DNA of 64,000 nt from an uncultured Candidatus Melainabacteria bacterium (GTDB lineage: Bacteria > Cyanobacteriota > Vampirovibrionia > Gastranaerophilales > Gastranaerophilaceae): assembly GCA_949927415.1 (NCBI GenBank), contig CATLFB010000001.1, forward strand, positions 310,001-374,000. Reading direction: 5' to 3'. A program made the position numbers and the translations under genes. How positions within the stretch are numbered: position 1 is the first letter of the stretch; each line of letters starts with the position of its first letter. The notes beneath the pieces were generated by a model. That model worked only from the letters and a program-made list of their open reading frames with translations, searched no databases and was not told the origin of the DNA. This document shows positions 1-64,000 of the stretch, piece by piece.

Positions 1-66
1 AAAGTTTTAGAGTGCGGGATAAGAGTAATTGCCGGACAACTTGTAAAAATTTCTACTTTGCGTTAA
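1..66 (+). CDS. 3-prime end of an upstream gene (partial)
   Basis: Frame 1 is open from the first base of the window to a TAA at 64-66, giving 21 residues that end in VKISTLR. It stops 12 bases before trkA on the same strand, which suits the tail of an upstream gene. Too little is visible to name a family, and an open frame of this length can occur by chance. Confidence 0.35.
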   Translation, partial: KVLECGIRVIAGQLVKISTLR

Positions 67-78
67 AGTTTACTTATA

Positions 79-1419
79 ATGAAAATAATTATTTACGGCG
101 CAACAGAAGTAGGATGTCTACTGGCTACAGAATTCTTTGAAGACCATGACATTACAATAATAGACAAGGAAGAAAACCGTACTGATGAGTTCAACAAACT
201 TGATATCAGTTTTATTCAGGGAAACGCTTCAGACCTTGAAGTTTTGAAATGCGCTGACATAAAAAACGCAGACATATTCATCGCCTGCACAGGAATGGAT
301 GAAATCAACATTGTAGCCTGTCTTGCGGCAAAACGTTACGGCAAAATCCGGACAATCTGTTTTGTAAGCAAAGAAGAATACAAAAACACATTAACTTATG
401 AAAAAAACGACGATTTTTACACCGATGTTTTCATAGATTACATAATCTGGCCGGAAGAACTTTTGACGCAGGAAATTTTCCGAATCGTAACGGTAGCGCA
501 TGCGCTTGATGTTGAAAATTTTGCAGACGGCAAAGCAAGACTTCTTGAATACAAAGTCAGAGAGAATTCGCCGATTGTAGGCAAGAAAATCAAAGATGTC
601 GGATTTACCAAAAACACACTGATTGTCGGGATAACCCGTTGCTGCCAGCTTTTTATCCCGAACGGTGAGACCGAAATCGAGGCGGAGGACAAACTCATAT
701 TTATGGGAACTTCGCACTCTCTGGACATATTGGCAGGAACATTTTTCCATGAAAAAGAATATGTCAAAAATGTTGCGATAATCGGCGGCGGCAATGTCGG
801 CTTGATGCTTGCAAAAAGCCTTGAGGCTGTCAAAATCAAAACAAAAATCATAGAAAAAAATCTTGAAAGATGCCACTGTCTGGCAGAAGAATTGAGCAAT
901 ACTCTTGTGATAAACGGAGACGGAACGGATTTGAAGCTTTTGGATGAAGAAGACATCGGCTCCTCTGACGTTGTAATAAGCGTTACAAATAACGACGAGA
1001 GAAATCTTCTTTGCTCGCTTCTTGCCAAACAATTAGGCGTAAAACGTGTTATTGCAAGGGTTTCAAAAGTTTTAAACATTCCGCTGTTTGAAAAAGTCGG
1101 AATAGACATTGCGATTTCTCCGAAAAATTCAGCATTGAACGAAGTTCGAAACGATTTGCAGGAAAATGATGTTGACATTCTGGCAACCGTAGAACAGGGT
1201 CAGGGCGAAGTTTTGGAAATTGGTGTTCTGCCGGAATTCAGCGGGAAGAAAATTATGGAACTGCGTCTTCCAAAACATGCAATTATCGGCATTATCGAAC
1301 GCAAAAAGACTGTTATTATTCCAAAGGGTGATGTTGAACTTCATGTAGGAGATGTTCTGATTATATTTACAAAAGCGGAAGATGCTCAGGATATTAAAGA
1401 ATTTTTCAAGGTAAATTAG
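79..1419 (+). CDS. trkA: Trk potassium uptake regulatory subunit TrkA
   Basis: Cytoplasmic NAD(H)-binding gating subunit of the Trk/Ktr potassium uptake system. The 446 residues form two RCK units in tandem, each a Rossmann fold plus an RCK_C lobe, as in full-length TrkA. The first nucleotide loop is YGATEVG near residue 6, a degenerate glycine motif; the second is IIGGGNVG near residue 234 and is canonical. The final lobe ends in a typical VGDVLIIFTKAED stretch. The start is the ATG at 79. trkH begins one base after the stop, so the two are co-transcribed and form the channel and its regulator. Confidence 0.95.
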   Translation: MKIIIYGATEVGCLLATEFFEDHDITIIDKEENRTDEFNKLDISFIQGNASDLEVLKCADIKNADIFIACTGMDEINIVACLAAKRYGKIRTICFVSKEEYKNTLTYEKNDDFYTDVFIDYIIWPEELLTQEIFRIVTVAHALDVENFADGKARLLEYKVRENSPIVGKKIKDVGFTKNTLIVGITRCCQLFIPNGETEIEAEDKLIFMGTSHSLDILAGTFFHEKEYVKNVAIIGGGNVGLMLAKSLEAVKIKTKIIEKNLERCHCLAEELSNTLVINGDGTDLKLLDEEDIGSSDVVISVTNNDERNLLCSLLAKQLGVKRVIARVSKVLNIPLFEKVGIDIAISPKNSALNEVRNDLQENDVDILATVEQGQGEVLEIGVLPEFSGKKIMELRLPKHAIIGIIERKKTVIIPKGDVELHVGDVLIIFTKAEDAQDIKEFFKVN

Positions 1420-1420
1420 T

Positions 1421-2890
1421 ATGCGCTTAAATTATATTGCAAATGCACTTGGCATTATATTGAAATACATCGGACTTGTAATCCTTCTGCCGATAATTGT
1501 TGCAATAATTTATAAAGATTACGTTTCAATTCTGCCGTTTTTCACAGCCGGCGTGTTTTCAATCATTGCAGGATACAGCCTTAGGAAATTTGTCAAAAAC
1601 GCGTATAAAATCGAAAATTTAAACGATATTAAAAAATCAGAAGCGCTTTTTATTGTTGCACTTTCATGGATAACCTTCGGAATTATAGCAGGCCTGCCGT
1701 TTTTATTTTATGGTCTAAGCCCGATAAATGCTTTGTTTGAAGCAGTTTCCGGAATCACAACGACCGGTGCAACTATATTGACAAACTTTGATTTCCCAAA
1801 AACATTCTTTTTCTGGCGCTCGCTGACACAGTGGCTCGGGGGCTTAGGAATTATCGTGTTGTTTATCGCGATTCTGCCGCAATTTGCAGTTGCCGGCCGC
1901 CAGATGTTCTTTGCAGAAGCCCCGGGACCGACAGAGGACAAAATCACTCCAAGAATCCGAAATACAGCATCAGCCTTGTGGAAAATTTATATCGGACTTA
2001 CGATAATTGAAGTCGGACTTCTTCACTGGGCGGGAATGCCCTGGTTTGATTCGGTGTGCACATCCCTTTCAACCCTTGCGGCAGGCGGATTTTCTCCAAA
2101 TCCGGAAGGAATTGCAGGATATCATTCAAATATAATATCATGGATTTGTATTGTTTTTATGTTTCTGGCCGGCGCAAGCTTTATTCTGCAATACAAGGTT
2201 CTGACACAAAGAAAACCATCTCTGTTTTTTAAAAATGAAGAATTTAAAACTTATACAGGCCTGATTCTCATAATGGCCGGACTGATTGCAATTTCACTTG
2301 TTCTGACAAGCGGATATGAAATAAAACAGGCCGTAACGGATGCTCTTTATCAGGTTATAAGTATCACAACGTCAACCGGAAGCGCAAATGTTGATTATGC
2401 GAAATGGGATTTTCTTCCGCAGGCGCTTTTGTTTACCGTAATGTTTATGGGCTCATGCGCAAGTTCTGCCGGCGGCGGCATCAAAATGACAAGATGGATT
2501 TTGATATACAAATCAATGAAAAACGCTCTTACTAAAATCCTTCACCCTAATGCTGTTTTGAACGTAAAAATTGATAACACAATTATCCCGAACGATATTT
2601 TGAACCAAACTGTTGTGTTCGTATTCTTTTATTTTCTGTGTTTTGCAATCGGAGCATTTTTGATAACAATTATTGAACAAAACACCACAATCGGTATCAC
2701 AAGTTCAATCGCCGCACTGGGTAATGTCGGGCCTGCTTTTGGTAATATAATAGGCCCGATGGGTTCTTACGAGACTGTCCACAACTCAACTAAAATAATC
2801 ATGGTTATTTCAATGCTTGTAGGAAGGTTAGAATTAATCCCGTTTCTTGTAATGTTCCAGCACGACTTCTGGACAATTAAAGACAGATAA
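1421..2890 (+). CDS. trkH: Trk potassium transporter membrane subunit TrkH
   Basis: Inner-membrane K+ translocating subunit that works with TrkA. At 489 residues it matches the TrkH family and is made almost entirely of hydrophobic helices. The four pore-loop repeats are visible: GITTTGATI near residue 112, STLAAGGFSP near 215, SITTSTGSAN near 313 and AALGNVGPAFG near 426. Each carries the glycine that lines the selectivity filter. The ATG lies one base after the trkA stop, implying translational coupling. No clear terminator follows; an A/T-rich gap of about 115 bases separates it from the next operon. Confidence 0.95.
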   Translation: MRLNYIANALGIILKYIGLVILLPIIVAIIYKDYVSILPFFTAGVFSIIAGYSLRKFVKNAYKIENLNDIKKSEALFIVALSWITFGIIAGLPFLFYGLSPINALFEAVSGITTTGATILTNFDFPKTFFFWRSLTQWLGGLGIIVLFIAILPQFAVAGRQMFFAEAPGPTEDKITPRIRNTASALWKIYIGLTIIEVGLLHWAGMPWFDSVCTSLSTLAAGGFSPNPEGIAGYHSNIISWICIVFMFLAGASFILQYKVLTQRKPSLFFKNEEFKTYTGLILIMAGLIAISLVLTSGYEIKQAVTDALYQVISITTSTGSANVDYAKWDFLPQALLFTVMFMGSCASSAGGGIKMTRWILIYKSMKNALTKILHPNAVLNVKIDNTIIPNDILNQTVVFVFFYFLCFAIGAFLITIIEQNTTIGITSSIAALGNVGPAFGNIIGPMGSYETVHNSTKIIMVISMLVGRLELIPFLVMFQHDFWTIKDR

Positions 2891-3005
2891 ATTTTAATTT
2901 GCAAGGCTTTTTTAACAATTTAATCCTGTTAAATGATAAAAATGAACAAAATTTATATTAAAATCGTTTAATCATTGAAGGCAAATTTTTGAGGAAATTT
3001 TACGT

Positions 3006-4460
3006 TTGAAATTTACAAATAAAATAAAAACGGTCATTATAATTACAGGCTTATTAATATCGTTTACTCCCTGCTTTGCTGCAGAAGTTGCGGCAGTGCA
3101 AAAAGGAACAGTTCTTTCACTTGAAGATTGTATTGATATTGCGCTGAAAAACAGCACCGCAGTCAAAAAATCCCGATACAATTACAGATTGAGCAAAACA
3201 GATGTCAATATCGCAAAATCTTCCTACTTCCCGACTATCGGCGTTGGCACAGGCCTCTATTACAACGACAATCACAACAATATAAGAAATACCAACAGCA
3301 ATTACTACAGCGCAGAAGCCTCGGTAAACCAGCTTATCTGGAACTTTGGAAAAACCAACGCGCGCATAAGAATGCAGAAATTCAACAAAATTGCCTCACA
3401 ATTCAATTTTGACAACACAGTGCTTTCAACGATTTACACGGTAAAAAACAACTATTACGGAGTTTTGGCCGCAAAAGCAAAAGTCGATGTTAACCGCGCA
3501 AACGTTCAGATTAACGAAAGAAATTACCAGCGCACAAAAGCATATTTTGATGAAGGAATTAAATCTAAAATCGACCTTGTAAACTCAGAAGTTTATCTGA
3601 GCGACTCAAAAGTAACCCTTGTCCAGTCAATAAAAACCTATCAAAACGCGCTTGTTAAACTTAACAATTCAATGTACATCGCCTACGCCCCGAATTACGA
3701 AATCAAAAACACCGAAACTTTCAACTTCAAACGCAACGAAATCCCCGTCAACCTTGAAAAAATTTCAGAAAAAAAGGATTTAAGCACTCTTCCCGATAAC
3801 ATCACCGATGCAACGCTGACTTCATCTGTTGAAAAACTTGATGTAATGGAAAATTTCAACTTCAAACCCTTTCCGTATACATTTGAAAAAGCGGTCGAGT
3901 TGGCTGTTGAAAACCGGCCTGATTTAAAAGCATACGAAAACACGCTCAAAGCAATGAAGCAGTCCCTGCTTTACATAAAACGAGAATACTATCCGGAACT
4001 CACAGGAACCGCCGGCTACGGTTTTCGCGATATAAATTCAACCAACTCCTTCAACCTTGGAATCGGTCTGAAAAGTTCGGTCAACATCATGGGCAAAAAG
4101 AACGAAATCGAAGCCGGAAAAATTCAGGTAGACATTGCCCAAAACGAAATAGATTTACTGAAACAAAACATCTATTTTGAAGTTCAGTCAGCCTACATTG
4201 ACATGATACAATTGGAAAAACAAATACCACTTCTTGCCGTGAAGGTCAGGCAGACGTTAGAAAATCTTGAGCTTGCCGACGGCAGATATTACGTCGGAAT
4301 CGGCGATTACATAGAGTTGCAGGATGCCAAAGTCAATTACAACAACGCACAACAAGCTTATGTCGAAGCGGTTTACAATTATAACGTTGCAAGAGCCGCG
4401 CTCGAACAGGCGATTGCACTCAAACCCGATGTGAAAGTAAAACTAGAGGACAAAGATTAA
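3006..4460 (+). CDS. TolC-family outer membrane efflux protein
   Basis: Outer-membrane channel of a tripartite exporter. The chosen start is a TTG at 3006, because GAGGAAA sits 7 bases upstream and the protein then begins with a good signal peptide (about 25 residues, ending CFA before AEVAA). The remaining 460 or so residues are helix-rich with two OEP-type repeats, the second from about residue 300, as expected for TolC. Its stop overlaps the start of the adaptor gene (TAATG), and the ABC genes follow, so this is the outer-membrane partner of the MacAB-like system. The substrate cannot be read from the sequence. Confidence 0.88.
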   Translation: MKFTNKIKTVIIITGLLISFTPCFAAEVAAVQKGTVLSLEDCIDIALKNSTAVKKSRYNYRLSKTDVNIAKSSYFPTIGVGTGLYYNDNHNNIRNTNSNYYSAEASVNQLIWNFGKTNARIRMQKFNKIASQFNFDNTVLSTIYTVKNNYYGVLAAKAKVDVNRANVQINERNYQRTKAYFDEGIKSKIDLVNSEVYLSDSKVTLVQSIKTYQNALVKLNNSMYIAYAPNYEIKNTETFNFKRNEIPVNLEKISEKKDLSTLPDNITDATLTSSVEKLDVMENFNFKPFPYTFEKAVELAVENRPDLKAYENTLKAMKQSLLYIKREYYPELTGTAGYGFRDINSTNSFNLGIGLKSSVNIMGKKNEIEAGKIQVDIAQNEIDLLKQNIYFEVQSAYIDMIQLEKQIPLLAVKVRQTLENLELADGRYYVGIGDYIELQDAKVNYNNAQQAYVEAVYNYNVARAALEQAIALKPDVKVKLEDKD

Positions 4461-5626
4461 TGAACATAAAAAAAAGATATATAGCATTAGGTCTGACTGC
4501 CGCCGCACTTGCAGCCGGCATAACAACAGCAATAATACTTAAACATCAGGTTCACTACGAAACCAAACCACTCTCGCGCTGCACAATAACCGAGATTGTC
4601 GAAGCGTCAGGCACAATCAATCCCGTAAACACCGTAAGCGTCGGCTCAACCGTATCAGGCCTTATAAAAGAAATCTATGCCGACTTCAATTCCGAAGTCA
4701 AAAAAGGCCAACTTTTAGCGCAAATTGACCCCGCAAACTTTGAAGCAACCGTCCAACAAAATCAGGCCCAAATTGCAAACGCGCAGGCAAACCTTACAAA
4801 ACTTCAGGCCACAACCGAATATGACAGAAAAATGTACGAGCGCTACAAAAATTTATATGCCAAAAACTTTATCCCGCGTAGCGAGTTAGACCAGATGGAA
4901 AGCACATATAAATCTGATTTGGCACAAATAAACGCAGCTCGCGCACAAATATCACAGTTTCAAGCCTCGCTAAAAACTGCAATGACAAACCTCGGCTACA
5001 CAAAAATCATCGCCCCTGTTGACGGCACCGTAATCGCACGTAAAATCGACCTTGGCCAGCCGGTTGCAGCAAGTTTTCAGGCGCCTGAACTTTTCACAAT
5101 CGCGCAGGACTTAACAAAAATGCAGATTGAAGTAAATGTCTCAGAGGCCGACATCGGAAAAGTCAGTGAAGGGCAAGACGTTACCTACACACTCGACGGG
5201 TATGCCGACAGCGTTTTTGAGGGAAAAGTGACGCAAGTCCGACTTGAATCCACAAACACGAACAACGTCGTAACTTATTCCGTCATAGTTGATGTTGAAA
5301 ATAACGACCTGAAACTTAAACCAGGAATGACAGCAAACGTTTCAATCATAACAAACAAAAGCGAAAACGTGCTTTGCGCGCCAAACATTGCGCTGAAATT
5401 CACGCCCGAAACAAACGGCACAAAATACAAAAATCAGGGAATCTGGATTCTTGAAAATAAAAAACCTGTCCGATATGATATCCAAACCGGCGCAAGCGAC
5501 GACAATTTCACGGAAATCCGCTCAAAAGGAATCGCCGAAAACGCAAACCTGATTACAGGCATAAAAGGTACGAATTCTCACAATCAGGGCGCACGCAACA
5601 TGCGCCGCGGCCCCAGAATGTTTTAA
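4460..5626 (+). CDS. MacA/HlyD-family periplasmic adaptor subunit
   Basis: Membrane-fusion protein linking an inner-membrane ABC transporter to the TolC-like channel. A single N-terminal membrane anchor (about residues 8-27) is followed by a biotinyl/lipoyl-like half domain (SGTINPVNTVSVGSTVSG), an alanine/glutamine-rich coiled-coil hairpin (about residues 90-165), the second lipoyl half (IIAPVDGTVIARKIDLGQPV) and beta-barrel domains. At 388 residues it matches MacA. The ATG overlaps the stop of the tolC-like gene and the ATPase gene follows after 30 bases. The C-terminus is unusually Arg/Met-rich (RNMRRGPRMF). Confidence 0.9.
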   Translation: MNIKKRYIALGLTAAALAAGITTAIILKHQVHYETKPLSRCTITEIVEASGTINPVNTVSVGSTVSGLIKEIYADFNSEVKKGQLLAQIDPANFEATVQQNQAQIANAQANLTKLQATTEYDRKMYERYKNLYAKNFIPRSELDQMESTYKSDLAQINAARAQISQFQASLKTAMTNLGYTKIIAPVDGTVIARKIDLGQPVAASFQAPELFTIAQDLTKMQIEVNVSEADIGKVSEGQDVTYTLDGYADSVFEGKVTQVRLESTNTNNVVTYSVIVDVENNDLKLKPGMTANVSIITNKSENVLCAPNIALKFTPETNGTKYKNQGIWILENKKPVRYDIQTGASDDNFTEIRSKGIAENANLITGIKGTNSHNQGARNMRRGPRMF

Positions 5627-5656
5627 CAGTATGAAAAATTAAAACAAAGGAAACAA

Positions 5657-6361
5657 ATGGCACTCATAGAAGTCAAAAATGCAATAAAAACATACAAAAC
5701 CGGCGAAGACAGCTTTAATGCGCTTAACGGCGTCAGTCTGAGTGTCGAAAACGGAGAATTTGTTGCGATTATGGGAACTTCGGGGTCGGGCAAATCCACT
5801 TTTATGAACATGTTAGGCACTCTTGACAAGCCCAATTCCGGAAGCTACTATCTTGACGGAATTGATATGCTTTCACTTGATGCCAATGCACTTGCCGATG
5901 TGAGGAATCTTAAAATGGGATTTGTTTTTCAGGGCTTTAACCTTATATCGCGCACGTCTGCGCTGGAAAACGTCGAATTGCCGATGATATACAAGGGTCT
6001 GGCCGAAGAAGAGCGTATAATAAGGGCAAAACAGGCGCTAAAGATTGTAGGGCTTGAATCGCGTGAAGATCATATGCCAAACCAGATGTCAGGCGGCCAG
6101 CAACAGCGTGTTGCGATTGCGCGCGCGATAGTTAATGACCCGCCATTAATTCTTGCGGATGAACCCACAGGAAACTTAGACACAAAAACAAGTATTGAGG
6201 TTATGGAATTTTTTGTAAACCTCAACAAAGAAATGGGAAAAACCATTATTCTCGTAACCCATGAACCCGACATCGCGCAATACTGCAAACGCGTTGTCCG
6301 GTTTAAGGACGGGAACATCGTGTCGGACACTCTAAACGAACATACGACGATACCGTATTAA
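5657..6361 (+). CDS. MacB/LolD-type ABC transporter ATP-binding protein
   Basis: ATPase of the MacB/LolD/FtsE class that energises a mechanotransmission-type exporter. The 234 residues hold Walker A GTSGSGKST (about residues 38-46), Q-loop region FVFQGFNL, signature MSGGQQQRVAIARA, Walker B LILADEPTGNLD and the switch histidine in LVTHEPD. Classical MacB fuses this domain to the permease; here the ATPase is a separate gene, 122 bases before the permease, with a heptamer inverted repeat in the gap. The start ATG at 5657 has AAAGGAAAC just upstream. Confidence 0.92.
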   Translation: MALIEVKNAIKTYKTGEDSFNALNGVSLSVENGEFVAIMGTSGSGKSTFMNMLGTLDKPNSGSYYLDGIDMLSLDANALADVRNLKMGFVFQGFNLISRTSALENVELPMIYKGLAEEERIIRAKQALKIVGLESREDHMPNQMSGGQQQRVAIARAIVNDPPLILADEPTGNLDTKTSIEVMEFFVNLNKEMGKTIILVTHEPDIAQYCKRVVRFKDGNIVSDTLNEHTTIPY

Positions 6362-6470
6362 GTGAAAGGTAAAAAGTGAAAAGTGAAAAGTTCATTTCAT
6401 AAATCAGATATTCGGACATTTTATCAAATCTACATCTTGATAAGAACTTCTCACCTTTCACTTTTCACTC
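6361..6470. repeat. GTGAAAA heptamer arrays as inverted arms
   Basis: The left arm (6361-6390) is about four tandem copies of a GTGAAAA-like heptamer. The right arm (6447-6470) is three copies in reverse orientation. About 56 bases of unrelated core lie between. The element fills the gap between the ABC ATPase and permease genes, so its RNA could form a long hairpin inside the operon. Related arrays occur at 12236, 16666, 17173, 32538, 39205 and 41061. Confidence 0.75.
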
Positions 6471-6483
6471 AAAAGGACTCCAA

Positions 6484-7713
6484 ATGATCGACTTCAAATC
6501 AACACTAAAAATGGCAATCGTGTCATTAAAAATAAACAAAATGCGCTCAATGCTAACCTCGCTCGGGATAATAATCGGGGTCGGCGCAGTAATCATAATG
6601 CTTGCGATAGGTTCAGGGACAAGCGAAAAAATAATCCGCGATATGGAATCCATGGGCAGCAATCTTCTTATGATTCGTTCCAGTTCCGCAACTTCAGGCG
6701 GGGTCAGAATGGGTTCGGGCACAAAGCCGACCCTGACATTAAAAGATGCAGAAACAATCGAAAACAATGCAAACGGAGTTTTGGCAGTCGCACCGTATTC
6801 AGCGGAAGCAAAACAACTCACCTACGGCAATCAGAACTGGTCAACGAGCGTTGCGGGCACAAATGCGTCGTATTTATTTATAAGAAATTACGAAATTATA
6901 TCAGGAAGAAATTTTCTTCCTGAAGATATTAAAAACAACACCAAAGTTGCAATTGTCGGAAACACAGTTGCCACAGAACTTTTTGGCGATATGGACCCTA
7001 TCAACAAAACGATAAGAATCGGAAATGTACCCTTTAAAGTCATCGGGCTTTTGAAAATCAAAGGCGAAAGCGGGATGGGAATGGATCAGGATGATTTGGT
7101 TTTCATACCGATTACGACAGCACAGAAAAAGGTTTTCGGGACGGATTTTCCCGGAACCGTCAAGATGATTAACGTAAAAGCGCAGAGCGAAGAGGCGTTG
7201 AGTATTGCTCAATCCGACATTTACGATATTTTAAGACGCCGTCATCACATCGGAAAAACTCAGGACGATGATTTTGAAATACGCAACCTTGCGGAGATGC
7301 AGGAAACCATAAAATCTTCCGCCAAAGCAATGTCAGTGTTTCTTGGTGTCATCGCGTCAATTTCATTGATAGTCGGCGGCATCGGCATCATGAACATTAT
7401 GCTCGTGTCAGTCACAGAGCGCACAAAAGAAATCGGAATCCGCATGGCAATCGGGGCAAAGGCGTCTGATATCCGAATTCAATTTTTGATTGAATCGTTT
7501 TTGCTGTCAATCAGCGGCGGCTTAATCGGGGTAATTCTAGGGGTTATGGGCGCGCAAATAGTACATATTATAGGAAAAATGGACATTGTAATTTCAGGTT
7601 TCCCGATAATTCTGTCGTTAAGCGTTTCAGGGCTTATCGGAATTCTTGCGGGATTTTATCCGGCTTACAAAGCATCCCTTCTAAATCCGATTGACGCTCT
7701 AAGGTATGAGTAA
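6484..7713 (+). CDS. MacB-like ABC transporter permease
   Basis: Inner-membrane permease of the MacB/FtsX-like family (409 residues). One N-terminal membrane helix (LTSLGIIIGVGAVIIMLAIG, about residues 21-40) is followed by a large periplasmic MacB_PCD domain, then three C-terminal helices forming the FtsX domain. VTERTKEIGIRMAIGAKASD is the hallmark cytoplasmic loop of this family. With the separate ATPase, MacA-like adaptor and TolC-like channel it completes a tripartite exporter that takes substrate from the periplasm. AAAGGACTCCAA precedes the ATG. Confidence 0.92.
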   Translation: MIDFKSTLKMAIVSLKINKMRSMLTSLGIIIGVGAVIIMLAIGSGTSEKIIRDMESMGSNLLMIRSSSATSGGVRMGSGTKPTLTLKDAETIENNANGVLAVAPYSAEAKQLTYGNQNWSTSVAGTNASYLFIRNYEIISGRNFLPEDIKNNTKVAIVGNTVATELFGDMDPINKTIRIGNVPFKVIGLLKIKGESGMGMDQDDLVFIPITTAQKKVFGTDFPGTVKMINVKAQSEEALSIAQSDIYDILRRRHHIGKTQDDDFEIRNLAEMQETIKSSAKAMSVFLGVIASISLIVGGIGIMNIMLVSVTERTKEIGIRMAIGAKASDIRIQFLIESFLLSISGGLIGVILGVMGAQIVHIIGKMDIVISGFPIILSLSVSGLIGILAGFYPAYKASLLNPIDALRYE

Positions 7714-7816
7714 TCCGGCCAAAAACCAAAATTTCGGAGTTTGAGCCTACGGTTTTGCATGCAAAATTTACCTTTATAAGAATACCTGCAACTTTCGCTA
7801 AAAAAACTTCAAACGC

Positions 7817-7845
7817 TTGACAAAACTTGAAAAATAATTCATAAT
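7817..7845 (+). promoter_or_regulatory. Sigma-70-type promoter of the poly-C pilin gene
   Basis: TTGACA (7817-7822), a 17-base spacer and CATAAT (7840-7845). The predicted transcription start near 7852 leaves a leader of under 20 bases before the GGAGG Shine-Dalgarno and the ATG at 7869. This supports translation starting at 7869, upstream of the C tract, and not at the GTG at 8011. Confidence 0.65.
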
Positions 7846-7868
7846 TTAAAGAGGAAATGGAGGTAGAA

Positions 7869-7922
7869 ATGCATAGAGAAGACAGTTTTATTACTTGCCC
7901 CCCCCCCCGTCAAATCCGCTAA
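7869..7922 (+). other. Leader reading frame containing the C11 tract (pilin out of frame)
   Basis: An ATG at 7869 is preceded by a strong Shine-Dalgarno (GGAGG at about 7859-7863). As assembled it encodes MHREDSFITCPPPRQIR and stops at 7920-7922. With one C fewer (or two more) in the 7898-7908 tract, the frame runs on through 34 open codons into the pilin frame at 8011, giving a protein of about 310 residues. The leader is therefore probably the true 5-prime end of the pilin gene in a phase-OFF state. Confidence 0.65.
7898..7908 (+). repeat. C11 homopolymer tract, putative phase-variation switch
   Basis: Eleven consecutive C residues on the coding strand, within the leader and 103 bases before the continuous pilin frame. 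Length 10 or 13 would place the leader ATG in frame with the pilin; 11 does not. In a low-GC genome such a run is not expected by chance. This is the only tract of the set that is C, not G, on the coding strand. Confidence 0.8.
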
Positions 7923-8010
7923 TAGCAAGGGTTTCAACCACTTTGATTCATTTTTAAAACGGATTTTTTTATCTGATTTTACAGGGATTTTTACAAGCAA
8001 TGCTGATTTT

Positions 8011-8802
8011 GTGAAAAAGAGCATTAATTTGTCATTGCGTCAGAGGGCATTTACAATGGCTGAGGTTTTGATAACCCTTGGCATCATCGGGATTGTTGCG
8101 GCACTGACAATTCCCCAGTTGATAAAAAATCATGAGAAGCGGGTTTTGCACACGCAATTTCTCAAGATGTACAGCGATTTGAACAATGCCGAAAAACTTT
8201 TTGAGGCAAAAGAAAACATTACGGTGCATGAATACAGCAAAAATCTTGGCGACCCACAAGCCGGCACAGAAGAAATGGAATCAACATATATGTTGAAACT
8301 TTTTATGCAATATTTTAACGGGCAGGCTGGCGCAACAGGCTCTATGAGTAATACAGAAGAAGGCGAATATAGAAAAGATGTATACAAACGGATGCTCGGA
8401 TACATTCCGGCCGCACTGAACGGATCTAATACATCATCTCAACCCTGCGATGAAAGTATAATTATGAGCGACATTGCAGGAAGATTTTTTGTAATGGACA
8501 ACAACCTGACAGGCGTGGTCGCAAATGCTCCGAACGGTCCTAAAATATGCGTTGACACAAACGGCAAAAAAGGCCCGAATAAATACGGCTATGACTGGTT
8601 TGTATTTACATTTACATCCAAAGGAACGGTTATTCCATACATTGGAAACAGCTTAACATCTTATGGAGCGGATTTGGAAGACCCGTCAACAGAATGTTCT
8701 TATTCAAGAAATTCTGCAACTTACACCTGCGGATATTACGCGCTTTCCGACACTCGTCCTGACGGAGAGGGCGGAACCTACTGGAAAGATTTCCTGAAAT
8801 AA
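8011..8802 (+). CDS. Type IV pilin-like protein, class B (phase-OFF leader)
   Basis: Secreted or surface pilin-like protein with a prepilin peptidase site RA/FTMAEVLITLG (Glu at +5; Ala in place of Gly at -1), one N-terminal hydrophobic helix and a C-terminal globular domain. That domain carries DTNGKKGPNKYGYDWFVF and ends TYWKDFLK, the class B form also seen at 28583 and 46257. The given start is a GTG at 8011 with no Shine-Dalgarno. The better start is the ATG at 7869, separated from this frame by one extra C in the tract. Pilus subunit, pseudopilin or surface adhesin cannot be told apart here. A strong terminator follows at 8841. Confidence 0.8.
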   Translation: MKKSINLSLRQRAFTMAEVLITLGIIGIVAALTIPQLIKNHEKRVLHTQFLKMYSDLNNAEKLFEAKENITVHEYSKNLGDPQAGTEEMESTYMLKLFMQYFNGQAGATGSMSNTEEGEYRKDVYKRMLGYIPAALNGSNTSSQPCDESIIMSDIAGRFFVMDNNLTGVVANAPNGPKICVDTNGKKGPNKYGYDWFVFTFTSKGTVIPYIGNSLTSYGADLEDPSTECSYSRNSATYTCGYYALSDTRPDGEGGTYWKDFLK

Positions 8803-8840
8803 ATTCGGTCATAAATTTCTAAAAATCAACAAAGCAAGAC

Positions 8841-8873
8841 AAAACGGGAAGATCTGAAACTCTTCCCGTTTTT
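8841..8873. terminator. Bidirectional terminator
   Basis: A perfect 12-bp stem (8841-8852 with 8861-8872) with an 8-base loop, flanked by A- and T-runs. It lies between the converging pilin gene (+) and the SNF2 helicase gene (-), and can serve both. Confidence 0.85.
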
Positions 8874-8943
8874 GAAATAACTATTTTCGTTTAGCGGCTA
8901 TGCGGCAAAATTCAGTTTGCACATATTCTCAATAAAACAAAGT

Positions 8944-11900
8944 TTAATCCGTTGAGAAAATCTCTCTGATATCGTCCATCGTAAGAGATTTGACAATATT
9001 TCTGTCAACCGAGATAACGCTGTCCACAAGGTTGCGTTTGACAGTTTTGAGTTTTTGAATTTTTTCTTCAACCGTATTTTTGGTAATAAGTCTGTAAACA
9101 AAAACCTTTTTCGTTTGCCCGATACGGTACGCACGGTCGGTTGCCTGATCTTCGACCGCCGGATTCCACCACGGGTCGTAATGGATTACGTAATCCGCAC
9201 CTGTCAGGTTCAAGCCCGTACCGCCGGCTTTCAAGCTGATTAAGAATATTGGAATATTGCTGTTGTTAAATCTTTCAACTGCTGCCTGACGGTCTTTGGT
9301 TTTTCCGGTCAGGTATTCATAGTCAATTCCTTCGCGCTCAAGCCAGCCTTTTACGATATCCAGCATGTTGACAAACTGGCTGAACAAAAGAACTCTGTGG
9401 CCTTCCGAGATAATTTCTTCCAGCATAACTTTAAGTTTTTCAAACTTCCCGGAAGACATAACATGTTTAACGTTTTCTTTGTCATAAAGCCGCGGATGGC
9501 AGCAGATTTGACGCAGTCTGAGAAGGGCTGAGAATATAGAAAGTCTGCTTTTTTCAAGCCCGTTTTCTTCAATTGATTTAAACAGTTCTTCTTTTGTGCT
9601 GTCAAGAACCTGAAGATAAAAGTCTTTTTGTTCATCAGAAAGTTCGCAGTAGGCGATGTTTTCGACTTTATCCGGCAAATCTTTTGCAACATCGCGCTTC
9701 ATACGGCGAAGAATGAACGGATAAATCTGCAATTTCAAACGTTTTTCAACAGTTTTGTCAGCCCGCTCCATAATCGGATTTACATATCTGAAATTGAATT
9801 CCGATATGCTCATCAAGAATCCCGGCATCAGAAAATCAAAAACTGACCAGAGTTCTTCAAGTTTATTTTCAATCGGAGTGCCTGAAAGCGCCAGTTTGTG
9901 GTCTGCATTAATTTTTTTCACGGCCTGCGCGGTTTGAGAAAGCGCGTTTTTAATATTTTGCGATTCATCGAGAATTACGTATCTGAAATTATATTTCTGA
10001 AGTTTTTCGATATCACGGCGCACAAGCGCGTAGCTTGTAATCACGACATCATGGTTCGGGATTTCTTTGAAGAAATTCTTTCTTTCAACGCCTGCAAGTT
10101 TCAAACATGATAAAGTCGGTGCAAACTTCTGAATTTCAGATTCCCAGTTGAAAACAACTGTTGTCGGACAGATTACAAGGGTCGGAGCAGGTCCGTCGAC
10201 TTCTTTTGCTTTTTGGATTGCGGCAAGCGCCTGCAAAGTTTTACCAAGCCCCATATCGTCGGCCAGAATTCCGTTAAGTCCGTATTTATACATAAACCAG
10301 AGCCAGCCAAAGCCTTTAATCTGGTATTCGCGGAATTCCGCATTGATATTGTCAGGAAGGTCATGTCCGTCAGCGGTTGAGAAAGACGACATTTGCGTCC
10401 AGAATTTTTCAAACTCTTCACTCAACACCAAATCAACATCAAGGTTTTTCATTTCGCTGATTAAGCCTGCACGATAGGTTTTTACGGTAAATTTATCATC
10501 AGCGTTTCTGTAAACATCGAATGAGTTGAACGCACGCATAAGCGCATAAATATTTTGCGCAGGAAATTCCACAAACCCCAGACTTCTGATTCTGCTGTAC
10601 TTTTCGCCGCTCTGGATTGTTTCGTAAATATCGTTGAACGAAATAATTTCATCTCCGGCCTGACCGTAGAGCGTGATATCAAAGCTGTCTGAGGCATCTT
10701 CGCTAAAATCAATTTTTGCGCACAGTCTGAAGGGATTATCCATAAGTTTGAAGAAATTCATGTCGTCTTTTTCTTCAAATCTCCAGCCGTCTCCCGCTTG
10801 TTTGATGTAATAGTTGTAAAAATCTATTGCGTTTTCTTTTTCAAGCGCAAGATTGTTTGTTTGCATAGGTACAAAACGGCATGCCAGAAGCATTTGATAT
10901 GATTCTGCTTCATGTTTGTAGTTTCTTTTTATCCAGTAAACAAAATCCTCACCGGGCTTTTTGATTGTGATATAAGGCGTCAATTCCGCTGATTTTGAAA
11001 ACGGAACTTTCACACCGTCATATTCAAATTCCAGAGTCGCTTTCAAAGACTGGTCATAATCGATGCCGAGCGTTACGACATTAACCGGCGGACGCTCTTC
11101 AAGCATAAGTTTGCTTATATTTTCATCTATTTCGACATCCATGATTTCGCGAAGCTTTGGAAGTTCTTCGTAGATAAATTTTCCGCCGTCAGAATCTTTC
11201 AAATCAGTAAAAGTTGATTTGATAAGGTTTTGCGGCAGTGCCTGCATTGCGACATTTGTCGGGAATATAAGATTTTTATATCTGCCCCATTTCAAATGAC
11301 GTGAAAAATAGCGGACTTCTTCAAACGGGATTACGTCATCTCTGTCCGGTCTTATCCATTCAAGAGAAAGCAAAATCGCTCCTTGAGCGCCGGTATTGAC
11401 GTAAAGTTTCAGTTTCCATTCTTCATCTACAAATTTTAGTCTGTCTTTGGTTTTTTCATCCAGAACTTCATCGGCTTTTGCAAGAAGAGTAAACAGCGGG
11501 CCGAATTTTGTTATCGGAATATCATACCAGCCGGCTTTTTTATCCTGTCTTGAGACGGTCAAAAGCTGTTGGAATATTGCGACTTCGACTTTTTGTGAAT
11601 TGTTTAGCTCAAAAGATTTGTCCTGTTTTTGTGCTTCAATAAGCGCTCTCAGGATTGGTTCAATTTGCCTTACAACCTTGCCGGTTTCTCGGGACATGAC
11701 AAGGATTGAGAAAAAGTTTGCCTTGCGTTTTGAGTTAAAATGGAAAATATAATTTCCTTTTGGAGGCTCTGTGAGAGCGGTATTTTCATCAGGAAAATTC
11801 GGTTCTATGCCGAATTTAGTCTCGAGCCAGTCTTCATAGGCATGCTCATCAATTGCTTTTAGAGCAACCGCAACGGCATGCTTGCACCATTCTTCTTTGA

Positions 11901-12117
11901 GCGGACAGTTGCAGCGGGCTTCGACCTTGTTCTTTTTGAATATCAGGTCGGTTTTATAAAATTCCTGAAAGTTGCCTTTTACTTTTCCCATGTAGAAGTT
12001 TTTTTCAGGGTAAGTATCGAACACCATATCTTTCAAATGGTATTCATAACCGCGTCTCCAGCTTCCGGCGCTTGCATTATCTTTTATATACTTGTAATTA
12101 AATTCCTCAACACCCAT
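8944..12117 (-). CDS. SWIM-domain SNF2-family DEAD/DEAH-box helicase
   Basis: Large (1057 residues) SF2 ATPase of the Snf2/RapA group, a DNA translocase thought to remodel protein-DNA or polymerase-DNA complexes. An N-terminal SWIM zinc finger is visible (CNCPLKEEWCKHAVAVALKA, about residues 69-88), then a long bacterial SNF2-associated region. The helicase core has motif I ILADDMGLGKT near residue 615, motif II ILDESQNIKN near 714, motif III LSGTPIENKLEELWS, motif V GGTGLNLTGAD and motif VI DRAYRIGQTKK near 996. The ATG at 12117 is preceded by purine-rich sequence but no ideal Shine-Dalgarno. It is a single-gene unit; partners are not evident from the neighbours. Confidence 0.93.
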   Translation of the reverse strand: MGVEEFNYKYIKDNASAGSWRRGYEYHLKDMVFDTYPEKNFYMGKVKGNFQEFYKTDLIFKKNKVEARCNCPLKEEWCKHAVAVALKAIDEHAYEDWLETKFGIEPNFPDENTALTEPPKGNYIFHFNSKRKANFFSILVMSRETGKVVRQIEPILRALIEAQKQDKSFELNNSQKVEVAIFQQLLTVSRQDKKAGWYDIPITKFGPLFTLLAKADEVLDEKTKDRLKFVDEEWKLKLYVNTGAQGAILLSLEWIRPDRDDVIPFEEVRYFSRHLKWGRYKNLIFPTNVAMQALPQNLIKSTFTDLKDSDGGKFIYEELPKLREIMDVEIDENISKLMLEERPPVNVVTLGIDYDQSLKATLEFEYDGVKVPFSKSAELTPYITIKKPGEDFVYWIKRNYKHEAESYQMLLACRFVPMQTNNLALEKENAIDFYNYYIKQAGDGWRFEEKDDMNFFKLMDNPFRLCAKIDFSEDASDSFDITLYGQAGDEIISFNDIYETIQSGEKYSRIRSLGFVEFPAQNIYALMRAFNSFDVYRNADDKFTVKTYRAGLISEMKNLDVDLVLSEEFEKFWTQMSSFSTADGHDLPDNINAEFREYQIKGFGWLWFMYKYGLNGILADDMGLGKTLQALAAIQKAKEVDGPAPTLVICPTTVVFNWESEIQKFAPTLSCLKLAGVERKNFFKEIPNHDVVITSYALVRRDIEKLQKYNFRYVILDESQNIKNALSQTAQAVKKINADHKLALSGTPIENKLEELWSVFDFLMPGFLMSISEFNFRYVNPIMERADKTVEKRLKLQIYPFILRRMKRDVAKDLPDKVENIAYCELSDEQKDFYLQVLDSTKEELFKSIEENGLEKSRLSIFSALLRLRQICCHPRLYDKENVKHVMSSGKFEKLKVMLEEIISEGHRVLLFSQFVNMLDIVKGWLEREGIDYEYLTGKTKDRQAAVERFNNSNIPIFLISLKAGGTGLNLTGADYVIHYDPWWNPAVEDQATDRAYRIGQTKKVFVYRLITKNTVEEKIQKLKTVKRNLVDSVISVDRNIVKSLTMDDIREIFSTD

Positions 12118-12235
12118 CTATTTTGAGTATCTCTTTCTTTCCTAAGGGTAGAAACTTCGGATATAGATTTGCTCTATAAACCCTCAACGATTATATTATT
12201 ACATGGAAAATAAAAAAAGGCAAGAGGGAGTTTGG

Positions 12236-12381
12236 GTGAAAAGTGAGAGGTGAAAAGGGGAAAGTCGGTTTCAGGATTTTTATTCTTGAGATTCTGCGGT
12301 TTTAGTTTTTATAAATACGATACAAATAAGATTTATCGAACGCACAAATCTGATACGGTCTTTTCACCCTTCACCTGCTTC
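12236..12381. repeat. GTGAAAA heptamer arrays as inverted arms
   Basis: The left arm (12236-12264) is three to four GTGAAAA/GTGAGAG-type heptamers. The right arm (12360-12381) is the reverse-orientation counterpart, with about 95 bases between. It occupies the 268-base gap between the DUF212 and SNF2 helicase genes, both on the minus strand. It belongs to the family described at 6361. Confidence 0.65.
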
Positions 12382-12385
12382 AATC

Positions 12386-12847
12386 CTATCCAATCAAATA
12401 CTGATGGAAAAAGTACGCAAAAAGCACACCGAAAATTGCACCCATGATAACTTCAAACGGAGTGTGGCCGAGAAGTTCTTTCAATTTTCCTCCGATAGCC
12501 TGAACGTCATTGTTGTAAAAGTCGTCCATCATTCGATTTAAGCATGCTGCTGTTTTTCCGGCAGCACGTCTTACGCCGGCCGCATCATACATTGTAATCA
12601 GCGCCGCGCCAAAAGCAACGGCAAAAGTTAAAGAATCAAACCCGCCAATTAAGCCGACAGATGTCGAAAGCCCCATAACACCTGCGGAATGAGAACTTGG
12701 CATCCCGCCTGTGGTTGTGAAAATTTTAAAATTGATTTTTTTAGATTGTATTGTAAATATAAAAAACTTAATCACCTGCGCAAAAAATGCGGCCAAAACT
12801 CCGGCCAACAATGCTTCATAACCATTATTTACAATATTGTTAATCAT
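12386..12847 (-). CDS. DUF212 / PAP2-like divergent acid phosphatase-related membrane protein
   Basis: Small membrane protein (153 residues) of the DUF212 family, distantly related to acid phosphatase/vanadium haloperoxidase enzymes. TTTGGMPSSHSAGVMGLSTS (about residues 44-63) contains the PSSHS phosphatase-like motif; at least three hydrophobic stretches follow. I place the start at the ATG at 12847 (MINNIVNNGYEALLAG), preceded by AGGA, and not at an earlier in-frame codon at 12925 that would add an unlikely Cys-rich extension. It follows the polyprenyl synthase gene on the same strand; a role in lipid or isoprenoid phosphate metabolism is inference. Confidence 0.85.
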   Translation of the reverse strand: MINNIVNNGYEALLAGVLAAFFAQVIKFFIFTIQSKKINFKIFTTTGGMPSSHSAGVMGLSTSVGLIGGFDSLTFAVAFGAALITMYDAAGVRRAAGKTAACLNRMMDDFYNNDVQAIGGKLKELLGHTPFEVIMGAIFGVLFAYFFHQYLIG

Positions 12848-12963
12848 TAAAATCCTGCTCTCTTTATTCTTTCCAGCCCTCTTGTCGGGTAATATTATGA
12901 TATCACAAGCACATGCGCAGTGCAAATCTATTTACAAAAATTCAAATCATTCGATAAAATCTA

Positions 12964-13866
12964 TTAGCATTTTCTGATTTTGTTCAAAATATTTTCAAAT
13001 ATTTCAGATTGCAAACCGTTTTCCGACAATATCTCAAAACACTTATCAATCAGAGCATTCAAATCCGCGCGCGCTTTTTCCAATCCGTATAGGCTTATGT
13101 ATGTCAATTTTCCGGCGGCTTTGTCTTTTCCGAGCGTCTTGCCCATTGTCTCAAAGGTTGAGGTTTCATCCAGAATATCATCAGCAATTTGAAAAGCTAT
13201 ACCGAGTTTTTCGCCGAATTTCGTAAGCGCCGAAAGCCCTTTATCATCAGCCCCGCCTATTATCGCGCCTGTTCTGAGGGCCAGTTTAAACAGGTCTGAA
13301 GTTTTATGAAGGTGGATAAAATGCAAAAGTTCTTCATCGTCCTTATTAAATTTTTCTTCCGCATCATACAGAGCGGCCGCAGAATAGATTTTTTCGGCCT
13401 CAATATCCATAACTTGACCTGCGATGACGCCGTATGCACCTGCGGCTTGAAAATATTCTTCCATAATTTTTAAAAGTTTTTCTCTATCCAAATTTTTGGA
13501 ATTTTTCAAAATAATTTGCGGCGCAAAAGTCAAAAGCGCATCTCCCGCAAGAACGGCCATGGCTTCTCCGAAAACCTTGTGATTGGTAAGTTTTCCGCGT
13601 CTGTAATCGTCATTATCCATACAGGGCAAATCGTCATGAATTAAAGTTTGCGAATGCAGCATTTCAACAGCACATGCAGTCGGCAAAGCGTCTTCTATAT
13701 CCGCGCCGAAAAGCCTCGCCGCCTCAAGGCACATAACAGGTCTTAGCCTTTTACCTGGCAAAAGCACCGTATACTTCATTGATTTAAAAATCTTTTGCGG
13801 ATAAGAAATCTTCAGATATTCATCCAATTTTTTGTCGATAATCTCTATTAAATCATTCATCTTCAT
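12964..13866 (-). CDS. ispA: Polyprenyl (geranyl/farnesyl) diphosphate synthase
   Basis: Isoprenoid chain-elongation enzyme that condenses isopentenyl diphosphate with an allylic diphosphate. The 300-residue protein has the first Asp-rich motif HDDLPCMDNDDYRRG and the second QIADDILDETST, which bind Mg2+ and substrate, plus the GKRLRPVM substrate-binding segment. The bacterial FPPS-like spacing (DDLPCMDND) favours a C15 product, supplying undecaprenyl-diphosphate and quinone synthesis. The gene overlaps the end of rsgA. ATGs at 13866 and 13860 are both possible; the first has AGGGA 8 bases upstream. Confidence 0.9.
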   Translation of the reverse strand: MKMNDLIEIIDKKLDEYLKISYPQKIFKSMKYTVLLPGKRLRPVMCLEAARLFGADIEDALPTACAVEMLHSQTLIHDDLPCMDNDDYRRGKLTNHKVFGEAMAVLAGDALLTFAPQIILKNSKNLDREKLLKIMEEYFQAAGAYGVIAGQVMDIEAEKIYSAAALYDAEEKFNKDDEELLHFIHLHKTSDLFKLALRTGAIIGGADDKGLSALTKFGEKLGIAFQIADDILDETSTFETMGKTLGKDKAAGKLTYISLYGLEKARADLNALIDKCFEILSENGLQSEIFENILNKIRKC

Positions 13867-14851
13867 TGTCAATTTCCCTGATAATTTTTTGTTTTAAAGT
13901 GTTGCGGGCGCTTTCTCGCTTTTTGCCGCTGATTTTTGCAACTTCTCGATTGTTCACAAACTTTTTGGAATGCTCTGTTTTGCGGCCTTCATATTTAATT
14001 CTTTCTTTATACTCTTTTGCCTCATTTACAAAAGCAAGGTAGCTGTCATATCGGGATTCATCAATTTCATCCAGATGCGCAAGCACATTGCAGCCGTCTT
14101 CATGAAAATGGAGGCAGTCTGCGTATTTGCACCCGTCGCGAAGCTGTGCCAGTTCGCAAAAAAGCAAATCCACATCCGCCGGCAGAATAAAATCAAATTT
14201 CACATTACTGAATCCTGGGGTATCAACTATTCGGGAAGTTTCATTGATTTTGATTATTTCGCAATGCCTTGTTGTGTGGGTTCCGCGCTGGGTTTTCTCG
14301 CTGACCTCTTTGGTGCGAATGTTCAAATCCGGATTGATTGCATTCACAAGGCTCGACTTTCCAACTCCTGAATTTCCGCAAAGAACACTTGTTTTATCTT
14401 TTAAAACCCTCTCAAAAGCTTTTATCCCGCTGTGTTCGGTGGCTGAGGTATAAACTATTTCAAAACCGAGTTTTTCATATATATCATGAATTCTTTTCTT
14501 CAGACATTTATCGAAATTCAAATCGTTTTTATTAAAACACAATACCGGCGGGATTTCGTAGTATTTTGCAAGCGCAATATAGCGGTTTAACTGTTGAAAA
14601 TTCAAATCCGGCTCTTTGAGTGCAGACACAATTATTATCTGGTCGATATTTGAAACAGCCGGTCTGCTGATGTAATTTTTGCGCGGAATAATCTCTTCAA
14701 TATAACCATTCTCAAACTCTACAAAATCTCCAACAAGAATCCGTTCTTTACGCTTTTTCAGAACTTCGCGTACTTTGCACTCAAAAACTTCCACACCGTT
14801 GTCAATGTAGTAAAAATCCGAATGAATTTTATAAACCTGTCCTTCTGCCAT
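13853..14851 (-). CDS. rsgA: Ribosome small-subunit-dependent GTPase A
   Basis: Circularly permuted GTPase that checks late 30S subunit maturation. An N-terminal OB fold (about residues 1-70) precedes the permuted G domain: G4 CFNKNDLN comes first, followed by G1 GNSGVGKSSLVNA, then G3 VDTPGFSN, the permutation typical of RsgA. The C-terminal zinc-binding region is CKYADCLHFHEDGC with the usual Cys/His spacing. At 332 residues it is normal length, with a Lys/Arg-rich tail. It is first in a minus-strand operon with the polyprenyl synthase, whose start it overlaps. Confidence 0.95.
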   Translation of the reverse strand: MAEGQVYKIHSDFYYIDNGVEVFECKVREVLKKRKERILVGDFVEFENGYIEEIIPRKNYISRPAVSNIDQIIIVSALKEPDLNFQQLNRYIALAKYYEIPPVLCFNKNDLNFDKCLKKRIHDIYEKLGFEIVYTSATEHSGIKAFERVLKDKTSVLCGNSGVGKSSLVNAINPDLNIRTKEVSEKTQRGTHTTRHCEIIKINETSRIVDTPGFSNVKFDFILPADVDLLFCELAQLRDGCKYADCLHFHEDGCNVLAHLDEIDESRYDSYLAFVNEAKEYKERIKYEGRKTEHSKKFVNNREVAKISGKKRESARNTLKQKIIREIDNEDE

Positions 14852-14873
14852 ATCTCAATGGTAGCATGAAAAA

Positions 14874-15620
14874 CTAAAACTTCACAGGATAATCTTTAGG
14901 AATTTGCCAGCCATTCAACTGAATAATTTTTGAATAAAGCTTTTGCGTATACAAGTCTTTAGCTTCAGTACAGAATCTCTCTCCTGTCGGAATTGTTCCG
15001 TCAGCATTTTTATTCAGCAAGCTTACATAAGGTTCAACCCCTTTGTCCGAGTAGTTGTACGAAGCATAGCATTTCTGAAATTTAGGTGCTTGCTCTCTTG
15101 AATAGTTTGGATAAAATCCGAATTTGAAGCATTTGCGGCCGTGATTTTCTTCAAAATTTTCCAATGCCTTAACTTCAGTACAGAAAAACCAGTCATGCCC
15201 CATATAATCAAGGTAAGCTCCCGAACCGTCCTCAAAAAACAGCGTAAAGTAATCTTTGCCGTCAATCTTATATTTACCGGCCCTTAAAGTATTAAAAAAT
15301 CCGCCAAAATAACGATTAAACCACTGTTCAATACTTTCAGGAGTATTTTCGGGTGCAAAAGACCAGAATCTTACAGCCTCATGTTTGTGAACTGAAAGTA
15401 ATATAGCCTGATTTACAGCTGTATAAAACTTTTTCAAAGAAGTTTCAACGACAGACTTACGGTACATACCCATCAAATTCGGAATAGTCAACGCTGCAAT
15501 AATCCCGATAATACCCAAAACAATAAGAACTTCAGCCATTGTAAATGCATGGTGGCAATTATTCTTGCCAAAGATTTTTTCCTGCTTTGCATTTCCCGGC
15601 AAGAATAATTTTTTTCTCAT
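14874..15620 (-). CDS. Type IV pilin-like protein, class A (HTH-paired)
   Basis: Prepilin-type protein of 248 residues. The leader is about 25 residues and basic, then HA/FTMAEVLIVLGIIGIIAALT gives the processing site (Ala at -1, Glu at +5) and hydrophobic helix. The globular part contains FFEDGSGAYLDYMGHDWFF and ends QLNGWQIPKDYPVKF, the class A ending shared with 24374 and 49829. The ATG at 15620 has TAGGAG well placed upstream. There is no G/C tract here; instead a small HTH gene lies divergent at 15732, with a 25-base inverted repeat between them. No pilus machinery is nearby. Confidence 0.88.
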   Translation of the reverse strand: MRKKLFLPGNAKQEKIFGKNNCHHAFTMAEVLIVLGIIGIIAALTIPNLMGMYRKSVVETSLKKFYTAVNQAILLSVHKHEAVRFWSFAPENTPESIEQWFNRYFGGFFNTLRAGKYKIDGKDYFTLFFEDGSGAYLDYMGHDWFFCTEVKALENFEENHGRKCFKFGFYPNYSREQAPKFQKCYASYNYSDKGVEPYVSLLNKNADGTIPTGERFCTEAKDLYTQKLYSKIIQLNGWQIPKDYPVKF

Positions 15621-15642
15621 CAAAATCTCCTAAATTTATGAA

Positions 15643-15667
15643 TTAATATTGAATATTTCAATATTAA
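15643..15667. promoter_or_regulatory. Inverted repeat, candidate operator for the divergent HTH protein
   Basis: Perfect 11-bp arms, TTAATATTGAA and TTCAATATTAA, separated by TAT. The repeat lies 23 bases upstream of the pilin ATG on the minus strand and inside the 111-base divergent gap with the HTH gene at 15732. Its position near the pilin transcription start suits repression. Arms this A/T-rich could arise by chance. Confidence 0.5.
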
Positions 15668-15731
15668 ACTAATATATACAATATAATGTACATAATTTGA
15701 AATATTTGTCAAGTCCTTATACTCTTTTTGT

Positions 15732-15956
15732 ATGAACATATCAGACTGGAACAATGACGAAATCTTACGTCTTGTCATGGCAAAAGGGCACATCACTCAA
15801 AAATTACTGCTTAACCTGATTCGAAAACAGACGGGCGAAGATATTCCGCAAAGCACTTTTTCCTGCAAAGTTAAGCGAAACGGATTGAAATTCTCGGAAC
15901 TGCAGCAAATATGCACTTTACTCGGATACGAAATTATACTCAAAAGAAAACTCTAA
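15732..15956 (+). CDS. Small helix-turn-helix protein divergent from a pilin gene
   Basis: A 74-residue basic protein. GHITQKLLLNLIRKQTGEDI followed by PQSTFSCKVKRNGLKFSEL reads as an HTH of the Cro/CI or XRE type, with a recognition-helix-like segment and then a hydrophobic LLGYEIILKRKL tail. No effector domain is present. The gene is transcribed away from the pilin gene at 14874, with an inverted repeat between. By analogy with two similar pairs in the window (18745/19023 and 60987/60053), it probably controls that pilin gene and itself. Function is inferred from layout. Confidence 0.7.
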   Translation: MNISDWNNDEILRLVMAKGHITQKLLLNLIRKQTGEDIPQSTFSCKVKRNGLKFSELQQICTLLGYEIILKRKL

Positions 15957-15990
15957 TGTTAACATCAAATACTTAAATTGTAACAATTAT

Positions 15991-16018
15991 TTGAAGTTTC
16001 AAACTTTTGTGCTAAAAT
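15991..16018 (+). promoter_or_regulatory. Promoter of the efp-accB-accC cluster
   Basis: TTGAAG (15991-15996), a 16-base spacer and TAAAAT (16013-16018). The predicted start is near 16025, about 35 bases ahead of the efp ATG, which has a strong AAAAAGGGG ribosome site. Confidence 0.5.
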
Positions 16019-16060
16019 CATTTTACAAATAGATGATTATACTTTAAAAAGGGGAAAAAT

Positions 16061-16618
16061 ATGATTTCAGTAAACGATTTAAAAACAGGCTTGACACTTC
16101 AATTGGACAACGGTTTATGGTCTGTTGTTGAATTTTTACACGTAAAACCCGGCAAAGGCGCAGCTTTTGTTCGTTCAAAGCTGAAAAACGTTGAAACCGG
16201 ACAGGTTATTGAAAAAACTTTCCGCGCAGGAGAAAAAGTTGGCAAAGCAACTCTTGACAGACGCGAAATGCAGTATTTATACAAAGAAGGCGCTGATTAC
16301 GTGATGATGGACAACGAAACATACGACCAGCTTCACCTCACAGAAGCTCAAATCGGCGACGGGCTTAAATACTTGAAAGAAAACATGAATGTTCAGGTAT
16401 TGATGCATGAATCAAGAATTATCGGTGTTGATATTCCGGCGCACGTTGAACTTGAAGTTGTAGACACTCCTCCGGCAGAAAAAGGAAACACTGCTCAAGG
16501 CGGCACAAAACCGGCTAAACTTGAAACCGGTGCTGTTGTTAACGTTCCGTTCTTCATCTCAAACGGAGATGTAATCAGGGTTGACACCAGAACTAACGAA
16601 TATTTAGACAGAGCATAA
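16061..16618 (+). CDS. efp: Translation elongation factor P
   Basis: Relieves ribosome stalling at polyproline stretches. The 185-residue protein has the KOW-like N-terminal domain with the conserved tip lysine at residue 32 ([12 protein letters not shown]), the middle OB domain and the C-terminal OB domain with signature-like [17 protein letters not shown]. Lys (not Arg) at the tip suggests either beta-lysylation or no modification. The gene precedes accB and accC on the same strand, an order widely seen in bacteria and cyanobacteria. AAAAAGGGG precedes the ATG. Confidence 0.96.
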
Positions 16619-16665
16619 GTCTGTGATTTGTGAATCGCGAAAGATAAATTAAATCACGTAAAGGA

Positions 16666-16696
16666 CTTTTCACGTTTCACTTCTCACTTTTCACTC
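16666..16696. repeat. GTGAAAA heptamer array (reverse orientation)
   Basis: About four tandem heptamers, reading GTGAAAA, GTGAGAA, GTGAAAC, GTGAAAA on the minus strand, in the efp-accB gap. A matching left arm is only weakly visible upstream, so this copy may be half an element. Confidence 0.65.
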
Positions 16697-16714
16697 AAAC
16701 AGAAAGGTATATAA

Positions 16715-17161
16715 ATGAAATTTGATATTGAATACATTGAACAACTTGCAAAAGTATTGTCTAACGCATCATTAACAGAAATTTCGCTGGAAGACGGCGA
16801 TCAGGCAATTACTCTTCGCAAAGAAATTATAACCGGAGCTCCTGTTATAACAACAACTGCGGCACAGCCGGCACCGGCAGCAGCTCCGGTTGCACAACCG
16901 GCTGCGGCAAAGGAAGAAGTTAAACGCGGCAAACCGCTGACTTCTCCGATGGTCGGAACTTTTTACAAATCACCTTCGCCGGATGCAAAACCGTTTGTTG
17001 AAGTTGGTCAGACAGTAAAAGAAGGCGATGTTGTTTGTATTGTTGAAGCAATGAAGCTTATGAACGAAATCGAATCGGAATTTTCCGGAAAAATAGTTGA
17101 AATTTGCGTCGAAGACGGACAACCTGTTGAATTCGGACAAGTTTTAATGTATATAGAATAG
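16715..17161 (+). CDS. accB: Biotin carboxyl carrier protein of acetyl-CoA carboxylase
   Basis: Carries the biotin cofactor between biotin carboxylase and carboxyltransferase in malonyl-CoA synthesis. The 148 residues comprise an N-terminal segment, an Ala/Pro-rich hinge (about residues 48-68) and a biotinyl domain with the canonical [10 protein letters not shown] motif, in which Lys114 is the attachment site. AGAAAGG precedes the ATG. accC follows after 66 bases that hold a perfect hairpin, so the two subunits are probably co-transcribed. Confidence 0.96.
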
Positions 17162-17172
17162 ACAATCAATAT

Positions 17173-17207
17173 TAGTGAAAAGTGATGTATTTATTCACTT
17201 TTCACTA
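17173..17207. repeat. 13-bp perfect hairpin of the GTGAAAA family
   Basis: Arms at 17173-17185 and 17195-17207 are perfect reverse complements (TAGTGAAAAGTGA and TCACTTTTCACTA) around a 9-base loop. The hairpin sits between accB and accC and is the most compact member of the heptamer repeat family. It lacks a T-run, so it is not a normal terminator; it may set the relative amounts of the two subunits. Confidence 0.75.
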
Positions 17208-17227
17208 TTTTATAGGGATAGAAAAAG

Positions 17228-18580
17228 ATGTTTAAAAAAGTATTAATAGCAAACCGCGGGGAGATTGCAGTAAGAATTATAAGAGCATGCAGAGAAATCG
17301 GAATTCCGACAGTTGCGATTTATTCTCAGGCTGACGCGAATTCGCTTCACGTAAGGCTTGCAACAGAAGCGTACTGCATCGGACCTGCACAGAGCGCAAA
17401 AAGCTACTTAAGCATTCCGGCAATCATATCAGCCGCTTTAGTATCAGGTGCGGATGCAATTCACCCGGGCTATGGCTTTATGTCAGAACGCGCTGATTTT
17501 GCAGAGATTTGCGAAAAACACGGGATAAAATTTATCGGACCGACATCAGAAGCTATGCGTAAAATGGGCGACAAAGCAACTGCGCGTAAAACAATGATTG
17601 AGAACAATGTTCCGGTAACTCCGGGGACAGGAATTTTAAAAACTCCTGAAGAAGTTAAAGAATTTGCAAAAAAAGCCGGATATCCGATTATCCTGAAAGC
17701 GACGGCAGGCGGTGGCGGGAAAGGCATGAGAATTGTTCGTTCTGATGCTGAAGTTGAAACAAACATGAGCCTTTGCCAGTCTGAAGCGCAGAATTTCTTT
17801 GGAAATCCTGATGTTTACGCGGAAAAATTCCTTGAAAACCCGCGTCACATCGAAGTTCAGATTTTGGGCGACCAGTACGGAAATGTGGTTCACCTTGGAG
17901 AAAGAGACTGTTCTATCCAAAGACGCCACCAGAAATTGCTGGAAGAAGCACCTTCTCCGGCGATTGATGAAGCGACAAGAAAAGAAATGGGCGCCGCAGC
18001 AGTCAGAGCCGCGAAAGCGATTAATTACGAAGGTGCCGGCACATGCGAATTTTTGCTTGACCACGACGGCAAATGGTATTTCATGGAAATGAATACCCGA
18101 ATTCAGGTAGAACATTGCGTAACCGAAATGATTTCAAATGTTGATTTGGTTAGAGAACAAATAATGGTTGCATCAGGCGAAAAGCTTGATTTTACGCAGG
18201 ATGACATTATTCTTCGCGGACATGCAATCGAATGCCGTATCAATGCGGAAAATCCGGAAAAAGACTTTATGCCGAATCCGGGTCAGATTACAGGGTATGT
18301 AACGCCTGGCGGATTTGGTGTGAGAGTGGATTCTCATGCATATCAGGATTACAAAATTCCGCCGTATTATGACAGCATGATAGGAAAGCTTATTTGCTGG
18401 GGCAGAACACGTAATGAAGCTCGCCGCAGAATGTACAGAGCACTAAAAGAATATGTCATTACAGGTGTTGAAACAACAATTCCGTTCCACCAGTCGATTA
18501 TTGAAGATCCGGTGTTTATGAGCGGAAACTTCAACACAGGTTTCATTGAAGACTTCTACAAAAGAACCGGTGGTGCCTGA
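17228..18580 (+). CDS. accC: Biotin carboxylase subunit of acetyl-CoA carboxylase
   Basis: ATP-grasp enzyme that carboxylates biotin on AccB. At 450 residues it is full length: N-terminal Rossmann-like domain ([15 protein letters not shown]), ATP-grasp glycine-rich loop [15 protein letters not shown] near residue 160, metal and substrate residues in [16 protein letters not shown] near 288, and a C-terminal domain. AGGGA lies 9 bases before the ATG. No accA or accD is in the window. The gap to 18744 has a terminator and no other recognisable feature. Confidence 0.97.
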
Positions 18581-18709
18581 GGCACATCAGCGTATTGGAA
18601 AGGGCATATAGAAGGCGCTTTTGATTGATTAGGATAAATAATTAGAGAGTTATAGAGGCGCTGGGAAAGATTAATGTTTATGCTCTGTGTGAGATGACAG
18701 ATATTAGTT

Positions 18710-18739
18710 AAAAAGACCGATTTTTAAATCGGTCTTTTT
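18710..18739. terminator. Bidirectional terminator
   Basis: A 14-bp perfect stem (18710-18723 with 18726-18739) with A-run and T-run ends, between the converging accC (+) and HTH (-) genes. The remaining bases from 18581 show no RNA or coding feature that I recognise. Confidence 0.85.
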
Positions 18740-18744
18740 GTGTA

Positions 18745-18963
18745 TTAAAAGTCAAAGAAATCTTTAACCGGAATCTCCAGAGCCTCAGAAATATCAATTA
18801 AAAGTCCTAAACTTACACAACGCTTTGCAGTTTCTATTTTTGCCAGATGCTCACGTGAAATATCAAGTTTTTCAGCAAGCTGATTTTGAGAAAGCCCTTT
18901 TTCTTTCCGTTTTGTAAAAATATTGCGTCCCAATTGTAAAATTTTTGTAGTCTTATTGTTCAC
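18745..18963 (-). CDS. XRE-family HTH regulator divergent from a pilin gene
   Basis: A 72-residue single-domain XRE/Cro-CI protein. The classic pattern is clear: KGLSQNQLAEKLDISREHLA covers helices 2 and 3, followed by KIETAKRCVSLGLLIDISE and a C-terminal EIPVKDFFDF typical of this family. The start is a GTG at 18963 with no evident Shine-Dalgarno, so the message may be leaderless. It is transcribed away from the pilin gene at 19023 across a 59-base gap, and most likely regulates it. Confidence 0.88.
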   Translation of the reverse strand: MNNKTTKILQLGRNIFTKRKEKGLSQNQLAEKLDISREHLAKIETAKRCVSLGLLIDISEALEIPVKDFFDF

Positions 18964-18965
18964 AA

Positions 18966-18997
18966 ATACATTTTATGTGGTATATTAATTAATGTAT
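18966..18997. promoter_or_regulatory. Candidate operator/promoter between HTH and pilin genes
   Basis: Seven-base arms ATACATT (18966-18972) and AATGTAT (18991-18997) flank a possible -10 for the pilin gene (TATATT at 18981-18986; weak -35 TTCACA at 18959). Binding by the XRE protein would cover this promoter. The arms are short, so this is tentative. Confidence 0.35.
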
Positions 18998-19022
18998 GTA
19001 GTCTAAAAGAGAACAATTTACC

Positions 19023-19685
19023 ATGAAAAATTACGGATTTACCTTATCTGAAGTTTTGATAACCCTTGGAATTATAGGAATTGTCGCAGCAATGACGCTA
19101 TCTATGATAGTAGGGCATTATAAAAAACAGGTAACTGCCTCAAAATTGAAGAAAACTTATTCTGTTCTTTCACAAAGCTATATGAGGTCCGTAGATGAAA
19201 ATGGAGATTTTTTTCAGACAGTATTCAAAGGGTCAACTGCCGGAAAGGATTACTACGAGCAATATTGGAAAAAATATTTAAAAACAGTGCGAGAGTGCAG
19301 TACTAACAGAAGGTTTTATCCTGATGAGAATCTTAGCCCATGGTTTCAACCAAACGGAACACGTGAGGGCACGGGAGCTTATTGTAATCCTAGAACCCGC
19401 TGGATTGCGATTTTATCTGACGGCGTTTTATTGTTATTTTTGATATACACAGAAACCATTACTCCTGAACCCACAAGAATGATTTTTGTTGATATAAACG
19501 GAATTGAAAAACCAAATGTACTTGGGAAAGATGTATTTGTTTTTACATACGATGAGAAAGGTATAAAACCCGAAAATCCTGAACTATCCGACAGAGAAGC
19601 TGAATCAAGATGTAAAACGACAGGAAGAACATGTTCCATTTTAATTTACCGTAACGGCTGGGAAATCCAAAGGATTATCCGGTGA
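19023..19685 (+). CDS. Type IV pilin-like protein with a 3-prime frameshift (HTH-paired)
   Basis: Pilin-like protein of 220 residues with a very short leader (MKNYG) before FTLSEVLITLGIIGIVAAMT; Gly at -1 and Glu at +5 are both canonical. The globular part has FVDINGIEKPNVLGKDVFVF. It ends RNGWEIQRIIR. If one C is added at the ATCCAAAG near 19669, the end becomes NGWEIPKDYPVKI with a stop at 19691-19693, which matches the class A ending at 14874. So the gene carries a one-base deletion at its end, or the assembly does. It has no G/C tract and is divergent from the XRE gene at 18745. Confidence 0.88.
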   Translation: MKNYGFTLSEVLITLGIIGIVAAMTLSMIVGHYKKQVTASKLKKTYSVLSQSYMRSVDENGDFFQTVFKGSTAGKDYYEQYWKKYLKTVRECSTNRRFYPDENLSPWFQPNGTREGTGAYCNPRTRWIAILSDGVLLLFLIYTETITPEPTRMIFVDINGIEKPNVLGKDVFVFTYDEKGIKPENPELSDREAESRCKTTGRTCSILIYRNGWEIQRIIR

Positions 19686-19696
19686 AAATTTAATGC

Positions 19697-19724
19697 TTGA
19701 TATTAATATATAAAGTGTTACAAT
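19697..19724 (+). promoter_or_regulatory. Promoter of the MATE gene
   Basis: TTGATA (19697-19702), 16-base spacer, TACAAT (19719-19724). The start would be near 19731, only about 3 bases before the ATG, and no Shine-Dalgarno is visible, so the message may be leaderless. Confidence 0.5.
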
Positions 19725-19733
19725 AGAAACCGT

Positions 19734-21062
19734 ATGAGTAATCAATTCAGACATTACGTAAAGGAATTATTAAACATTGCCCTGCCGATAATCATGGGAA
19801 ACCTTGGTTTCATACTGATTGGCGCAGGTGATGTTTTGATTGCCGGAAGACATTCAACAGACACGCTTGCGGCAATCAGCATTGCAACTGCCATCACAAA
19901 CTGCATTCAAACATTCGGAATAGGTCTGATTGCAAGCGTTTCGCCGCTGTTGTCAAATTACAGGGGCGAGAGAAAGAGCGCGAAAAAATATTTTTATCCT
20001 TCAATAAAATTTTCAATGCTGCTCGGGTTTATAATAATGCTTGCAGTTCTGGCATTTATTCCGCTGATAGATTTTATGAAATTTGAAGCCAATCTTGTGC
20101 CGCTCATAAAAGAATACATGTTTGTAACTGCTTTTGCGACATTTGGCGGATATTTGCATGCTGCATTGAAAGAATTTTTACAGGCATTTGAAATCGTGCT
20201 TGTGCCAAATCTTGTTACTGTGTTCTCGGTATTTTTAAATGTCATTTTGAACATTGTCCTTGTATTAGGCTGGGGGCCCATACCTTCATTGGGCGTACTG
20301 GGTCTTGCGATTGCAAGTTTTCTTGTAAGATATTTTATGGGACTTGCTTTGCTGATTTACTGTTTCAGAATAATGAAATTCAGAAATTATGAAGAATTCG
20401 ATTATTACAAAAGCCTTTTGAAAATAGGACTTCCGATATCACTGGCAATTATGGTGGAATTTATCGCATTCAACAGCGTCGCAATAATAATGGGGCGCGT
20501 TGCAGGAATTTATGCCGCCGCACAAAACCTCATTTGCACGCTAACAACAATTTCATTTATGGTGCCGCTTGCAATCTCAAACGCGATTGCCGTAAAGGTT
20601 GGATTTGCAAACGGGGCGGAAAATTTCTACGATTTAAAAAGATATTCCTTTGTAGGTCTTGTGATGTCAGTGGGATTTATGCTGTGCAGTTCCGTTGTGT
20701 TTTCAAGTTTTCCGGAATTTCTGGTCGGACTTTTCACAATTGACCCAAAACTTATTGAAATCAGTGTTCCGGTTTTGTATATTTTATCAATATTTCAGGT
20801 GTTTGACGGGCTTCAGGTGGCACTTGCCGGAATTTTCAAGGGCATAAAAAAGACCGGTGTTGTCCTGCTTTCAAATTTTACGGCATACTGGCTTCTGTTC
20901 CTGCCGCTGGGGTATTCTCTGGCTTTCAAGTATAACTTGCAGCTTAAAGGATTCTGGCTCGGGCTTTTGATTGCAGCCATTACGCTTTGTATTATTATGC
21001 TTTCTTTTATTACAAAATATCTCAAAGAGTTGAAGCCGAAAACAGTTGCCACAAACAATTAA
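19734..21062 (+). CDS. MATE-family multidrug efflux transporter
   Basis: Inner-membrane cation-coupled exporter of the MATE/NorM superfamily (442 residues, about 12 hydrophobic helices in two homologous halves). The first helices carry LLNIALPIIMGNLGFILIGA and an internal repeat GLPISLAIMVEFIAF starts the second half near residue 230, as usual for this family. The C-terminus is short and basic. Substrate unknown. It lies downstream of the pilin gene at 19023 but seems to have its own promoter. The RDD gene follows after about 50 bases. Confidence 0.88.
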   Translation: MSNQFRHYVKELLNIALPIIMGNLGFILIGAGDVLIAGRHSTDTLAAISIATAITNCIQTFGIGLIASVSPLLSNYRGERKSAKKYFYPSIKFSMLLGFIIMLAVLAFIPLIDFMKFEANLVPLIKEYMFVTAFATFGGYLHAALKEFLQAFEIVLVPNLVTVFSVFLNVILNIVLVLGWGPIPSLGVLGLAIASFLVRYFMGLALLIYCFRIMKFRNYEEFDYYKSLLKIGLPISLAIMVEFIAFNSVAIIMGRVAGIYAAAQNLICTLTTISFMVPLAISNAIAVKVGFANGAENFYDLKRYSFVGLVMSVGFMLCSSVVFSSFPEFLVGLFTIDPKLIEISVPVLYILSIFQVFDGLQVALAGIFKGIKKTGVVLLSNFTAYWLLFLPLGYSLAFKYNLQLKGFWLGLLIAAITLCIIMLSFITKYLKELKPKTVATNN

Positions 21063-21113
21063 AAATGCTATTATTGACTTAATCTTGAAAGATAAGAATA
21101 AAAGGAGTTGAAT

Positions 21114-22529
21114 GTGGAAGAATTAAGAGAAAACCGAAATCCGTTTGCGATTACGGGATTTTTGGGAAGAAAATGGTATTTTATATTAGGAATAATTATA
21201 GGAATTGTGAATATCGTAGCGCAATTGGTGCTTTGTAATCACATTTTCAGAGAAATTTTTACGCTTGCAAGGGCGGAAGAACCTTATTGTTTATATGATA
21301 TTCTCACCTCGGGCATTATTGTGCAGGGAGAAATTGTAGCTTATGTTATATTGTTTTGCGCCGGCATAATCTTGTCTTTTATAAATAACAAAAAACGTAT
21401 AACAGATATATTAGGCGACGAAAAATATTCTTATCTTCTTGCATCAGCAATTGCGCTAATCACAGGTATTGAAATGTTTCTGCCAAGCACTTCCGTATTC
21501 TTCGGAATATTACATATCATATTACTGATTATGGCGTATACTCTCATTTGCTATAAAGGAGAACTTTCGCTTAAAGGAACTTCTGAAAAAGTTCAGCCTG
21601 ATTCCGACGGTTCTGTAGAGACTCTGAAAGTTGTTTCATTCTGGAGACGGTGGCTCGCATACATTCTTGATGCATCATTTATTCTTGGAGGGATTTCCGT
21701 TTTTCTAATAAAAATCTTTCCGGACTTCTTAATAAGTCTCGGGGATTTCTCGATTCTCATCGGAGCCGCAATTTTTGTTCTGTATTTCGGAATCATGAAT
21801 AGCGAAATCGGAAAAGGCCAAACTCTTGGTAAAGCCGTTTTAGGGGTAAAAGTTGTCGACAGTTCGGGAAATTACATCACACTTAAACAATCACTTTTAA
21901 GAGCCGCAATTTTAACGTTTTGTCTTATGATACCGTTTGCATTTATGCAAATGGCACTGGTAAAAGATTTAACTTTGATAGAAAACATAATTTACACACT
22001 TGCGATTACGGCAGAGACATTTTTCTGCTTTATGTTTTTATTCAACCTCAAAACACGCCAAACGCTCCATGATTTGGCCGCAAAAACCTATGTTGTCACA
22101 GAAAAATGCGATTCACCCCTCAAAAATTCAAAAATCAACATTGCCCCGCTTGTTTGCGCAATAATACTTGCTCTTCTGACAGGATTTTTTAAAACCGCAG
22201 GAACAATATTGATGACTTTTTATAAACAAAACACCGCATTTGCATCTATCCAAAAGGCAGAACAGGAATTTGATATTAAAATTACCAAGAAACAAAAACT
22301 CTTCAATCACTCAAAAAACAAAAATGCAATCACTGTATATATTCCCTCAAAAGACATTTATGACGCTGATTTTGCAGACAAAATCGGCCAATCAATTCTG
22401 AACAGCGATCCTTACAATATCTATCTTGTCAATGTATTTTTATACAAACAAGCCTCAATCGGCAATATGTCAATGCTGAAACAACAATACTACACTGTCA
22501 AAAACGATGAAGATGAGGTAGATAAATAA
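21114..22529 (+). CDS. RDD-family multi-pass membrane protein
   Basis: Integral membrane protein of 471 residues. Several N-terminal hydrophobic helices precede an RDD domain (SFWRRWLAYILDASFILGG near residue 180, then GKGQTLGKAVLGVKVVD), followed by further helices and a cytoplasmic or periplasmic C-terminal region of about 90 residues. RDD proteins are poorly understood; some have been linked to ion transport. I choose the GTG at 21114, which is 6 bases after AAAGGAG; an in-frame TTG at 21108 directly abuts the ribosome site. ndk follows 41 bases downstream. Confidence 0.78.
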   Translation: MEELRENRNPFAITGFLGRKWYFILGIIIGIVNIVAQLVLCNHIFREIFTLARAEEPYCLYDILTSGIIVQGEIVAYVILFCAGIILSFINNKKRITDILGDEKYSYLLASAIALITGIEMFLPSTSVFFGILHIILLIMAYTLICYKGELSLKGTSEKVQPDSDGSVETLKVVSFWRRWLAYILDASFILGGISVFLIKIFPDFLISLGDFSILIGAAIFVLYFGIMNSEIGKGQTLGKAVLGVKVVDSSGNYITLKQSLLRAAILTFCLMIPFAFMQMALVKDLTLIENIIYTLAITAETFFCFMFLFNLKTRQTLHDLAAKTYVVTEKCDSPLKNSKINIAPLVCAIILALLTGFFKTAGTILMTFYKQNTAFASIQKAEQEFDIKITKKQKLFNHSKNKNAITVYIPSKDIYDADFADKIGQSILNSDPYNIYLVNVFLYKQASIGNMSMLKQQYYTVKNDEDEVDK

Positions 22530-22570
22530 ATCTTTTTATGATACAATTGCAATGAATGGAGGAAACACAC

Positions 22571-23041
22571 ATGTTAAGAGAAGAAAGAACATTTATTGCC
22601 GTAAAACCTGATGGTGTAAAAAGAGGTTTGGTCGGAGAAATTGTCAGAAGATTTGAACGCAAAGGTTTTAAATTAATCGGCATTAAGATGCTCGATGTTA
22701 CTCCGGAAATGGCAGAAAAACATTATGGCGAACATAAAGGAAAACCTTTCTACCCGCGCTTAATCGAATACATTCAAAGCGGCCCGATTGTTGCAATGGT
22801 TTGGAAGGGTTATGACGTAATCCATGGCGCAAGAGTGATTATGGGTTCAACAAAGCCAAACGAAGCCCAGGTCGGAACTATCCGCGCAGACTTTGCTCTT
22901 GTAAAAGAATACAATGTTGTCCACGGTTCTGACAGCGAAGAAAGCGCAGAAAGAGAAATCGCAATCTACTTTAACGAAAACGAAATTTGCGACGAATACG
23001 ATAACATGGCAGAAATCGTAATCGAAAAAATTGATGATTAA
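22571..23041 (+). CDS. ndk: Nucleoside diphosphate kinase
   Basis: Transfers the gamma phosphate between nucleoside di- and triphosphates through a phosphohistidine. The 156-residue protein has the Lys of TFIAVKPDGVKRG, the MGSTKPNEA segment and catalytic His118 in VVHGSDSEESAEREI. The start is the ATG at 22571, because GGAGG sits 8 bases before it; an ATG at 22556 lies inside or ahead of that site. A clear terminator follows at 23049. Confidence 0.96.
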   Translation: MLREERTFIAVKPDGVKRGLVGEIVRRFERKGFKLIGIKMLDVTPEMAEKHYGEHKGKPFYPRLIEYIQSGPIVAMVWKGYDVIHGARVIMGSTKPNEAQVGTIRADFALVKEYNVVHGSDSEESAEREIAIYFNENEICDEYDNMAEIVIEKIDD

Positions 23042-23048
23042 TAATATT

Positions 23049-23073
23049 AAGGCGTGAAATTCACGCCTTTTTT
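23049..23073 (+). terminator. Terminator of ndk
   Basis: A 9-bp stem AAGGCGTGA / TCACGCCTT with a 3-base loop, followed by a T-run. It ends the ndk transcript. Confidence 0.85.
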
Positions 23074-23082
23074 AAGCACTTA

Positions 23083-23103
23083 AGCCGGCAAAAATTGCCG
23101 GCT
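23083..23103 (+). other. Short GC-rich hairpin upstream of tgt
   Basis: Stem AGCCGGCAA / TTGCCGGCT with an AAA loop, without a T-run, 22 bases before the tgt start. It may shape the tgt 5-prime leader or back up the ndk terminator. Confidence 0.45.
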
Positions 23104-23125
23104 CAAATATAAAAAGCAGGATAAT

Positions 23126-24256
23126 ATGACACACAAGCCGGAAGACGATTTTTTCAAATATGAACTTACACACACATGCAAACAGACAGGCGCACGGGCT
23201 GGCGTTTTCACAACCCCGCACGGAATTATCAAAACCCCGATATTCATGCCTGTCGGAACAAATTCTGCGGTCAAAACTCTGACATCAGACCAGATTATGG
23301 ACACCGGCGCTCAAATCATGCTTTCAAATTCCTACCATCTTTACCTTCGCGCAGGAACAAAAAGAATACGCGACTTTGGCGGAATCCATGGCTGGATGAA
23401 CTGGCACAAGCCTGTTTTGACAGATTCAGGCGGATTTCAGGTATTTTCGCTTGCACATTTAAGAAAAATAACAGAAGACGGCGTGGAATTTCGCGACCCC
23501 AAAGACGGCAAAAAACACTTTATCAACCCTGAAATATCCATGGAAATCCAGCAGGATATTGGTGCAGACATAATTATGGCATTTGACGAATGCGCGCCGT
23601 ACCCTTGCGATTACGACACCGCAAAGAAAGCAATGGAGCGCACGCACCGCTGGCTTGAAAGATGTTTCAAAGCAAAAACAAACCCGCGTCAGGCACTTTT
23701 CCCGATTGTTCAGGGCGCGTTTTATGATGATTTGCGCCGTGAGAGTGCGTCGGTCATTTCATCCTACGATGCAGTCGGATATGCAATCGGCGGCTTGAGT
23801 GTCGGCGAAACTAAAGACATTATGAATCATTTTGTTGATTTTACGGCTCCGCTTCTTCCATTCAACAAGCCCCGATATTTAATGGGTGTCGGAACACCGG
23901 AAGATTTGCTTGACGGGATTAAGGGCGGAATTGATATGTTTGACTGCGTTCTGCCGACAAGAAACGCTCGCCACGGCTCATTTTTCACGTGGAGCGGCAA
24001 ACGCAACATCAAAATTAAAGCCTATGAAGACGACAAAGGTCCGCTTGTTGAAGGCTGCAATTGCTATGCCTGCCGCAATCACTCAAAAGCTTACATCAGG
24101 CACCTCTGGAGATGCGGCGAAAGCACAGCGGCGACGCTTCTTTCCATTCACAATATCCAATTTTTGGTTGAATTCTCGCAAAAATGCCGTCAGGCGATTT
24201 TAGAAGACCGCTTTGGCGATTTTTATAACGAGCATTACAAAAATTTGATTAGATAG
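23126..24256 (+). CDS. tgt: tRNA-guanine transglycosylase
   Basis: Exchanges G34 of the GUN anticodon tRNAs for the queuine precursor preQ1. The 376-residue TIM-barrel enzyme shows the active-site segment TDSGGFQVFSL, GGLSVGE, the catalytic-loop region FDCVLPTRNARHG and the zinc site CNCYACRNHSKAYIRHL near residues 311-327 with a later His. GCAGGAT precedes the ATG. It stands between two terminators, so it is probably a single-gene unit. Confidence 0.96.
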   Translation: MTHKPEDDFFKYELTHTCKQTGARAGVFTTPHGIIKTPIFMPVGTNSAVKTLTSDQIMDTGAQIMLSNSYHLYLRAGTKRIRDFGGIHGWMNWHKPVLTDSGGFQVFSLAHLRKITEDGVEFRDPKDGKKHFINPEISMEIQQDIGADIIMAFDECAPYPCDYDTAKKAMERTHRWLERCFKAKTNPRQALFPIVQGAFYDDLRRESASVISSYDAVGYAIGGLSVGETKDIMNHFVDFTAPLLPFNKPRYLMGVGTPEDLLDGIKGGIDMFDCVLPTRNARHGSFFTWSGKRNIKIKAYEDDKGPLVEGCNCYACRNHSKAYIRHLWRCGESTAATLLSIHNIQFLVEFSQKCRQAILEDRFGDFYNEHYKNLIR

Positions 24257-24307
24257 TTTTAGCCCAAAAGACTCTTCGAAATTAGTTTTAAACATTACAG
24301 GAAATCA

Positions 24308-24335
24308 AAAAACCGCCTTTAATACGGCGGTTTTT
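24308..24335. terminator. Bidirectional terminator between tgt and a pilin gene
   Basis: Perfect 10-bp stem AAAAACCGCC / GGCGGTTTTT with an 8-base loop, between the converging tgt (+) and pilin (-) genes. Confidence 0.85.
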
Positions 24336-24373
24336 GCATAAATTAGCGGGAAATACTTTGATACCAAAATGAT

Positions 24374-25186
24374 TTAATAACTAACTCTAAACGGATAGTC
24401 TTTTGGGATTTTCCAGCCGTTACTCTGAATAAGTGCAGCACAATAATAAGATGCCTTAATATTACATCCTGTGTATGAGTATTTATCAACTCCGCTATAT
24501 AGACTTTCGCTTTTGCCATCCCATGCAAACTTATACGGTTCAAAACCTCTGCCTTTATGATATATAAAATCAGTATTAGTTGTCGATAAAGGGTAATATA
24601 AAAAAACAAACGCACATTTTCCATACGCATTGGATAAAGAACCATACTTCTTTACACATCTATCAGGATCTCCCGTGAAAAATATCCAATCCCGCATATA
24701 ATCTGTCTGTAGAGCCATAAGCCCACTTCCGTCAGCAAAAAAGAATATTGGCTTACCATCTTTATCATACTTAACCTGAACAGTCCTCATATTAGGAGCA
24801 ATATAACGATTCCACCAGATTTCAACTTCTGACGCGCCTTTAACAAGGTTTCCTTCTTCGTCATAAACTATTTTCTGCTTATCCTGATACCATTCTTTCT
24901 TGTCGCCATAGGTAACTTCAGCCATCATGACAGCCTGATTTATTGAAGAATAGAATTTTGCAAGACGCGTTTCTACAACCCTGTTTGCGTTGCTCTGAAT
25001 CAGAGCCGGCAAAGTCATTGCCGCAACTATCCCTATTATACCAAGCGTAATCAAAACTTCTGCTAATGTGAAAGCGCATCTGACTGATGTTACACGATTA
25101 TATTTTTCCGGTACGCACATCAAAAAATGCCGGAAAATATTAATCTTTGCAGCGCTTGAATGGCAAAAACTTTTACCGAATGTCAA
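24374..25186 (-). CDS. Type IV pilin-like protein, class A (phase-OFF leader)
   Basis: Pilin-like protein with CA/FTLAEVLITLGIIGIVAAMT, the prepilin processing site and helix. The globular part has FFADGSGLMALQTDYMRDWIFF and ends IQSNGWKIPKDYPFRVSY (class A). The listed start is a weak TTG at 25186. A well-formed start lies upstream at 25259 (AAAGGAG, 6 bases, ATG), but a G12 tract leaves it one base out of frame; with 11 or 14 G residues the frame is open throughout and gives about 294 residues. The leader before the cleavage site would then be about 60 residues, far longer than usual for prepilins. Confidence 0.8.
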   Translation of the reverse strand: MTFGKSFCHSSAAKINIFRHFLMCVPEKYNRVTSVRCAFTLAEVLITLGIIGIVAAMTLPALIQSNANRVVETRLAKFYSSINQAVMMAEVTYGDKKEWYQDKQKIVYDEEGNLVKGASEVEIWWNRYIAPNMRTVQVKYDKDGKPIFFFADGSGLMALQTDYMRDWIFFTGDPDRCVKKYGSLSNAYGKCAFVFLYYPLSTTNTDFIYHKGRGFEPYKFAWDGKSESLYSGVDKYSYTGCNIKASYYCAALIQSNGWKIPKDYPFRVSY

Positions 25187-25202
25187 AAACCTTGCAGGAG
25201 CG

Positions 25203-25259
25203 TTATTTTCGGGTGCCCCCCCCCCCCGGAAATCCAGTCATAGTGAACATTTTAAACAT
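25203..25259 (-). other. Leader reading frame containing the G12 tract
   Basis: An ATG at 25259 follows AAAGGAG at ideal spacing. As assembled the leader is MFKMFTMTGFPGGGGTRK and stops at 25203-25205. Its first 30 bases are close to the leaders at 29483 and 50672 (Met-X-X-Met repeats, then TGF or EF, then glycines), so it belongs to the same cassette. Confidence 0.7.
25216..25227 (-). repeat. G12 homopolymer tract, putative phase-variation switch
   Basis: Twelve C residues on the plus strand (G12 in the coding sense) inside the leader of the pilin gene at 24374. After the tract the pilin frame is open without a stop (APENNAPARFLTFGKS). Length 11 or 14 would be ON; 12 is OFF. Confidence 0.82.
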
Positions 25260-25343
25260 TTTCATCTCCTTTAAAATTACATTCTTAATATATTATTTGA
25301 ATTCGATTTTTGCTTATCTGATGCCGCAGGAACATATTAAAGT

Positions 25344-27938
25344 CTAAATTTCACAGTCATCACTTACAAAAAGATTCAGCTGCGGAACTTCCAGTTCAAT
25401 ATTTTCAACCTTTTTGCGTGTTGCAAGGTTGTTCGAAAAATCTTTCTGCATTTTGACCATCAAATCCTGCGAACGTCTGATTACAGTATTAGGCAGTCCC
25501 GCCATCTTCGCAACCTGAATACCGTAACTTTTGCTTGCGCCGCCCTGAACTATTTTGCGCAAAAATTCGATTTCTCCGTTTTCTTCGGTCACGGTAATTC
25601 TGTAATTCTTAATTTGCGGATATGAGTTTGTCATTACATTAAGTTCATGATAGTGGGTTGCGAAAATACATCTTGCTTTTATTTTTGTCGCGATATGTTC
25701 AGCAACCGACCAGGCAATTGCAACACCGTCGTAAGTGCTTGTGCCGCGGCCGATTTCATCCAGCAGTATAAAGCTTTTATCTGTTGCCGAATTGAGAATG
25801 TAGGCTGTTTCAATCATTTCAACCATAAATGTAGATTGCCCTAAGGTCAAATCATCTGACGCTCCCACACGTGTGAAAATCTTGTCAACAACGCCTAGTT
25901 TAAGGTAATCTGCCGGAACCCATGAGCCTATTTGCGCAAGCAATACGATTAATGCGTTTTGGCGCATATACGTTGATTTACCTGCCATGTTCGGTCCTGT
26001 CAAAATCATGAATTGAGTTTTGTCAGTTGTGTTGCTCTGAAGTTCAAGGTCGTTTGAAACATACTCGCCAAGCGGAAGAATTTTTTCCAGAACCGGATGG
26101 CGGCCGTTTTTCACAATGAAATCTCCGGAATCATCAATTTCCGGTTTGCAGAAGTTGTTTTCCGCAGCCGTTTGCGCTAATGATGACAATACATCGGCTT
26201 TTGCAATACAGTCTGCTATTTCTCTGATTTTTGAAACCAGATTTTTAGATTTTTCTCTGAAATCAGTGAAGATTTTATATTCAAGTTCTGTTGTTTTGAA
26301 TCTTGCAGACAGAACATCATCTTCATGTTTTTTAAGTTCTTCGGTTATATAGCGTTCAGCGCCTGTGAGGGTTTGTTTGCGGACATAATTTTCCGGAACC
26401 ATATTGCGGTAAGAATTGGTGATTTCGATAAAGTAGCCGAAAACTTTATTTTCGCCGACTTTCAAAGACTTGATGCCGGTTTTTTCGCGTTCTCTTTCTG
26501 CAAAATTAATCATCCACTCTTCGCCGTTGGTCAGCAAATCACGGTAATAATCAAGTTCGCCGGAAAAACCTTCTTTGATAATTCCGCCTTCTTTTATAAC
26601 CATCGGCGCGTCATCTTTGATTAAATTGTTTATTTCTTCAGCAAACGCCGTTATTTCTTCTTCGTAAGCAATTATACTTCTGAACGGGTTGTTTTGCAGT
26701 CCGCCCGAAATCTCTATTAACTCGGGAAGCATTTCCAAAGACGCCTTTAAACTCAAAAAGTCTTTCGGGTTTGCTGAATTGTTACTCAATCGGGTTGCGA
26801 GGCGCTGGATATCGTAGATTTTTTCCAGAACTTCTATTAATGAAACTCGGGTTGAGGCTTTTTCTACAAGTTCGGTTACGGCTCTTTGGCGAAGCATGAT
26901 ATCAGAAACCCTTTTCAGAGGCTGGCAAATCCAGTTTCTCAAAAGTCTTGCGCCCATGTTTGTTTTAGTCTGGTCAATAGCCCAGAGAAGAGATCCGTAT
27001 TTGTTCTTTTCGCGCATTGTCTCGACTAATTCCAGATTCTTTCTTGTTCCGGCGTCGAGAATCATGTATTCGGACAATTCATAGGCTTCTATACGCTCAA
27101 TTTTAGGGACATTTTCTTTCATGCTTTCCCAAACATAAGCAAGAAGCGCACCTGCTGCGCGAAAACCAAGTTTATATTTGTCATACCCGAAAGCCGTCAG
27201 CATACCCGGCGTAAAGACCGCCTTCAGATTTGAATCAGACATAGAATTTTCAAAAACATTTGAAGGGATTTTAGAGCAATTGTATGAATTAACAATTCCT
27301 TCAGGCAAATCGACTTTTTCTTCCGGTACAATTTGGAAAGGCTTAATTTCGCCGCGAATAGAAGGTGCAACGATTTCGGCGGGCGATATTCTTGCAAGTT
27401 CTGACATCAAAAGATTTAACGGCGCCTGCGTAACTTTAAATTCGCCGGTCGAAATATCGGAATAGGCAAATCCGTAAAGGTCGGATTTTTCATCCTTAAA
27501 CATTGCGGCAATATAATTGTTGGCATTTTGTTTCAGAAAATCGCTTTCGGTCAGTGTACCTGATGTTACAATTCTTGTTACACCGCGTTTTACAAGCCCT
27601 TTAGCGAATTTTGGATCTTCAAGCTGGTCGCAGAGTGCAACTTTGATATTTTTCTGAACCAGTTTTTCAAGATAACCGTTTATTGCTTTGTAAGGTATCC
27701 CGGCAAGCGGAATTCTGCCGTATTCGGAACCTGAGTCGCGGCCTGTGAGAGTCAGTTCCAGTTCTTTTGACATTAGAACTGCATCTTCGAAAAAGGTTTC
27801 GTAAAAATCTCCAAGGCGGTATAAAAGCACAGCCCCGGGGTTTTGGCGCTTAATCCGCATGTATTGCTGCATGACCTGCGTCAATTTTTCTATTTCTACT
27901 TCCCATGAATTTATTTGATTGATTTCTGATTTTGACAT
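25344..27938 (-). CDS. mutS: DNA mismatch repair protein MutS
   Basis: Recognises base mismatches and small insertion/deletion loops. The 864-residue protein is complete: the N-terminal mismatch-binding domain has YRLGDFYETFFEDA with the Phe-X-Glu-type motif, the core follows, and the ATPase domain has Walker A LTGPNMAGKSTYMRQ, Walker B FILLDEIGRGTSTYDG and the ATHYHEL motif. MutS is the protein that normally corrects slippage in homopolymers, so an intact copy bears on the stability of the G/C tracts in this window. The 3-prime end lies about 80 bases from the pilin leader at 25259. mutL is not in the window. Confidence 0.97.
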   Translation of the reverse strand: MSKSEINQINSWEVEIEKLTQVMQQYMRIKRQNPGAVLLYRLGDFYETFFEDAVLMSKELELTLTGRDSGSEYGRIPLAGIPYKAINGYLEKLVQKNIKVALCDQLEDPKFAKGLVKRGVTRIVTSGTLTESDFLKQNANNYIAAMFKDEKSDLYGFAYSDISTGEFKVTQAPLNLLMSELARISPAEIVAPSIRGEIKPFQIVPEEKVDLPEGIVNSYNCSKIPSNVFENSMSDSNLKAVFTPGMLTAFGYDKYKLGFRAAGALLAYVWESMKENVPKIERIEAYELSEYMILDAGTRKNLELVETMREKNKYGSLLWAIDQTKTNMGARLLRNWICQPLKRVSDIMLRQRAVTELVEKASTRVSLIEVLEKIYDIQRLATRLSNNSANPKDFLSLKASLEMLPELIEISGGLQNNPFRSIIAYEEEITAFAEEINNLIKDDAPMVIKEGGIIKEGFSGELDYYRDLLTNGEEWMINFAEREREKTGIKSLKVGENKVFGYFIEITNSYRNMVPENYVRKQTLTGAERYITEELKKHEDDVLSARFKTTELEYKIFTDFREKSKNLVSKIREIADCIAKADVLSSLAQTAAENNFCKPEIDDSGDFIVKNGRHPVLEKILPLGEYVSNDLELQSNTTDKTQFMILTGPNMAGKSTYMRQNALIVLLAQIGSWVPADYLKLGVVDKIFTRVGASDDLTLGQSTFMVEMIETAYILNSATDKSFILLDEIGRGTSTYDGVAIAWSVAEHIATKIKARCIFATHYHELNVMTNSYPQIKNYRITVTEENGEIEFLRKIVQGGASKSYGIQVAKMAGLPNTVIRRSQDLMVKMQKDFSNNLATRKKVENIELEVPQLNLFVSDDCEI

Positions 27939-27979
27939 AGCTATAATTAGATTATAACATGAAATAAGGAAATCAACAC

Positions 27980-28579
27980 ATGGGATGCTTAAAAAATATT
28001 TTCATGGCAATTTTATTGGCACTCGCGTTTGTCGGCTTTATGTCGCTGGGCGGCGGCAGGCTTGTGGGCGATATTGTTGATAACTTTTTAAATCCTCCGG
28101 CAGATCAGTTGATGAAAAGGGCGGAAAAAGTCGGTGATTTTTCTAAAATTAATGATGAATTTGAACTTGAAAGAGCTGCAGGCATGCTCGGATATAACGG
28201 AGTTGTGGCCGAACACAGAGCATCCGGTCAAAAACTTCTTGTAATTGACACAAATAACAAGCCTATTTTGACAAAAGAAGATATTAAATCGGAAAATATT
28301 GAAGAAAAGCTGGTTAATTTAACGAAAAAAGTTAAATACCAGACATTTCAGGTTGAAGAATTGAAGGTGACAAAACGAGGCACGATGAATACTTTCGGAA
28401 AAGAAGCGCCATTTGTACGTTTTGAAGCACGCCCGAAAAAACTTCCGATTGGAGATGTTGCAGGCATAATCTCTGTTGCCGAGAACAAAGACGGCGAACA
28501 GAGATTACTGATTTCTGCAAACGAAAAGAAAAAATATTCGCAATTAATTTCTGACGAATTTTTCAGGGCTGTTAAATAG
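27980..28579 (+). CDS. Hypothetical protein with an N-terminal membrane segment
   Basis: A 199-residue protein I do not recognise. A single hydrophobic stretch (IFMAILLALAFVGFMSLGGG, about residues 7-26) may be a signal peptide or anchor. The rest is a soluble, Lys/Glu-rich domain with an alternating hydrophobic pattern (RASGQKLLVIDTNNKPILTK; EAPFVRFEARPKKLPIGDVA) suggesting beta structure. ATAAGGAAATC precedes the ATG. It is divergent from mutS across a 41-base gap and converges on the pilin pseudogene, ending 3 bases from it. Probably periplasmic; function unknown. Confidence 0.75.
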   Translation: MGCLKNIFMAILLALAFVGFMSLGGGRLVGDIVDNFLNPPADQLMKRAEKVGDFSKINDEFELERAAGMLGYNGVVAEHRASGQKLLVIDTNNKPILTKEDIKSENIEEKLVNLTKKVKYQTFQVEELKVTKRGTMNTFGKEAPFVRFEARPKKLPIGDVAGIISVAENKDGEQRLLISANEKKKYSQLISDEFFRAVK

Positions 28580-28582
28580 CCT

Positions 28583-29461
28583 CTATTTTGGCAAGTTTTT
28601 AAAATAATCTTTGTCGGTCAATGCGTTGTATGTACATCCTGCACCGTTCATACTGCCGGATGAAGAAGGTGAACAGTATGCAGCGGTTGAACTGTAATAA
28701 TAGGAATCAGGAACTCCCATTGGAAGAAGTTTTCCTTTTTCATCAATCTGAAATATGAAAAGGTCTTGCCCGAGCCTGTTGGGATTTTTGTTGTAGCCGT
28801 TAACATCAATTGAGATAAACAAAAATCTGCCGTTATCTTCCAGCAGAACCAAACTGCCGTCATTAAGCACGAACTGTCCGTCATCAAAGAAATTTAAGTT
28901 TATAGAATGACCGTTCAGTGTTTTGTATGTTTAAGAGTTGTTTTCGGTTGTTCCGATATTAACATAGTTTGGAATGCAAGTTTTTTTAATTGCTTCTGCT
29001 GAAGTTTCGGCACCTTCGCCGCAATCGCGTGCTATTTTGAAATATTTTATGAGTTTAGATTTTAATTGTAATTTTGAGCTGCTTAGCATTATGCGCTCGC
29101 CTGTTTCGGCTTGATACATATCAAGCGCCTGACTTATCAGAGAATACGACCTTTTCAAGCCTGCTTCCAGTTGTTTGTTGCGGCTATTGTTGATTACGGC
29201 AGGCAACGTCATGGCAGCAACTATTCCGATTACCCCAAGCGTAATAAGAACTTCCGCCAGAGTAAATGCAAGACGGCGATTGTTTAGAATATTGTCTGCG
29301 GCTGCAGGATTGAGTGCTAATGCAAACCTGTTTTTTAAAGTAGCATTAAGTTTTTCGTTTTTAAAAAAATATTTTTGTGAATCGGAGGCGTTTTTAAAAT
29401 AATTTCTGTAAAACCCTTTAAAGATGAGTTCAGCGACTGCCCCCCCCCCCCGCAAATTCAA
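28583..29461 (-). pseudogene. Type IV pilin-like gene, class B, with tract-OFF leader and internal stop
   Basis: The N-terminal part (28931-29461) has LA/FTLAEVLITLGVIGIVAAMT. An in-frame TAA at 28931-28933 ends it after GTTENNS. The same frame continues (YKTLNGHSINLNFFDDG) to 28583, with the class B features IDVNGYNKNPNRLGQDLFIF and DYFKNLPK. The upstream ATG leader at 29483 is one base out of frame because of G12. The gene thus has two lesions: a reversible-looking tract and a point nonsense mutation. The downstream sequence remains intact, so the stop seems recent, or may be an assembly error. Without both lesions the product would be about 299 residues. Confidence 0.75.
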
Positions 29462-29483
29462 TCATAGTGTACATTTTAGACAT
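29430..29483 (-). other. Leader reading frame containing the G12 tract
   Basis: Leader MSKMYTMIEFAGGGGSR from the ATG at 29483, stopping at 29430-29432. The upstream AGAAG is a weaker ribosome site than in the other copies. It closely matches the leader at 50672 at DNA level. Confidence 0.65.
29440..29451 (-). repeat. G12 homopolymer tract, putative phase-variation switch
   Basis: Twelve C residues on the plus strand (G12 coding) in the leader of the pilin gene at 28583. Length 11 or 14 would join the leader ATG to the pilin frame. Confidence 0.8.
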
Positions 29484-29509
29484 TTTCATCTTCTTTTTTA
29501 ATTATTATA

Positions 29510-30436
29510 TTATACATTACCGGTCGAACTGTTTCTGTCATCTTCCAGTTGTCTGATGTCTATTCCGGAATCCGAATCATCCTGATATGACGTGATGACA
29601 GGTGTTTCGATATCAACGTTAACATCTGCATCTACCATTTCGATATCAATTTTCGGGAATTCTTTAACTTTGCCATCTTCCATCTTGACAGCAACTTTGC
29701 CACTCAAGAATTGCAGATAGCAGACTTTGCCAAGCCCCTCGGGCGTCATAACGGATGATCCGACAGGCGGCATGCCTTTTGCGGCGTCTATGTAATTTGA
29801 ATATTCATAGGTTAAACAGCAAAGCAGTCTGCCGCATGTGCCGGAAATTTTTCCGGGCGCAATTGGCATGCCCTGATCTTTGGCGAGTTTAACGTTTATT
29901 GTTGCAAATTTTCTCAAAAAACTTGAACAGCAGAATGGTCTTCCGCAAATTCCGGTTCCTTCCAGAATTGAGGTTTCATCCCGGACACCGATATGGCGAA
30001 GGTCGATTCTGACGCGTGTGAAAGTTTGGGTTAAATCTTTCAAAAGTGCTCTGAAATCAACTCTTTCGGGCGCGGTGTAGTAGAATGTAATTTTTCTTCT
30101 GTCGAAAGTTATTCTGCATTGCACAAGGTTCATGACTAATTTGTGCTGGCGGATAAGCGCCTGACATTTGAAAAACGCCGTAACTTCTTCTTTTTTGATA
30201 TCTTCAATAGTTTGCAAATCCCTCTGCGTAAGCGTTCTTATGACAGTCAAAGGTTCGGGTTTGTGCTTTGATTTTTCCCACAAATCAGATATTTTCGAAT
30301 TGACCAGAAAAGCTTTCAAGGCTTCTTCGCCCTTGTCTGTGCGAACCAGAACCATCTGGCCGTCTTCAAGGTGAATATTTTCAGGAACCGTCAGCGGGTA
30401 AAAGGTATTTTTCAAATAATTTACGGCAAATTTCAT
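29510..30436 (-). CDS. ricT: PSP1-domain protein RicT (YaaT)
   Basis: A 308-residue PSP1-domain protein. The Cys cluster ICGRPFCCSSF followed by TCGRLLCCLTYEY is diagnostic for YaaT/RicT, which in Bacillus joins RicA and RicF in an iron-sulfur complex acting on RNase Y-dependent RNA processing. The C-terminal 60 residues are acidic and probably disordered. The gene begins one base after gpsA ends, so the two form an operon. Its last codons (GNV, stop) supply a TATAAT-like sequence that may drive the pilin pseudogene downstream. Whether the Ric complex works the same way here is unknown. Confidence 0.9.
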   Translation of the reverse strand: MKFAVNYLKNTFYPLTVPENIHLEDGQMVLVRTDKGEEALKAFLVNSKISDLWEKSKHKPEPLTVIRTLTQRDLQTIEDIKKEEVTAFFKCQALIRQHKLVMNLVQCRITFDRRKITFYYTAPERVDFRALLKDLTQTFTRVRIDLRHIGVRDETSILEGTGICGRPFCCSSFLRKFATINVKLAKDQGMPIAPGKISGTCGRLLCCLTYEYSNYIDAAKGMPPVGSSVMTPEGLGKVCYLQFLSGKVAVKMEDGKVKEFPKIDIEMVDADVNVDIETPVITSYQDDSDSGIDIRQLEDDRNSSTGNV

Positions 30437-30437
30437 T

Positions 30438-31439
30438 TTATACGTATCTTTCTTCTTCTTTAAGTTTTCTGTTCATGAGTTTTTCGAGCAAAGCTTGAGG
30501 CGTGATATCCGTGTAAACAGCCTCATAAATTGCCGCGGACACAGGAACTTCGATATCAAGTTTTTTAGCCAGTTCGCAGATTGCTTTTGATGTTTTGACG
30601 CCTTCTGCAACAGAGCCGAGTTCTGCTAAAATATCGTCGATTTTTTTGCCTTTTGCAAGCATTGAGCCGACTGTATAATTTCGTGACATCGGGCTTGAAC
30701 ATGTTGCAATCAAATCGCCCATGCCGGAAAGTCCGTATAAAGTCGACGGATTTGCGCCAAGCTGCATGCTGACTCTGACGATTTCTGCCATTCCGCGTGT
30801 CAGAAGCGTTCCGGTGCAGTTGTCGCCAAGGCCCATGGTTTTGGCAAAGCCGGAGGCGATTGCGATTACGTTTTTAAGACTTCCGCCAAGTTCAACGCCT
30901 ACAACGTCAGTATTTGTGTAGAGTCTGAATTTTGATGGAACGTTACATGCTTTTTGGACAAACTGCGCGGTTTCAATAGAATCTGACGCCACGGATGCTG
31001 CGGTCGGAAGTCCTGCAAGAACTTCTTTGGCGAGAGTCGGGCCTGAAAGAATTGCAAGTTTTTGTTCCGGCAAAACATCTTTTATAACTTCTGACATACG
31101 CATCAGTGAGGGCAATTCAATCCCTTTTGAGGCGTTGACAAGGATTTGTCCGGGTTTGATTCCGGCTTTTTTGAGATTTTCGCACACATCACGAGTTCCG
31201 GATGTTGCGACAACATTCAGGATAATATCCGCATCAGAAATTGCACTTTTCAAATCAGATGTTATTTCAACTTTATCGCTCAATTGAACTTCAAGAGGTT
31301 TTGAAGCATGTTTGTTTTTGATTAAGTCCTCTGACAAATCCTGCGCGCGCCCCCAAACGGTAACTTCATCAAAATTATCCGTCAAAAGCCAGGCTAACGT
31401 AAGCCCCCAGCATCCTGCTCCAATTACTGTCAATTTCAT
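30438..31439 (-). CDS. gpsA: NAD(P)-dependent glycerol-3-phosphate dehydrogenase
   Basis: Makes sn-glycerol-3-phosphate from dihydroxyacetone phosphate for phospholipid synthesis. The 333-residue protein starts with the dinucleotide-binding loop VIGAGCWGLTLAWLL and has NASKGIE, SGPTLAKEV, GGSLKNVIAIASGFA with the catalytic Lys, and the GLSGMGDLIATC signature. It is first in a two-gene operon with ricT. No terminator separates it from murQ upstream. Confidence 0.96.
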   Translation of the reverse strand: MKLTVIGAGCWGLTLAWLLTDNFDEVTVWGRAQDLSEDLIKNKHASKPLEVQLSDKVEITSDLKSAISDADIILNVVATSGTRDVCENLKKAGIKPGQILVNASKGIELPSLMRMSEVIKDVLPEQKLAILSGPTLAKEVLAGLPTAASVASDSIETAQFVQKACNVPSKFRLYTNTDVVGVELGGSLKNVIAIASGFAKTMGLGDNCTGTLLTRGMAEIVRVSMQLGANPSTLYGLSGMGDLIATCSSPMSRNYTVGSMLAKGKKIDDILAELGSVAEGVKTSKAICELAKKLDIEVPVSAAIYEAVYTDITPQALLEKLMNRKLKEEERYV

Positions 31440-31557
31440 AACGTTCTATCCTCTTTTTTGTATGTATTTTCTGTTCCTTGAAACGATTTCCGATTTTCAA
31501 AGTATTAACCCGAATTTTTCCGGCATTTTATTGTTCCGGCATTTATGTGAAATTATC

Positions 31558-32454
31558 TTATACGGCTGTCACTTTTGAATTCAGAAGTTTTCTCAAGACT
31601 CCTCGGTGTTTTTTCAATTCCGCTCTGGCATCATCTATATCAAGATTCATTTCAAGCGTGACGATTGCGGTTTTTATTTCCCAATCACATTTGAGTAATG
31701 CTGATAATGCTTCACTGTGCGGAACATCGGCAATTTGTGCGACGATTCTGATTGCACGGTCTTTGAGTTTTTCGTTTACCGCTTTCAAATCAATCATGAA
31801 GTTTTCGTAGGTTTTGCCTGTCTTAATCATAGCACCTGTAGAGAGCATGTTCAATATCATTTTTTGAGCAGTTCCGGCTTTCAGGCGGCTGGAGCCTGCA
31901 ATTACTTCAGGGCCGACTTCCGCGCAAATTACAAGGCCTGCTTCATCTGCGATTCTGCCTTTCGGGTTGCAGGTAATGCCGATTGTTTTAGAGCCGGCTT
32001 CTTCTGCACGTTTCAGGACGCCCAAAAGATATTTAGGATTTCCGCTGGCTGAAATTACCACTGCGACATCTTCTGATTTTAATATTTCCGCATCATTATA
32101 ACCGAGTTCAAAATTATCTTCCGCGCCTTCGATTGAATGCTTGATTGCTTTTTCACCGCCTGCAATGAAACCTGTTACCAAATCTTTTGAAACGCTGAAT
32201 GTCGGAGGGCATTCTGACGCATCAAGAATTCCGAGGCGGCCTGAGGTTCCTGCGCCAAAATAGTAGAGTTTTCCGCCTTTCAGGAATTGTTTTGCAATTA
32301 AATCAATACCTTCTGCGATGTGTTCGGCTTCTTCTTCTACTGCCAGCGCAACAAGCTTGTCTTCATTGTTCATTTTCTTCACGATTTCAAGCGTTGGAAG
32401 AATGTCAATGTCTTTTGTGTTTTCGTTCCTGAATTCTGTAATAATGTCGCTCAT
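31558..32454 (-). CDS. murQ: N-acetylmuramic acid 6-phosphate etherase
   Basis: Cleaves the lactyl ether of MurNAc-6-phosphate during recycling or use of peptidoglycan fragments. The SIS fold is plain: YYFGAGTSGRLGILDASECP near residue 65, then AVVISASGNPKYLLGVL. Glutamate residues of the catalytic type are present in SECPPTF and in the later helices. At 298 residues the length is normal. AAGGAGG precedes the ATG. No amgK/murU or PTS partner lies nearby; ribH is upstream. Confidence 0.95.
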   Translation of the reverse strand: MSDIITEFRNENTKDIDILPTLEIVKKMNNEDKLVALAVEEEAEHIAEGIDLIAKQFLKGGKLYYFGAGTSGRLGILDASECPPTFSVSKDLVTGFIAGGEKAIKHSIEGAEDNFELGYNDAEILKSEDVAVVISASGNPKYLLGVLKRAEEAGSKTIGITCNPKGRIADEAGLVICAEVGPEVIAGSSRLKAGTAQKMILNMLSTGAMIKTGKTYENFMIDLKAVNEKLKDRAIRIVAQIADVPHSEALSALLKCDWEIKTAIVTLEMNLDIDDARAELKKHRGVLRKLLNSKVTAV

Positions 32455-32537
32455 TGTGAAACCTCCTTATATCTGATAAACACTAATTTCAAACCTTTTG
32501 TATAACACGGAACCTTTATTCCGTAACGGGCTATCCT

Positions 32538-32560
32538 CTTCTCACCTTTCACTTTTCACT
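32538..32560. repeat. GTGAAAA heptamer array (reverse orientation)
   Basis: Three reverse-orientation heptamers (GTGAAAA, GTGAAAG, GTGAGAA on the minus strand) directly after and touching the ribH stop codon, in the ribH-murQ gap. No matching opposite arm is obvious. Confidence 0.6.
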
Positions 32561-33017
32561 ATAGCTTCATCAAATTCGCCATTTCTATAGCTGCTTTTGC
32601 GGCATCAGAGCCTTTGTTTCCGGCTTTTGTTCCGGCTCTTTCAATTGCCTGCTCAATACTATCTGTTGTGAGAACGCCGAAAATCACAGGGATTCCTGTT
32701 TGAAGGCTGACGTGTGCGATGCCTTTTGAAACTTCAGCGCAAACGTAATCATAGTGGGAAGTTGAGCCTTTAATCACTGCACCGAGTGCAATTACGGCAT
32801 TATAACGGTTTGAAGATGCAAATTTTTGAGCGGCAAGCGGGATTTCGAATGCACCGGGAACTTTTACGATGTCAATATTGTCTTCTGCAACGCCATGGCG
32901 CTTGAGTTCGTCTATTGCGCCCGACAACAGTTTCGAACCTATGAAATCGTTAAATCTCGACAGAATTATACAGAATTTTTCATTACCTGCAACTAATTGA
33001 CCTTCGTAAGTTTTCAT
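32559..33017 (-). CDS. ribH: 6,7-dimethyl-8-ribityllumazine synthase
   Basis: Penultimate step of riboflavin synthesis; forms a 60-mer or pentamer shell. The 152 residues show [48 protein letters not shown] with the catalytic His, and [23 protein letters not shown], all typical. No FMN riboswitch is recognisable in the 126 bases upstream, though a long inverted repeat is present there. The other rib genes are not in the window. Confidence 0.96.
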
Positions 33018-33073
33018 AATATTTCTCCAATACGCCGTTTCGTTAATATCCCTTATTACGGCTCTCTAACCTG

Positions 33074-33126
33074 TTATTACAGAATCCGATTGCCGCGAAA
33101 ATAATGGCTTTCAAATTCTGTAATAA
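33074..33126. other. 12-bp inverted repeat in the ccdA-ribH gap
   Basis: Perfect arms TTATTACAGAAT (33074-33085) and ATTCTGTAATAA (33115-33126) with a 29-base loop. It lies after ccdA and before ribH on the minus strand. There is no T-run, so it may be regulatory and not a terminator. Confidence 0.5.
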
Positions 33127-33143
33127 TTTTAACTCATTTAAGG

Positions 33144-33848
33144 TTATTTTACAACAAATGGCAGAAAAATCTTATAAAAAATATATAAAGCGGCCAGAAT
33201 CAAAAGGACACCGCTGGATTTGAGGAGGATGTCCGAAAATTTATAGAAACCTTTCCAGTTTTTGAGGCGGGAGGTTAGAAATCCTGCAAAAACAAGTATC
33301 AAGCCTTGACCGATTGCGAATAGAAAAAGCATAATCACAGATTGCGCAAGGCTCGCCGAAAGAGATGCAAACGCCATGATTGCCGCTAAAATAGGGGTTG
33401 AGCATGGAGTTCCGGCAAGCGCAAAAACTGCCCCCAGAATAACCGGATAAAGGAAAGTGTTATGACCTTCGTTTTTTGGCATTTCTTTAATTACAACAGG
33501 CATTTCAAAATCCAGAATCCCGACTAATTTCAGCCCCATAATCATGACAATTGATGCCAGAACGAGTCCGAAATAGCCGCCTGCAAATGAGACAAATACT
33601 TTACCCGTAAGAGCACAGATTATTCCGATTATGGAAAAAACGATTGCGGTTCCGAGCACGAAAAACACCATTTGCAAAAAGGTTTTTCCGGCGTTATTGT
33701 TTGAATACCCGCCGACATAACCCACAATCAGCGGAAGCATCGCAAGAGAACATGGCGAAAACGACGCCACAAGCCCTCCGACAAACGAGAGGGCGAATAA
33801 CAGCGGCAAGTTTCCGCCTTGCGTAAAAAGTTCTACATAATTTCCCAT
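33144..33848 (-). CDS. ccdA: CcdA/DsbD-type thiol-reductant membrane transporter
   Basis: Six-helix membrane protein (234 residues) that carries reducing power from cytoplasmic thioredoxin to extracytoplasmic thiol proteins. The two helix-embedded Cys-Pro sites are visible: SFSPCSLAMLPLIVGYVGG in the first helix and LAGTPCSTPILAAIMA in the fourth. Its start overlaps the stop of the upstream thioredoxin-like gene (TAATG), so the two are translationally coupled and probably form a redox pair. Confidence 0.9.
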   Translation of the reverse strand: MGNYVELFTQGGNLPLLFALSFVGGLVASFSPCSLAMLPLIVGYVGGYSNNNAGKTFLQMVFFVLGTAIVFSIIGIICALTGKVFVSFAGGYFGLVLASIVMIMGLKLVGILDFEMPVVIKEMPKNEGHNTFLYPVILGAVFALAGTPCSTPILAAIMAFASLSASLAQSVIMLFLFAIGQGLILVFAGFLTSRLKNWKGFYKFSDILLKSSGVLLILAALYIFYKIFLPFVVK

Positions 33849-34273
33849 TATTTAAGTCCTTTTAAATAATTTTCCAAAACATCTTTTTCAATTGCACCCT
33901 GCACGCGGTTTACAACGTTATTATTTGAATCAATAAATATCATAGTCGGCACAAGGGTTATGTTATATTTTTTGATTTGTTGGTTTGTGAAGGCTTTTCC
34001 ATCCTGAACCGAGATTTCGGTCAAGACAATTTTGTCCTGATATTTTGGAAAAACTTCTTTAAACAGTTTGTTCATAGTTTGGCAGTCAAGACACATTGTG
34101 GAAGTGAATTTCAGCACCTGAGGCTTACCAATTGCAACTTCATTTACCTGTTCTTCGGCAGCAGGCGGAGTAACAGTTGTTTTTGCGGTTGTTGAATTTG
34201 TTTTATTCAAAACCCAGAATGCAACAAGCGGAACCAGTAATACTAAAGCAGCAATAATAATGTTTTTTTTCAT
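33848..34273 (-). CDS. Membrane-anchored thioredoxin-like protein
   Basis: A 141-residue extracytoplasmic thioredoxin-fold protein. An N-terminal anchor (NIIIAALVLLVPLVAFWVL) is followed by a short linker and the active site STMCLDCQTMNKLF (CxxC as CLDC), then the cis-proline strand LVPTMIFIDSNNNV. The adjacent, overlapping ccdA gene supplies the electron donor. Likely roles are cytochrome maturation or rescue of oxidised periplasmic proteins; this cannot be decided from the window. TTCTCC complement (GGAGAA) lies before the ATG. Confidence 0.88.
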   Translation of the reverse strand: MKKNIIIAALVLLVPLVAFWVLNKTNSTTAKTTVTPPAAEEQVNEVAIGKPQVLKFTSTMCLDCQTMNKLFKEVFPKYQDKIVLTEISVQDGKAFTNQQIKKYNITLVPTMIFIDSNNNVVNRVQGAIEKDVLENYLKGLK

Positions 34274-34349
34274 GAAAATTTCTCCTTTTCGACTTACATA
34301 TTAGCATAAACCAAAAAGGATTTTTTCAAAACGCCGACCGGATAGAAAT

Positions 34350-34829
34350 TTATTGCTTAGTTTGGGGATTGACGGCAAATTCTTTCAATTTATCAAGAGC
34401 ATTTGCCATATTGTACATATTAGCGCCAAAGTAAGCGATTATACCGCCGACGGGGATTGTGAAAAGGAGTCTGACCCATTTTTTCGGACTCAGAGCAGAG
34501 GCGATACCGAGGGCGCCAAGTGCAAAAATTGAGCCGCCGAGAACTTTTTGAGTTGTTTTGGCTTTTGTGATTTGCCCAAGCGTCGGCATCTGCATTGCAG
34601 GAATCATTGATTGATTTGCGGCGGTCGGAATTTCTGCCGGAACATTTTTTGAAGCAGGTTCAAAAGTATCGCCGGCCGGCAAATCTGCATTTTGCGCTTG
34701 CTGGATATTTTGCGGGTTAACGGCCGGAAGTTCTTCTGTCGGAGTTTGTGTTTTTACCTCTTGAGCGGCGTCATTTTCCTGAGCTTTAAAGGATGTCCGG
34801 TTATAATTAGTTACAGAATTTACAAACAT
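34350..34829 (-). CDS. Hypothetical membrane protein with Pro/Gln-rich N-terminus
   Basis: A 159-residue protein of unknown function. The start is the ATG at 34829 because a near-perfect AGGAGGTG lies 6 bases upstream. The N-terminal 85 residues are polar, Gln/Thr/Pro/Ala-rich and likely disordered (NYNRTSFKAQ, then LPAVNPQNIQQAQNADLPAG). Two hydrophobic segments follow (VLGGSIFALGALGIASAL and LLFTIPVGGIIAYFGANMY). The opening NYNRTSFKA recalls MPFTSGSLKV at the start of the 53028 protein; such short motifs may mark a lineage-specific family. Confidence 0.7.
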   Translation of the reverse strand: MFVNSVTNYNRTSFKAQENDAAQEVKTQTPTEELPAVNPQNIQQAQNADLPAGDTFEPASKNVPAEIPTAANQSMIPAMQMPTLGQITKAKTTQKVLGGSIFALGALGIASALSPKKWVRLLFTIPVGGIIAYFGANMYNMANALDKLKEFAVNPQTKQ

Positions 34830-34903
34830 AGGTGCACCTCCTGTAGATATTAAACACGAACAGGAAAATTTTTGCCAAATTAATAACAAAAATTTACAAT
34901 TGC

Positions 34904-35068
34904 TTAAACATCTTCCGGAATGAAAAAGTCGGCTCTTTCAAGGAGTTCGCGGGTGTGTTCGTAGCAACAGGCGCCATGGGTTACAAGCTGGTATTCGCGC
35001 ACAATGTTCAAAACATCATCCACGGACATTTTGATAATTCGTCTTTGACCTTCGATTATTATTGCCAT
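34904..35068 (-). CDS. Small conserved-looking protein, 54 residues
   Basis: An ATG at 35068 follows AAAGGA at good spacing and opens a frame of 54 residues that starts MAIIIEGQRRIIKMSVDDVL, continues with REYQLVTHGACCYEHTRELL and ends DFFIPEDV. Amino-acid makeup and codon use look like real coding sequence. It has an adjacent Cys pair and His residues that could bind metal. It is on the rpoC2 strand but beyond the rpoC2 terminator. A hairpin (35104-35130) lies just upstream. I do not recognise the family. Confidence 0.65.
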   Translation of the reverse strand: MAIIIEGQRRIIKMSVDDVLNIVREYQLVTHGACCYEHTRELLERADFFIPEDV

Positions 35069-35238
35069 AATTAATTCCTTTCAAGAATTATTACGGCAAA
35101 AACGCGGAGAACTTTTGCAAAATCCTCCGCTGTATTTAGAAATATGTTTTGAAATTATAATCCGGTTTTTCATCCAATTGGAAGTAATCAATAATTCCCA
35201 GCATTGAGATTAGTTCATTACAGAAAATTTTGCTATAA

Positions 35239-35266
35239 AAAGAGAGGATTTTTCAATCCTCTCTTT
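35239..35266 (-). terminator. Terminator of the rpoB-rpoC1-rpoC2 operon
   Basis: A 12-bp perfect stem (AAAGAGAGGATT with AATCCTCTCTTT) around a 4-base loop, followed on the minus strand by a T-run, 40 bases past the rpoC2 stop. Confidence 0.85.
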
Positions 35267-35305
35267 GTTTATATTCCTAAACGCAGTATTGTCCGAATAA
35301 ATTTA

Positions 35306-38300
35306 TTATTCTTCTTCTCCGTTATCAATCTGGAAATCCGGTGCCCCAAACATACCTTCGATTTCTTCCAAAATCGCAGACGGTTTGCGAGCCTGATTTC
35401 TTTGAGCAACAGCGCGTTTTCTTGCTTCGCGTTCTTTTTCTTCATTTGCATTTGTAAGATGGTGGAAGCCTGTACCTGCAGGGATTAAACGACCGATAAT
35501 TACGTTTTCTTTCAATCCGCGGAGTAAGTCTTTCTTACCATCAACTGCAGCTTCTGTAAGGATTCTTGTTGTTTCCTGGAATGAAGCCGCTGAAATGAAG
35601 CTTTCAGTGTTCAATGAAGCTTTTGTGATACCTAAAAGAAGGAATTCACAAGTTGCAGGTGCTTTGCCTTCTTCTTCAGCTTTTTTGTTTTCACTTTCAA
35701 AGTGCTGAATTTCAACAAGTTCGCCCGGAAGAAGTGTTGTATCACCGGCATCAACGACTTTAACTTTCTTAGTCATCTGACGAACAATGATTTCAACGTG
35801 TTTATCGGCAATTTCTACGCCCTGAGAACGGTATACGCGCTGAACTTCGTCTACCAGATACTGTTGTGCAGCTTCCGGTCCGCAAAGTCTGATAACGTCA
35901 TGCGGGTTCAAAGGACCTGAAGTTAAAGGCTGACCTTTTGAGATTTTCTGCTTGTCTTGAACGATAATGTTAGCGTCAATTGCATATTTGATTTCAGTAC
36001 GTCCGTTTTCGTTAACGAGATACAATCTCGGCAAATCTTCATCTGTTTCGATTTCAGCAACACCGTCAACTTCTGCAAGGATTGCGCAGTCTTTCGGTTT
36101 ACGGCCTTCGAGAAGTTCTTCAACACGAGGCAAACCTTGAACAATGTCGCCAGTTTTTTGTCTTTCAAATACCAGGGTTGCAATAATATCACCGCGGAGA
36201 ACAAGTGCGCCTGATTCAACCTGAAGCATTGTCCCCGGGCTGATTAAGTAAGGACGGCCGTTTCTGATTTTAACTTCGTTTTTGTTAACTGAAACAATTT
36301 GTCCTGAAATCGGAGATACATCGCCGCCGTCAGAGATAATTGAATCAACTTTAACAAAGTCGCCTTTTTTAACTGACGCTTTACCTTTTACTGAAACTAC
36401 TGTTTCATAAGAATCGCAGATAATAAGCAATCTTCTGGCATCCTCATTGTTATGTTTGATTGAAGCTGTACCGTCGTTAATTGCCAGAACCTGAGTTTTT
36501 GCAACCGGTGTTTTCGGAGCAATTGTTTCGCCGTCTTTTACAAGCAATTCTGTTTGAAGTGAAGACATCAATTTTGAGTTGCCTTCAAATTCACGGCGGA
36601 CAATAAGGTTTTCAAGAACAACGATTCTCAAATTGCCATTGTCATCAAGTTCCACCATACCTTTAAGGTGTGACAGGTATCCTTGCATTTGAAGAACCAA
36701 GCTTGTTCTTGTTATTGTTGAACCGTCGAGGTTTCTGACTCTTGCGCCGTCTTTGTATTGCAATTGAGTTACAGGAACAATATCAATCAAATCGTCTGTT
36801 GTGTTGAATTGAATTGATACATTTTTCTGTTCAACTTCCAGAACCTGAACAGGTCTGATAAGGATTTGCACAGGCTGGTTAGAGATGTTGTCTTCGTCTA
36901 AAGAAAGGCTTGCATCAAGTTCTTCATCCAAATCGTCGATATCAATGTCATCATTAGCAGAATCCATGATTGTAACGATTGAAGTTTCTTTTGCTTTAAT
37001 ACCTTCTGCGATTACGGTTCCTTTTTTAACGACTTCGCCTTCGTCAACTTTCAATTCTGAAATGCTTGAAAGTGTATGAACTTCGCCGGGTCTTACGGTA
37101 ATTTCGTGGATAATATCGTTAAATTCTTTGAATTCAACAATACCGTCGATGTGGCAATAAACGTCTTTTACAACTTCTGTACCGGCAGTTACAAAAGTTC
37201 CGTTTTCAACCATTTTCAAAGAACTGTCTTTTGAAATCTGGTGAATTTCTTCCGGAATAAACACAACTGAACCCGGTCTTGTGATGATTTGGTTTTCATC
37301 AACTTCAACATCAACGTATCTGATTTCGCCGGATGATGTTACAGCACACTCATCGTCGATAAGTTCCGCGATAATCATGCCGTTTTCAACAGGAGTGTCA
37401 ACAGGTGCTTTAACGATGTATTTTTCACCTGTTTTGTCAACTGTCCAGAGCTGTTCTTTTTTAGTTTGTTCAAATGTAGCATTTTCAGGCTGCAATGATG
37501 CGATTACGATTGTCAATTCTTTACCTTGAACAATCTTTTTGATTTTTTTGCCTTCGAATTTAACTTCTTCAATAACCAAATCTTCGCCGAAACGAACTTC
37601 ACCGCCATGTTCGGAGATTGTTAAAGTTTCAGCTAATTTTTCGCCTTCTTTAACCGGTTGTTCGTCTTCAACAAGAACTTTAGAACCGCCCGGAAGGTTG
37701 TAAACATCTCCGCCCAGAACCCAAATAACTCCTTGTTTATTTGTAGTTCTTGAGATGTTGCCCTGACGGTCTTTCTTTTCATCTGCGATGAAATCTTCGT
37801 AGATAACTTCGCCCGGAAGATCTGAAGTGATATCTTTTGTTGCTTTTTCTGTCAAACGAGAGCCGTCGCCTGAAGATACAGGTTCGTAAACTGCAAGTTT
37901 GAATCCTTTTTCAACCATCATGCCGTTTGTAAAGAATACGGTTGAACCGGCCGGAATATGGTATTTATCAGTGCGTTTTGCACCTTTGATTTCGATATCT
38001 GCTTCGTAGTTTGCAACCATAACGACATCCCCGTGACGTGTTCTTACTTCGCGAGTTTTAACGTTTGAAACCACTTCACCTGCAGATTTGGCTTCGATTG
38101 ATTTCATAGCGCCGGCACCTTTGAATACACCGCCGGTGTGGAATGTTCTCATTGTAAGCTGTGTACCGGGTTCACCGATGGATTGCGCTGCGATAATACC
38201 GATTGCTTCACCGATATCAACGAGTTTTTGTGTTGTCATTGCCCAGCCGTAGCATTTTTGGCAGATACCGTATTCAAGTCCGCAGGTCAAACCTGAACGA

Positions 38301-39163
38301 ACACGGAGTTCTTGAAGATTTAGGTGCGCAACTTTTTTGATATCATCACGATTCATTGTAGTTCCGGACTGAACAAGAACTGTTCCGTCTGTATCTTTGA
38401 TATCTTCTGCTATTGTACGGCCTAAAAGTCTGTCAATCAACGGAACAATTACAGCGTCGCCGTTTGTAATAGGTTTCATGTTAATTGCTTTAGTTGTATG
38501 ACAGTCAGCATCACGGATTATAACATCCTGAGCAACGTCAACCAGACGTCTTGTCAAATAACCGGAGTCGGCTGTTTTCAACGCTGTATCTACAAGACCT
38601 TTACGTGCACCGTATGATGAAATGATGTATTCGGTAACTGACAAACCTTCTTTAAAGTTTGATTTAATCGGCAAGTCGATAATCTGCCCTTGTGCGTCAG
38701 CCATCAAACCGCGCATACCTACGAGCTGTGATACCTGTGATAAGTTACCTCTCGCACCTGAGAATGCCATCATATATACAGGGTTTAATTTATCAAAGTT
38801 TTCAACAACCTGAGCGGTCAATTTTTCCGTTGTTTCTGACCATGTGTCGATAACTTTTGTATATCTTTCAACTTCTGTGATTTCACCTTTTAGGTATCTG
38901 TTAGTTGATTTTTCGATTTCTTTTTCCGCTTCTTTCAGTAATTCTTTCTTAACGGAAGGGACCTGCAAGTCAGCAATTGAAATTGTAGTACCGGATTTGG
39001 TCGCATAGCGGTAGCCAAGGTTTTTCAGGCTGTTTGCAAGTTCTGCGGTTTTTGCGCCGCCAAACTCCAAATATATTTGAGACAGAAGGTTGTTTAAACC
39101 TTTTTTATCCATCTGTTTATTAATGAAATCCGGAGTTTTCTTTGAATTTGTGTATGTTTCCAT
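35306..39163 (-). CDS. rpoC2: RNA polymerase beta-prime subunit, C-terminal part (split form)
   Basis: Carries the bridge helix and trigger loop region and the C-terminal half of beta-prime. FINKQMDKKGLNNLLSQIY opens it as in cyanobacterial RpoC2; SGARGNLSQVSQLVGMRG and AQSIGEPGTQLTMRTFHTGG mark the bridge-helix and trigger-loop segments. After the trigger loop comes a long stretch with repeated beta-rich motifs (sandwich-barrel hybrid type), the counterpart of the SI3 insertion; the total of 1285 residues is roughly 450 more than the matching half of E. coli beta-prime. A tail near ATCEFLLLGITKASLNTESF is conserved. Split rpoC is a hallmark of the cyanobacterial lineage. Confidence 0.95.
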   Translation of the reverse strand: METYTNSKKTPDFINKQMDKKGLNNLLSQIYLEFGGAKTAELANSLKNLGYRYATKSGTTISIADLQVPSVKKELLKEAEKEIEKSTNRYLKGEITEVERYTKVIDTWSETTEKLTAQVVENFDKLNPVYMMAFSGARGNLSQVSQLVGMRGLMADAQGQIIDLPIKSNFKEGLSVTEYIISSYGARKGLVDTALKTADSGYLTRRLVDVAQDVIIRDADCHTTKAINMKPITNGDAVIVPLIDRLLGRTIAEDIKDTDGTVLVQSGTTMNRDDIKKVAHLNLQELRVRSGLTCGLEYGICQKCYGWAMTTQKLVDIGEAIGIIAAQSIGEPGTQLTMRTFHTGGVFKGAGAMKSIEAKSAGEVVSNVKTREVRTRHGDVVMVANYEADIEIKGAKRTDKYHIPAGSTVFFTNGMMVEKGFKLAVYEPVSSGDGSRLTEKATKDITSDLPGEVIYEDFIADEKKDRQGNISRTTNKQGVIWVLGGDVYNLPGGSKVLVEDEQPVKEGEKLAETLTISEHGGEVRFGEDLVIEEVKFEGKKIKKIVQGKELTIVIASLQPENATFEQTKKEQLWTVDKTGEKYIVKAPVDTPVENGMIIAELIDDECAVTSSGEIRYVDVEVDENQIITRPGSVVFIPEEIHQISKDSSLKMVENGTFVTAGTEVVKDVYCHIDGIVEFKEFNDIIHEITVRPGEVHTLSSISELKVDEGEVVKKGTVIAEGIKAKETSIVTIMDSANDDIDIDDLDEELDASLSLDEDNISNQPVQILIRPVQVLEVEQKNVSIQFNTTDDLIDIVPVTQLQYKDGARVRNLDGSTITRTSLVLQMQGYLSHLKGMVELDDNGNLRIVVLENLIVRREFEGNSKLMSSLQTELLVKDGETIAPKTPVAKTQVLAINDGTASIKHNNEDARRLLIICDSYETVVSVKGKASVKKGDFVKVDSIISDGGDVSPISGQIVSVNKNEVKIRNGRPYLISPGTMLQVESGALVLRGDIIATLVFERQKTGDIVQGLPRVEELLEGRKPKDCAILAEVDGVAEIETDEDLPRLYLVNENGRTEIKYAIDANIIVQDKQKISKGQPLTSGPLNPHDVIRLCGPEAAQQYLVDEVQRVYRSQGVEIADKHVEIIVRQMTKKVKVVDAGDTTLLPGELVEIQHFESENKKAEEEGKAPATCEFLLLGITKASLNTESFISAASFQETTRILTEAAVDGKKDLLRGLKENVIIGRLIPAGTGFHHLTNANEEKEREARKRAVAQRNQARKPSAILEEIEGMFGAPDFQIDNGEEE

Positions 39164-39204
39164 TCTTTATTTTCCTTTATGTTTTATAGCTTTATGTTTT
39201 TAAA

Positions 39205-39240
39205 AGTGAATAGGTTAATAAGTAAATAAGCGAATAAGTG
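39205..39240. repeat. Tandem octamer array (AGTGAATA-like) between rpoC1 and rpoC2
   Basis: Four degenerate tandem octamers, AGTGAATA, GGTTAATA, AGTAAATA and AGCGAATA, then AGTG. The array is in the 142-base rpoC1-rpoC2 gap. Period and sequence differ slightly from the GTGAAAA heptamers elsewhere, so this is either a diverged member or a separate element. Confidence 0.55.
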
Positions 39241-39305
39241 CGTTTTAATTATCTTGTCACCTTTATTTTAAAAGGGCTTATCCTGTATTACCTTATTTCC
39301 TTTCA

Positions 39306-41015
39306 TTAAGCCAAGGCTTTTCTGACAGCTTCGTTGAAGATAAGTCTTCCGGCAGTTGTTTCCAATCTTTCGCCATGTTCATCTCTTACAACGATTTTGT
39401 CGTGAAGGTCGATTACACCGACTTCGAGAGCTGAAATTGCATCCTGGAAGTTATAGAAATAACCTTTCGGATCTTTGTCAGCATTTTTAAGGATTGTCAG
39501 GTAGTACATACCCAATACCATGTCCTGAGTCGGAGTGATAATCGGTTTGCCTGTTGCAGGAGCGAGGATGTTGTTAGTTGCTAACATTAACATTCTAGCC
39601 TCAGTTTGCGCTTCTATTGAAAGCGGTACGTGAACAGCCATCTGGTCACCGTCGAAGTCGGCGTTGAAAGCTGTACAAACAAGCGGATGGAGCTGGATTG
39701 CGCGGCCTTCTACCAATTTCGGTTCAAATGCCTGAATACCAAGTCTGTGAAGGGTCGGGGCACGGTTCAATAATACCGGATGTCCGTCGATTACCTCTTC
39801 TAAGATATCCCAAACGATTGCTTCTGAGCGTTCGATTTTTTTCTTAGCTGATTTAATGTTTTGAACATATCCGCGTTCGATAAGTTTGTTAACAACGAAC
39901 GGTTTGAACAATTCGATTGCCATTTCTTTTGGCAAACCGCACTGATTCAAGCTTAATTGCGGACCGACAACGATAACTGAACGGCCTGAGTAGTCAACAC
40001 GTTTACCGAGCAGGTTCTGACGGAAACGGCCTTGTTTACCTTCGATAATGTTTGATAATGATTTCAGCGCTCTGTTGTTCGGACCGACAACTGTTCTGCC
40101 GCGTCTGCCGTTATCAATTAGAGCATCAACGGCTTCCTGAAGCATACGTTTTTCGTTTCTGACGATAATTTCAGGAGCGCCCATTTCCAACAATCTTTGC
40201 AAACGGTTGTTTCTGTTGATTACGCGTCTGTACAAATCGTTCAAATCTGATGTTGCAAAACGTCCGCCGTCCAACTGAACCATCGGTCTCAAATCCGGAG
40301 GAGTTACGGGAAGAACATCCATAATCATCCACGTCGGATCGGTTTCTGATGAAATCAAGCTGTCTAATAATCTTAAACGTTTGATTAATTTACTTTTCTT
40401 TTGAACTGAATTTACAGTGCCGGCAAGCTCGGTTCTGATTTCTTCAGCCATTTCTTTTGTATTAATTTCTGCTAAAAGTTCTTTGATAGCTTCAGCCCCG
40501 ATTCCCACTTTCAATGAAGAATCTTCGTTTTCTGCCATGTAATCTTCGTATTCTTCTTCGCCTAAAAGCTGCAACTTTTTGAAATTGCTTTCGCCCGGAT
40601 CAAGAACGACGTAATTGTTGAAGTAGATTACCTGTTCCAAATCTTTCAATGTCATATCGAGAAGTAAGCCCAAATATGATGGTATTCCTTTCAGGAACCA
40701 GATGTGAGAAACAGGAGCTGCCAGTTTGATGTGTCCCATTCTCTGACGTCTTACTTTTGAATCGGTAACTTCAACGCCGCAGCGTTCGCAGATGATACCT
40801 TTGTGACGAACTCTTTTATATTTACCGCAATAGCATTCCCAGTCTTTTGATGGCCCAAAAATTCTTTCGCAGAAAAGACCGTCTCTTTCAGGTTTTAATG
40901 TACGGTAGTTAATTGTTTCCGGCTTAGTAACTTCACCGTAGGACCATTTCAAAATCCTTTCCGGTGACGCAATACTAATTCGTATATAGTCAAAATAATC
41001 TATGCTTGTTGACAT
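39306..41015 (-). CDS. rpoC1: RNA polymerase gamma subunit (N-terminal part of beta-prime)
   Basis: The N-terminal half of beta-prime as a separate 569-residue subunit, as in Cyanobacteria. It contains the zinc-binding [19 protein letters not shown] (Cys-X-Cys, Cys-X2-Cys) near residue 52, the clamp and switch regions ([17 protein letters not shown]) and the catalytic Mg-binding [12 protein letters not shown] near residue 452. The protein ends [10 protein letters not shown], just where the cyanobacterial gamma subunit ends. It lies between rpoB and rpoC2, with repeat-bearing gaps on both sides. Confidence 0.96.
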
Positions 41016-41060
41016 TTTTTTATCTTTCTCCTTTTTTTATTAAGTGAAAATATGAGTTTT

Positions 41061-41169
41061 GTGAAAAGTGAAATGTGAGATGTGAAAAGTCGTTATTGGT
41101 GCTTTGCACAATATTAATATTGACTTTAGTGTAAAGGTCTTCTCACCTTTCACTTCTCACTTTTCACTC
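41061..41169. repeat. GTGAAAA heptamer arrays as inverted arms in the rpoB-rpoC1 gap
   Basis: The left arm (41061-41089) is four heptamers (GTGAAAA, GTGAAAT, GTGAGAT, GTGAAAA). The right arm (41139-41169) is four in reverse. About 49 bases lie between. The whole inter-subunit gap of the RNA polymerase operon is made of this element. Confidence 0.75.
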
Positions 41170-41171
41170 AA

Positions 41172-44100
41172 TTATATATCTCCGAATGTTGTCGGTGTTT
41201 CAAAGAAATTGATGTTTAACAATTCTGAATCTATATCAGAAAGCGTTCTTTTCGGAGCAGACTTTCTCAAATCGTCCATGTCTGTCATCAAATCAACTTC
41301 GGCACCGTCTTTTTTCGCTACCGTAATATCCAAACCGATTGATTGAAGTTCGCGAACCAATACTTTGAATGATTCCGGGATACCGGGTCTCGGGATATTA
41401 TCGCCTTTTACGATTGCTTCGTAAGCGCGGTTACGGCCGTTAACATCGTCGGATTTGATTGTTAACATTTCTTGAAGTGTGTATGCCGCACCGTATGCTT
41501 CCAAAGCCCAAACTTCCATTTCACCGAATCTCTGGCCGCCGAATTGTGCTTTACCGCCAAGAGGTTGTTGAGTTACAAGTGAGTATGGACCAGTTGAACG
41601 AGCGTGGATTTTGTCGTCAACAAGGTGGACAAGTTTCAGGATATAAGAAAGACCCACTGCAACCGGTTCATCAAACTGTTCGCCTGTACGACCGTCGATT
41701 AGTCTTACTTTACCGTCTTCAGTTACCCAATCACAGCCTGAATCTTTGATACCTTTCAAAAGTTCGGCTTTAGTTGCGATTTCTGATTTGTTGTCGCCGT
41801 ACATTTCGTCAAACGATGGTGCTTCGTAGTAATTTCCTGTCAAATATGCAGCCAAACCAAGCAACAATTCGTAAGTCTGGCCAACGTTCATACGGGAAGG
41901 TACACCAAGCGGGTTAAGTACGATATCAACCGGTGTTCCGTCAGGCATAAACGGCATATCTTCTTTCGGTAATATTCTTGAAACAATACCTTTGTTACCG
42001 TGGCGTCCTGAGAGTTTGTCGCCGACTGAAACTTTACGTTTTTGAGCGATGTAAACTCTGATTACCGTGTTTGCGCCCGGCGGAAGTTCGTCGCCTTTTT
42101 CTCTGTCAAATACTTTAACGTCGAGTACGCGGCCGCCTTCTCCGTGAGGAACTCTCAATGAATTATCTTTAACATCTCTTGCTTTTTCAGCAAAGATTGC
42201 GCGTAGAAGTTTTTCTTCCGGCGGATGTTCAGATTCACCTTTCGGTGTAACTTTACCAACAAGAATATCGTCAGCATAAACTCTCGCCCCGATACGAACA
42301 ATACCGCGTTCATCAAGGTGTCTCAGTGCATCTTCCGAAACGTTCGGAATTTCGCGAGTGATTTCTTCAGGTCCGAGTTTTGTCTGGCGGGCGTCGATTT
42401 CCAATTTTTCGATGTGGACTGATGTAAAGATATCATCGTGAACGCATCTTTCTGAAAGCAAAATCGCGTCTTCATAGTTGTAACCTTCCCAAGGCATGTA
42501 CGCTACAATTACGTTTTTACCGAGCGAAAGTTCGCCGCCGTTAGTTGAAGCACCGTCTGCGATAACGTCACCCGCTTTAACTTTGTCGCCTTCGTTTACG
42601 ATAGGTTTCTGGTTAATGCAGGTATCCTGGTTACTTCTCAAATATTTCATTAATTGATAAATATGCGGTTTGTTGTTTGTGTCGCGGATTACGATTTCTT
42701 CACCGACAACGCGTTCTACAACACCGTCAACTTCAGATACTACAACCATACCTGAATCTTTTGCTGCACGCGCTTCCATACCAGTACCAACGCGGGGTCT
42801 GTCTGTAATCAAAAGCGGTACTGACTGACGCTGCATGTTTGAACCCATCAATGCACGGTTCGCGTCATCGTGTTCAATGAACGGAATCAGTGATGTCGCA
42901 ACAGAGATAATCTGGATAGGTGAAACTCCGACGTAGTCAACTTTTTGAGATTCGCCCATTGTGAATTCAGAGCGGTAACGAATCGGAACATATTCATCTT
43001 TGAAAGTTCTGTCATCGTTCAACTGAACGTCTGCCGGTGCAACACGAAGGTTTTCATCTTCATCTGCTGTCATATAAACAACTTCATCAGTTACAACGCC
43101 ATCTTTTACTACAAAGAACGGAGCTTCGATAAAGCCGTAGTCGTTAACTTTTGCGTGGGTTGCCAAAGAACCGATCAAACCTGCGTTCGGACCTTCAGGA
43201 GTTTCAATCGGACAAATACGTCCGTAGTGAGACGGGTGGATGTCACGAACAGCAAAGCCTGCACGTTCTCTCATCAAACCGCCAGGTCCAAGAGCTGAAA
43301 TACGTCTTTTGTGAGTCAATTCAGCAAGCGGGTTAATCTGGTCCATGAACTGTGACAACTGAGAAGATCCGAAGAATTCTTTCAATGAAGCCACCAACGG
43401 TTTTGTGTTCAACAAGTTCAGCGGAGTCAATGTTTCAGAATCCTGAAGAGTCATTCTTTCTTTAACGATTCTTTCGATTCTTGAAAGACCTACTCTGAAC
43501 TGGTTTTGCAACAATTCGCCTACTGAACGGATTCTTCTGTTGCCCAAGTGGTCGATATCATCAACTGTTCCTTCATCGTATGTTAAGTTAATCAAGTATT
43601 CAATTGATGCAACGATATCCTGAACAGTCAGTGTTCTCTGGTTTTTCGGAATGTTCAGGTTCAATTTTTTGTTTAATTTATAACGGCCGACACGTCCGAT
43701 ATCGTATTTCTTTTCATCAAAGAAACGCGCTTCCAAGATTTGGCGTCCGCCTTGAGCCGATGCCGGATCGCCCGGTCTTAATTTTTTATAAACTTCGATT
43801 AATGCATCATCAGTTGTTTCTGCTGTATCTTTGTCAAGTGTTTTCTTCAAAAATTCAAAGTGAGTGAACAAAGATTCCATTTCAGAAACTGTGATACCCA
43901 TAGCTTTCAACAATGTTGTAGCTAAGATTTTACGGTTTTTATCGATTTTAACGTAGATTAAGTCGTTAGAATCAGTTTCAATTTTCAACCATGCGCCGCG
44001 GTTCGGAATCATGGTTGCATTATATAAACGTTTGCCGGCAGGTGAAATTTCACGTTTGAAGTAAACACCGGGAGAACGTACAATCTGAGAAACGATTACA

Positions 44101-44492
44101 CGTTCCGCACCGTTTACAATGAATGTACCTTTGTCAGTCATTGTCGGGATATCGCCGATATAAACTTCCTGTTCTTTGATTTCACCGCTATCACGGTTAA
44201 CAAGTCTTATCATTACGCGAAGTTGTTTTGCATAAGTTGCGTCATGAATTCTCGCTTCTTCAACGGTATATTTAGCGTTGTCGAAAGTATAATTTGGAAG
44301 GAAGTGTAATTCCAATCTTCCGGTGTAGTCTTTAATCGGAGAGAATGAAAGCAATTCTTCTTTCAAACCTTCTTTCAAGAACCACTCAAAAGATTTTTTC
44401 TGCACTTCAATAAGATCCGGTAAATCATCCAAACGAGTATGAGGAATACCCATTGGTGTTACTCTTTTTGCATATTTTGTCTTAGACATCAA
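41172..44492 (-). CDS. rpoB: RNA polymerase beta subunit
   Basis: Catalytic beta subunit, 1106 residues, complete. Recognisable blocks include the rifampicin-pocket region [20 protein letters not shown] followed by [19 protein letters not shown], the active-site [27 protein letters not shown] and the C-terminal [18 protein letters not shown]. Asp, His and Ser/Gln positions of the rifampicin pocket look wild type. The length is close to cyanobacterial RpoB. The gene starts the operon; rplL/rplJ are not immediately upstream, where a leader of about 245 bases is predicted. Confidence 0.97.
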
Positions 44493-44562
44493 TTCACCTC
44501 ATTAATAATGGTGTACGTACAATAATTTTAATCTTGCGCCCTCGCTTTTAACGTGTCTTCGG

Positions 44563-44597
44563 TTGTTGCCTGCAATGAATTTTCATTTTGCCAACAA
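44563..44597 (-). promoter_or_regulatory. Hairpin in the rpoB 5-prime leader
   Basis: Outer arms TTGTTG / CAACAA enclose inner pairing AATGAA / TTCATT, making a long stem in the untranslated leader about 70 to 105 bases before the rpoB ATG. It has no T-run. It may control polymerase-operon expression; the rest of the 44493-44735 leader holds no open frame that I recognise. Confidence 0.45.
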
Positions 44598-44743
44598 TCC
44601 TTCACACTCAGCTCGGCCGCGCTCTAACTTAAGGCTGTTAACCTTTTACCTGCCTGCTTTTCAGACTGATAAACTTTTATATAAATTTCGGGCTTTCTAA
44701 ATTTTGGCATAGTTCACCCGACTTTAATTTTGCATGTTATTAA

Positions 44744-44771
44744 ATCGTAATACATCAATAAATTTAGTCAA
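44744..44771 (-). promoter_or_regulatory. Candidate promoter of the rpoB operon
   Basis: On the minus strand, TTGACT (44771-44766), 16-base spacer, TACGAT (44749-44744). The predicted start is near 44737, giving a leader of about 245 bases ahead of rpoB. Confidence 0.5.
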
Positions 44772-44919
44772 GAAAATTTAAGAAGTTCTCAAAATCTTTG
44801 TTAAAAATTCTTTACAAAATGTTAGAAAAAAGTTATTTATGGGCATAAAACTTTCTTATATTCGGGCTTTGGGGTGTTTTGAGCCGGCTAAAAACTGAGT
44901 CTGAAAAAATAGCCGAAAC

Positions 44920-44948
44920 TTGCATATACCAAAACTTTCTGCTATATT
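44920..44948 (+). promoter_or_regulatory. Promoter of the secreted paralogue pair
   Basis: TTGCAT (44920-44925), 17-base spacer, TATATT (44943-44948). The ATG at 44966 follows 17 bases later with AAAGGGG between. Confidence 0.6.
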
Positions 44949-44965
44949 TTAGTAAAGGGGAATAT

Positions 44966-45598
44966 ATGAAAAAGATTTTTACAGCAATATTAATTTTATT
45001 AGGGATTGGAATTTTTAGCGGAAATACATTCGCAAAAGATATGGCGCCGGAGCCTGAAACTTTGACTCTGCAAGGAAAAGCCGACTTTAATTGGCTTGAT
45101 ATGTCACAAATTGAGCGCGACACAATTATCAACAATTACAAAAAAATAATTTTTGGAGAAGATACTGTTTACAAATACAAGCGCAAAGATTTTAAAGCGC
45201 TTTACAAAGACTTTATCAAGGATTCCGACAACAAATCGCATTATCTTGAAACACAGCAGGGCACAACGGAAACCAGAGATTACAGATTGAGCGGATTTTT
45301 CAGCGGCAAAGTTTTAATAAGCTATGCGATTCAGTACAAAAACAATCCAAGAACTGTGTATTATTATGACGCGTTCGGACATTTGAAATATGTTGATATG
45401 ATATCAGATAATTATCCCAATTTTCCCTACTGGTCGAAACAATACCGCGTAAACGGACAAATGGTCAGCGCAATATATTTTGTATCGCATGATATGCAAT
45501 ATATGTATGAACCTGACGGAAAGTTTCAGGGCGTCTGGTTTATGGACAAAATGTACGACAGACATGCAAAGCAGACTTTGACAAGAACAAATTGGTAA
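44966..45598 (+). CDS. Secreted protein of unknown function (paralogue 1)
   Basis: A 210-residue exported protein. The start at 44966 is set by AAAGGGG 7 bases before and by the signal peptide that follows (KKIFTAILILLGIGIF, cleavage likely after FAK or FA). An earlier in-frame start at 44879 would bury the signal. The mature part is Tyr/Lys-rich and ends with repeated strands YYYDAFGHLKYVDM, YRVNGQMVSAIYFV and MYEPDGKFQGVWFMDKMY, which align with the C-terminal half of the next gene. The pattern resembles beta-rich YD-like or MORN-like hairpins, but I cannot assign a family. Confidence 0.75.
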   Translation: MKKIFTAILILLGIGIFSGNTFAKDMAPEPETLTLQGKADFNWLDMSQIERDTIINNYKKIIFGEDTVYKYKRKDFKALYKDFIKDSDNKSHYLETQQGTTETRDYRLSGFFSGKVLISYAIQYKNNPRTVYYYDAFGHLKYVDMISDNYPNFPYWSKQYRVNGQMVSAIYFVSHDMQYMYEPDGKFQGVWFMDKMYDRHAKQTLTRTNW

Positions 45599-45626
45599 GA
45601 GTTCTTATTAAAGTTAGGGCGGGATT

Positions 45627-46244
45627 ATGAAAAGATTTTCAGCGTTTTTGATATGTTTTATTTTAAATATTTTGTTGATAACTTCATTTTGCCCGCAGAC
45701 TTTTGCATACGGAATGCGTGTTGAAAAAGATTACCGCTACACAACACAGCAGGATAGAAACAAAAGGGTTGAGACATATCAAAAATATCTTAAAGAAACA
45801 GGTATTTTCGAAGAATCTCACAACGATTACAAATCTCAATTCAAGCCGCACAGAAAAGACAAAAATTACAGAGAGAACGTCAAAAACGTAAAGCATGAAA
45901 AACCTTTAACCGGAGCAAATTACAAACTAAAGGGAAATTACTATCAGATGGCTGATAAAATCCTTGCTAATTACTCTGTAATTTACGATGAGGATCCGAA
46001 GACTGAATATATTTACGATATGTTCGGAAATCTTAATGAAGTCGTGATTTTGACGGGAGAAGATTACATTCTGCCGCATTACAAGGCAGTCTATTCGTTT
46101 AATGGGTATTTGCAGAAGGTTAGATTTTTTGCAATCGACGGATATGAATACATTTTCCTTGCAGACGGAGATTTGCAGGGTGTTGTGATTGACAAAAAGC
46201 TTTACAACCGCGTAGGAAGACCCGTTAAAGTCTGGCTTCAATAA
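45627..46244 (+). CDS. Secreted protein of unknown function (paralogue 2)
   Basis: A 205-residue exported protein with signal peptide SAFLICFILNILLITSF and cleavage near TFA. Its C-terminal half YIYDMFGNLNEVVIL, YSFNGYLQKVRFF and IFLADGDLQGVVIDKKLY aligns with the preceding protein at matching spacing, so the two are a tandem duplication. The middle is highly charged (KPHRKDKNYRENVKN). It follows 28 bases after paralogue 1 and is probably co-transcribed. Function unknown; likely periplasmic. Confidence 0.75.
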   Translation: MKRFSAFLICFILNILLITSFCPQTFAYGMRVEKDYRYTTQQDRNKRVETYQKYLKETGIFEESHNDYKSQFKPHRKDKNYRENVKNVKHEKPLTGANYKLKGNYYQMADKILANYSVIYDEDPKTEYIYDMFGNLNEVVILTGEDYILPHYKAVYSFNGYLQKVRFFAIDGYEYIFLADGDLQGVVIDKKLYNRVGRPVKVWLQ

Positions 46245-46256
46245 TTTGACTAAATT

Positions 46257-47033
46257 CTACCATGGAAGATTTTTCCAGTAGGATTTGGAATTATCTTCCG
46301 GCGAAACATCGTTTACTGCATACCATGCACATCCCATTCCGTTTAGAAGCTGGGTTGAATTTTTATTACAGGGAAAGCCGGCTAAATGCACATTTGTTTC
46401 ATTTTCTAATTCCTCGTCAGTATATCTTCGGGATTCTTTTAAGGGTTTTATCTGGTCTGTAGAATCCATCACCCGAAACTCAAATATATCAAAACCAAGC
46501 CTGTTTGGTTTTGAATAAGGCCCGTTTGTATCAACATAAATTCGAATGTGATTCATGTTTATATGAATCCCTACACTGCTCCCGTCAGGCAAAACTTTCA
46601 CGGCCGTCGGAGCATCCTTACCGATATTTGAAGTAATTGTTTTTGTTTTAGTATAATTCGTCATCGGATACATTGATTTTTCATAAGTTTTCATGATTTT
46701 CAGATTATTATAGAATTCATCAATGAAACGCTTTGCCTCCGGGTACTCTACCCCGTTATAAGTAGCAAAAGCAGCACGAACATTTGAAACGCCAAGCGAG
46801 GCTTTTGTCATTAGATAGGCGTTAGAAATATTTGCATAAGATTTCTTGAGACCGGTCTGAAGAACTTTAGCCTGATAATTTTTTATAAGTTGAGGAATTG
46901 TCATCGAGGCAACGATTCCGATAATGCCGAGAGTAATTAAAACTTCCGCTAACGTAAACCCTAAAACCCTTGAAAGGAGCTTATTTTCGGGTCCCCCCTC
47001 CCCCGTAAATTCAGTCATACCGTACGTTTTCAT
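46257..47033 (-). CDS. Type IV pilin-like protein, class B, leader locked in frame
   Basis: A 258-residue pilin-like protein. The ATG at 47033 follows AAGGAG at 6 bases. The leader MKTYGMTEFTGEGGPENK matches the phase-variable leaders elsewhere, but its G run is broken by an A (G5-A-G6) and is in frame with the pilin. Gly at -1 and Glu at +5 are canonical (LG/FTLAEVLITLG). The globular part contains YVDTNGPYSKPNRLGFDIFE and ends SYWKNLPW (class B). This is the only member of the tract group expected to be constitutively in frame, and it shows what the ON form of the others looks like. Confidence 0.9.
   Translation of the reverse strand: MKTYGMTEFTGEGGPENKLLSRVLGFTLAEVLITLGIIGIVASMTIPQLIKNYQAKVLQTGLKKSYANISNAYLMTKASLGVSNVRAAFATYNGVEYPEAKRFIDEFYNNLKIMKTYEKSMYPMTNYTKTKTITSNIGKDAPTAVKVLPDGSSVGIHINMNHIRIYVDTNGPYSKPNRLGFDIFEFRVMDSTDQIKPLKESRRYTDEELENETNVHLAGFPCNKNSTQLLNGMGCAWYAVNDVSPEDNSKSYWKNLPW
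46993..47004 (-). repeat. Interrupted G tract (G5-A-G6), stabilised leader
   Basis: The plus strand reads C6-T-C5. The position is equivalent to the pure G12 tracts at 25216, 29440 and 50629. The single interruption should suppress slippage and the reading frame is ON. Confidence 0.8.
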
Positions 47034-47108
47034 ACTTCGCTCCTTGTTTTTAAATACAAAATTAATACCTTTTTATATACATTATCTTGAATATTTTTGC
47101 AATATTAA

Positions 47109-47129
47109 AAAGCCTCTTATCGAGGCTTT
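47109..47129 (-). terminator. Terminator overlapping the end of the M16 peptidase gene
   Basis: Stem AAAGCCTC / GAGGCTTT with a 5-base loop; the TAA stop of the peptidase gene is inside the hairpin. On the minus strand a TTTTTAATATT tail follows. Confidence 0.8.
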
Positions 47130-49711
47130 ACTACAGAATATACATAATTATTTGTGAAATATTTGTTTGCGGTTTCAATGATATCCGCTTCGGTTACGGA
47201 ATTTATGAGTTTGATGTATTCGTCCCTGAACTCATATCCTCGCCCGCTTGCTTCAAACCAGCCGAGATTTGAGGCTTTGTCAAGATTGGTTTCAAGCGAA
47301 ATTATGTAGTTTCCGATAAGTTTGTCTTTGGCTTCTTTGAGTTCTTTGCTGCCGACAAATTCCTTTTTCAGCCGGAAAACTTCTTCTAAAAGCTTTGTTT
47401 TGGCACAATCGAGATTTTCGGGATTTGTGCCGATGTAGACTACAAAAGCGCCTTTCAAAATATTCGGGCCGTAGCTTGAGCCGAGTTGATAGGCAAGACC
47501 TTCCTGATCGCGAAGATTCTTGAACAGTCTTGAACTCATGCCGGTTCCGAGCAGTGAATCTATGACCTGCAACGCGGCATAATCTTTTTTGTTCAAGACA
47601 CCCGGCGCCTGCCAGGCGATAAAAATCCAGTCGGTTTTGGTTTCCGGCATAATTTTCACGGCTTGCTTTTGAGAAGTCAGTCTGCCGATTCTGTTGGAAT
47701 AGAGATTATAATCAAATTTTTCGCCATTTTTACCTGAAAATATTTTTGTGAAATCTTTTATAACTTTTTCGTTGTCAACGTTGCCGTTAATTGAAATCAC
47801 GACATTTTGCGGGGCGAAAATTTTGCCGTAATAATCCGCCAAATCCTGATGGGTAATTTTCGGATAAGTTTTTTCAAAAATCTTGCTCGTATACGAATAC
47901 GGAGAACCTTCAAAAATTAAGTCTTTGTAGTTTTCGATTGCAACCTGCAGCGGGATATCGCGGTTGCGCTTAATGGCGTTCAGTTTGTCGCTTTTTGCTT
48001 TTTCAATTTCGTAATCGTCAAAGGTTGCGTTGTTTAAAACTTCATTCAAGATTTCGATAGTTTTGTCGTACTCGGGTTTTGTTGTCAAAACATCAACCGT
48101 AAATGCATCTGCCCTTACTGCAGGTTCGATTTTAATTCCGTTATCCTCAAGAACTCTTGCAAGTTCGGCAGAAGAATATTTCCGCGTGCCTTTCATCATA
48201 ACATCTGCCGTCAAAACAGATGTTCCGGGGATTTTGTCAAGGAAAGTTCCGCCTTTTGCAAGAATGCTTACGGCAATAATTTCGTTAACATCATTTGGCG
48301 TAATCAGCAAATCCGCACCGTTTGAAAGTTTGTATTTTTTTGTTTGGGAATTTTCACTGACAAGTTTTGCGGGTGCTGCTTCTTTTGCAGGAGTTTTTGA
48401 AGATATTTCAACTTCTTTTGAAGATTCCGGCAGAACTATTGAAATCGCAGACTTTTCAACTCCGAGATATTTAACTGCCATGCGCTTTACATCCTCCGCC
48501 GTCACCTTTTTAATATTTTCAAGATAATTTTTGTAGAATCTTATATCGTTTGCAGTAACCATTGTGTAGCCGATTTCCTGCGCTATATTTGAAATAGATT
48601 CACGTGCATAATATGTGTCGCGCTCGATTATATTTTTTGCCAAATCAAGCTGGGAAGTTGTGACGCCGTTTTTTTGAATATTTTTTATCTCTTCAAAAAT
48701 TGCATCTTCAAGCTTCTTTTCGTTACCCGGCGTGAAGTTAGCCGACACATAGAAAATTCCGTCATCCCTGAATCCGGAATTTGACGCACCTATTGAAAAC
48801 GCAAGCTGTTTAGAATCTTTTATATTCCTATAAAAAACAGACGAACGGCCATCTCCCAGAATCGTCGATAAAACATCCAACGCATAAGAATCGTTGTTTG
48901 TGATTTTAACACCGCGAAATCCTATTAGCATATAACCCGATTGAGCGGGAAGATACGCTGTTTTTCGCGCTTGTTTTACAAGAGGTTTTTCTGATTCAAA
49001 ATCTTCTTTCAAAACCTTTTTGTAATCGCATTTAAAATCTTTTTTAACAAGTTCAAGCGCATGTTCACTATCAACATCCCCGACGATTACTGTCACCATG
49101 TTTGATGGGACATAAAACTGATTGTAGTAGTTCATAATTTCATCGCGCTGGATTGTGCTTATGATATCGCGCGTGCCGATAACTTTGCGCTTGTATGGGT
49201 GGTTTGTGTAAAGCATTGAAATCAGGTTTTCATACACAACATTTCTGGGAGAAGTTTCGTCCTTTGAAATTTCTTCAATAACGACTTTTCTTTCTTTTTC
49301 AAGCTGCTGGCGCGGAACAAGCGGGTTCAGAAGCATATCCGCATGCAATTCCATTGCAAGATCAAAGTAATTGGATGGAATTGTTATGTAATAATGCGTG
49401 AAATCTTTGCTTGTTGCGGCGTTTGTAATTGCGCCTTTTGTTTCGAGAATTTTGTCAAATTCGCCGGGGGCATGGTTTTTAGAGCCTTTAAAGAAAAGAT
49501 GCTCAAGAAAATGCGAAACGCCGTTGTTTTTATCGTTTTCGTTTATTGAGCCTGTGCGAATCCATGTATCTACAGTTACAATCGGATTTGAGCGAACTTC
49601 TTTAATAATCACCGTCTGCCCGTTTTCGAGATTATAAACTGCGGCTTCGTTTGCAAAAACACCGCTTCCAATAACAAATGCAATGAAAATAAATAAGATT
49701 TTTTTCATCAT
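47117..49711 (-). CDS. Secreted M16-family zinc metallopeptidase (two tandem halves)
   Basis: An 864-residue exported protease-like protein. The signal peptide KKILFIFIAFVIGSGVFA is followed by an active M16 unit with the inverted zinc motif HFLEHLFFKG (HxxEH) near residue 66 and a distal Glu in the following helices, then a second M16-like half from about residue 440 (KYKLSNGADLLITPNDVNEI) that lacks HxxEH, as in M16 proteins with one active and one inactive half. Such proteins clear peptides in the periplasm or process outer-membrane cargo. GAGGGGAT precedes the ATG; two adjacent Met codons are possible starts. Confidence 0.92.
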   Translation of the reverse strand: MMKKILFIFIAFVIGSGVFANEAAVYNLENGQTVIIKEVRSNPIVTVDTWIRTGSINENDKNNGVSHFLEHLFFKGSKNHAPGEFDKILETKGAITNAATSKDFTHYYITIPSNYFDLAMELHADMLLNPLVPRQQLEKERKVVIEEISKDETSPRNVVYENLISMLYTNHPYKRKVIGTRDIISTIQRDEIMNYYNQFYVPSNMVTVIVGDVDSEHALELVKKDFKCDYKKVLKEDFESEKPLVKQARKTAYLPAQSGYMLIGFRGVKITNNDSYALDVLSTILGDGRSSVFYRNIKDSKQLAFSIGASNSGFRDDGIFYVSANFTPGNEKKLEDAIFEEIKNIQKNGVTTSQLDLAKNIIERDTYYARESISNIAQEIGYTMVTANDIRFYKNYLENIKKVTAEDVKRMAVKYLGVEKSAISIVLPESSKEVEISSKTPAKEAAPAKLVSENSQTKKYKLSNGADLLITPNDVNEIIAVSILAKGGTFLDKIPGTSVLTADVMMKGTRKYSSAELARVLEDNGIKIEPAVRADAFTVDVLTTKPEYDKTIEILNEVLNNATFDDYEIEKAKSDKLNAIKRNRDIPLQVAIENYKDLIFEGSPYSYTSKIFEKTYPKITHQDLADYYGKIFAPQNVVISINGNVDNEKVIKDFTKIFSGKNGEKFDYNLYSNRIGRLTSQKQAVKIMPETKTDWIFIAWQAPGVLNKKDYAALQVIDSLLGTGMSSRLFKNLRDQEGLAYQLGSSYGPNILKGAFVVYIGTNPENLDCAKTKLLEEVFRLKKEFVGSKELKEAKDKLIGNYIISLETNLDKASNLGWFEASGRGYEFRDEYIKLINSVTEADIIETANKYFTNNYVYSVVKPR

Positions 49712-49828
49712 ATCCCCTCTCCTGTTTTGTTAGATTATTGCACTCATTATAGCACAAAATGCAAAGTTTTTAAAACCGGACAGTCGGGATATTGACAATC
49801 AAAAATTCACTCATAAATAGATTTCAGA

Positions 49829-50644
49829 TTACCAAGGATAATCTTTAGGAAACTTCCAGTTGTTATATTGTAAAAGCTTTGCACAATATGGTGCACTCGG
49901 GTTTCCTTTACGGCATCCGTAACGAGAATGGGTTATCAACTTTTCGTACGTCCCGTCCCAATTGAAAGCATAAGGCTCTACAGTGGTCTTACGATTCAAT
50001 GAGCGGTGAATAACGTTCCCGTCCTCATCCATACCGTCAATTTTATTAAACTGAAAAGCAAAAGAATTTCTTAAGCCCGGCTCATATTTTCCGTTTATAT
50101 AATAGACAATATCCCCGCCGTTTTGATCATATCTAAAAATAAACATCCCGCCTGATGTAAGGTAAACACAGACTTTATTCTCAATACAGTTGTCATAACG
50201 ATTATATTTCAGATGTGGCAGAAAATATTTGTTTAGAAATTCAAGATTTTCCTCATAAGTTAAATCTTTACGCTCACCCATCCAGTTTTCGACATCTCCG
50301 TATTCAACAATAGCAAATTGAACAGCATTATTAATCGTATTGTAAAATTTGTGAACCTTAGCGGCTGCCGCTTCTTTCTGCGCATTTCCAATGACCGACG
50401 GAAGAGTCATCGCAGCAACTATTCCGATGATTCCGAGTGTAATCAGAACTTCCGCCAAAGTAAATGCGTGCAAATATTTCCCTGCCGGATTATTTCCGTA
50501 CCCAATCCTTTTACTTTTAGCAAACGTAAATTCCTGCCTGTGATTATTCGAAAAACCACCGGCAAAATTCGCATTTTTCACTGATGCAAAACAGTTAAAA
50601 AACCCTTTAAGAGAGCAGTTACCGGACGCCCCCCCCCCCCGCAA
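49829..50644 (-). CDS. Type IV pilin-like protein, class A (phase-OFF leader)
   Basis: Pilin-like protein with HA/FTLAEVLITLGIIGIVAAMT. The globular domain has NGGDIVYYINGKYEPGLRNS and ends LQYNNWKFPKDYPW (class A). The listed start is a TTG within the tract region. The real start is probably the ATG at 50672, after TAAGGAG and a TTGCAT/TATAAT promoter, but G12 leaves it one base out of frame; 11 or 14 G residues would give about 280 residues. The stretch QEFTFAK ahead of the cleavage site resembles a decayed second copy of FTLAE. Confidence 0.8.
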   Translation of the reverse strand: MRGGGASGNCSLKGFFNCFASVKNANFAGGFSNNHRQEFTFAKSKRIGYGNNPAGKYLHAFTLAEVLITLGIIGIVAAMTLPSVIGNAQKEAAAAKVHKFYNTINNAVQFAIVEYGDVENWMGERKDLTYEENLEFLNKYFLPHLKYNRYDNCIENKVCVYLTSGGMFIFRYDQNGGDIVYYINGKYEPGLRNSFAFQFNKIDGMDEDGNVIHRSLNRKTTVEPYAFNWDGTYEKLITHSRYGCRKGNPSAPYCAKLLQYNNWKFPKDYPW

Positions 50645-50672
50645 ATTCAGTCATAGTCATCATTTCAGACAT
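50619..50672 (-). other. Leader reading frame containing the G12 tract
   Basis: Leader MSEMMTMTEFAGGGGVR from the ATG at 50672 with TAAGGAG at 5 bases; it stops at 50619-50621. The sequence MTEFAGGGG matches the locked leader at 47033 (MTEFTGEGG) and the leader at 29483 (MIEFAGGGG). Confidence 0.7.
50629..50640 (-). repeat. G12 homopolymer tract, putative phase-variation switch
   Basis: Twelve C residues on the plus strand (G12 coding) in the leader of the pilin gene at 49829. Length 11 or 14 would be ON. Confidence 0.82.
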
Positions 50673-50708
50673 CCAAGCTCCTTAATTCATTTAACTCTGT
50701 ACATATAA

Positions 50709-50737
50709 ATTATAAATTATTTTTCAAAAAAATGCAA
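50709..50737 (-). promoter_or_regulatory. Promoter of the G12-tract pilin gene
   Basis: On the minus strand, TTGCAT (50737-50732), 17-base spacer, TATAAT (50714-50709), 37 bases before the leader ATG at 50672. A near-consensus promoter shows that the leader, with its tract, is transcribed. Confidence 0.65.
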
Positions 50738-50747
50738 GATACAGAAT

Positions 50748-51017
50748 TTACCACTTCATCATTTTTTTGAAAACAATAATACCTGTGGTTGCCGCCGCCG
50801 CAACGAGGGTAAGAATTACTGAAAGAGGCGTTTTTCTTTTGTTTTCAAACTTTTGTGAATTTTCGGATTTGTAAATATCATGAGAAATTTGGCGAAACTG
50901 GCTTTCTGCCGCTCTATCCGAGTAAAGCTGAGGCTTATGAAGAGCGTTCGGAGGGGTCAAAACCCCGACATTTAACGTGCTTTTAGGCACAATATTATTT
51001 TCTGCACCATTTACCAT
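50748..51017 (-). CDS. Hypothetical small protein with C-terminal membrane anchor
   Basis: An 89-residue protein of unknown function. The first 60 residues are polar (Asn, Ser, Gln, Lys), with SRAAESQ-like helical content, and the C-terminus is a single hydrophobic helix SVILTLVAAAATTGIIVF followed by KKMMKW, a tail-anchor layout. No good Shine-Dalgarno precedes the ATG at 51017. It is divergent from the Fur-family gene. The gene call is less sure than its neighbours. Confidence 0.55.
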   Translation of the reverse strand: MVNGAENNIVPKSTLNVGVLTPPNALHKPQLYSDRAAESQFRQISHDIYKSENSQKFENKRKTPLSVILTLVAAAATTGIIVFKKMMKW

Positions 51018-51077
51018 ATTTATATAAAAACATGGAAATAAAAAAAATTGCGCGAATGTTATAAAATTTAAAAATCC

Positions 51078-51106
51078 TTGACAAAATTTTCAGGCTAAAT
51101 TAAAAT
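51078..51106 (+). promoter_or_regulatory. Promoter and possible Per/Fur box of the O2-defence cluster
   Basis: TTGACA (51078-51083), 17-base spacer, TAAAAT (51101-51106). Just downstream, at about 51108-51125, is an A/T-rich imperfect inverted repeat TTATTATTGATTATAA that resembles a PerR/Fur box and would overlap the transcription start, suggesting autoregulation. Confidence 0.6.
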
Positions 51107-51136
51107 GAGAATTATTATTGATTATAAGTGGAAATT

Positions 51137-51517
51137 ATGAATTATTCAAAGCAACGGGAAATTATTCTTGATACTTTAAAAGAAAATGTTGTACATCCGA
51201 CAGCGGAATTTTTGTATGAAAAAGTCAGGGAAAAGGATTCGAAAATCAGCCTTGCGACATTGTACAGAAATCTTAACCAGCTTGCACAAAACAAAATTAT
51301 CAAAAAAATTGACGGGCTTGAAACTTCGTCGCACTTCGATCATAATACACATGCGCACTATCATTTTATATGCTCAAAATGCAAACGCGTTTTTGACATA
51401 GACGCTGATGTTGCGCCGAATTTGATTATTAATACAGAAAGTAAAACAGGTTTTACAATCCAGAATCATGATATTACATTTTCCGGTATCTGTGCGGATT
51501 GTAAGAATAAGCAGTAA
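51137..51517 (+). CDS. Fur-family regulator, PerR-like
   Basis: A metal-sensing repressor of the Fur superfamily, 126 residues. The winged helix includes [18 protein letters not shown] (recognition helix), followed by the regulatory metal site [17 protein letters not shown] and a second Cys pair CADC that together form the structural zinc site. The clustering with rubredoxin and flavodiiron genes favours a PerR-type peroxide sensor over iron-sensing Fur. The ATG at 51137 is taken; an in-frame GTG at 51128 is also possible. A box-like sequence sits at its own promoter. Confidence 0.88.
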
Positions 51518-51528
51518 AGGAGAGAAAA

Positions 51529-51666
51529 ATGGAAAAATATTTATGCACAGTTTGCGGATACGTTTACGACCCTGCAGAAAACGACAATGTAGAGTTTGAA
51601 AACCTTCCGGAAGATTACACATGCCCGCTTTGCAACGTTGGCAAAGACATGTTTGAAAAAGCATAA
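51529..51666 (+). CDS. Rubredoxin
   Basis: A 45-residue one-iron electron carrier. The two knuckles are exact: [17 protein letters not shown] (CxxCG) and [14 protein letters not shown] (CPLC). It is slightly shorter than the usual 52-54 residues, with a compact middle (FENLPED). AAAGGAGAG precedes the ATG. It lies between the Fur-family and flavodiiron genes and most likely supplies electrons to the flavodiiron protein for O2 reduction. Confidence 0.95.
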
Positions 51667-51724
51667 TTTTTATGGCTTTGCATTACGCAAAGCCTTTTTA
51701 GACGCTACCTAAAAGGAGAAACTG

Positions 51725-52909
51725 ATGAAATTTCAAGAGATTAAAAATAACATTTACTACTGCGGATTAAACGATTGCGACAGAAGAATTTTTGACGAAC
51801 TTATTCCGCTTGAACATGGTACAAGCTACAATTCATATCTTGTAAAAGGTTCTGAAAAAACAGCAATTATCGACACAATGTATCCGCCCAAAACCAAAGA
51901 ATATTTAAAAAGATTAGCAGATAACCAGATTGGAAAAGTAGATTACATCATAGCAAACCACGGCGAACAAGACCATTCAGGTTCAATTCCGGCGCTTTTG
52001 GAAAAATACCCGAACGCAATTGTTTTGACTAATGCTAAAGTTGCGGAAAACATCAAAAACATGCTTTTTGTTCCGGAAGAAAAGATTAGAGTAATCGCTG
52101 ATGGCGAAGAAGTTTCACTTGGCGACAAAACTTTGAAATTCATCTTTGCGCCCGGTGTTCACTGGCCTGATACAATGTTTACTTATATTAAAGAAGATAA
52201 TGTACTTTGCACATGCGACTTTTTGGGCGCGCACTATACATTTTCAGATGTTTTTGCGGCAGAAAGCAAAGAGCTTGAACACAGCGCAAAACGTTATTAT
52301 GCAGAGATTATGATGCCATTTAGAACAATGAGCAAAAAATACACAGCAATGATTAAAGAAATGAATGTTGATATTATTTTGCCAAGCCATGGACCGGTTT
52401 ATACAAACCCTTCATTTATACTTGATTTGTACACGGATTGGACTGCTGATGCGCCGAAAAACCTTGTTGCACTGCCTTACGTTTCAATGTATGAAAGCAC
52501 AAAGGAAATGGTTGATTATTTGAGTGCAAAATTAAACGAAAAAGGTATTGAAACATTCAAATTTGATATTGTGGACGATGATTTGGGCGATTTGGCAATG
52601 GCATTAGTTGATGCGGCGACAATTGTTATGGGAACGTCAATGGTTCTTGCAGGGCCTCACCCGATGGCAGTTAATGTTGCATATCTTGCATCAGTCTTAA
52701 GACCGAAAGCTAAGTTTGCGTCTCTAATCGGTTCATACGGCTGGGGCGGCAAATTGTTTGATTTGATTGCACAGCTTTTAGCACCGTTGAAGCTTGATTT
52801 AATCGAGCCTTTGCAGGTTAAAGGAAAGCCGAAAGAGGAAGACTTCAAAAAGCTTGATGAGATGGCGGAAAGCATTTTTGAAAAGCACAAATCAATCGAA
52901 TTGGTATAA
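51725..52909 (+). CDS. Flavodiiron protein (FprA-type O2/NO reductase)
   Basis: A 394-residue class A flavodiiron protein that reduces O2 to water (and often NO to N2O) in anaerobes. The N-terminal beta-lactamase-like domain has the diiron ligands in NHGEQDHSGS near residue 79, the His of PGVHWPDTM and the Asp of CTCDFLGAHY, with a later His in LPSHGPVY. The C-terminal flavodoxin domain binds FMN (LVALPYVSMYESTKEMV; then GTSMVLAGPHPMA; IGSYGWGGK). AAAAGGAGAA precedes the ATG. It is the last gene of the Fur-rubredoxin-flavodiiron cluster and has its own terminator. Confidence 0.95.
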   Translation: MKFQEIKNNIYYCGLNDCDRRIFDELIPLEHGTSYNSYLVKGSEKTAIIDTMYPPKTKEYLKRLADNQIGKVDYIIANHGEQDHSGSIPALLEKYPNAIVLTNAKVAENIKNMLFVPEEKIRVIADGEEVSLGDKTLKFIFAPGVHWPDTMFTYIKEDNVLCTCDFLGAHYTFSDVFAAESKELEHSAKRYYAEIMMPFRTMSKKYTAMIKEMNVDIILPSHGPVYTNPSFILDLYTDWTADAPKNLVALPYVSMYESTKEMVDYLSAKLNEKGIETFKFDIVDDDLGDLAMALVDAATIVMGTSMVLAGPHPMAVNVAYLASVLRPKAKFASLIGSYGWGGKLFDLIAQLLAPLKLDLIEPLQVKGKPKEEDFKKLDEMAESIFEKHKSIELV

Positions 52910-52916
52910 CAAATTT

Positions 52917-52946
52917 TACCCTCACATTTTGTGAGGGTATTTTTTA
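52917..52946 (+). terminator. Terminator of the flavodiiron operon
   Basis: Perfect 9-bp stem TACCCTCAC / GTGAGGGTA with a 5-base loop, followed by a T-run. Confidence 0.9.
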
Positions 52947-53027
52947 TGAAAAAGTAATTTGCAAAAATGTGAAAGAATTAATAGCAAAAAAATTTTCAGG
53001 AATTTTTTATAGAAAAAAGGAGAAAAT

Positions 53028-53327
53028 ATGAAGATAGATAGGATTAATTCAATGCCTTTTACAAGCGGAAGTTTAAAGGTTTATAATACGAAAAATAGTA
53101 AGTTTGAAAAGCTTGATGCAAGCGATATATATGAAATTCGCTACAATAGAGTCGAGGATGCTGTCTCTCTTACTGTACCTGATTATGATAAAAATTTTGA
53201 TGCACCACGGCATACGCAATATATAAGAACTATTCAGTTACAGAAAACCATACCGGTGGAAATGGTTCTTGCCGCTTACACTGCCGCGATGGCGGCTCCT
53301 TCCCGCACTGCGATTAATGTTCTTTAA
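53028..53327 (+). CDS. Small hypothetical protein
   Basis: A 99-residue protein with strong AAAAGGAG upstream, so it is very likely expressed. It starts MKIDRINSMPFTSGSLKVYN, is polar and beta-like in the middle (EIRYNRVEDAVSLTVPDYDK), and ends with a helix rich in Ala and Met (MVLAAYTAAMAAPSRTA). There is no signal peptide or membrane helix. The family is not recognised. It lies alone between two terminators. Confidence 0.75.
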   Translation: MKIDRINSMPFTSGSLKVYNTKNSKFEKLDASDIYEIRYNRVEDAVSLTVPDYDKNFDAPRHTQYIRTIQLQKTIPVEMVLAAYTAAMAAPSRTAINVL

Positions 53328-53355
53328 AAAAGGCTCCTTTAAAGGAGCCTTTTTT
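53326..53355. terminator. Bidirectional terminator
   Basis: A 15-base half-site AAAAAAGGCTCCTTT followed directly by its perfect complement, forming a stem between the small hypothetical gene (+) and thrS (-). It touches both stop regions. Confidence 0.9.
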
Positions 53356-53356
53356 A

Positions 53357-55162
53357 TTATGCCTTGAATAAACTTTCAGAACTTCTGGATTTTATTTCAT
53401 CTTGAACTTTTGAAATAAATTCATCCACATTCAAAGTTCCGACCTGTCCGATTCCGCGTGCGCGAATAGCAACAGAATTTGCTTCGATTTCCTTGTCGCC
53501 GATTACGCAAACGTAAGGAATTTTCTTATCTTGAAGCGATTCTCTGATTTTGTAGTTCATGGATTCAGAGCGGTCGTCAAGGTTGACTCTGATTCCGGCA
53601 TCGCGCATTTTCTTGTAAACTTTTTCAGCAAAGTCAATGTGTTTTTCGTTGCTGATAGGAACGATTGCAACCTGAGTCGGAGCAAGCCATGTCGGGAATG
53701 CGCCTGCATAATGCTCGATTAAGATACCATGGAAACGTTCCATCGAACCGAAAATTACGCGGTGAAGCATTAATGGTGTCTTCAACTGGCCGTCTTTGTC
53801 CTGATATTTGATATCGAATCTTGCCGGCAGGTTAAAATCAAGCTGAATTGTCGCACATTGCCATGTTCTGCCGATTGCATCTTTAATCTTGAAGTCGATT
53901 TTCGGCCCGTAAAATGCGCCGTCGCCTTCGTTAATTTCGTATTTCATACCGCGGCGTTCCATTGCTTCTTTCAAGCCGGCTTCCGCTTTTTCCCAGTTTT
54001 CGATTTCGCCGACAAAGCTTTCCGGACGTGTTGAAAGTTCAACTTCGAATTCCATGTTAAAGATTTTCATTGTATCAGCAACAAAGTCGATAACAGCGTT
54101 AATTTCATCAACAAGCTGTTCCGGCGTACAGAAAATGTGCGCATCGTCCTGAGTGAATCCCTGAACGCGGGTCAAGCCTGACAAAGCGCCTGATTTTTCT
54201 TTTCTGTAAACAGTACCGAGTTCCGCCATTCTCAAAGGCAGTGAGCGGTAAGAATATCTGTTTGCCTGATAAATCAAAATATGGAACGGGCAGTTCATCG
54301 GTTTTACAACAAACTGGTCGTCTGAATCTTCATCCTTTTGAACAAAGAACATGTTTTCTTTGTAGTGATCCATGTGGCCTGAGATTTCCCACAATTTTGA
54401 TTTTGCGATTTGCGGAGTGTTAACGATTACATAACCGCGTTTTCTGTGTTCACTTCTCCAGTAATTTTCGATTTCTTCTCTGACCGTTGCAAGGTTCGGG
54501 TGCCACAAGACAAGCCCGCCGCCCATTTCTTCTCTTGTTGAAAACAGGTCAAGTTTTGCACCGATTTTTCTGTGGTCGCGCTTTTCAGCCTCTTCGATAA
54601 ATGTCAAATAGGCCTGCAAATCTTCTTTATTCCAGAATGCTGTTGCATAAATTCTCTGGAGCATTTTATTTTTGGCGTTGCCGCGCCAGTATGCGCCTGC
54701 AACTTTTAACAATTTAATCGCATTTGCTTTAATAAATGATGTATTTGGAATGTGAGGCCCTGCACAAAGGTCGTTGAACAAAACATTTCCGTCTTTATCT
54801 TTTGTCAAATACAAAGTCGGTTTGTCGTTTCTGTGTTCTTCCAAAAGTTCTGCCTTGTAGATTTCGCCTTCAGCCTTGAATTCCGCAATTTTTGCGTCAA
54901 CATCTTCAACAAAATATTTTTCGAACGAAAGATTTTGTTTGATAATGTTTTTCATTTCTTCTTCGATTTTTACAAGATCGTCTTCAGTGAAAGCATAGCC
55001 GTCTGTCATATCAAAGTCATAATAAAAACCGTTTTCCACTGCCGGCCCGATGGCTAACTTTGCCTGAGGGAACAGCTTTTGAACAGCTTGCGCCATGATG
55101 TGAGAGCAGGAATGTCTCAAAGTGTGTAAAGTTTCATTGTTCTTTTCCATAGGAAATTCCAT
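53357..55162 (-). CDS. thrS: Threonyl-tRNA synthetase lacking the TGS domain
   Basis: Charges tRNA-Thr. The protein of 601 residues begins almost directly with the editing domain (TLRHSCSHIMAQAV, then DLCAGPHIPNTSFI) and continues with the class II catalytic core (zinc-site Cys in KPMNCPFHILIYQ, motif 2 RTLPLRMAE-like region, motif 3) and the anticodon-binding domain. The usual N-terminal TGS domain of about 60 residues is missing. The ATG at 55162 has AAAAGGA upstream; the frame is open further, but upstream codons are GC-rich and unlike coding sequence. A small hairpin GGTTTG/CAAACC lies just before the ribosome site. Confidence 0.95.
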   Translation of the reverse strand: MEFPMEKNNETLHTLRHSCSHIMAQAVQKLFPQAKLAIGPAVENGFYYDFDMTDGYAFTEDDLVKIEEEMKNIIKQNLSFEKYFVEDVDAKIAEFKAEGEIYKAELLEEHRNDKPTLYLTKDKDGNVLFNDLCAGPHIPNTSFIKANAIKLLKVAGAYWRGNAKNKMLQRIYATAFWNKEDLQAYLTFIEEAEKRDHRKIGAKLDLFSTREEMGGGLVLWHPNLATVREEIENYWRSEHRKRGYVIVNTPQIAKSKLWEISGHMDHYKENMFFVQKDEDSDDQFVVKPMNCPFHILIYQANRYSYRSLPLRMAELGTVYRKEKSGALSGLTRVQGFTQDDAHIFCTPEQLVDEINAVIDFVADTMKIFNMEFEVELSTRPESFVGEIENWEKAEAGLKEAMERRGMKYEINEGDGAFYGPKIDFKIKDAIGRTWQCATIQLDFNLPARFDIKYQDKDGQLKTPLMLHRVIFGSMERFHGILIEHYAGAFPTWLAPTQVAIVPISNEKHIDFAEKVYKKMRDAGIRVNLDDRSESMNYKIRESLQDKKIPYVCVIGDKEIEANSVAIRARGIGQVGTLNVDEFISKVQDEIKSRSSESLFKA

Positions 55163-55300
55163 TCTGTCCTTTTGGGTTTGCGGCAAACCGGGCAATGCAC
55201 AAAAACCTCTCATACATTAAATTTGCCCCCGGGGTGGACCCCCCAAACTAACTACAGAAAACAGCTTAGCACTTACACAAAAATTTTACAAGGCAGCAAA

Positions 55301-56233
55301 TTATTTGCGCCTAATATTAAATCTCAGACCAAAAATTGTTATTTGCTTTCGATGTTCGTCTTTATTTCTAATCACAAAAGCCCACTGTCCGATAAATTTT
55401 ATACATCTGAAAATATACAATCTTATTAAAGGGATTTTAAATTCGGTCTTTAGCGCAGCTTTTATATTTTTAAACACAAAATCACCCTTATCAGTGCCGA
55501 TAAAATGAATTACATTAGCGCCTTTTACAATTTCATCATATTCGTCAAACTTTAATCTGCCCTGAGCGTTCCATTTTTTATCGAGGCATTTTATGGAATC
55601 TTTAAAATAAATATTTACAACATCCTGATCCAAAAGCTTGAGGATTTTAATATTTTCTTCAATCCACTCAAACACATGTTCTGCAAACCTGAATTCTCGC
55701 CACTTGTCCAAATTAATTAACAGCACACCCGCATTATAATATCCGGGAAGCGACAATCTTTCGCAGTGCCTTTTGCTTGAAATATCTGTAATTGCACCGA
55801 TGCTGTATTCTGAAATATCTTCATTATATAATTCTTTTAATGAAGTTTTAACCTCGACATCACAATCAAGATAAAGCACTTTGTTCACCTGTGGAAGCAT
55901 ATCAGCCAGAACAAGTCTGTAATACGTTGCAAGCGACAAATGCGTTCTTTTGCCAAGCGGACAGTTCAAAAACTTTTCTGTATCAACTTTCGCAAATTCA
56001 ATTTCGAAATCTGCGATATTTTTCAGATGGAGAATTTTATTTTTGTCATTTTCACTAAGACCGCCGTCAAGAATATGAAAACAAATCTTATCACTTTCAG
56101 CCTTATTCATCAGAACTGTCGCCATTGCAAGAGACAAATACTTTGCATAAGCATGGCTGCTGGCATAGCATATATGAATAGTATCCGAAATTTCGAATCC
56201 CTTGTTAGTCACTTCATTTTCAATATTAATCAT
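55301..56233 (-). CDS. Glycosyltransferase family 8 protein (copy 1)
   Basis: A 310-residue GT-A fold glycosyltransferase of family 8, which in bacteria includes LPS galactosyl- and glucosyltransferases. Conserved parts are IHICYASSHAYAKYLSLAMA, FHILDGGLSENDK, the metal-binding DxD in VLYLDCDVEV near residue 120, YYNAGVLLINLDKWR and DQDVVNIYF, with the second metal His in VIHFIGTDKGD. AAAAGG precedes the ATG. It is paralogous to the next gene upstream. A role in surface glycan synthesis is inferred from family. Confidence 0.92.
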   Translation of the reverse strand: MINIENEVTNKGFEISDTIHICYASSHAYAKYLSLAMATVLMNKAESDKICFHILDGGLSENDKNKILHLKNIADFEIEFAKVDTEKFLNCPLGKRTHLSLATYYRLVLADMLPQVNKVLYLDCDVEVKTSLKELYNEDISEYSIGAITDISSKRHCERLSLPGYYNAGVLLINLDKWREFRFAEHVFEWIEENIKILKLLDQDVVNIYFKDSIKCLDKKWNAQGRLKFDEYDEIVKGANVIHFIGTDKGDFVFKNIKAALKTEFKIPLIRLYIFRCIKFIGQWAFVIRNKDEHRKQITIFGLRFNIRRK

Positions 56234-56306
56234 AATTTACCTTTTAATTTATTAATATTATATCAAAATTTTGACAAGACATTAAAAAAATAACATTTTG
56301 TTACAA

Positions 56307-57263
56307 TTAAATTTTCAAACTTTTTCTTTTCATATAAAACTTCATACCCAAAACGGTTAACTCTTTTTGGGTATCGTTTTTATTTTTCAGACGGAATATC
56401 CACTGAAATGTTGTTTTAAAAATCCGACAGAAAAATCTTTTTACTAAAGCTTTAGATAATTCAATCGAATAGCCTGTTTTAAAAACTTCGCGCATTCCGG
56501 CAAAAATAAAATCATCCTTAAATCGTCCGACATAATGCATTACAACAGCCCCGTCAACTTTTTTGTGATATTTTTGCTGGGCGTTCCATATTGCCGGAAG
56601 CTGTTTTATAAAGCCATTGCAATAAAGATTTAAAACATCCTGGTCATGAAGCTGAAGCAGACTGCGATTTTCTTCAATCCATTCAAACACTTTTTCCGTG
56701 AATTTTTCCTGCCTGAACTTTTCAAGATTCAAAAGCAGAACGCCTGAATTGTAATATTCTTTCAACGGAAGCCTTTCAAGAATCCTTTGCGCATCAACAT
56801 CCTGAACAGCTGCAAAATAATACCCGTCAACAGAGGTTTCATAAAAATCTTTCAATGAATCTTTCACCAGAACATCGCAATCAAGATAAATTATTTTATC
56901 CAGTTCCGGGAAAAAGTCAGAAATCAAAAGTCTGTAATAAGCCGCAAGTGTAATATATTTACTGTTTTTTACAGGACATGATTTGAATCTTTTAGAGTCA
57001 ATATTGATAAATTTCAAATCGAATTCCGCAATGCTTTTTAATGCGGAAAGTTTTTCCTTATCATCCTCAGAAAGCCCCCCATCCATAACATAAATACATA
57101 AATAATCATTTTTCTGCTTATTTGATAACAAAGATACAATGGCCAGCGATAAGAATTTTGCATAAATTTTATCGCTTGAAAAACAGACATGGATTTTAAT
57201 TTTATTTTCTTGTTTTATTGCCTCAGAACCCGGAGGATTCGCGGCATTAATATCCTGAATCAT
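56307..57263 (-). CDS. Glycosyltransferase family 8 protein (copy 2)
   Basis: GT8 enzyme of 318 residues from the ATG at 57263, which I prefer to a TTG at 57284. It matches the downstream copy closely: IHVCFSSDKIYAKFLSLAIV, YVMDGGLSEDDKEKL, DxD in IIYLDCDVLVK, YYNSGVLLLNLEKFR, HDQDVLNLYC and VVMHYVGRFKDD. Both copies share a basic Phe/Lys-rich C-terminal tail. The two genes are 73 bases apart in tandem and arose by duplication. They may add successive sugars to one glycan. Confidence 0.9.
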   Translation of the reverse strand: MIQDINAANPPGSEAIKQENKIKIHVCFSSDKIYAKFLSLAIVSLLSNKQKNDYLCIYVMDGGLSEDDKEKLSALKSIAEFDLKFINIDSKRFKSCPVKNSKYITLAAYYRLLISDFFPELDKIIYLDCDVLVKDSLKDFYETSVDGYYFAAVQDVDAQRILERLPLKEYYNSGVLLLNLEKFRQEKFTEKVFEWIEENRSLLQLHDQDVLNLYCNGFIKQLPAIWNAQQKYHKKVDGAVVMHYVGRFKDDFIFAGMREVFKTGYSIELSKALVKRFFCRIFKTTFQWIFRLKNKNDTQKELTVLGMKFYMKRKSLKI

Positions 57264-57364
57264 GAAATAATAACACCTGAACAATCATTCACCTTTTAAA
57301 TAATAACACATTAAAAATAAAGCAAAATATATAAATCCTTACGCTTAACAAAAAGTAACAGTGT

Positions 57365-57393
57365 TTTAGAGAAAAAAACGTTTTTGTTATAAT
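57365..57393 (+). promoter_or_regulatory. Candidate promoter of ssb
   Basis: Consensus TATAAT at 57388-57393 with a weak -35 TTTAGA (57365-57370) at 17 bases. The ssb ATG is 57 bases further on, with AAAAGAGG between. Confidence 0.5.
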
Positions 57394-57450
57394 ATAAATA
57401 TTAATTAGTTATTAGCCCTTATGCACGGGGATTATGAAAAGAGGTTTTAA

Positions 57451-57795
57451 ATGAACACAGCAACAGTTGTAGGCAGAGTCGGTCGCGACGCTGAAATCAG
57501 ATATTTTGAATCAGGCAAAGTTAAGGCACAGTTTTCGCTTGCCGTTAACCGCTGGGATTCCAAGACTAAATCAGAAGTTACAGACTGGTTCAATATTGAC
57601 GTCTGGGACAAACAGGCCGAATTTGCAGGCGAATATATCAAAAAAGGCATGCAGGTTGTCGTTGACGGCAGAATCGGCCAGAACAAATGGACCGACAAAG
57701 CGACAGGCAACGAAAGAGAATCTTTCTTTGTTATTGCTAACAACATTAGACTTTTAGGTTCAAAAAGAGATCTTGAGAATGATAATAACTTCTAA
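57451..57795 (+). CDS. ssb: Single-stranded DNA-binding protein
   Basis: A 114-residue OB-fold protein: NTATVVGRVGRDAEIRYFES, KAQFSLAVNRWDSK and WFNIDVWDKQAEFAGEYIKK are typical of SSB. It has almost no tail and lacks the acidic DDDIPF-type end that recruits partner proteins in most bacteria; short SSB forms also occur in cyanobacteria. It may be a second, specialised SSB. AGAGG precedes the ATG. The next gene overlaps its 3-prime end by 17 bases. Confidence 0.9.
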   Translation: MNTATVVGRVGRDAEIRYFESGKVKAQFSLAVNRWDSKTKSEVTDWFNIDVWDKQAEFAGEYIKKGMQVVVDGRIGQNKWTDKATGNERESFFVIANNIRLLGSKRDLENDNNF

Positions 57796-59086
57796 TATCG
57801 CAGGAATTATCGCTGACGATTTGACAGGCGCAAACGATACCGCATTACAGTTTTACAATCATGGCGCGAATACGCAAATCTTGCTGAATTGCGACGAGGA
57901 GCCTTTAAATATTAAAGGCACACAAACCTGGGCGCTTTCAACCGAATCCAGAAATGTTGATGCACAAACGGCTTATCACAACGTAAAAACTGCGGCACAA
58001 ATGTTTGCCCAAAAACTAAAACCGGACTATTTTTACAAAAAAATAGATTCAACAGTTCGCGGCAACATTGCGATTGAAGTTCTTGCAATGCTTGAAGTTC
58101 TTGAACTGGACGCATCGGTTATAATTCCGGCTTTTCCGCAGGAAGGGCGGGTTACAATCGGCGGATATCATCTTTTGAAAGGAATCCCGATTGAAAGAAC
58201 CGAGATGGCGCGCGACCCGTATTCGCCTATCAGAGAATCACACCTTCCGACATTATTAAAAAGCCAGCTCGACAAGACTTATGAGCACCTTGTCGGCTTA
58301 ATTGAACTGACAACCGTTATGAAAGGCGCCGGACCGATTTTGATGAAGCTGAACGAACTAATCAGGGAAGGCAAAAAACTTATTGTTGTTGACGCGGTCT
58401 CAACCGTTGATATCGAGCAGGTTGTTCTTGCAATGAACAAATCGGAATTTCACATTCTGCCAACCGGCACAGCCGCGGCGGCTCAGGTTTTGAGCGAAAT
58501 ATGGTTTTCGGATTTGGAGCCGAGCCATATTAACAAAACAATACCGGAACTGCCAAAACTCGTAATTTCCGGCAGCGCAACAGAAATTACCGCAAAACAA
58601 ATCAGAAGGCTTGAAGAGTCTGACGAATTTGAAAACACTTTATTTATTGAAGTTGATTTGAAAAATATAATAAGCTGGAATTTCGACGAACTTACAGAAC
58701 GGGTTTTGAATAACCTGACACAAAACAACATTGTAGTTGTTCACACATCTGATTTGATAACTGACTTTGACGGATTCTCAGAAGAACTTTTGGAGGCGGA
58801 TTTGACAAAATCAAGCCTTGCATGCCTGATTACGGATTACCTTGCGGAGTTGACCAGAAGAATTACAGAAAAAAGAGAATTTATTTTGATAACTTTAGGC
58901 GGCGAAACATCTTACAAATGCTGTGAAGCCATTGGCGCAACACAATTACAGCTTGTGGATGAAGTTGCACCGGCTATCGCATTATCGCTTGATCATAATG
59001 CGCAATGGATTGTCACAAAATCCGGTAATTTAGGCGGAATTAACACCTTAATAGATATTTTAAAATATTTCGAACATCATGTTTAA
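57779..59086 (+). CDS. Four-carbon acid sugar kinase (DUF1537) family protein
   Basis: A kinase of the DUF1537 family that phosphorylates four-carbon acids such as threonate or erythronate. The N-terminal domain has GIIADDLTGANDTALQF near residue 7 and the substrate loop YKKIDSTVRGNIA; the C-terminal ATP-binding domain has LITLGGETSYKCCEAIGA and ends with GGINTLIDIL. Length 435 residues. The ATG at 57779 overlaps the end of ssb. pdxA follows 48 bases later, and the pairing of these two families is known from tetronate catabolism (DtnK/OtnK with PdxA2). Confidence 0.88.
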   Translation: MIITSNIAGIIADDLTGANDTALQFYNHGANTQILLNCDEEPLNIKGTQTWALSTESRNVDAQTAYHNVKTAAQMFAQKLKPDYFYKKIDSTVRGNIAIEVLAMLEVLELDASVIIPAFPQEGRVTIGGYHLLKGIPIERTEMARDPYSPIRESHLPTLLKSQLDKTYEHLVGLIELTTVMKGAGPILMKLNELIREGKKLIVVDAVSTVDIEQVVLAMNKSEFHILPTGTAAAAQVLSEIWFSDLEPSHINKTIPELPKLVISGSATEITAKQIRRLEESDEFENTLFIEVDLKNIISWNFDELTERVLNNLTQNNIVVVHTSDLITDFDGFSEELLEADLTKSSLACLITDYLAELTRRITEKREFILITLGGETSYKCCEAIGATQLQLVDEVAPAIALSLDHNAQWIVTKSGNLGGINTLIDILKYFEHHV

Positions 59087-59134
59087 AAACGATTTGATTT
59101 AGTTCAAATTTAGCTTTAAAAAAGAGGAGATGCT

Positions 59135-60052
59135 ATGAATAATAAAATTGTAATAACAACCGGAGACCCGAACGGTATCGGTGCGGAAATCACAATAAAA
59201 GCATTAAATAAACTTAATATCCCTGATTATAAAGTCGTACTTGTCACGAACAAAAAGATTCTTGATTTTTACGGAAAGCTTGATAAAGAATACGAGATTG
59301 TTGAAATCCCGTTTGATGGAGAAATTGAGCCGGGAAAAATCGCAAAAGAATGCGGAGAATTTTCTTATCAGTCAGTAAAAAAAGCATGCGAACTAAAGCC
59401 CAAAGCAATTGTCACAGCGCCGGTTGCCAAAAATGCACTTTATCTTGCAGGACACAAATTCAACGGACAAACTGAAATTTTGCAGAAATATCTTGCACAT
59501 GACGGACAGCGCGCCGAGATGCTTTTTGTTGCCGGAGATTTCAGGGTGCTTTTGCTCACGAGACACTGCCCTTTGAAGGATATAAAAATCACAAAAGAAA
59601 CTGTTGCTGAAAAAATTAGAAATCTCAATGAAATTCTTTCTGAAAAATTTGAAATAGAAGCGCCGAAACTGGCACTTTGCGGGTTCAATCCGCATGCCGG
59701 CGAGGATGGAATTTTAGGAAGCGAAGAACTTGAGATTTTAAATCCTGCAGTGAAGGGGTTGTTGAAAAAAGGTATAAATATTACTTATCCGACACCGGCA
59801 GACACTCTTTTTATAGAGGCTGCAAAAAAATACTATGCAGATAAAAAACTTCCCTACGACTGCTACATTGCAAACTACCATGATCAGGGCTTGATACCGA
59901 TAAAAACAGTAGCGGGCGAAAAAACTGTCAACATGACAATCGGGCTTGATATTCTGAGAACGTCCCCGGGTCATGGCACAGCATTCGACATTGCTGGCAA
60001 AAACCTTGCGGATGAAACCGGAATGCTTGAAGCAATTAAAGCTGTATTATAA
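59135..60052 (+). CDS. pdxA: PdxA-family 4-phosphate dehydrogenase (PdxA or PdxA2)
   Basis: NAD-dependent oxidative decarboxylase of the PdxA family, 305 residues. TTGDPNGIGAEITIKAL, LLTRHCPLKDI with the metal His, GFNPHAGEDGILGSEE, IANYHDQGLIPIK and SPGHGTAFDIAGK are all conserved. True PdxA acts on 4-phospho-threonine for vitamin B6; PdxA2 acts on D-threonate- or D-erythronate-4-phosphate. The adjacent DUF1537 kinase favours the PdxA2 role, but both are possible. AAAGAGGAG precedes the ATG. It ends directly against the converging pilin gene. Confidence 0.92.
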   Translation: MNNKIVITTGDPNGIGAEITIKALNKLNIPDYKVVLVTNKKILDFYGKLDKEYEIVEIPFDGEIEPGKIAKECGEFSYQSVKKACELKPKAIVTAPVAKNALYLAGHKFNGQTEILQKYLAHDGQRAEMLFVAGDFRVLLLTRHCPLKDIKITKETVAEKIRNLNEILSEKFEIEAPKLALCGFNPHAGEDGILGSEELEILNPAVKGLLKKGINITYPTPADTLFIEAAKKYYADKKLPYDCYIANYHDQGLIPIKTVAGEKTVNMTIGLDILRTSPGHGTAFDIAGKNLADETGMLEAIKAVL

Positions 60053-60910
60053 TCAGAATTCTTCAAGAATTTCTTGCGAACTTTTGCCGCCTTTTTCGAC
60101 TGCGTAAGAGTACGGAGCCAACTTTTTAATACCGTCAATATCACCTTGAAGCCCTAGCGTAAAAATATCGTAACCCCATTTATTAGGGCCTTTGTGTCCG
60201 TTAACATCAATTGTAAATAGAGGGAAATTCCTTGCTTTATAATTTCCGTATTTTATTATCAGAGTTCCGTCAGCAAGAATCCATGCGGAATAACGGTTTT
60301 TAATATTTGAATCGCTAAAATCCCGATTCGGATCTGGCTCTACATTTGGATTTTGTTCCTTTTTTATTTTGTCTGTACCCCTGTATTTGTCAGTCAGACA
60401 GCCTTCGGCTAGGGCATTATTTTGACAGAATTTTACAACTTTCAAAGTTTTTGTGAATAATTCTTCTTCAAACACCGCGCAATCATCTCGAAGCCCGTTT
60501 TGATTTGCGGGAAGTGAAGAGCCATTTTCGCATTTAAACTCTATACAGTTTCCATATACCGGTTCTCTTTTTGTACAAACCTCTTTGCATAACTGCCCTC
60601 CCATCCAATAAAAGCAGCCAACCCCGTAATCCATCCGGGCTTGAGTTTGCAAAACAGCTTGAGATAATTTTGAATAAGCTGTTTTAAACTGATTTTTTAA
60701 TATTACACTCTGTACCTTTGACATAACAACCGGCAAAGTCATAGCAACAACAACTCCGATAACACCGAGCGTAATCAGGACCTCTGCAAGCGTAAATGCG
60801 TGTACATCTTTTTCTGCAGAGCTGTCTACGTGCGTAGCACCCTCCGCAAGTGTAAATGCGTGTACACATTTGGTAAAAGCTTTTGCATAAATGTTTATTT
60901 TCTGAAACAT
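60053..60910 (-). CDS. Type IV pilin-like protein with duplicated cleavage motif (HTH-paired)
   Basis: A 285-residue pilin-like protein. The start is the ATG at 60910 because AAAAGGAGG lies 9 bases before it; an earlier in-frame ATG at 60955 would fall within the palindromic operator. The N-terminal region has HAFTLAE twice, 20 residues apart; only the second leads into the helix VLITLGVIGVVVAMTLP. The globular part is Cys-rich (about ten Cys) and carries FTIDVNGHKGPNKWGYDIFT near its C-terminus. There is no G/C tract; an HTH gene lies divergent at 60987. Confidence 0.88.
   Translation of the reverse strand: MFQKINIYAKAFTKCVHAFTLAEGATHVDSSAEKDVHAFTLAEVLITLGVIGVVVAMTLPVVMSKVQSVILKNQFKTAYSKLSQAVLQTQARMDYGVGCFYWMGGQLCKEVCTKREPVYGNCIEFKCENGSSLPANQNGLRDDCAVFEEELFTKTLKVVKFCQNNALAEGCLTDKYRGTDKIKKEQNPNVEPDPNRDFSDSNIKNRYSAWILADGTLIIKYGNYKARNFPLFTIDVNGHKGPNKWGYDIFTLGLQGDIDGIKKLAPYSYAVEKGGKSSQEILEEF
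60781..60866 (-). repeat. 60-bp-period direct repeat over the prepilin cleavage motif
   Basis: Blocks 60781-60806 and 60841-60866 differ at only two positions and are spaced exactly 60 bases apart, so a 20-codon unit containing VHAFTLAE is present twice in frame. The second copy, nearer the start codon, continues GATHVDSSAEKD instead of the hydrophobic helix. Confidence 0.85.
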
Positions 60911-60931
60911 GATAAAGAAAAACCTCCTTTT

Positions 60932-60961
60932 AAGAAAATGTCTCGTACGAGACATTTTCTT
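60932..60961. promoter_or_regulatory. 30-bp perfect palindrome, candidate HTH operator
   Basis: A perfect palindrome of 30 bases centred at GTAC (60945-60948), with core TCTCGTACGAGA and arms AAGAAAATG / CATTTTCTT. It lies in the 76-base gap between the divergent pilin (start 60910) and HTH (start 60987) genes, directly upstream of the pilin ribosome site. On RNA it could also form a hairpin. Length and perfection make it the strongest operator candidate in the window. Confidence 0.75.
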
Positions 60962-60986
60962 TTATATTAACATTTAAATTGATTTT

Positions 60987-61256
60987 ATGCAAGTAACGAA
61001 AACTAAAAAAAATCAGGAAATTTGCAAACTTTTAGGCAGCGTTGTTCAAGAATTAAAAGGTAAAAAGAAAAAATCAATTCTTGCATACGAAAGTGATTTA
61101 CCAAGAAGTGTGGTTTATTATATTTTGGACGGGAAAAAAGATCCGCAGCTTACAACATTCTGGCGTTTGGCACTGGGGCTTGATATGAGGCCTTCTGAAC
61201 TTTTAAAAATGATTGAAGACAGGTTGGAAGACGGCTGGGATTCTTTTTTGGATTAA
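60987..61256 (+). CDS. HTH regulator divergent from a pilin gene
   Basis: An 89-residue DNA-binding protein of the XRE-like type. After a basic N-terminus (KTKKNQEICKLLGSVVQELK), KKSILAYESDLPRSVVYYIL forms the HTH and DGKKDPQLTTFWRLALGLDM continues the domain as in Cro/CI folds, with a C-terminal acidic helix. It shares no clear close similarity with the other two pilin-linked HTH proteins beyond the fold. It faces the pilin gene at 60053 across the palindrome at 60932, which it probably binds. Confidence 0.82.
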   Translation: MQVTKTKKNQEICKLLGSVVQELKGKKKKSILAYESDLPRSVVYYILDGKKDPQLTTFWRLALGLDMRPSELLKMIEDRLEDGWDSFLD

Positions 61257-61341
61257 CTTTTGTAAACCCTGACACCAAATTGTGCAAATTAAATTTTGTT
61301 TGAATTTTATATATTCGTACAAATTTTACGCAAAGGCTAAA

Positions 61342-61665
61342 ATGAATAAGACAAGTTTAAAAATACTCGGATACAGTACTCTTATTAGTGGATGTATTTA
61401 CGGCAGTGTAAGATTATCTGCACCAAAAATTATTGATACAAAATATCAAAACACAATTAACCAAACTAAAAAAATATACAACGAAATTGCACCTCAAAAA
61501 TATGAAAACTTATTAAAAGAAGAAAAGAAACTGAAATTTTATGAAAGCAAAATGATTTTCTGGGGCGAAGCACTTCACACTTTAAATGATTCTTTAAAAA
61601 ATGAACAAATAAGAATGAAAATGATTAATGACAGCATAAAATTAGCAGCTAAATCTATTAAGTAA
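61342..61665 (+). CDS. Hypothetical protein with N-terminal membrane segment and coiled coil
   Basis: A 107-residue protein from the ATG at 61342 (AAAGG 7 bases upstream); the earlier in-frame ATG at 61282 lacks a ribosome site. A short hydrophobic stretch (KILGYSTLISGCIYGSVRL, about residues 6-24) is followed by a highly helical, Lys/Glu-rich region (ENLLKEEKKLKFYESKMIFW) likely to form a coiled coil. Family unknown. It follows the HTH gene by 85 bases on the same strand and precedes a terminator. Confidence 0.65.
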   Translation: MNKTSLKILGYSTLISGCIYGSVRLSAPKIIDTKYQNTINQTKKIYNEIAPQKYENLLKEEKKLKFYESKMIFWGEALHTLNDSLKNEQIRMKMINDSIKLAAKSIK

Positions 61666-61669
61666 AAAT

Positions 61670-61697
61670 AAAAAGACCTCATTAAAGAGGTCTTTTT
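61670..61697. terminator. Bidirectional terminator
   Basis: Stem AAAAAGACCTC / GAGGTCTTTTT, 11 bp, 6-base loop, between the converging hypothetical (+) and secF (-) genes. Confidence 0.88.
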
Positions 61698-61734
61698 TAT
61701 TGTCGGATTTATAAACTGACTGAAGGTTCAAGAA

Positions 61735-62727
61735 TTACACACTCAAAGCTTCTTTTCTTTTGTCGTTCTGTTTGTCATTCCAGAAATCAACAAGCATTGA
61801 ACAGAAGAAGATTGAAGAATAAGTTCCGATTGCAATACCAAGAATCATAGCCAGAACGAAGTCTCTTGTTGTCACACCGCCCCAGAAATACAGAGCCAGC
61901 AACGTGATTAAAGTTGTCAAAGATGTATTGATACTTCTTGTTAATGTCTGGTTTACAGAAGCGTCAACGATTTCGCCGAATGACATTTTCTTAGAGTAAT
62001 AGCGCAGGTTTTCACGAATTCTGTCGAACACAACGATTGTATCGTGAACAGAAAAACCGATTACAGTCAAAATCGCCGTGATAAACAGCCCGTCAATCTG
62101 AACATTGTAAACAAGTCCGAGTATTGAAAACATACCAACAACAAAAACTACGTCATGCAAAACGCCGAGAATTGCAGCCAGCGCATAGTCAAATCTGAAT
62201 CTGAATGAAAGATATGCAACAATTCCTAAAAATGCCAATGTCATTGCAATAAGCGAATTTTTGAATAACTCTTTACCCATAGTCGGTCCGACTGAACTTA
62301 CTGACATCAACTCCGGATTTTTGTATTGTTCTGTCATAACGCTTGTAATTTTGTCGCCGTCAGTTGAATCTTTGTCAATAAATTTTGTTCTAACTGAAAT
62401 TATTGATTGAATTTCAGATTTCGTATTTTTCTGCTGGTCGTTGTTTACGTTCAAAATTTGCAGGTAAGGGTTTTCAATCCCCTGTTTTTCAAGCCCTTCA
62501 CGAATAACAGTGAGGTCTTTGTTTGTAACTTTTTCTTCAATGCCGTACTGCAAGATTGTTCCGCCGGTATAGTCAATTCCGACTTTCAAGGGCGCATGGT
62601 TTTCATAAGTTGCTGATGAATAAATCATAGCAGCGATTCCCGGAATCAAAAGAAGTGCCGTAAGCGCCATCCACAGCCATCTGTATTTTACGACATGTAC
62701 TAAATGTTTTCTGCCTATATTTAACAT
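61735..62727 (-). CDS. secF: Protein translocase subunit SecF
   Basis: Membrane partner of SecD that uses proton motive force to pull proteins across the inner membrane. The 330-residue protein has six helices, the first periplasmic-domain motif VGIDYTGGTILQYGI, and the conserved HDTIVVFDRIRENLRYY near residue 230 followed by SINTSLTTLITLLALYFWGG. It lies 69 bases after secD on the same strand; the usual order secD-secF is kept. AAAGGTAAA precedes the ATG. Confidence 0.95.
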   Translation of the reverse strand: MLNIGRKHLVHVVKYRWLWMALTALLLIPGIAAMIYSSATYENHAPLKVGIDYTGGTILQYGIEEKVTNKDLTVIREGLEKQGIENPYLQILNVNNDQQKNTKSEIQSIISVRTKFIDKDSTDGDKITSVMTEQYKNPELMSVSSVGPTMGKELFKNSLIAMTLAFLGIVAYLSFRFRFDYALAAILGVLHDVVFVVGMFSILGLVYNVQIDGLFITAILTVIGFSVHDTIVVFDRIRENLRYYSKKMSFGEIVDASVNQTLTRSINTSLTTLITLLALYFWGGVTTRDFVLAMILGIAIGTYSSIFFCSMLVDFWNDKQNDKRKEALSV

Positions 62728-62796
62728 TGTATTTACCTTTCTAATATTTGTACTTAATCTTTTTTACTTAGTTTTTGATTAAAGCCTCAAAGAGCC

Positions 62797-63999
62797 CTAA
62801 TCCAGAATACCGAAACGGGCTTTTTCACGTTTGGTTTCTTCAGCGCGATAGCTTTCGCCGATTTCTTCTTTCTTAAGCCCGAACAATCCCGGATGCTTAA
62901 GTTCGCCGGTACCAAAGATTAAGTGCATGAAATTCTTGGTAACAGTAATTGCCGAAAACATAGAAACAACAACACCTAATGCAAGTGTCAGCGCAAAACC
63001 TTTAACGACACTTGTTCCAAGAAGGTAAAGGATTACGCAGGTAATTATTGTTGTCATGTTTGAATCGAAAATACTTGTAAATGCTCTGTCAAAGCCTGAA
63101 TTGATTGCAGTGAAAAGGTTTCTGCCGGCTCTGAGTTCTTCTTTGGTTCTTTCAAAGATAAGAATGTTTGCATCCACAGCCATCCCGATTGAAAGAATGA
63201 AACCCGCAATACCTGCAAGAGTCAATGTAACAGGGATTGTTTTGAACAATGCAAACAAGATTAAACTGTAAATTATTAAAGCAATATCAGCAATCAAGCC
63301 TGGAACACGGTAGAACAAAAGCATAAATATCATAACCGCGCCAAGTCCGATAATAGCGGCTTTTTTAGATGCTGCAACACTGTCTGCACCAAGAGTCGGG
63401 CCAACCGTGTTTTCTTCAACGATTTCTGCAGGAACGGGAAGGGCGCCTGCATTAAGCAAATCAACCATTCTCTGCGCTTCATCGTAAGCAAATCCGCTGT
63501 CTCCGCCCGAGATTTGAGCGTTTCCGCCATAAATTGCTTCTCTTATAACAGGTGCTGATTGAAGGTCTCCGTCAAAGAATATTGCCATCTGCTGGCCGAC
63601 AAGAGATTCTGTCAATTCTGCAAATTTCTTTGCGCCTTCTGCGTTAAATTCAAGAGATACAACCCACTGACCGCTTGAATCCGTTGTCAATTGAGCTTTT
63701 GACAAATCTTTACCCGTCAAGCCCGTAGATTCCCAAGATACAATTCCTTTTTCGGTTTTACCCGGCTTTTTGAATTCCAATTGCGCGGTTTCGCCGATAA
63801 AAGCTTTTGCTTCTTTCAAATCAGTCACTGCCGGAATCTCAACAAGAAGTCTTTTGTCGCCAACCTGCTGGACAAGAGTTTCCGCAACACCGAGTTTGTT
63901 AACCCTTTGCTCAATCGCAAATTGAAGGTGGCTCATATCTTCCTGCGTGATTTCTTTTACCTGATCGGTTGTCTGCGCTTCAAGAACAAGGCGCGAACC
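62797..63999 (-). CDS. secD: Protein translocase subunit SecD (5-prime end outside window)
   Basis: The frame is open to the right edge and continues GSRLVLEAQTTDQVKEI at 63950-63999, the segment that in SecD follows the first helix, so the N-terminus lies beyond the window. Visible parts are the P1 domain with its substrate-facing strands, EENTVGPTLGADSVAASKKA at the start of the membrane domain, and the MAVDANILIFERTKEELRAG motif with its functional Asp. An internal Met at 63936 is not the start. secF follows immediately. Confidence 0.95.
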   Translation of the reverse strand, partial: GSRLVLEAQTTDQVKEITQEDMSHLQFAIEQRVNKLGVAETLVQQVGDKRLLVEIPAVTDLKEAKAFIGETAQLEFKKPGKTEKGIVSWESTGLTGKDLSKAQLTTDSSGQWVVSLEFNAEGAKKFAELTESLVGQQMAIFFDGDLQSAPVIREAIYGGNAQISGGDSGFAYDEAQRMVDLLNAGALPVPAEIVEENTVGPTLGADSVAASKKAAIIGLGAVMIFMLLFYRVPGLIADIALIIYSLILFALFKTIPVTLTLAGIAGFILSIGMAVDANILIFERTKEELRAGRNLFTAINSGFDRAFTSIFDSNMTTIITCVILYLLGTSVVKGFALTLALGVVVSMFSAITVTKNFMHLIFGTGELKHPGLFGLKKEEIGESYRAEETKREKARFGILD

Positions 64000-64000
64000 T

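Follow-up and report, generated by a model that had tools for sequence, protein, structure and literature searches.

Homopolymers of G or C in genes for surface structures are a classic slipped-strand substrate, and phase-variable genes with poly-G or poly-C runs are found in Neisseria (e.g., pilC), Campylobacter, and Helicobacter. Poly-C and poly-G runs are also named among the repeats of phase variation (PMC3711429). The loci of Gastranaerophilales described here are similar to those of Neisseria, Campylobacter, and Helicobacter: a run of approximately 8–14 identical bases, G or C, close to the 5′ end of a putative surface-structure gene sets the reading frame, and a single-base change would switch the gene. 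Unlike those systems, the runs of Gastranaerophilales are situated in a predicted removable prepilin leader, about 45 paralogous pilin-like genes occur in one genome, and nearly all loci have the same offset with a stop directly behind the run. Mismatch repair genes are present in the genome, and a change of run length within a population is a prediction.

Genes with transcriptional slippage on A or T runs—those of IS transposases (PMC1088944) and Citrobacter tssM (PMC4256274)—share with our loci a conserved out-of-frame layout at a homopolymer; here, however, the runs consist of G or C, the sign of the offset is opposite in two genera, and in-frame DNA alleles are recurrent. The +1 frameshift of the prfB type is similar in the one-base excess, the G-rich stretch, and the stop soon downstream in the starting frame, but no conserved slip codon precedes the stop in our loci, the C-run form has no G-rich stretch, and a second genus needs the opposite shift. 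A full-text literature search found no paper on phase variation in Gastranaerophilales.

Organization of the Pilin Locus

The locus is situated in a window of 64,000 bp from a genome of Candidatus Gastranaerophilales (2.18 Mb, 22 contigs). All elements of the gene are on the plus strand. A sigma-70 type promoter, TTGACA-17-CATAAT (7817–7845; −35 at 7817–7822, −10 at 7840–7845), scored 11/12, which was reached by 0.14% of shuffled upstream regions. A Shine–Dalgarno sequence GGAGG (7859–7863) is located 5 nt 5′ of the leader start ATG (7869–7871), and the leader runs into the candidate switch, a C11 run (7898–7908). As assembled, the leader frame (7869–7922, MHREDSFITCPPP...) comprises 17 codons and ends with the stop TAA at 7920–7922, which corresponds to the OFF state. 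Runs of at least nine C occurred four times in the window, counted as 15 overlapping matches; the expected number was 0.04.

The promoter, GGAGG, ATG, C11 run, and stop after 17 codons had all been reported in the initial annotation, and direct reading of the sequence confirmed each of them. The annotation had further stated that with one C fewer the leader joins the pilin frame through 34 codons. The reading frame bears this out: at 10 C, 34 codons in the frame of the ATG at 7869 lead up to the GTG at 8011, beyond which the frame stays open to the stop at 8800–8802, and 13 C also brings the locus into frame. The pilin frame comprises 297 codons 3′ of the run, or 310 residues in total from the ATG at 7869; one peptide that would span the run is EDSFITCPPPVK.

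The part of the prepilin leader that remains in the pilin frame (7909–8049, VKSANSKGF...RQRA) would be absent from the mature pilin if cleavage precedes F. It contains the only plausible internal start, the GTG at 8011–8013; we failed to find a Shine–Dalgarno motif 5′ of this codon on direct reading, as the initial annotation had also noted. The mature pilin-like protein (8050–8802, FTMAEVLITLGIIGIV..., stop at 8800–8802) matched the N_methyl profile PF07963 with 23.1 bits (cut-off 21.2) through its N-terminal F-T-x-x-E hydrophobic segment, by which it qualifies as type IV pilin-like. Cleavage by a prepilin peptidase of PilD type is expected from membership in the N_methyl family. A terminator-like inverted repeat (8841–8872) is located between the pilin gene and a convergent helicase-like gene.

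Run–Leader–Pilin Units in the Genome

The genome contained 66 C or G runs of 8 or more bases, and all of them were retrieved. Most are found in prepilin leaders, which are short and have a ribosome site; the run begins 7 to 13 codons from the leader start, and the downstream protein, encoded in a different frame, carries the prepilin motif F-T-L-A-E-V-L-I-T-L-G. Some 45 units of run, leader, and pilin were identified in total. Matches to the same leader among named genomes were almost all metagenome assemblies of Candidatus Gastranaerophilales.

The minus strand of the window encodes three sister switches, each having G12 in the coding sequence and an excess of one base: at 25216–25227 (L018; leader ATG at about 25259, pilin frame to 24374), at 29440–29451 (L019/L103; leader MSKMYTMIEFA, pilin frame to 28931), and at 50629–50640 (L020; leader MSEMMTMTEFA, pilin frame to 49829). 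A further sister pilin on the same strand (46257–47033, MKTYGMTEFTGEGGPENKLLSRVLGFTLAEV) has a run interrupted by A (GGGGGAGGGGGG) and is in frame; it is probably locked ON.

Several contigs of this assembly (G000) start at or within about 120 bases of runs (L052, L061, L070, L071, L072), often in near-identical MxQSxKxNTLSQ leaders; the copy number of the units in G000 is thus a lower bound. Run genes lacking the pilin motif were also present in G000: in L033 (C13) and L031 (C11), the frame continues through the run, and L064 (G11, MSMNGSIFAPFAGGG, about 400 codons) has one base too many. A C18 run (L022, G000:C1:388501-388518) is apparently outside any long reading frame.

A mutS-like mismatch repair gene (25344–27938), recognized by its sequence, adjoins the G12 switch at 25216, and MutL is also present in the genome. 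Hypermutability by missing mismatch repair is therefore not the cause of the runs.

Frame Offset in the Genus

A total of 122 distinct loci with a run, a Shine–Dalgarno start, and a pilin were scored in 14 species of the genus. The leader frame had one base in excess of the pilin frame in 100 loci and two bases in 6, while 16 loci were in frame. The one-base excess is the rule across sister loci and not a peculiarity of the locus at 7869. Run lengths varied from 8 to 14. The in-frame length differed among loci, and the observed length tracked it: loci needing 11 mostly had 12, those needing 12 mostly 13, and those needing 10 mostly 11 (need class versus run length: chi-square 101, p = 2e-19). 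Thus, it is the offset and not the length that is conserved. Excess 1 was the majority state in 21 of 24 leader families (p = 6e-8 against one-third; the families are not fully independent).

A stop at most 6 codons 3′ of the run was found in the offset frame of 99/99 offset-1 loci checked and in the third frame of 34/99. In 70 of the 100 offset-1 loci, no ATG, GTG, or TTG was found between the run and the pilin motif, so internal starts are not a general route; together with the early stop, this indicates that the pilin is normally reached only via the run. The pilin frame was open for at least 150 codons in 96 of the 100 loci; most pilin genes are thus intact though nominally off. Within the genus, 63 of 118 loci had a sigma-70 match of 10–11/12 just upstream of the leader, whereas shuffled sequences predicted about 2.8. 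With its own promoter, each unit looks autonomous and transcribed, which places the control at the reading frame.

Some broken or short runs, hardly able to slip, nevertheless had excess 1 together with an open pilin frame (L153, L208, L209, L230). Broken runs being always in frame would favor recoding; this is not so: L152 is in frame, L151 has excess 2, and the four loci just named have excess 1. Pairing of the Shine–Dalgarno sequence with GCTCCT after the G run gave a helix value of 7.17, and swapping the partners gave 6.80 (sd 0.10), a small difference possibly due to relatedness; this pairing partner was absent from the C-run locus.

In the leader family MALLLxFRGGG (L077, L085, L227), a conserved TTGAATTTCAGGGG is read in another frame, and the stop close behind the run is kept along with the excess of one base via compensating indels. 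Six loci (L079, L087, L099, L101, L110, L120) carry repeat-element sequence (RHPEPKAKD..., CHPEPSGAG..., HSELAAKSVETKSKRDFMPL...) between the run and the downstream domain; their frame is open despite the repeat element, and their leaders are 80–150 residues long.

Run length differed in 22 of 34 paralogue or orthologue pairs with 80–98% identical flanks, part of the difference being base changes at the run edge; among close paralogues, the difference was 1–2 bases. Pairs of ON and OFF copies occurred within one genome: in G012, L174 is in frame with G11 and L180 is off with G12, and G007 has the pair L078 and L118. Such length variants among close copies were found in paralogues of the same or sister genomes.

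C-Run Loci

The initial annotation considered the C-run form a possible independent origin of the switch, and this was not supported. Six members of a C-form sub-family (L015, L017, L042, L058, L060, L067) were found in the genome, and the scorable ones have the same one-base excess as the G form: among the C-run loci that were scored, every one with 11 or 12 C had excess 1. In L015 (C13), no start accompanied by a ribosome site could be located, and the locus was left out of the count; it would have excess 1 too if it starts with the ATG or ATA 5′ of the run. The leader motif MxREDSIITCPPP of the locus at 7869 is common to L058, L060, and L067, and VKSANxKxF of its leader is conserved in L058 and L060.

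C-run leaders with the equal 29-nt spacing from ATG to run were also encoded in another genus (L281, L286, L288), which likewise speaks against an independent origin. Homology of C-form leaders between the two genera was clearly above shuffles only for L288 and weak for the others; the shared spacing and TG-C(n)-G context are firmer than leader homology. The C form appears to be an old sub-family, found in the second genus too. Regarding the C form as an inverted G form, flanks scored 10–12 in either orientation against about 5 for shuffled ones, which favors neither orientation; scores of 18–30 also occurred in this test, but L067, against which they were obtained, is a C-form locus as well.

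Other Genera of the Family

In the family, long G/C runs were found in 50 of the 60 genomes and 33 of the 41 genera sampled (for the genera, at a length of at least 10), with up to 124 per genome. Forty-two loci from other genera, mostly from genus g22, were scorable: 31 had excess 2, 5 were in frame, and 6 had excess 1. The leaders of these loci differ in sequence from those of the first genus and include C-run forms. Most of these loci need 11 for ON, and the usual run length is 10. In both genera, the predicted default is thus one step away from ON, with the opposite sign (12 versus 10, ON at 11). This makes a dedicated ribosomal +1 shift unlikely and fits polymerase slippage, on DNA or RNA.

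Other loci of these genera (L253, L256, L259, L274) have runs of G11 to G20 5′ of open frames, some with repeated peptides (ALGSKxSEDADFALEN), and are possibly other switched surface proteins.

Expression of the Pilin Units

The best explanation is default-OFF translational phase variation by slipped-strand replication, the gene being one step from ON; we assign it a rough probability of 0.6. The gene at 7869 would be transcribed from its own promoter and translated from the ATG at 7869. With 11 C, translation would reach the stop 4 codons past the run, and no pilin would be made; replication slippage that removes one C or adds two would join the leader to the pilin frame and yield a 310-residue prepilin. 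The run lies within the leader portion that prepilin peptidase would remove, so length changes would leave the mature pilin unaltered. With about 45 units one step from ON, few pilins per cell and different pilins in different cells would be expected.

The switch proposed in the initial annotation keeps its foundation: the leader served by the strong promoter and the ribosome site is one base off the pilin frame, and a one-base contraction would turn the gene ON; the run is a repeat in the frame whose length would set ON or OFF. The architecture, the offset and its near-constancy, the early stop, the promoters, and the differences in run length among paralogues were all read from the genomes. 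Changes of length in living populations and pili made in the ON state are what this phase variation would predict.

The main weakness of phase variation is the 100:6 asymmetry between the two OFF settings. Free switching would give excess 1 about as often as excess 2, and an added preference is therefore needed, such as one arising from tight closure of only the excess-1 frame. Furthermore, MutS and MutL should slow slippage, and the four loci with barely slippable runs (L153, L208, L209, L230) have excess 1 all the same.

Recoding, in which the offset is itself the working state, is a considerably less probable explanation. RNA polymerase would slip on the G/C run or the ribosome would shift +1, a share of messages or ribosomes would enter the pilin frame, and every cell would make little of many pilins. 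Conserved frame disruption at a slippery run marks recoded genes (PMC1088944, PMC3711429), and a frame offset is conserved among homologues within the genus, near-constant despite differing run lengths and the compensating indels of the L077/L085/L227 family; the early stop is confined to the unslipped frame, and the pilins are mostly intact in the offset state. Excess 1 at the broken runs L153, L208, and L209 would be consistent with a shift of the ribosome. The other sign of the correction in g22 misfits a dedicated ribosomal +1 site. Moreover, transcriptional slippage in the cited literature concerns A/T runs, in-frame alleles recur (16/122), and close paralogues differ in the length of the run in DNA. 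In a narrower and marginally less probable form, slippage of RNA polymerase would make the one-base offset the working state of tens of pilin genes, with length changes of DNA as a second layer. RNA-level slippage accounts directly for the 100:6 asymmetry but leaves the sign change between genera and the recurrence of in-frame alleles unexplained.

Constitutive synthesis of the pilin from the GTG at 8011, with a 13-residue leader (MKKSINLSLRQRA|FTM) and the upstream leader frame as a relic or minor regulator, is improbable. This leader has an ordinary prepilin shape, and some sister loci have internal starts of the KEGFMKKS type; however, the GTG has no ribosome site, the leader start is the one served by the strong promoter and GGAGG, and internal starts are missing from 70 of the 100 offset-1 loci and from the leaders of L058 and L060, close C-run sisters of this locus. 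A run length in error through assembly or sequencing, or a dead gene, is highly improbable: although homopolymers are error-prone and all relatives known by name come from metagenome assemblies, opposite errors would be required in the two genera (+1 and −1), the pilin frames are open over at least 150 codons in 96 of 100 loci, and the stop in 99/99 loci for the frame of assembled length against 34/99 for the third frame indicates that evolution has "seen" this length.

Biological Significance

The shared offset of dozens of sister genes points to a genome-wide set of putative surface fibers in this gut bacterium, a member of a non-photosynthetic cyanobacterial lineage; the fibers would be OFF in the default setting and turned ON singly. 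The constant offset poses a sharp question of slippage on DNA versus slippage on RNA; if the latter is true, the whole lineage would express its pilin repertoire through deliberate transcriptional infidelity. If phase variation is true, a largely uncultured gut family would possess a very large homopolymer-switched pilin repertoire of tens of units per genome, the whole of it OFF by default and one step from ON, and surface variation of Gastranaerophilales would be testable from existing metagenome reads.

Follow-up and report, generated by a model that had tools for sequence, protein, structure and literature searches.

The locus raises the question of how a pilin gene could be expressed when the leader that carries its Shine-Dalgarno (SD) sequence and ATG is separated from it by a run of 12 G that sets the two in different frames. 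It lies in a window (the whole stretch of DNA analysed, 64,000 nucleotides) from a genome of the Gastranaerophilales, a non-photosynthetic cyanobacterial branch that is poorly represented in culture.

Anatomy of the cassette and its pilin

Reading the minus strand (Table 1), the frame opened by ATG 25259 translates as MFKMFTMTGFPGGGGTRK and ends at TAA 25203, exactly as the earlier note had described for a leader cut off from the pilin. The 12 G at 25227-25216 are followed by CACCCGAAAATAACGCTCCT, and frame reading confirmed that 11 or 14 G would rejoin the two parts: with one G fewer, or two more, the frame continues through GGGAPENNAPARFLTFGKS, opens into FTLAEVLITLGIIGIVAAM and runs to the stop at 24374. 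The length of the tract, which lies inside the translated region, thus sets the frame of the pilin, as in a contingency locus.

Table 1. Positions of the cassette, its pilin and the sibling tracts in the window
Feature	Position	Strand	Basis
Shine-Dalgarno AAAGGAG of the leader ORF	25266..25272	minus	sequence reading
Leader ORF, ATG (25259-25257) to TAA (25205-25203), cut short by the tract frame	25203..25259	minus	translation
G12 tract, offset +1 (one base too long for the pilin frame)	25216..25227	minus	frame reading
SD-complementary arm GCTCCT downstream of the tract; in this copy CTCCT matches AGGAG over 5 bp	25196..25201	minus	
Pilin frame, last G of the tract to stop, without a strong start of its own	24374..25216	minus	
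Prepilin N-terminal motif, TIGR02532 and PF07963	25010..25075	minus	profile search
Sibling G12 tract, offset +1 (read by eye), before the pilin frame ending at 28931	29440..29451	minus	
Sibling G12 tract, offset +1, before the pilin frame ending at 49829	50629..50640	minus	
Interrupted tract GGGGGAGGGGGG, locked copy; gene 46257-47033 in frame from its own ATG	46993..47004	minus	
Coding-strand C11 tract downstream of ATG 7869 (offset +1); the pilin frame it precedes ends at 8802	7898..7908	plus	

The product of the 24374 gene carries the N-terminal methylation and cleavage motif of type IV prepilins, with matches to TIGR02532 (24.6 bits, cut-off 16.3) and PF07963 (21.2 bits, cut-off 21.2) and an alanine before the phenylalanine. 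By family it would be a type IV prepilin, presumably processed by a prepilin peptidase and assembled; it also contains the domain of unknown function PF20318 (DUF6613). The pilin gene faces a convergent queuine tRNA-ribosyltransferase gene, and a full-length gene for the mismatch-repair factor MutS (25344-27938) lies directly upstream of the cassette on the same, minus strand.

The pilin appears in the raw ORF list as an ORF starting with TTG. A start codon within the pilin frame was considered as a general rule and rejected, since many copies offer only CTG or TTG, and no SD close by, in the interval from the last in-frame stop to the tract, and leaders of the ATGACAGGACAAGGATTTA type in relatives (loci L134 and L141) have no start codon there at all. 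The 24374 frame itself contains an ATG at 25120 (MCVPEKYNRVTSVRCAFTLAEV) with no apparent SD; this ATG could yield some product irrespective of the length of the tract, which counts against a switch.

Sibling cassettes in the window and the genome

The window holds 19 overlapping matches to G8, in four tracts, against 0.24 expected, and the genome (2.18 Mb, 22 contigs) has 66 tracts of at least 8 G, which argues that these runs did not arise by chance. An open pilin frame follows 37 of the tracts of the genome. The earlier note had proposed a cassette shared with the locked copy on the basis of nearly identical sequence behind the two tracts, and this held: the window contains exactly two copies of ACCCGAAAATAA, at 25203-25214 and 46981-46992, both on the minus strand and followed by CGCTCCTGCAAGG and GCTCCTTTCAAGG, respectively. 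Moreover, comparison of the leader cassettes bore out the sharing more widely, because near-identical cassettes sit before dissimilar pilins: 18 of 435 cassette pairs were at least 80% identical, and in all 18 the pilin parts were less than 60% identical. The gene with the interrupted tract is open from ATG 47033 and reads MKTYGMTEFTGEGGPENKLLSRVLGFTLAEV.

The prepilin repertoire is very large for a genome of this size, with 81 matches to TIGR02532 at E ≤0.1, 79 of them above the cut-off; among the few proteins scanned, many carried PF20318 (DUF6613) or no other domain. Thirty-nine pilin regions that lack a long tract were read (38 and the copy at 46993), many with ordinary in-frame starts, several cut by contig ends and some without a clear start. 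A minor class of cassette has C11-C12 on the coding strand at offset +1 (7869-7908 on the plus strand of the window, and loci L034, L050, L052 and L059); its flanks on the opposite strand (GCTATTAGCGGATTTGAC-G11) resemble the leader of the G type, as if the cassette had been inverted.

Frame states in the genome, genus and family

Offset +1, meaning one base too many, was found in 32 of the 35 framed cassette-pilin pairs of this genome and +2 in the other three, none being in frame, while the 102 framed loci from other species of the genus comprised 78 at +1, 17 in frame and 7 at +2. Counted cassettes have an accepted SD and start and an open frame to the pilin motif; the own and genus counts omit 30 cassettes with a start but no such open frame, tracts without an accepted SD and start (e.g., L007, L008 and L011, the last being the window tract at 29440) and loci L150-L224. 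Seven genomes of other genera gave 59 framed cassettes, in a count that omits 22 tracts containing N and 16 without an open pilin frame; of the 59, 34 were at +2, 13 at +1 and 12 in frame. Both the genus and the family counts are samples, in which part of the listed places were taken as loci. In two of the genomes from other genera (G048 and G035) most tracts lack one G, G126 and G058 are mixed, and the three readable cassettes of G057 are in frame. In G057 many tracts were assembled with Ns in the G run (e.g., L353, L359 and L361), as if their length were unsettled, and in G037, from another genus, the G11 cassette stands as a short ORF of its own, and the pilins downstream of it have their own start (e.g., L354, L356 and L360). 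Most consensus states are therefore OFF, at a distance of about one G from ON in a direction that depends on the lineage.

The +1 bias is not merely a consequence of the typical length of 12, since +1 persists in 33 of 47 genus rows in which 12 G, the usual length, would put the flanking sequence in a different frame; within this genome, +1 occurs with tracts of 10, 11 and 12. Across the order, 72 of 146 genomes, representing 19 of 40 genera, have the pattern of SD, ATG and G10; 71 of these 72 are among the 124 genomes of the same family, and one is among the 22 from outside the family. The leaders of other genera differ from those of the genus studied here.

Within the genus, 23 pairs of G-tract pilins share at least 75% identity; tract length differs in 10 of these pairs and frame state in 11. 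Locus L069 and locus L142, for example, encode pilins 99.8% identical, the former at +1 with G13 and the latter in frame with G12. Length differences between close relatives thus come from these 10 of 23 pairs and from the mixed genome G126, and the 24374 gene belongs to none of the pairs.

Conservation of the cassette as nucleotides

The sequence CTCCT lies within 45 nt behind the tract in 92 of 132 G-tract rows, mostly at 13-16 nt, and its phase relative to the pilin frame varies over all three codon positions (41, 27 and 24). Complementarity of at least 6 bp between this arm and the SD was present in 14 of 30 rows of this genome and 68 of 102 of relatives, against about 1.4 and 2 with shuffled arms, and missing in 16 and 34, respectively, in a count that drops one row at a contig edge; in other genera it was present in 11 of 42 rows (about 1.5 expected) and missing in 31. 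Minimum-energy folds paired the SD with the arm in 72 of 129 cases against 60 of 645 shuffled ones. The inner pair, formed by the base that follows AGGAG and the one preceding CTCCT, covaries, with 49 of 59 able to pair against 38.3 expected and none of 5000 shuffles as high, and the outer pair of the hairpin showed no covariation (20 of 59 against 19.5 expected). All these arm and hairpin counts are inflated by the relatedness of the copies. Probably this arm forms base pairs with the SD and damps initiation.

Changes in the mature pilins fall mainly at the third codon position (1610, 685 and 3846 for positions one to three), indicating that the mature pilins are kept as proteins. Conservation of the leader as a peptide was unsupported in both sets, as differences across its codon positions were flat (149, 223 and 260 in this genome; 487, 726 and 575 in relatives), and those in the linker were flat as well (367, 388 and 461). 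This third-position bias in the pilins and its lack in leader and linker suggest that selection acts on the pilin at the protein level and on the cassette more at the level of DNA or RNA.

A candidate slippage switch and its alternatives

The anatomy, frame states, copy number and conservation of the cassette and the differences in tract length between relatives are direct observations. In our judgement the cassette is likely to be a slippage switch for the prepilin gene, with mostly OFF consensus states. Translation would start at ATG 25259 and, with 12 G, the ribosome would reach the TAA four codons behind the tract, so that the full pilin would not be made. Slippage on the tract would give rise to cells with 11 G, or with two G gained, which would make the prepilin with an extended leader. 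With dozens of prepilin genes nearly all OFF by a single G, each cell might show a small, changing subset of pilins. This reading is favored because tract length and frame differ among relatives and paralogs and because Bifidobacterium breve offers a precedent; the locked copy at 46993, which is in frame, also counts in its favor. We infer that slippage occurs within populations, that the pilins are expressed and displayed at the surface and that the hairpin has an effect. The lack of any in-frame copy in this genome and the 33 of 47 rows kept at +1 are unexpected under random switching and would have to be accounted for by a functional +1 state or by selection against ON cells. One such account, contraction-biased slippage with loss of ON cells, predicts +1 to be the more frequent OFF state of the genus and fails on the +2 majority in G048, G035 and G062.

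A working +1 state is what programmed recoding would provide: the out-of-frame gene would be the functional one, and pilin would be made when some ribosomes slip by +1 at GGG-G or CCC-C, or some RNA polymerases lose one base. We regard this as rather improbable, and it keeps weight chiefly because no copy of this genome is in frame. It would explain why +1 prevails in the genome and genus with tracts of G10-G15 and C11-C12 alike, and why, in 98 of 110 +1 rows, a 0-frame stop is found no more than 11 nt from the tract; such a stop occurs in 88 of 98 distinct arms against 51.5 expected under synonymous recoding (largest 64 in 300 runs), and tRNA-Gly(CCC) was not found among the 40 tRNA genes identified. 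However, the early stop is also explicable by shared descent of the cassettes, and a ribosomal shift needs only a few bases, yet runs of 9-13 are kept. In addition, relatives have in-frame copies and the offset is not constant across the clade, +1 being the state of most loci in the genus; the +2 majority and the in-frame copies of other genera argue against a +1 shift programmed family-wide and for variation in length. Phase variation by slippage therefore fits better than a universal programmed +1 frameshift.

Two further explanations seem to us far less probable. The tract copies might form a silent reservoir of unexpressed donors recombining into expressed, tract-free pilin genes, which would suit the near-identical cassettes before dissimilar pilins and the several pilin matches that have an ordinary start and no long tract; nevertheless, the tract copies retain an SD, an ATG and a full pilin ORF, none of which a donor needs. 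Assembly error is equally improbable: in that case tract lengths would be off by one and the genes really in frame. Long G runs are uncertain in short-read consensus, as the Ns within the tracts of G057 illustrate, and annotated lengths in B. breve differed from deep counts (PMC9187656). Against this, +1 holds for three tract lengths in this genome, and non-pilin tracts run in frame through their ORFs, most clearly in L221 (C13, with 108 codons before and 670 behind) and L220 (C11, 795 and 70), which makes a systematic overcall unlikely even though the non-pilin L224 (G11) is itself out of frame.

Beyond the slippage switch as such, we offer only tentatively, and with considerable doubt, a fuller scheme in which a portable cassette (SD, ATG, short leader, homopolymer, stop and SD-complementary arm) has been installed before dozens of prepilins. 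Nearly all would be held one base off, the hairpin and early stop would set the leak, and slippage in replication, transcription or translation would pick for each cell a few pilins at random out of a very large repertoire.

Comparison with known systems and implications

Among known systems, the opa genes of Neisseria carry CTCTT repeats in the leader and pilC a poly-G tract in the region of the signal peptide. There, as here, the frame of a surface-protein gene depends on a repeat close to its 5' end, in several independent copies per genome; the repeat or the proteins are others, with about a dozen opa copies at most, whereas the prepilins themselves are concerned here. Campylobacter and Helicobacter have poly-G and poly-C contingency loci and likewise combine many intragenic G/C tracts of about 8-12 with one small AT-rich genome, but their tracts lie in varied genes, not in one cassette before one protein family.

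A close likeness is found in B. breve, whose sortase-dependent pilus clusters bbr_0113 and bbr_1889 are described as OFF in most cells and turned ON by the loss of one G, with ON enriched in mice (PMC9187656). The two systems share a short upstream ORF with SD and start, a G10 or G11 tract, a pilin ORF without its own start, a majority OFF by one G too many and a gut commensal as host (PMC9187656). They differ in that B. breve has sortase pili, at most a few loci per genome and a Sec signal in the first ORF (PMC9187656), and the present genome has type IV prepilins, dozens of loci and a common cassette with an SD-complementary arm. In the open-access literature searched, poly-G pilin switches were unreported for Gastranaerophilales, Melainabacteria and Vampirovibrionia; the accessible part of one paper mentions pilA in a termite-gut relative and, there, no tracts (PMC5877343). 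What is novel here is the scale, with dozens of pilin cassettes, and the GCTCCT-like arm that complements the SD and is kept at the nucleotide level whichever of the three codon positions it falls in.

If the switch reading is right, gut Gastranaerophilales run a very large phase-variable set of surface genes from a single protein family with one standard switch, and this would account for the mis-started or split appearance of such pilins in raw ORF lists. To our knowledge, the set would rank among the largest phase-variable surface-gene sets. Besides, the near-uniform state of one base off raises the question of whether most cells are piliated at all.

Homopolymers are also found outside the pilins of this genome: five non-pilin genes (L219, L220, L221, L223 and L224) have C11-C13 or G11 inside their ORFs, all but L224 in frame, and a wider set of tract genes in the genome is likely.

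Follow-up and report, generated by a model that had tools for sequence, protein, structure and literature searches.

The G12 tract in front of the gene at position 49829 is best read as a slippage switch of one base, placed where a type IV prepilin-like gene begins; the genome of this uncultured Candidatus Melainabacteria bacterium has dozens of genes with such a tract. With a probability of about 0.58, the tract would be a slippage switch that probably acts by phase variation of the DNA, the ON state being counter-selected. The reading frames, the repeated architecture, a rule that places most tracts one base above the in-frame length, the purity of the tracts, purifying selection on the pilins, and the occurrence of near-identical genes in both the ON and the OFF state are all features of the sequences compared. 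Positions given below are those of the window, that is, the whole stretch of 64,000 nucleotides that was analysed.

The leader, the tract and the prepilin-like gene

The tract is an exact run of twelve G on the minus strand (50640–50629), as the earlier note had stated. Runs of at least eight G give 19 overlapping matches in the window, against 0.24 expected from 100 shuffles. The tract begins 32 nt further on from a leader ATG (50672–50670, minus strand), which is preceded by the Shine-Dalgarno sequence TAAGGAG (50678–50684, with GGAG from 50681) and by a perfect TATAAT as the −10 element (50709–50714). The candidate −35 element, TTGCAT (50732–50737), is separated from it by a spacer of 17 nt (site 50737–50709, minus strand) and is weak, matching TTGACA at three of six bases; a promoter scan with a minimum of 4/6 at −35 does not list this site. 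The near-consensus promoter proposed earlier is therefore borne out for the −10 element, which is enriched across the copies (a perfect TATAAT within 80 nt upstream of 59 of the 95 scored copies, versus 12.6 expected), and not for the −35 element.

As assembled, translation of the ATG frame gives a leader ORF of 17 codons and a stop (MSEMMTMTEFAGGGGVR; 50619–50672, minus strand). The prepilin coding part, recognised by its translation and profile matches, occupies 49829–50628 of the same strand in the +1 frame relative to the leader. Among tract lengths from 10 to 14, only 11 or 14 G join the ATG to the prepilin, with a product of 280/281 amino acids. The TTG at 50644 is given as the pilin start in the ORF list because the open frame happens to run through the tract. 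Taken together, the ATG, the Shine-Dalgarno sequence, the stop after 17 residues and the fusion at 11 or 14 G lend good sequence support to the earlier claim of a frame switch within a translated leader that is OFF by one base. The length of a pure simple repeat sets the frame here, as is characteristic of slipped-strand phase-variable genes.

The product encoded at 49829 passes the cut-offs of PF07963 (22.2 bits versus 21.2), PF20318 (DUF6613; 46.3 versus 24.3) and TIGR02532 (19.5 versus 16.3). The prepilin cleavage/methylation motif matched by PF07963 lies at 50405–50470 (minus strand), residues 59–80 of the ORF 49829–50644. By this N-terminal motif the predicted protein is type IV prepilin-like; the equivalog models run on it gave no match over cut-off and do not assign it to the pilin or the pseudopilin class. 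An LPXTG sorting signal was sought near the C terminus, which ends in ...LLQYNNWKFPKDYPW, and is absent. The next gene downstream (47117–49711) starts with a signal-like peptide and contains, by eye, an HFLEH motif, which we take to resemble that of M16 peptidases.

Copies in the window and in related genomes

The genome of this bacterium (G000; 2.18 Mb, 22 contigs) contains 64 runs of at least nine G or C, most of them before prepilins, and 78 matches to the prepilin motif. A leader pattern allowing up to three mismatches has 39 matches in it, whereas the reversed control pattern has one. The tract is pure in 38 of these 39 matches, and the sole interrupted one (46993–47004) is in frame.

This interrupted tract (GGGGGAGGGGGG, minus strand) belongs to a paralogue with the pilin 46257–47033, is in frame as assembled, and constitutes, judged from its sequence, a natural locked-ON control. 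Three further copies in the window are one base above the ON length by frame scoring. A G12 tract at 29440–29451 (minus strand) with a weak Shine-Dalgarno sequence precedes the prepilin 28931–29461, and another at 25216–25227 (minus strand) precedes the prepilin 24374–25186 just 3' of mutS. The third is a C11 tract at 7898–7908 (plus strand), in frame at C10 or C13; its leader starts with the ATG at 7869 and precedes the prepilin 8011–8802. To call the copy before 49829 the cleanest one is arguable, given the C11 copy, the two other G12 copies and the interrupted in-frame copy.

The mutS gene and the G12-tract pilin directly 3' of it together span 24374–27938, and a leader tract in genome G012 (L124) also adjoins mutS. 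Loss of mismatch repair was considered as a cause and rejected, mutS1 and mutL both being present.

Of 40 genomes, 17 have the leader together with a run of nine G; 12 of these are among the 14 genomes of the genus, the own one included, and the other 5 are among the 26 genomes outside it. The matching contigs are Candidatus Gastranaerophilales MAGs. None of the 27 pattern matches inspected outside Gastranaerophilales has both a Shine-Dalgarno sequence and a pilin, and the two matches in viral contigs have neither leader nor pilin. A comparison of five leader loci with Rfam left the leader unmatched, only a tRNA exceeding its gathering score. The set of loci comprises 30 leader matches and further places drawn from 95, with three regions of genome G019 left out.

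Several observations concern individual loci. By hand count, a G/C tract is no more than 250 bases away from 9 of the 44 contig ends of the own genome (contigs C2, C5, C7, C10, C16, C17 and C18), probably because the repeated leaders break the assembly. One run of 18 G in this genome (L040) has no leader or pilin nearby. At L045, L112, L145 and L148 more than 200 residues separate the tract from the prepilin motif, which is unusually long for a prepilin leader. Tracts that looked like orphans were considered as decayed copies; this was rejected, since for six of them (L037, L059, L075, L077, L084 and window position 7898) the opposite strand encodes a pilin, and five of these could be scored as leaders with a C tract.

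Resting length of the tracts

Each copy was scored from its start codon, tract length and pilin frame. The filtered set required a tract of at least nine bases, a Shine-Dalgarno score of at least 4 and a pilin motif; L105 of genome G019 and the G020 copy, which have no reliable start, were left out of scoring. Over the 12 genomes of the genus, G and C tracts together, 74 of 89 copies are one base above the in-frame length, 11 are in frame and 4 are in another state. For G tracts the counts are 69, 11 and 4 with the Shine-Dalgarno filter (n=84), and 74, 11 and 4 without it (n=89). All five C-tract copies in the genus are off by +1. In the own genome no scored G-tract copy (0/30) is in frame, and 7 of the 11 in-frame copies of the genus are one G below the usual 12. 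The state described in the earlier note as OFF by one base is hence the rule in the genus, a point which that note overlooked, and no snapshot of a single locus.

The rule holds for resting tracts of 10, 11, 12 or 13 bases. Where G or C tracts are in frame at 11 or 14, 58 of 66 have length 12, seven have 11 and one has 13; where they are in frame at 10 or 13, eight of nine have length 11 and one has 12; and where they are in frame at 9 or 12, seven of 14 have length 13, four have 12, two have 11 and one has 10. Since the resting length shifts with the class of ON length, tract length follows frame. A fixed-length attractor, with all tracts drifting to 12, was rejected, because ON-10 and ON-12 copies are mostly at 11 or 13 (Fisher p ~1e-8, a value which, like the binomial ones, overstates independence as copies within one genome are related). 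Tracts with boundary substitutions likewise hold the frame and do not revert to the common length. Every scored tract in the genus has at least 10 bases, in searches that required at least nine G and so under-sampled shorter tracts.

Of the 69 resting G copies, 61 have a stop within four codons past the tract when read in the resting frame, and three when read in the third frame; the five C-tract leaders likewise all close in the resting frame, after 17 or 18 residues. Read from the sequences, the OFF state is a resting frame that is maintained and soon reaches a stop, and not a random snapshot. Its uniformity, one base too long, suggests that it is kept on purpose.

The pilins themselves are conserved. 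For the mature part, 11 of 13 pairings gave a usable dN/dS ratio; the values are 0.06–0.41, synonymous change being near saturation in many. By these estimates the pilin bodies are under purifying selection, and the genes therefore appear to be used despite their OFF assembly. L133, which has G12 and is in frame, and L095, which has G13 and is out of frame, come from different species; 10 of their 1501 aligned columns differ, and half of these lie in and beside the tract. Related copies of genomes G004 and G007, with 93–96% identity, nearly all retain G12. Tract state differs between L133 and L095, yet 74 of 89 copies share one state. A dead copy was seen in G007 (L146), where the tract is interrupted as G9-T-GG and the pilin frame is broken soon after.

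One resting state in so many copies means that random ON/OFF drift is not seen, and slippage of the RNA polymerase or of the ribosome becomes a rival. Programmed RNA polymerase slippage on the run of 10–13 bases would yield some transcripts one base shorter, and with them a steady low level of pilin from each copy. Known transcriptional slippage genes, such as Thermus dnaX and those of IS elements, mostly have A/T runs, whereas the runs here are of G or C. They share with the present copies a frame offset at a homopolymer that is conserved across homologues, the mark of a programmed transcriptional slippage gene. This rival accounts more directly for the constancy of a resting frame that tracks the ON length. 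It also agrees with the pure tracts of all leader matches but one in the own genome, with a tract minimum of 10 bases, which is about the length of the RNA-DNA hybrid, with the conservation of pilins assembled out of frame, and with the stop that closes the resting frame far more often than the third. Against it stand C-tract copies that behave like G-tract copies, the 11 of 89 copies that are in frame in the DNA, and the different DNA states of the near-identical pair L133/L095. We consider RNA slippage an unlikely explanation on balance, albeit a serious one.

Programmed +1 ribosomal frameshifting on the homopolymer, aided by a stop a few codons downstream, could also produce a constant +1 offset with a nearby zero-frame stop, and low-level frameshifting on a G run is described for herpesvirus thymidine kinase (PMC5009743). 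A ribosomal site would not need 10–13 identical bases, however, and in genome G019 (genus g7) all seven copies with a reliable start are at G10 with an ON length of 8 or 11, which is the other off frame. In addition, the leader that carries the tract in genome G023 is separate from the pilin. Ribosomal frameshifting is made less likely by the length and purity of the tracts and by the reversed offset of G019, and we regard it as improbable.

An artefact of assembly or sequencing, or a set of decaying pseudogenes, hardly deserves credence. Homopolymer calls are error-prone, a tract stands at the end of several contigs in the own genome, and tract lengths in database entries of Bifidobacterium breve disagree with the population (PMC9187656). 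However, the rule is common to 12 genomes, several of them MAGs made with different assemblers judging by their contig names; the called length follows the frame; and decaying genes would not match the purifying selection on the pilins.

The reading that we prefer is replication slippage in the DNA with the ON state selected against, because it explains the in-frame alleles, the C-tract copies and the resting rule together. A short leader, consisting of a promoter, a Shine-Dalgarno sequence, an ATG and about ten codons, would lead up to the homopolymer. With a tract of resting length, translation would end at a stop a few codons past it and give no pilin, while loss of one base would join the leader to the prepilin. 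The base would be lost by slippage during DNA replication, i.e. by phase variation. ON cells would be few and as a rule selected against, which would leave the tracts one step above ON, and pilin expression may be bet-hedged in this way. DNA slippage is favoured because G and C tracts obey the same rule, as the strand symmetry of replication slippage would predict, and switching at the DNA level is supported by the different states of L133 and L095 and by the in-frame copies that are one G short. One dominant frame counts against free slippage, which is expected to spread over three frames. The G12 tracts kept at 93–96% identity, the presence of mutS1 and mutL, and the lack of in-frame copies in the own genome likewise count against DNA phase variation.

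Related switches and the leader variant of a sister genus

Slipped-strand contingency genes of Neisseria, Campylobacter and Haemophilus have a homopolymer in the start of the coding region and are present as many surface genes per genome, and the copies described here resemble them in both respects. We know of no shared offset among the resting lengths of those contingency genes, whereas here most copies of the genus share a single one.

A closer likeness is found in B. breve UCC2003, another gut commensal, whose sortase-dependent pilus genes bbr_0113 and bbr_1889 carry G tracts (PMC9187656). As described there, a short start ORF is followed by G10-12 and by a pilin ORF in another frame, and the tract length decides the fusion and hence pilus assembly; mixed lengths were found by maximum-depth sequencing, and the ON state was enriched in mice (PMC9187656). 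B. breve has one or two clusters per genome with sortase/LPXTG pilins, in contrast to the dozens of prepilins with an N-methylation motif found here (PMC9187656). The present tracts also differ from those of B. breve in being of G or C, in resting uniformly one base above ON and in having a leader variant in a sister genus. Heterogeneity was measured in B. breve (PMC9187656); the tract lengths given here are those of the assemblies. A search for literature on phase variation in Gastranaerophilales or on these tracts found none, most subscription journals being outside its coverage.

In the sister genus (genome G023) the tract has a different setting. All 26 scored leaders (L176–L196 region), counted as copies with an ATG 29 bases before the tract, precede a pilin that starts from a separate ATG, at +138 to +151. 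The assembled length is 11 G in 23 of the 26, and at this length the leader stops at +11 or +17; at 12 G it would extend to +61 to +100, adjoining or entering a hairpin. The hairpin starts at +66 to +70 in 24 of 26 copies, and CCTCC is found at +39 in all of them. The tail of the hairpin is U-rich and often imperfect, so that its reading as a terminator is guesswork. Possibly this genome has an attenuator controlled by slippage: whether a ribosome on the leader gets as far as the hairpin would depend on the frame.

Leader-peptide attenuation could be extended to all copies, with the short leader ORF regulating through slow Gly codons or a hairpin that hides the ribosome site, and with the frame offset secondary. 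The consistent architecture of the G023 leaders fits this explanation, as does a complementarity of the Shine-Dalgarno sequence to the region after the tract that exceeds letter shuffles. No covariation is seen, though: with the partners permuted, the observed value is attained in 18 of 300 shuffles for the own genome and in 194 of 300 for the other genomes. Moreover, several copies of the window genus have 8–20 residues from tract to prepilin motif, which leaves no room for a separate start, and C-tract leaders encode Pro, so that Gly codons are not the point. Attenuation as a general explanation is thus very improbable. A hairpin sequestering the Shine-Dalgarno sequence was rejected, since the complementarity is real but no covariation is seen and single folds are inconsistent, and Gly-codon sensing or an RNA quadruplex was rejected because the Pro-codon leaders obey the same rule.

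More tentatively, and below even odds, we speculate that a 'one base over' latch may act across the genome. Selection would hold dozens of prepilins exactly one base above the in-frame length, to be expressed only via the loss of a single base, either in RNA or in rare cells. The sister genus would have made an attenuator of the tract, with slippage setting the frame and the frame determining if a ribosome on the leader gets to the hairpin before the pilin.

The G023 leaders may represent a new coupling of tract length to the transcription or translation of a separate gene. The resting rule makes it testable whether homopolymer switches are passive or are held by selection at a set distance from ON. 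Should the tracts be phase-variable, a single family of surface proteins would be served by a large set of slippage switches in these gut bacteria, which are related to cyanobacteria and have been little studied.
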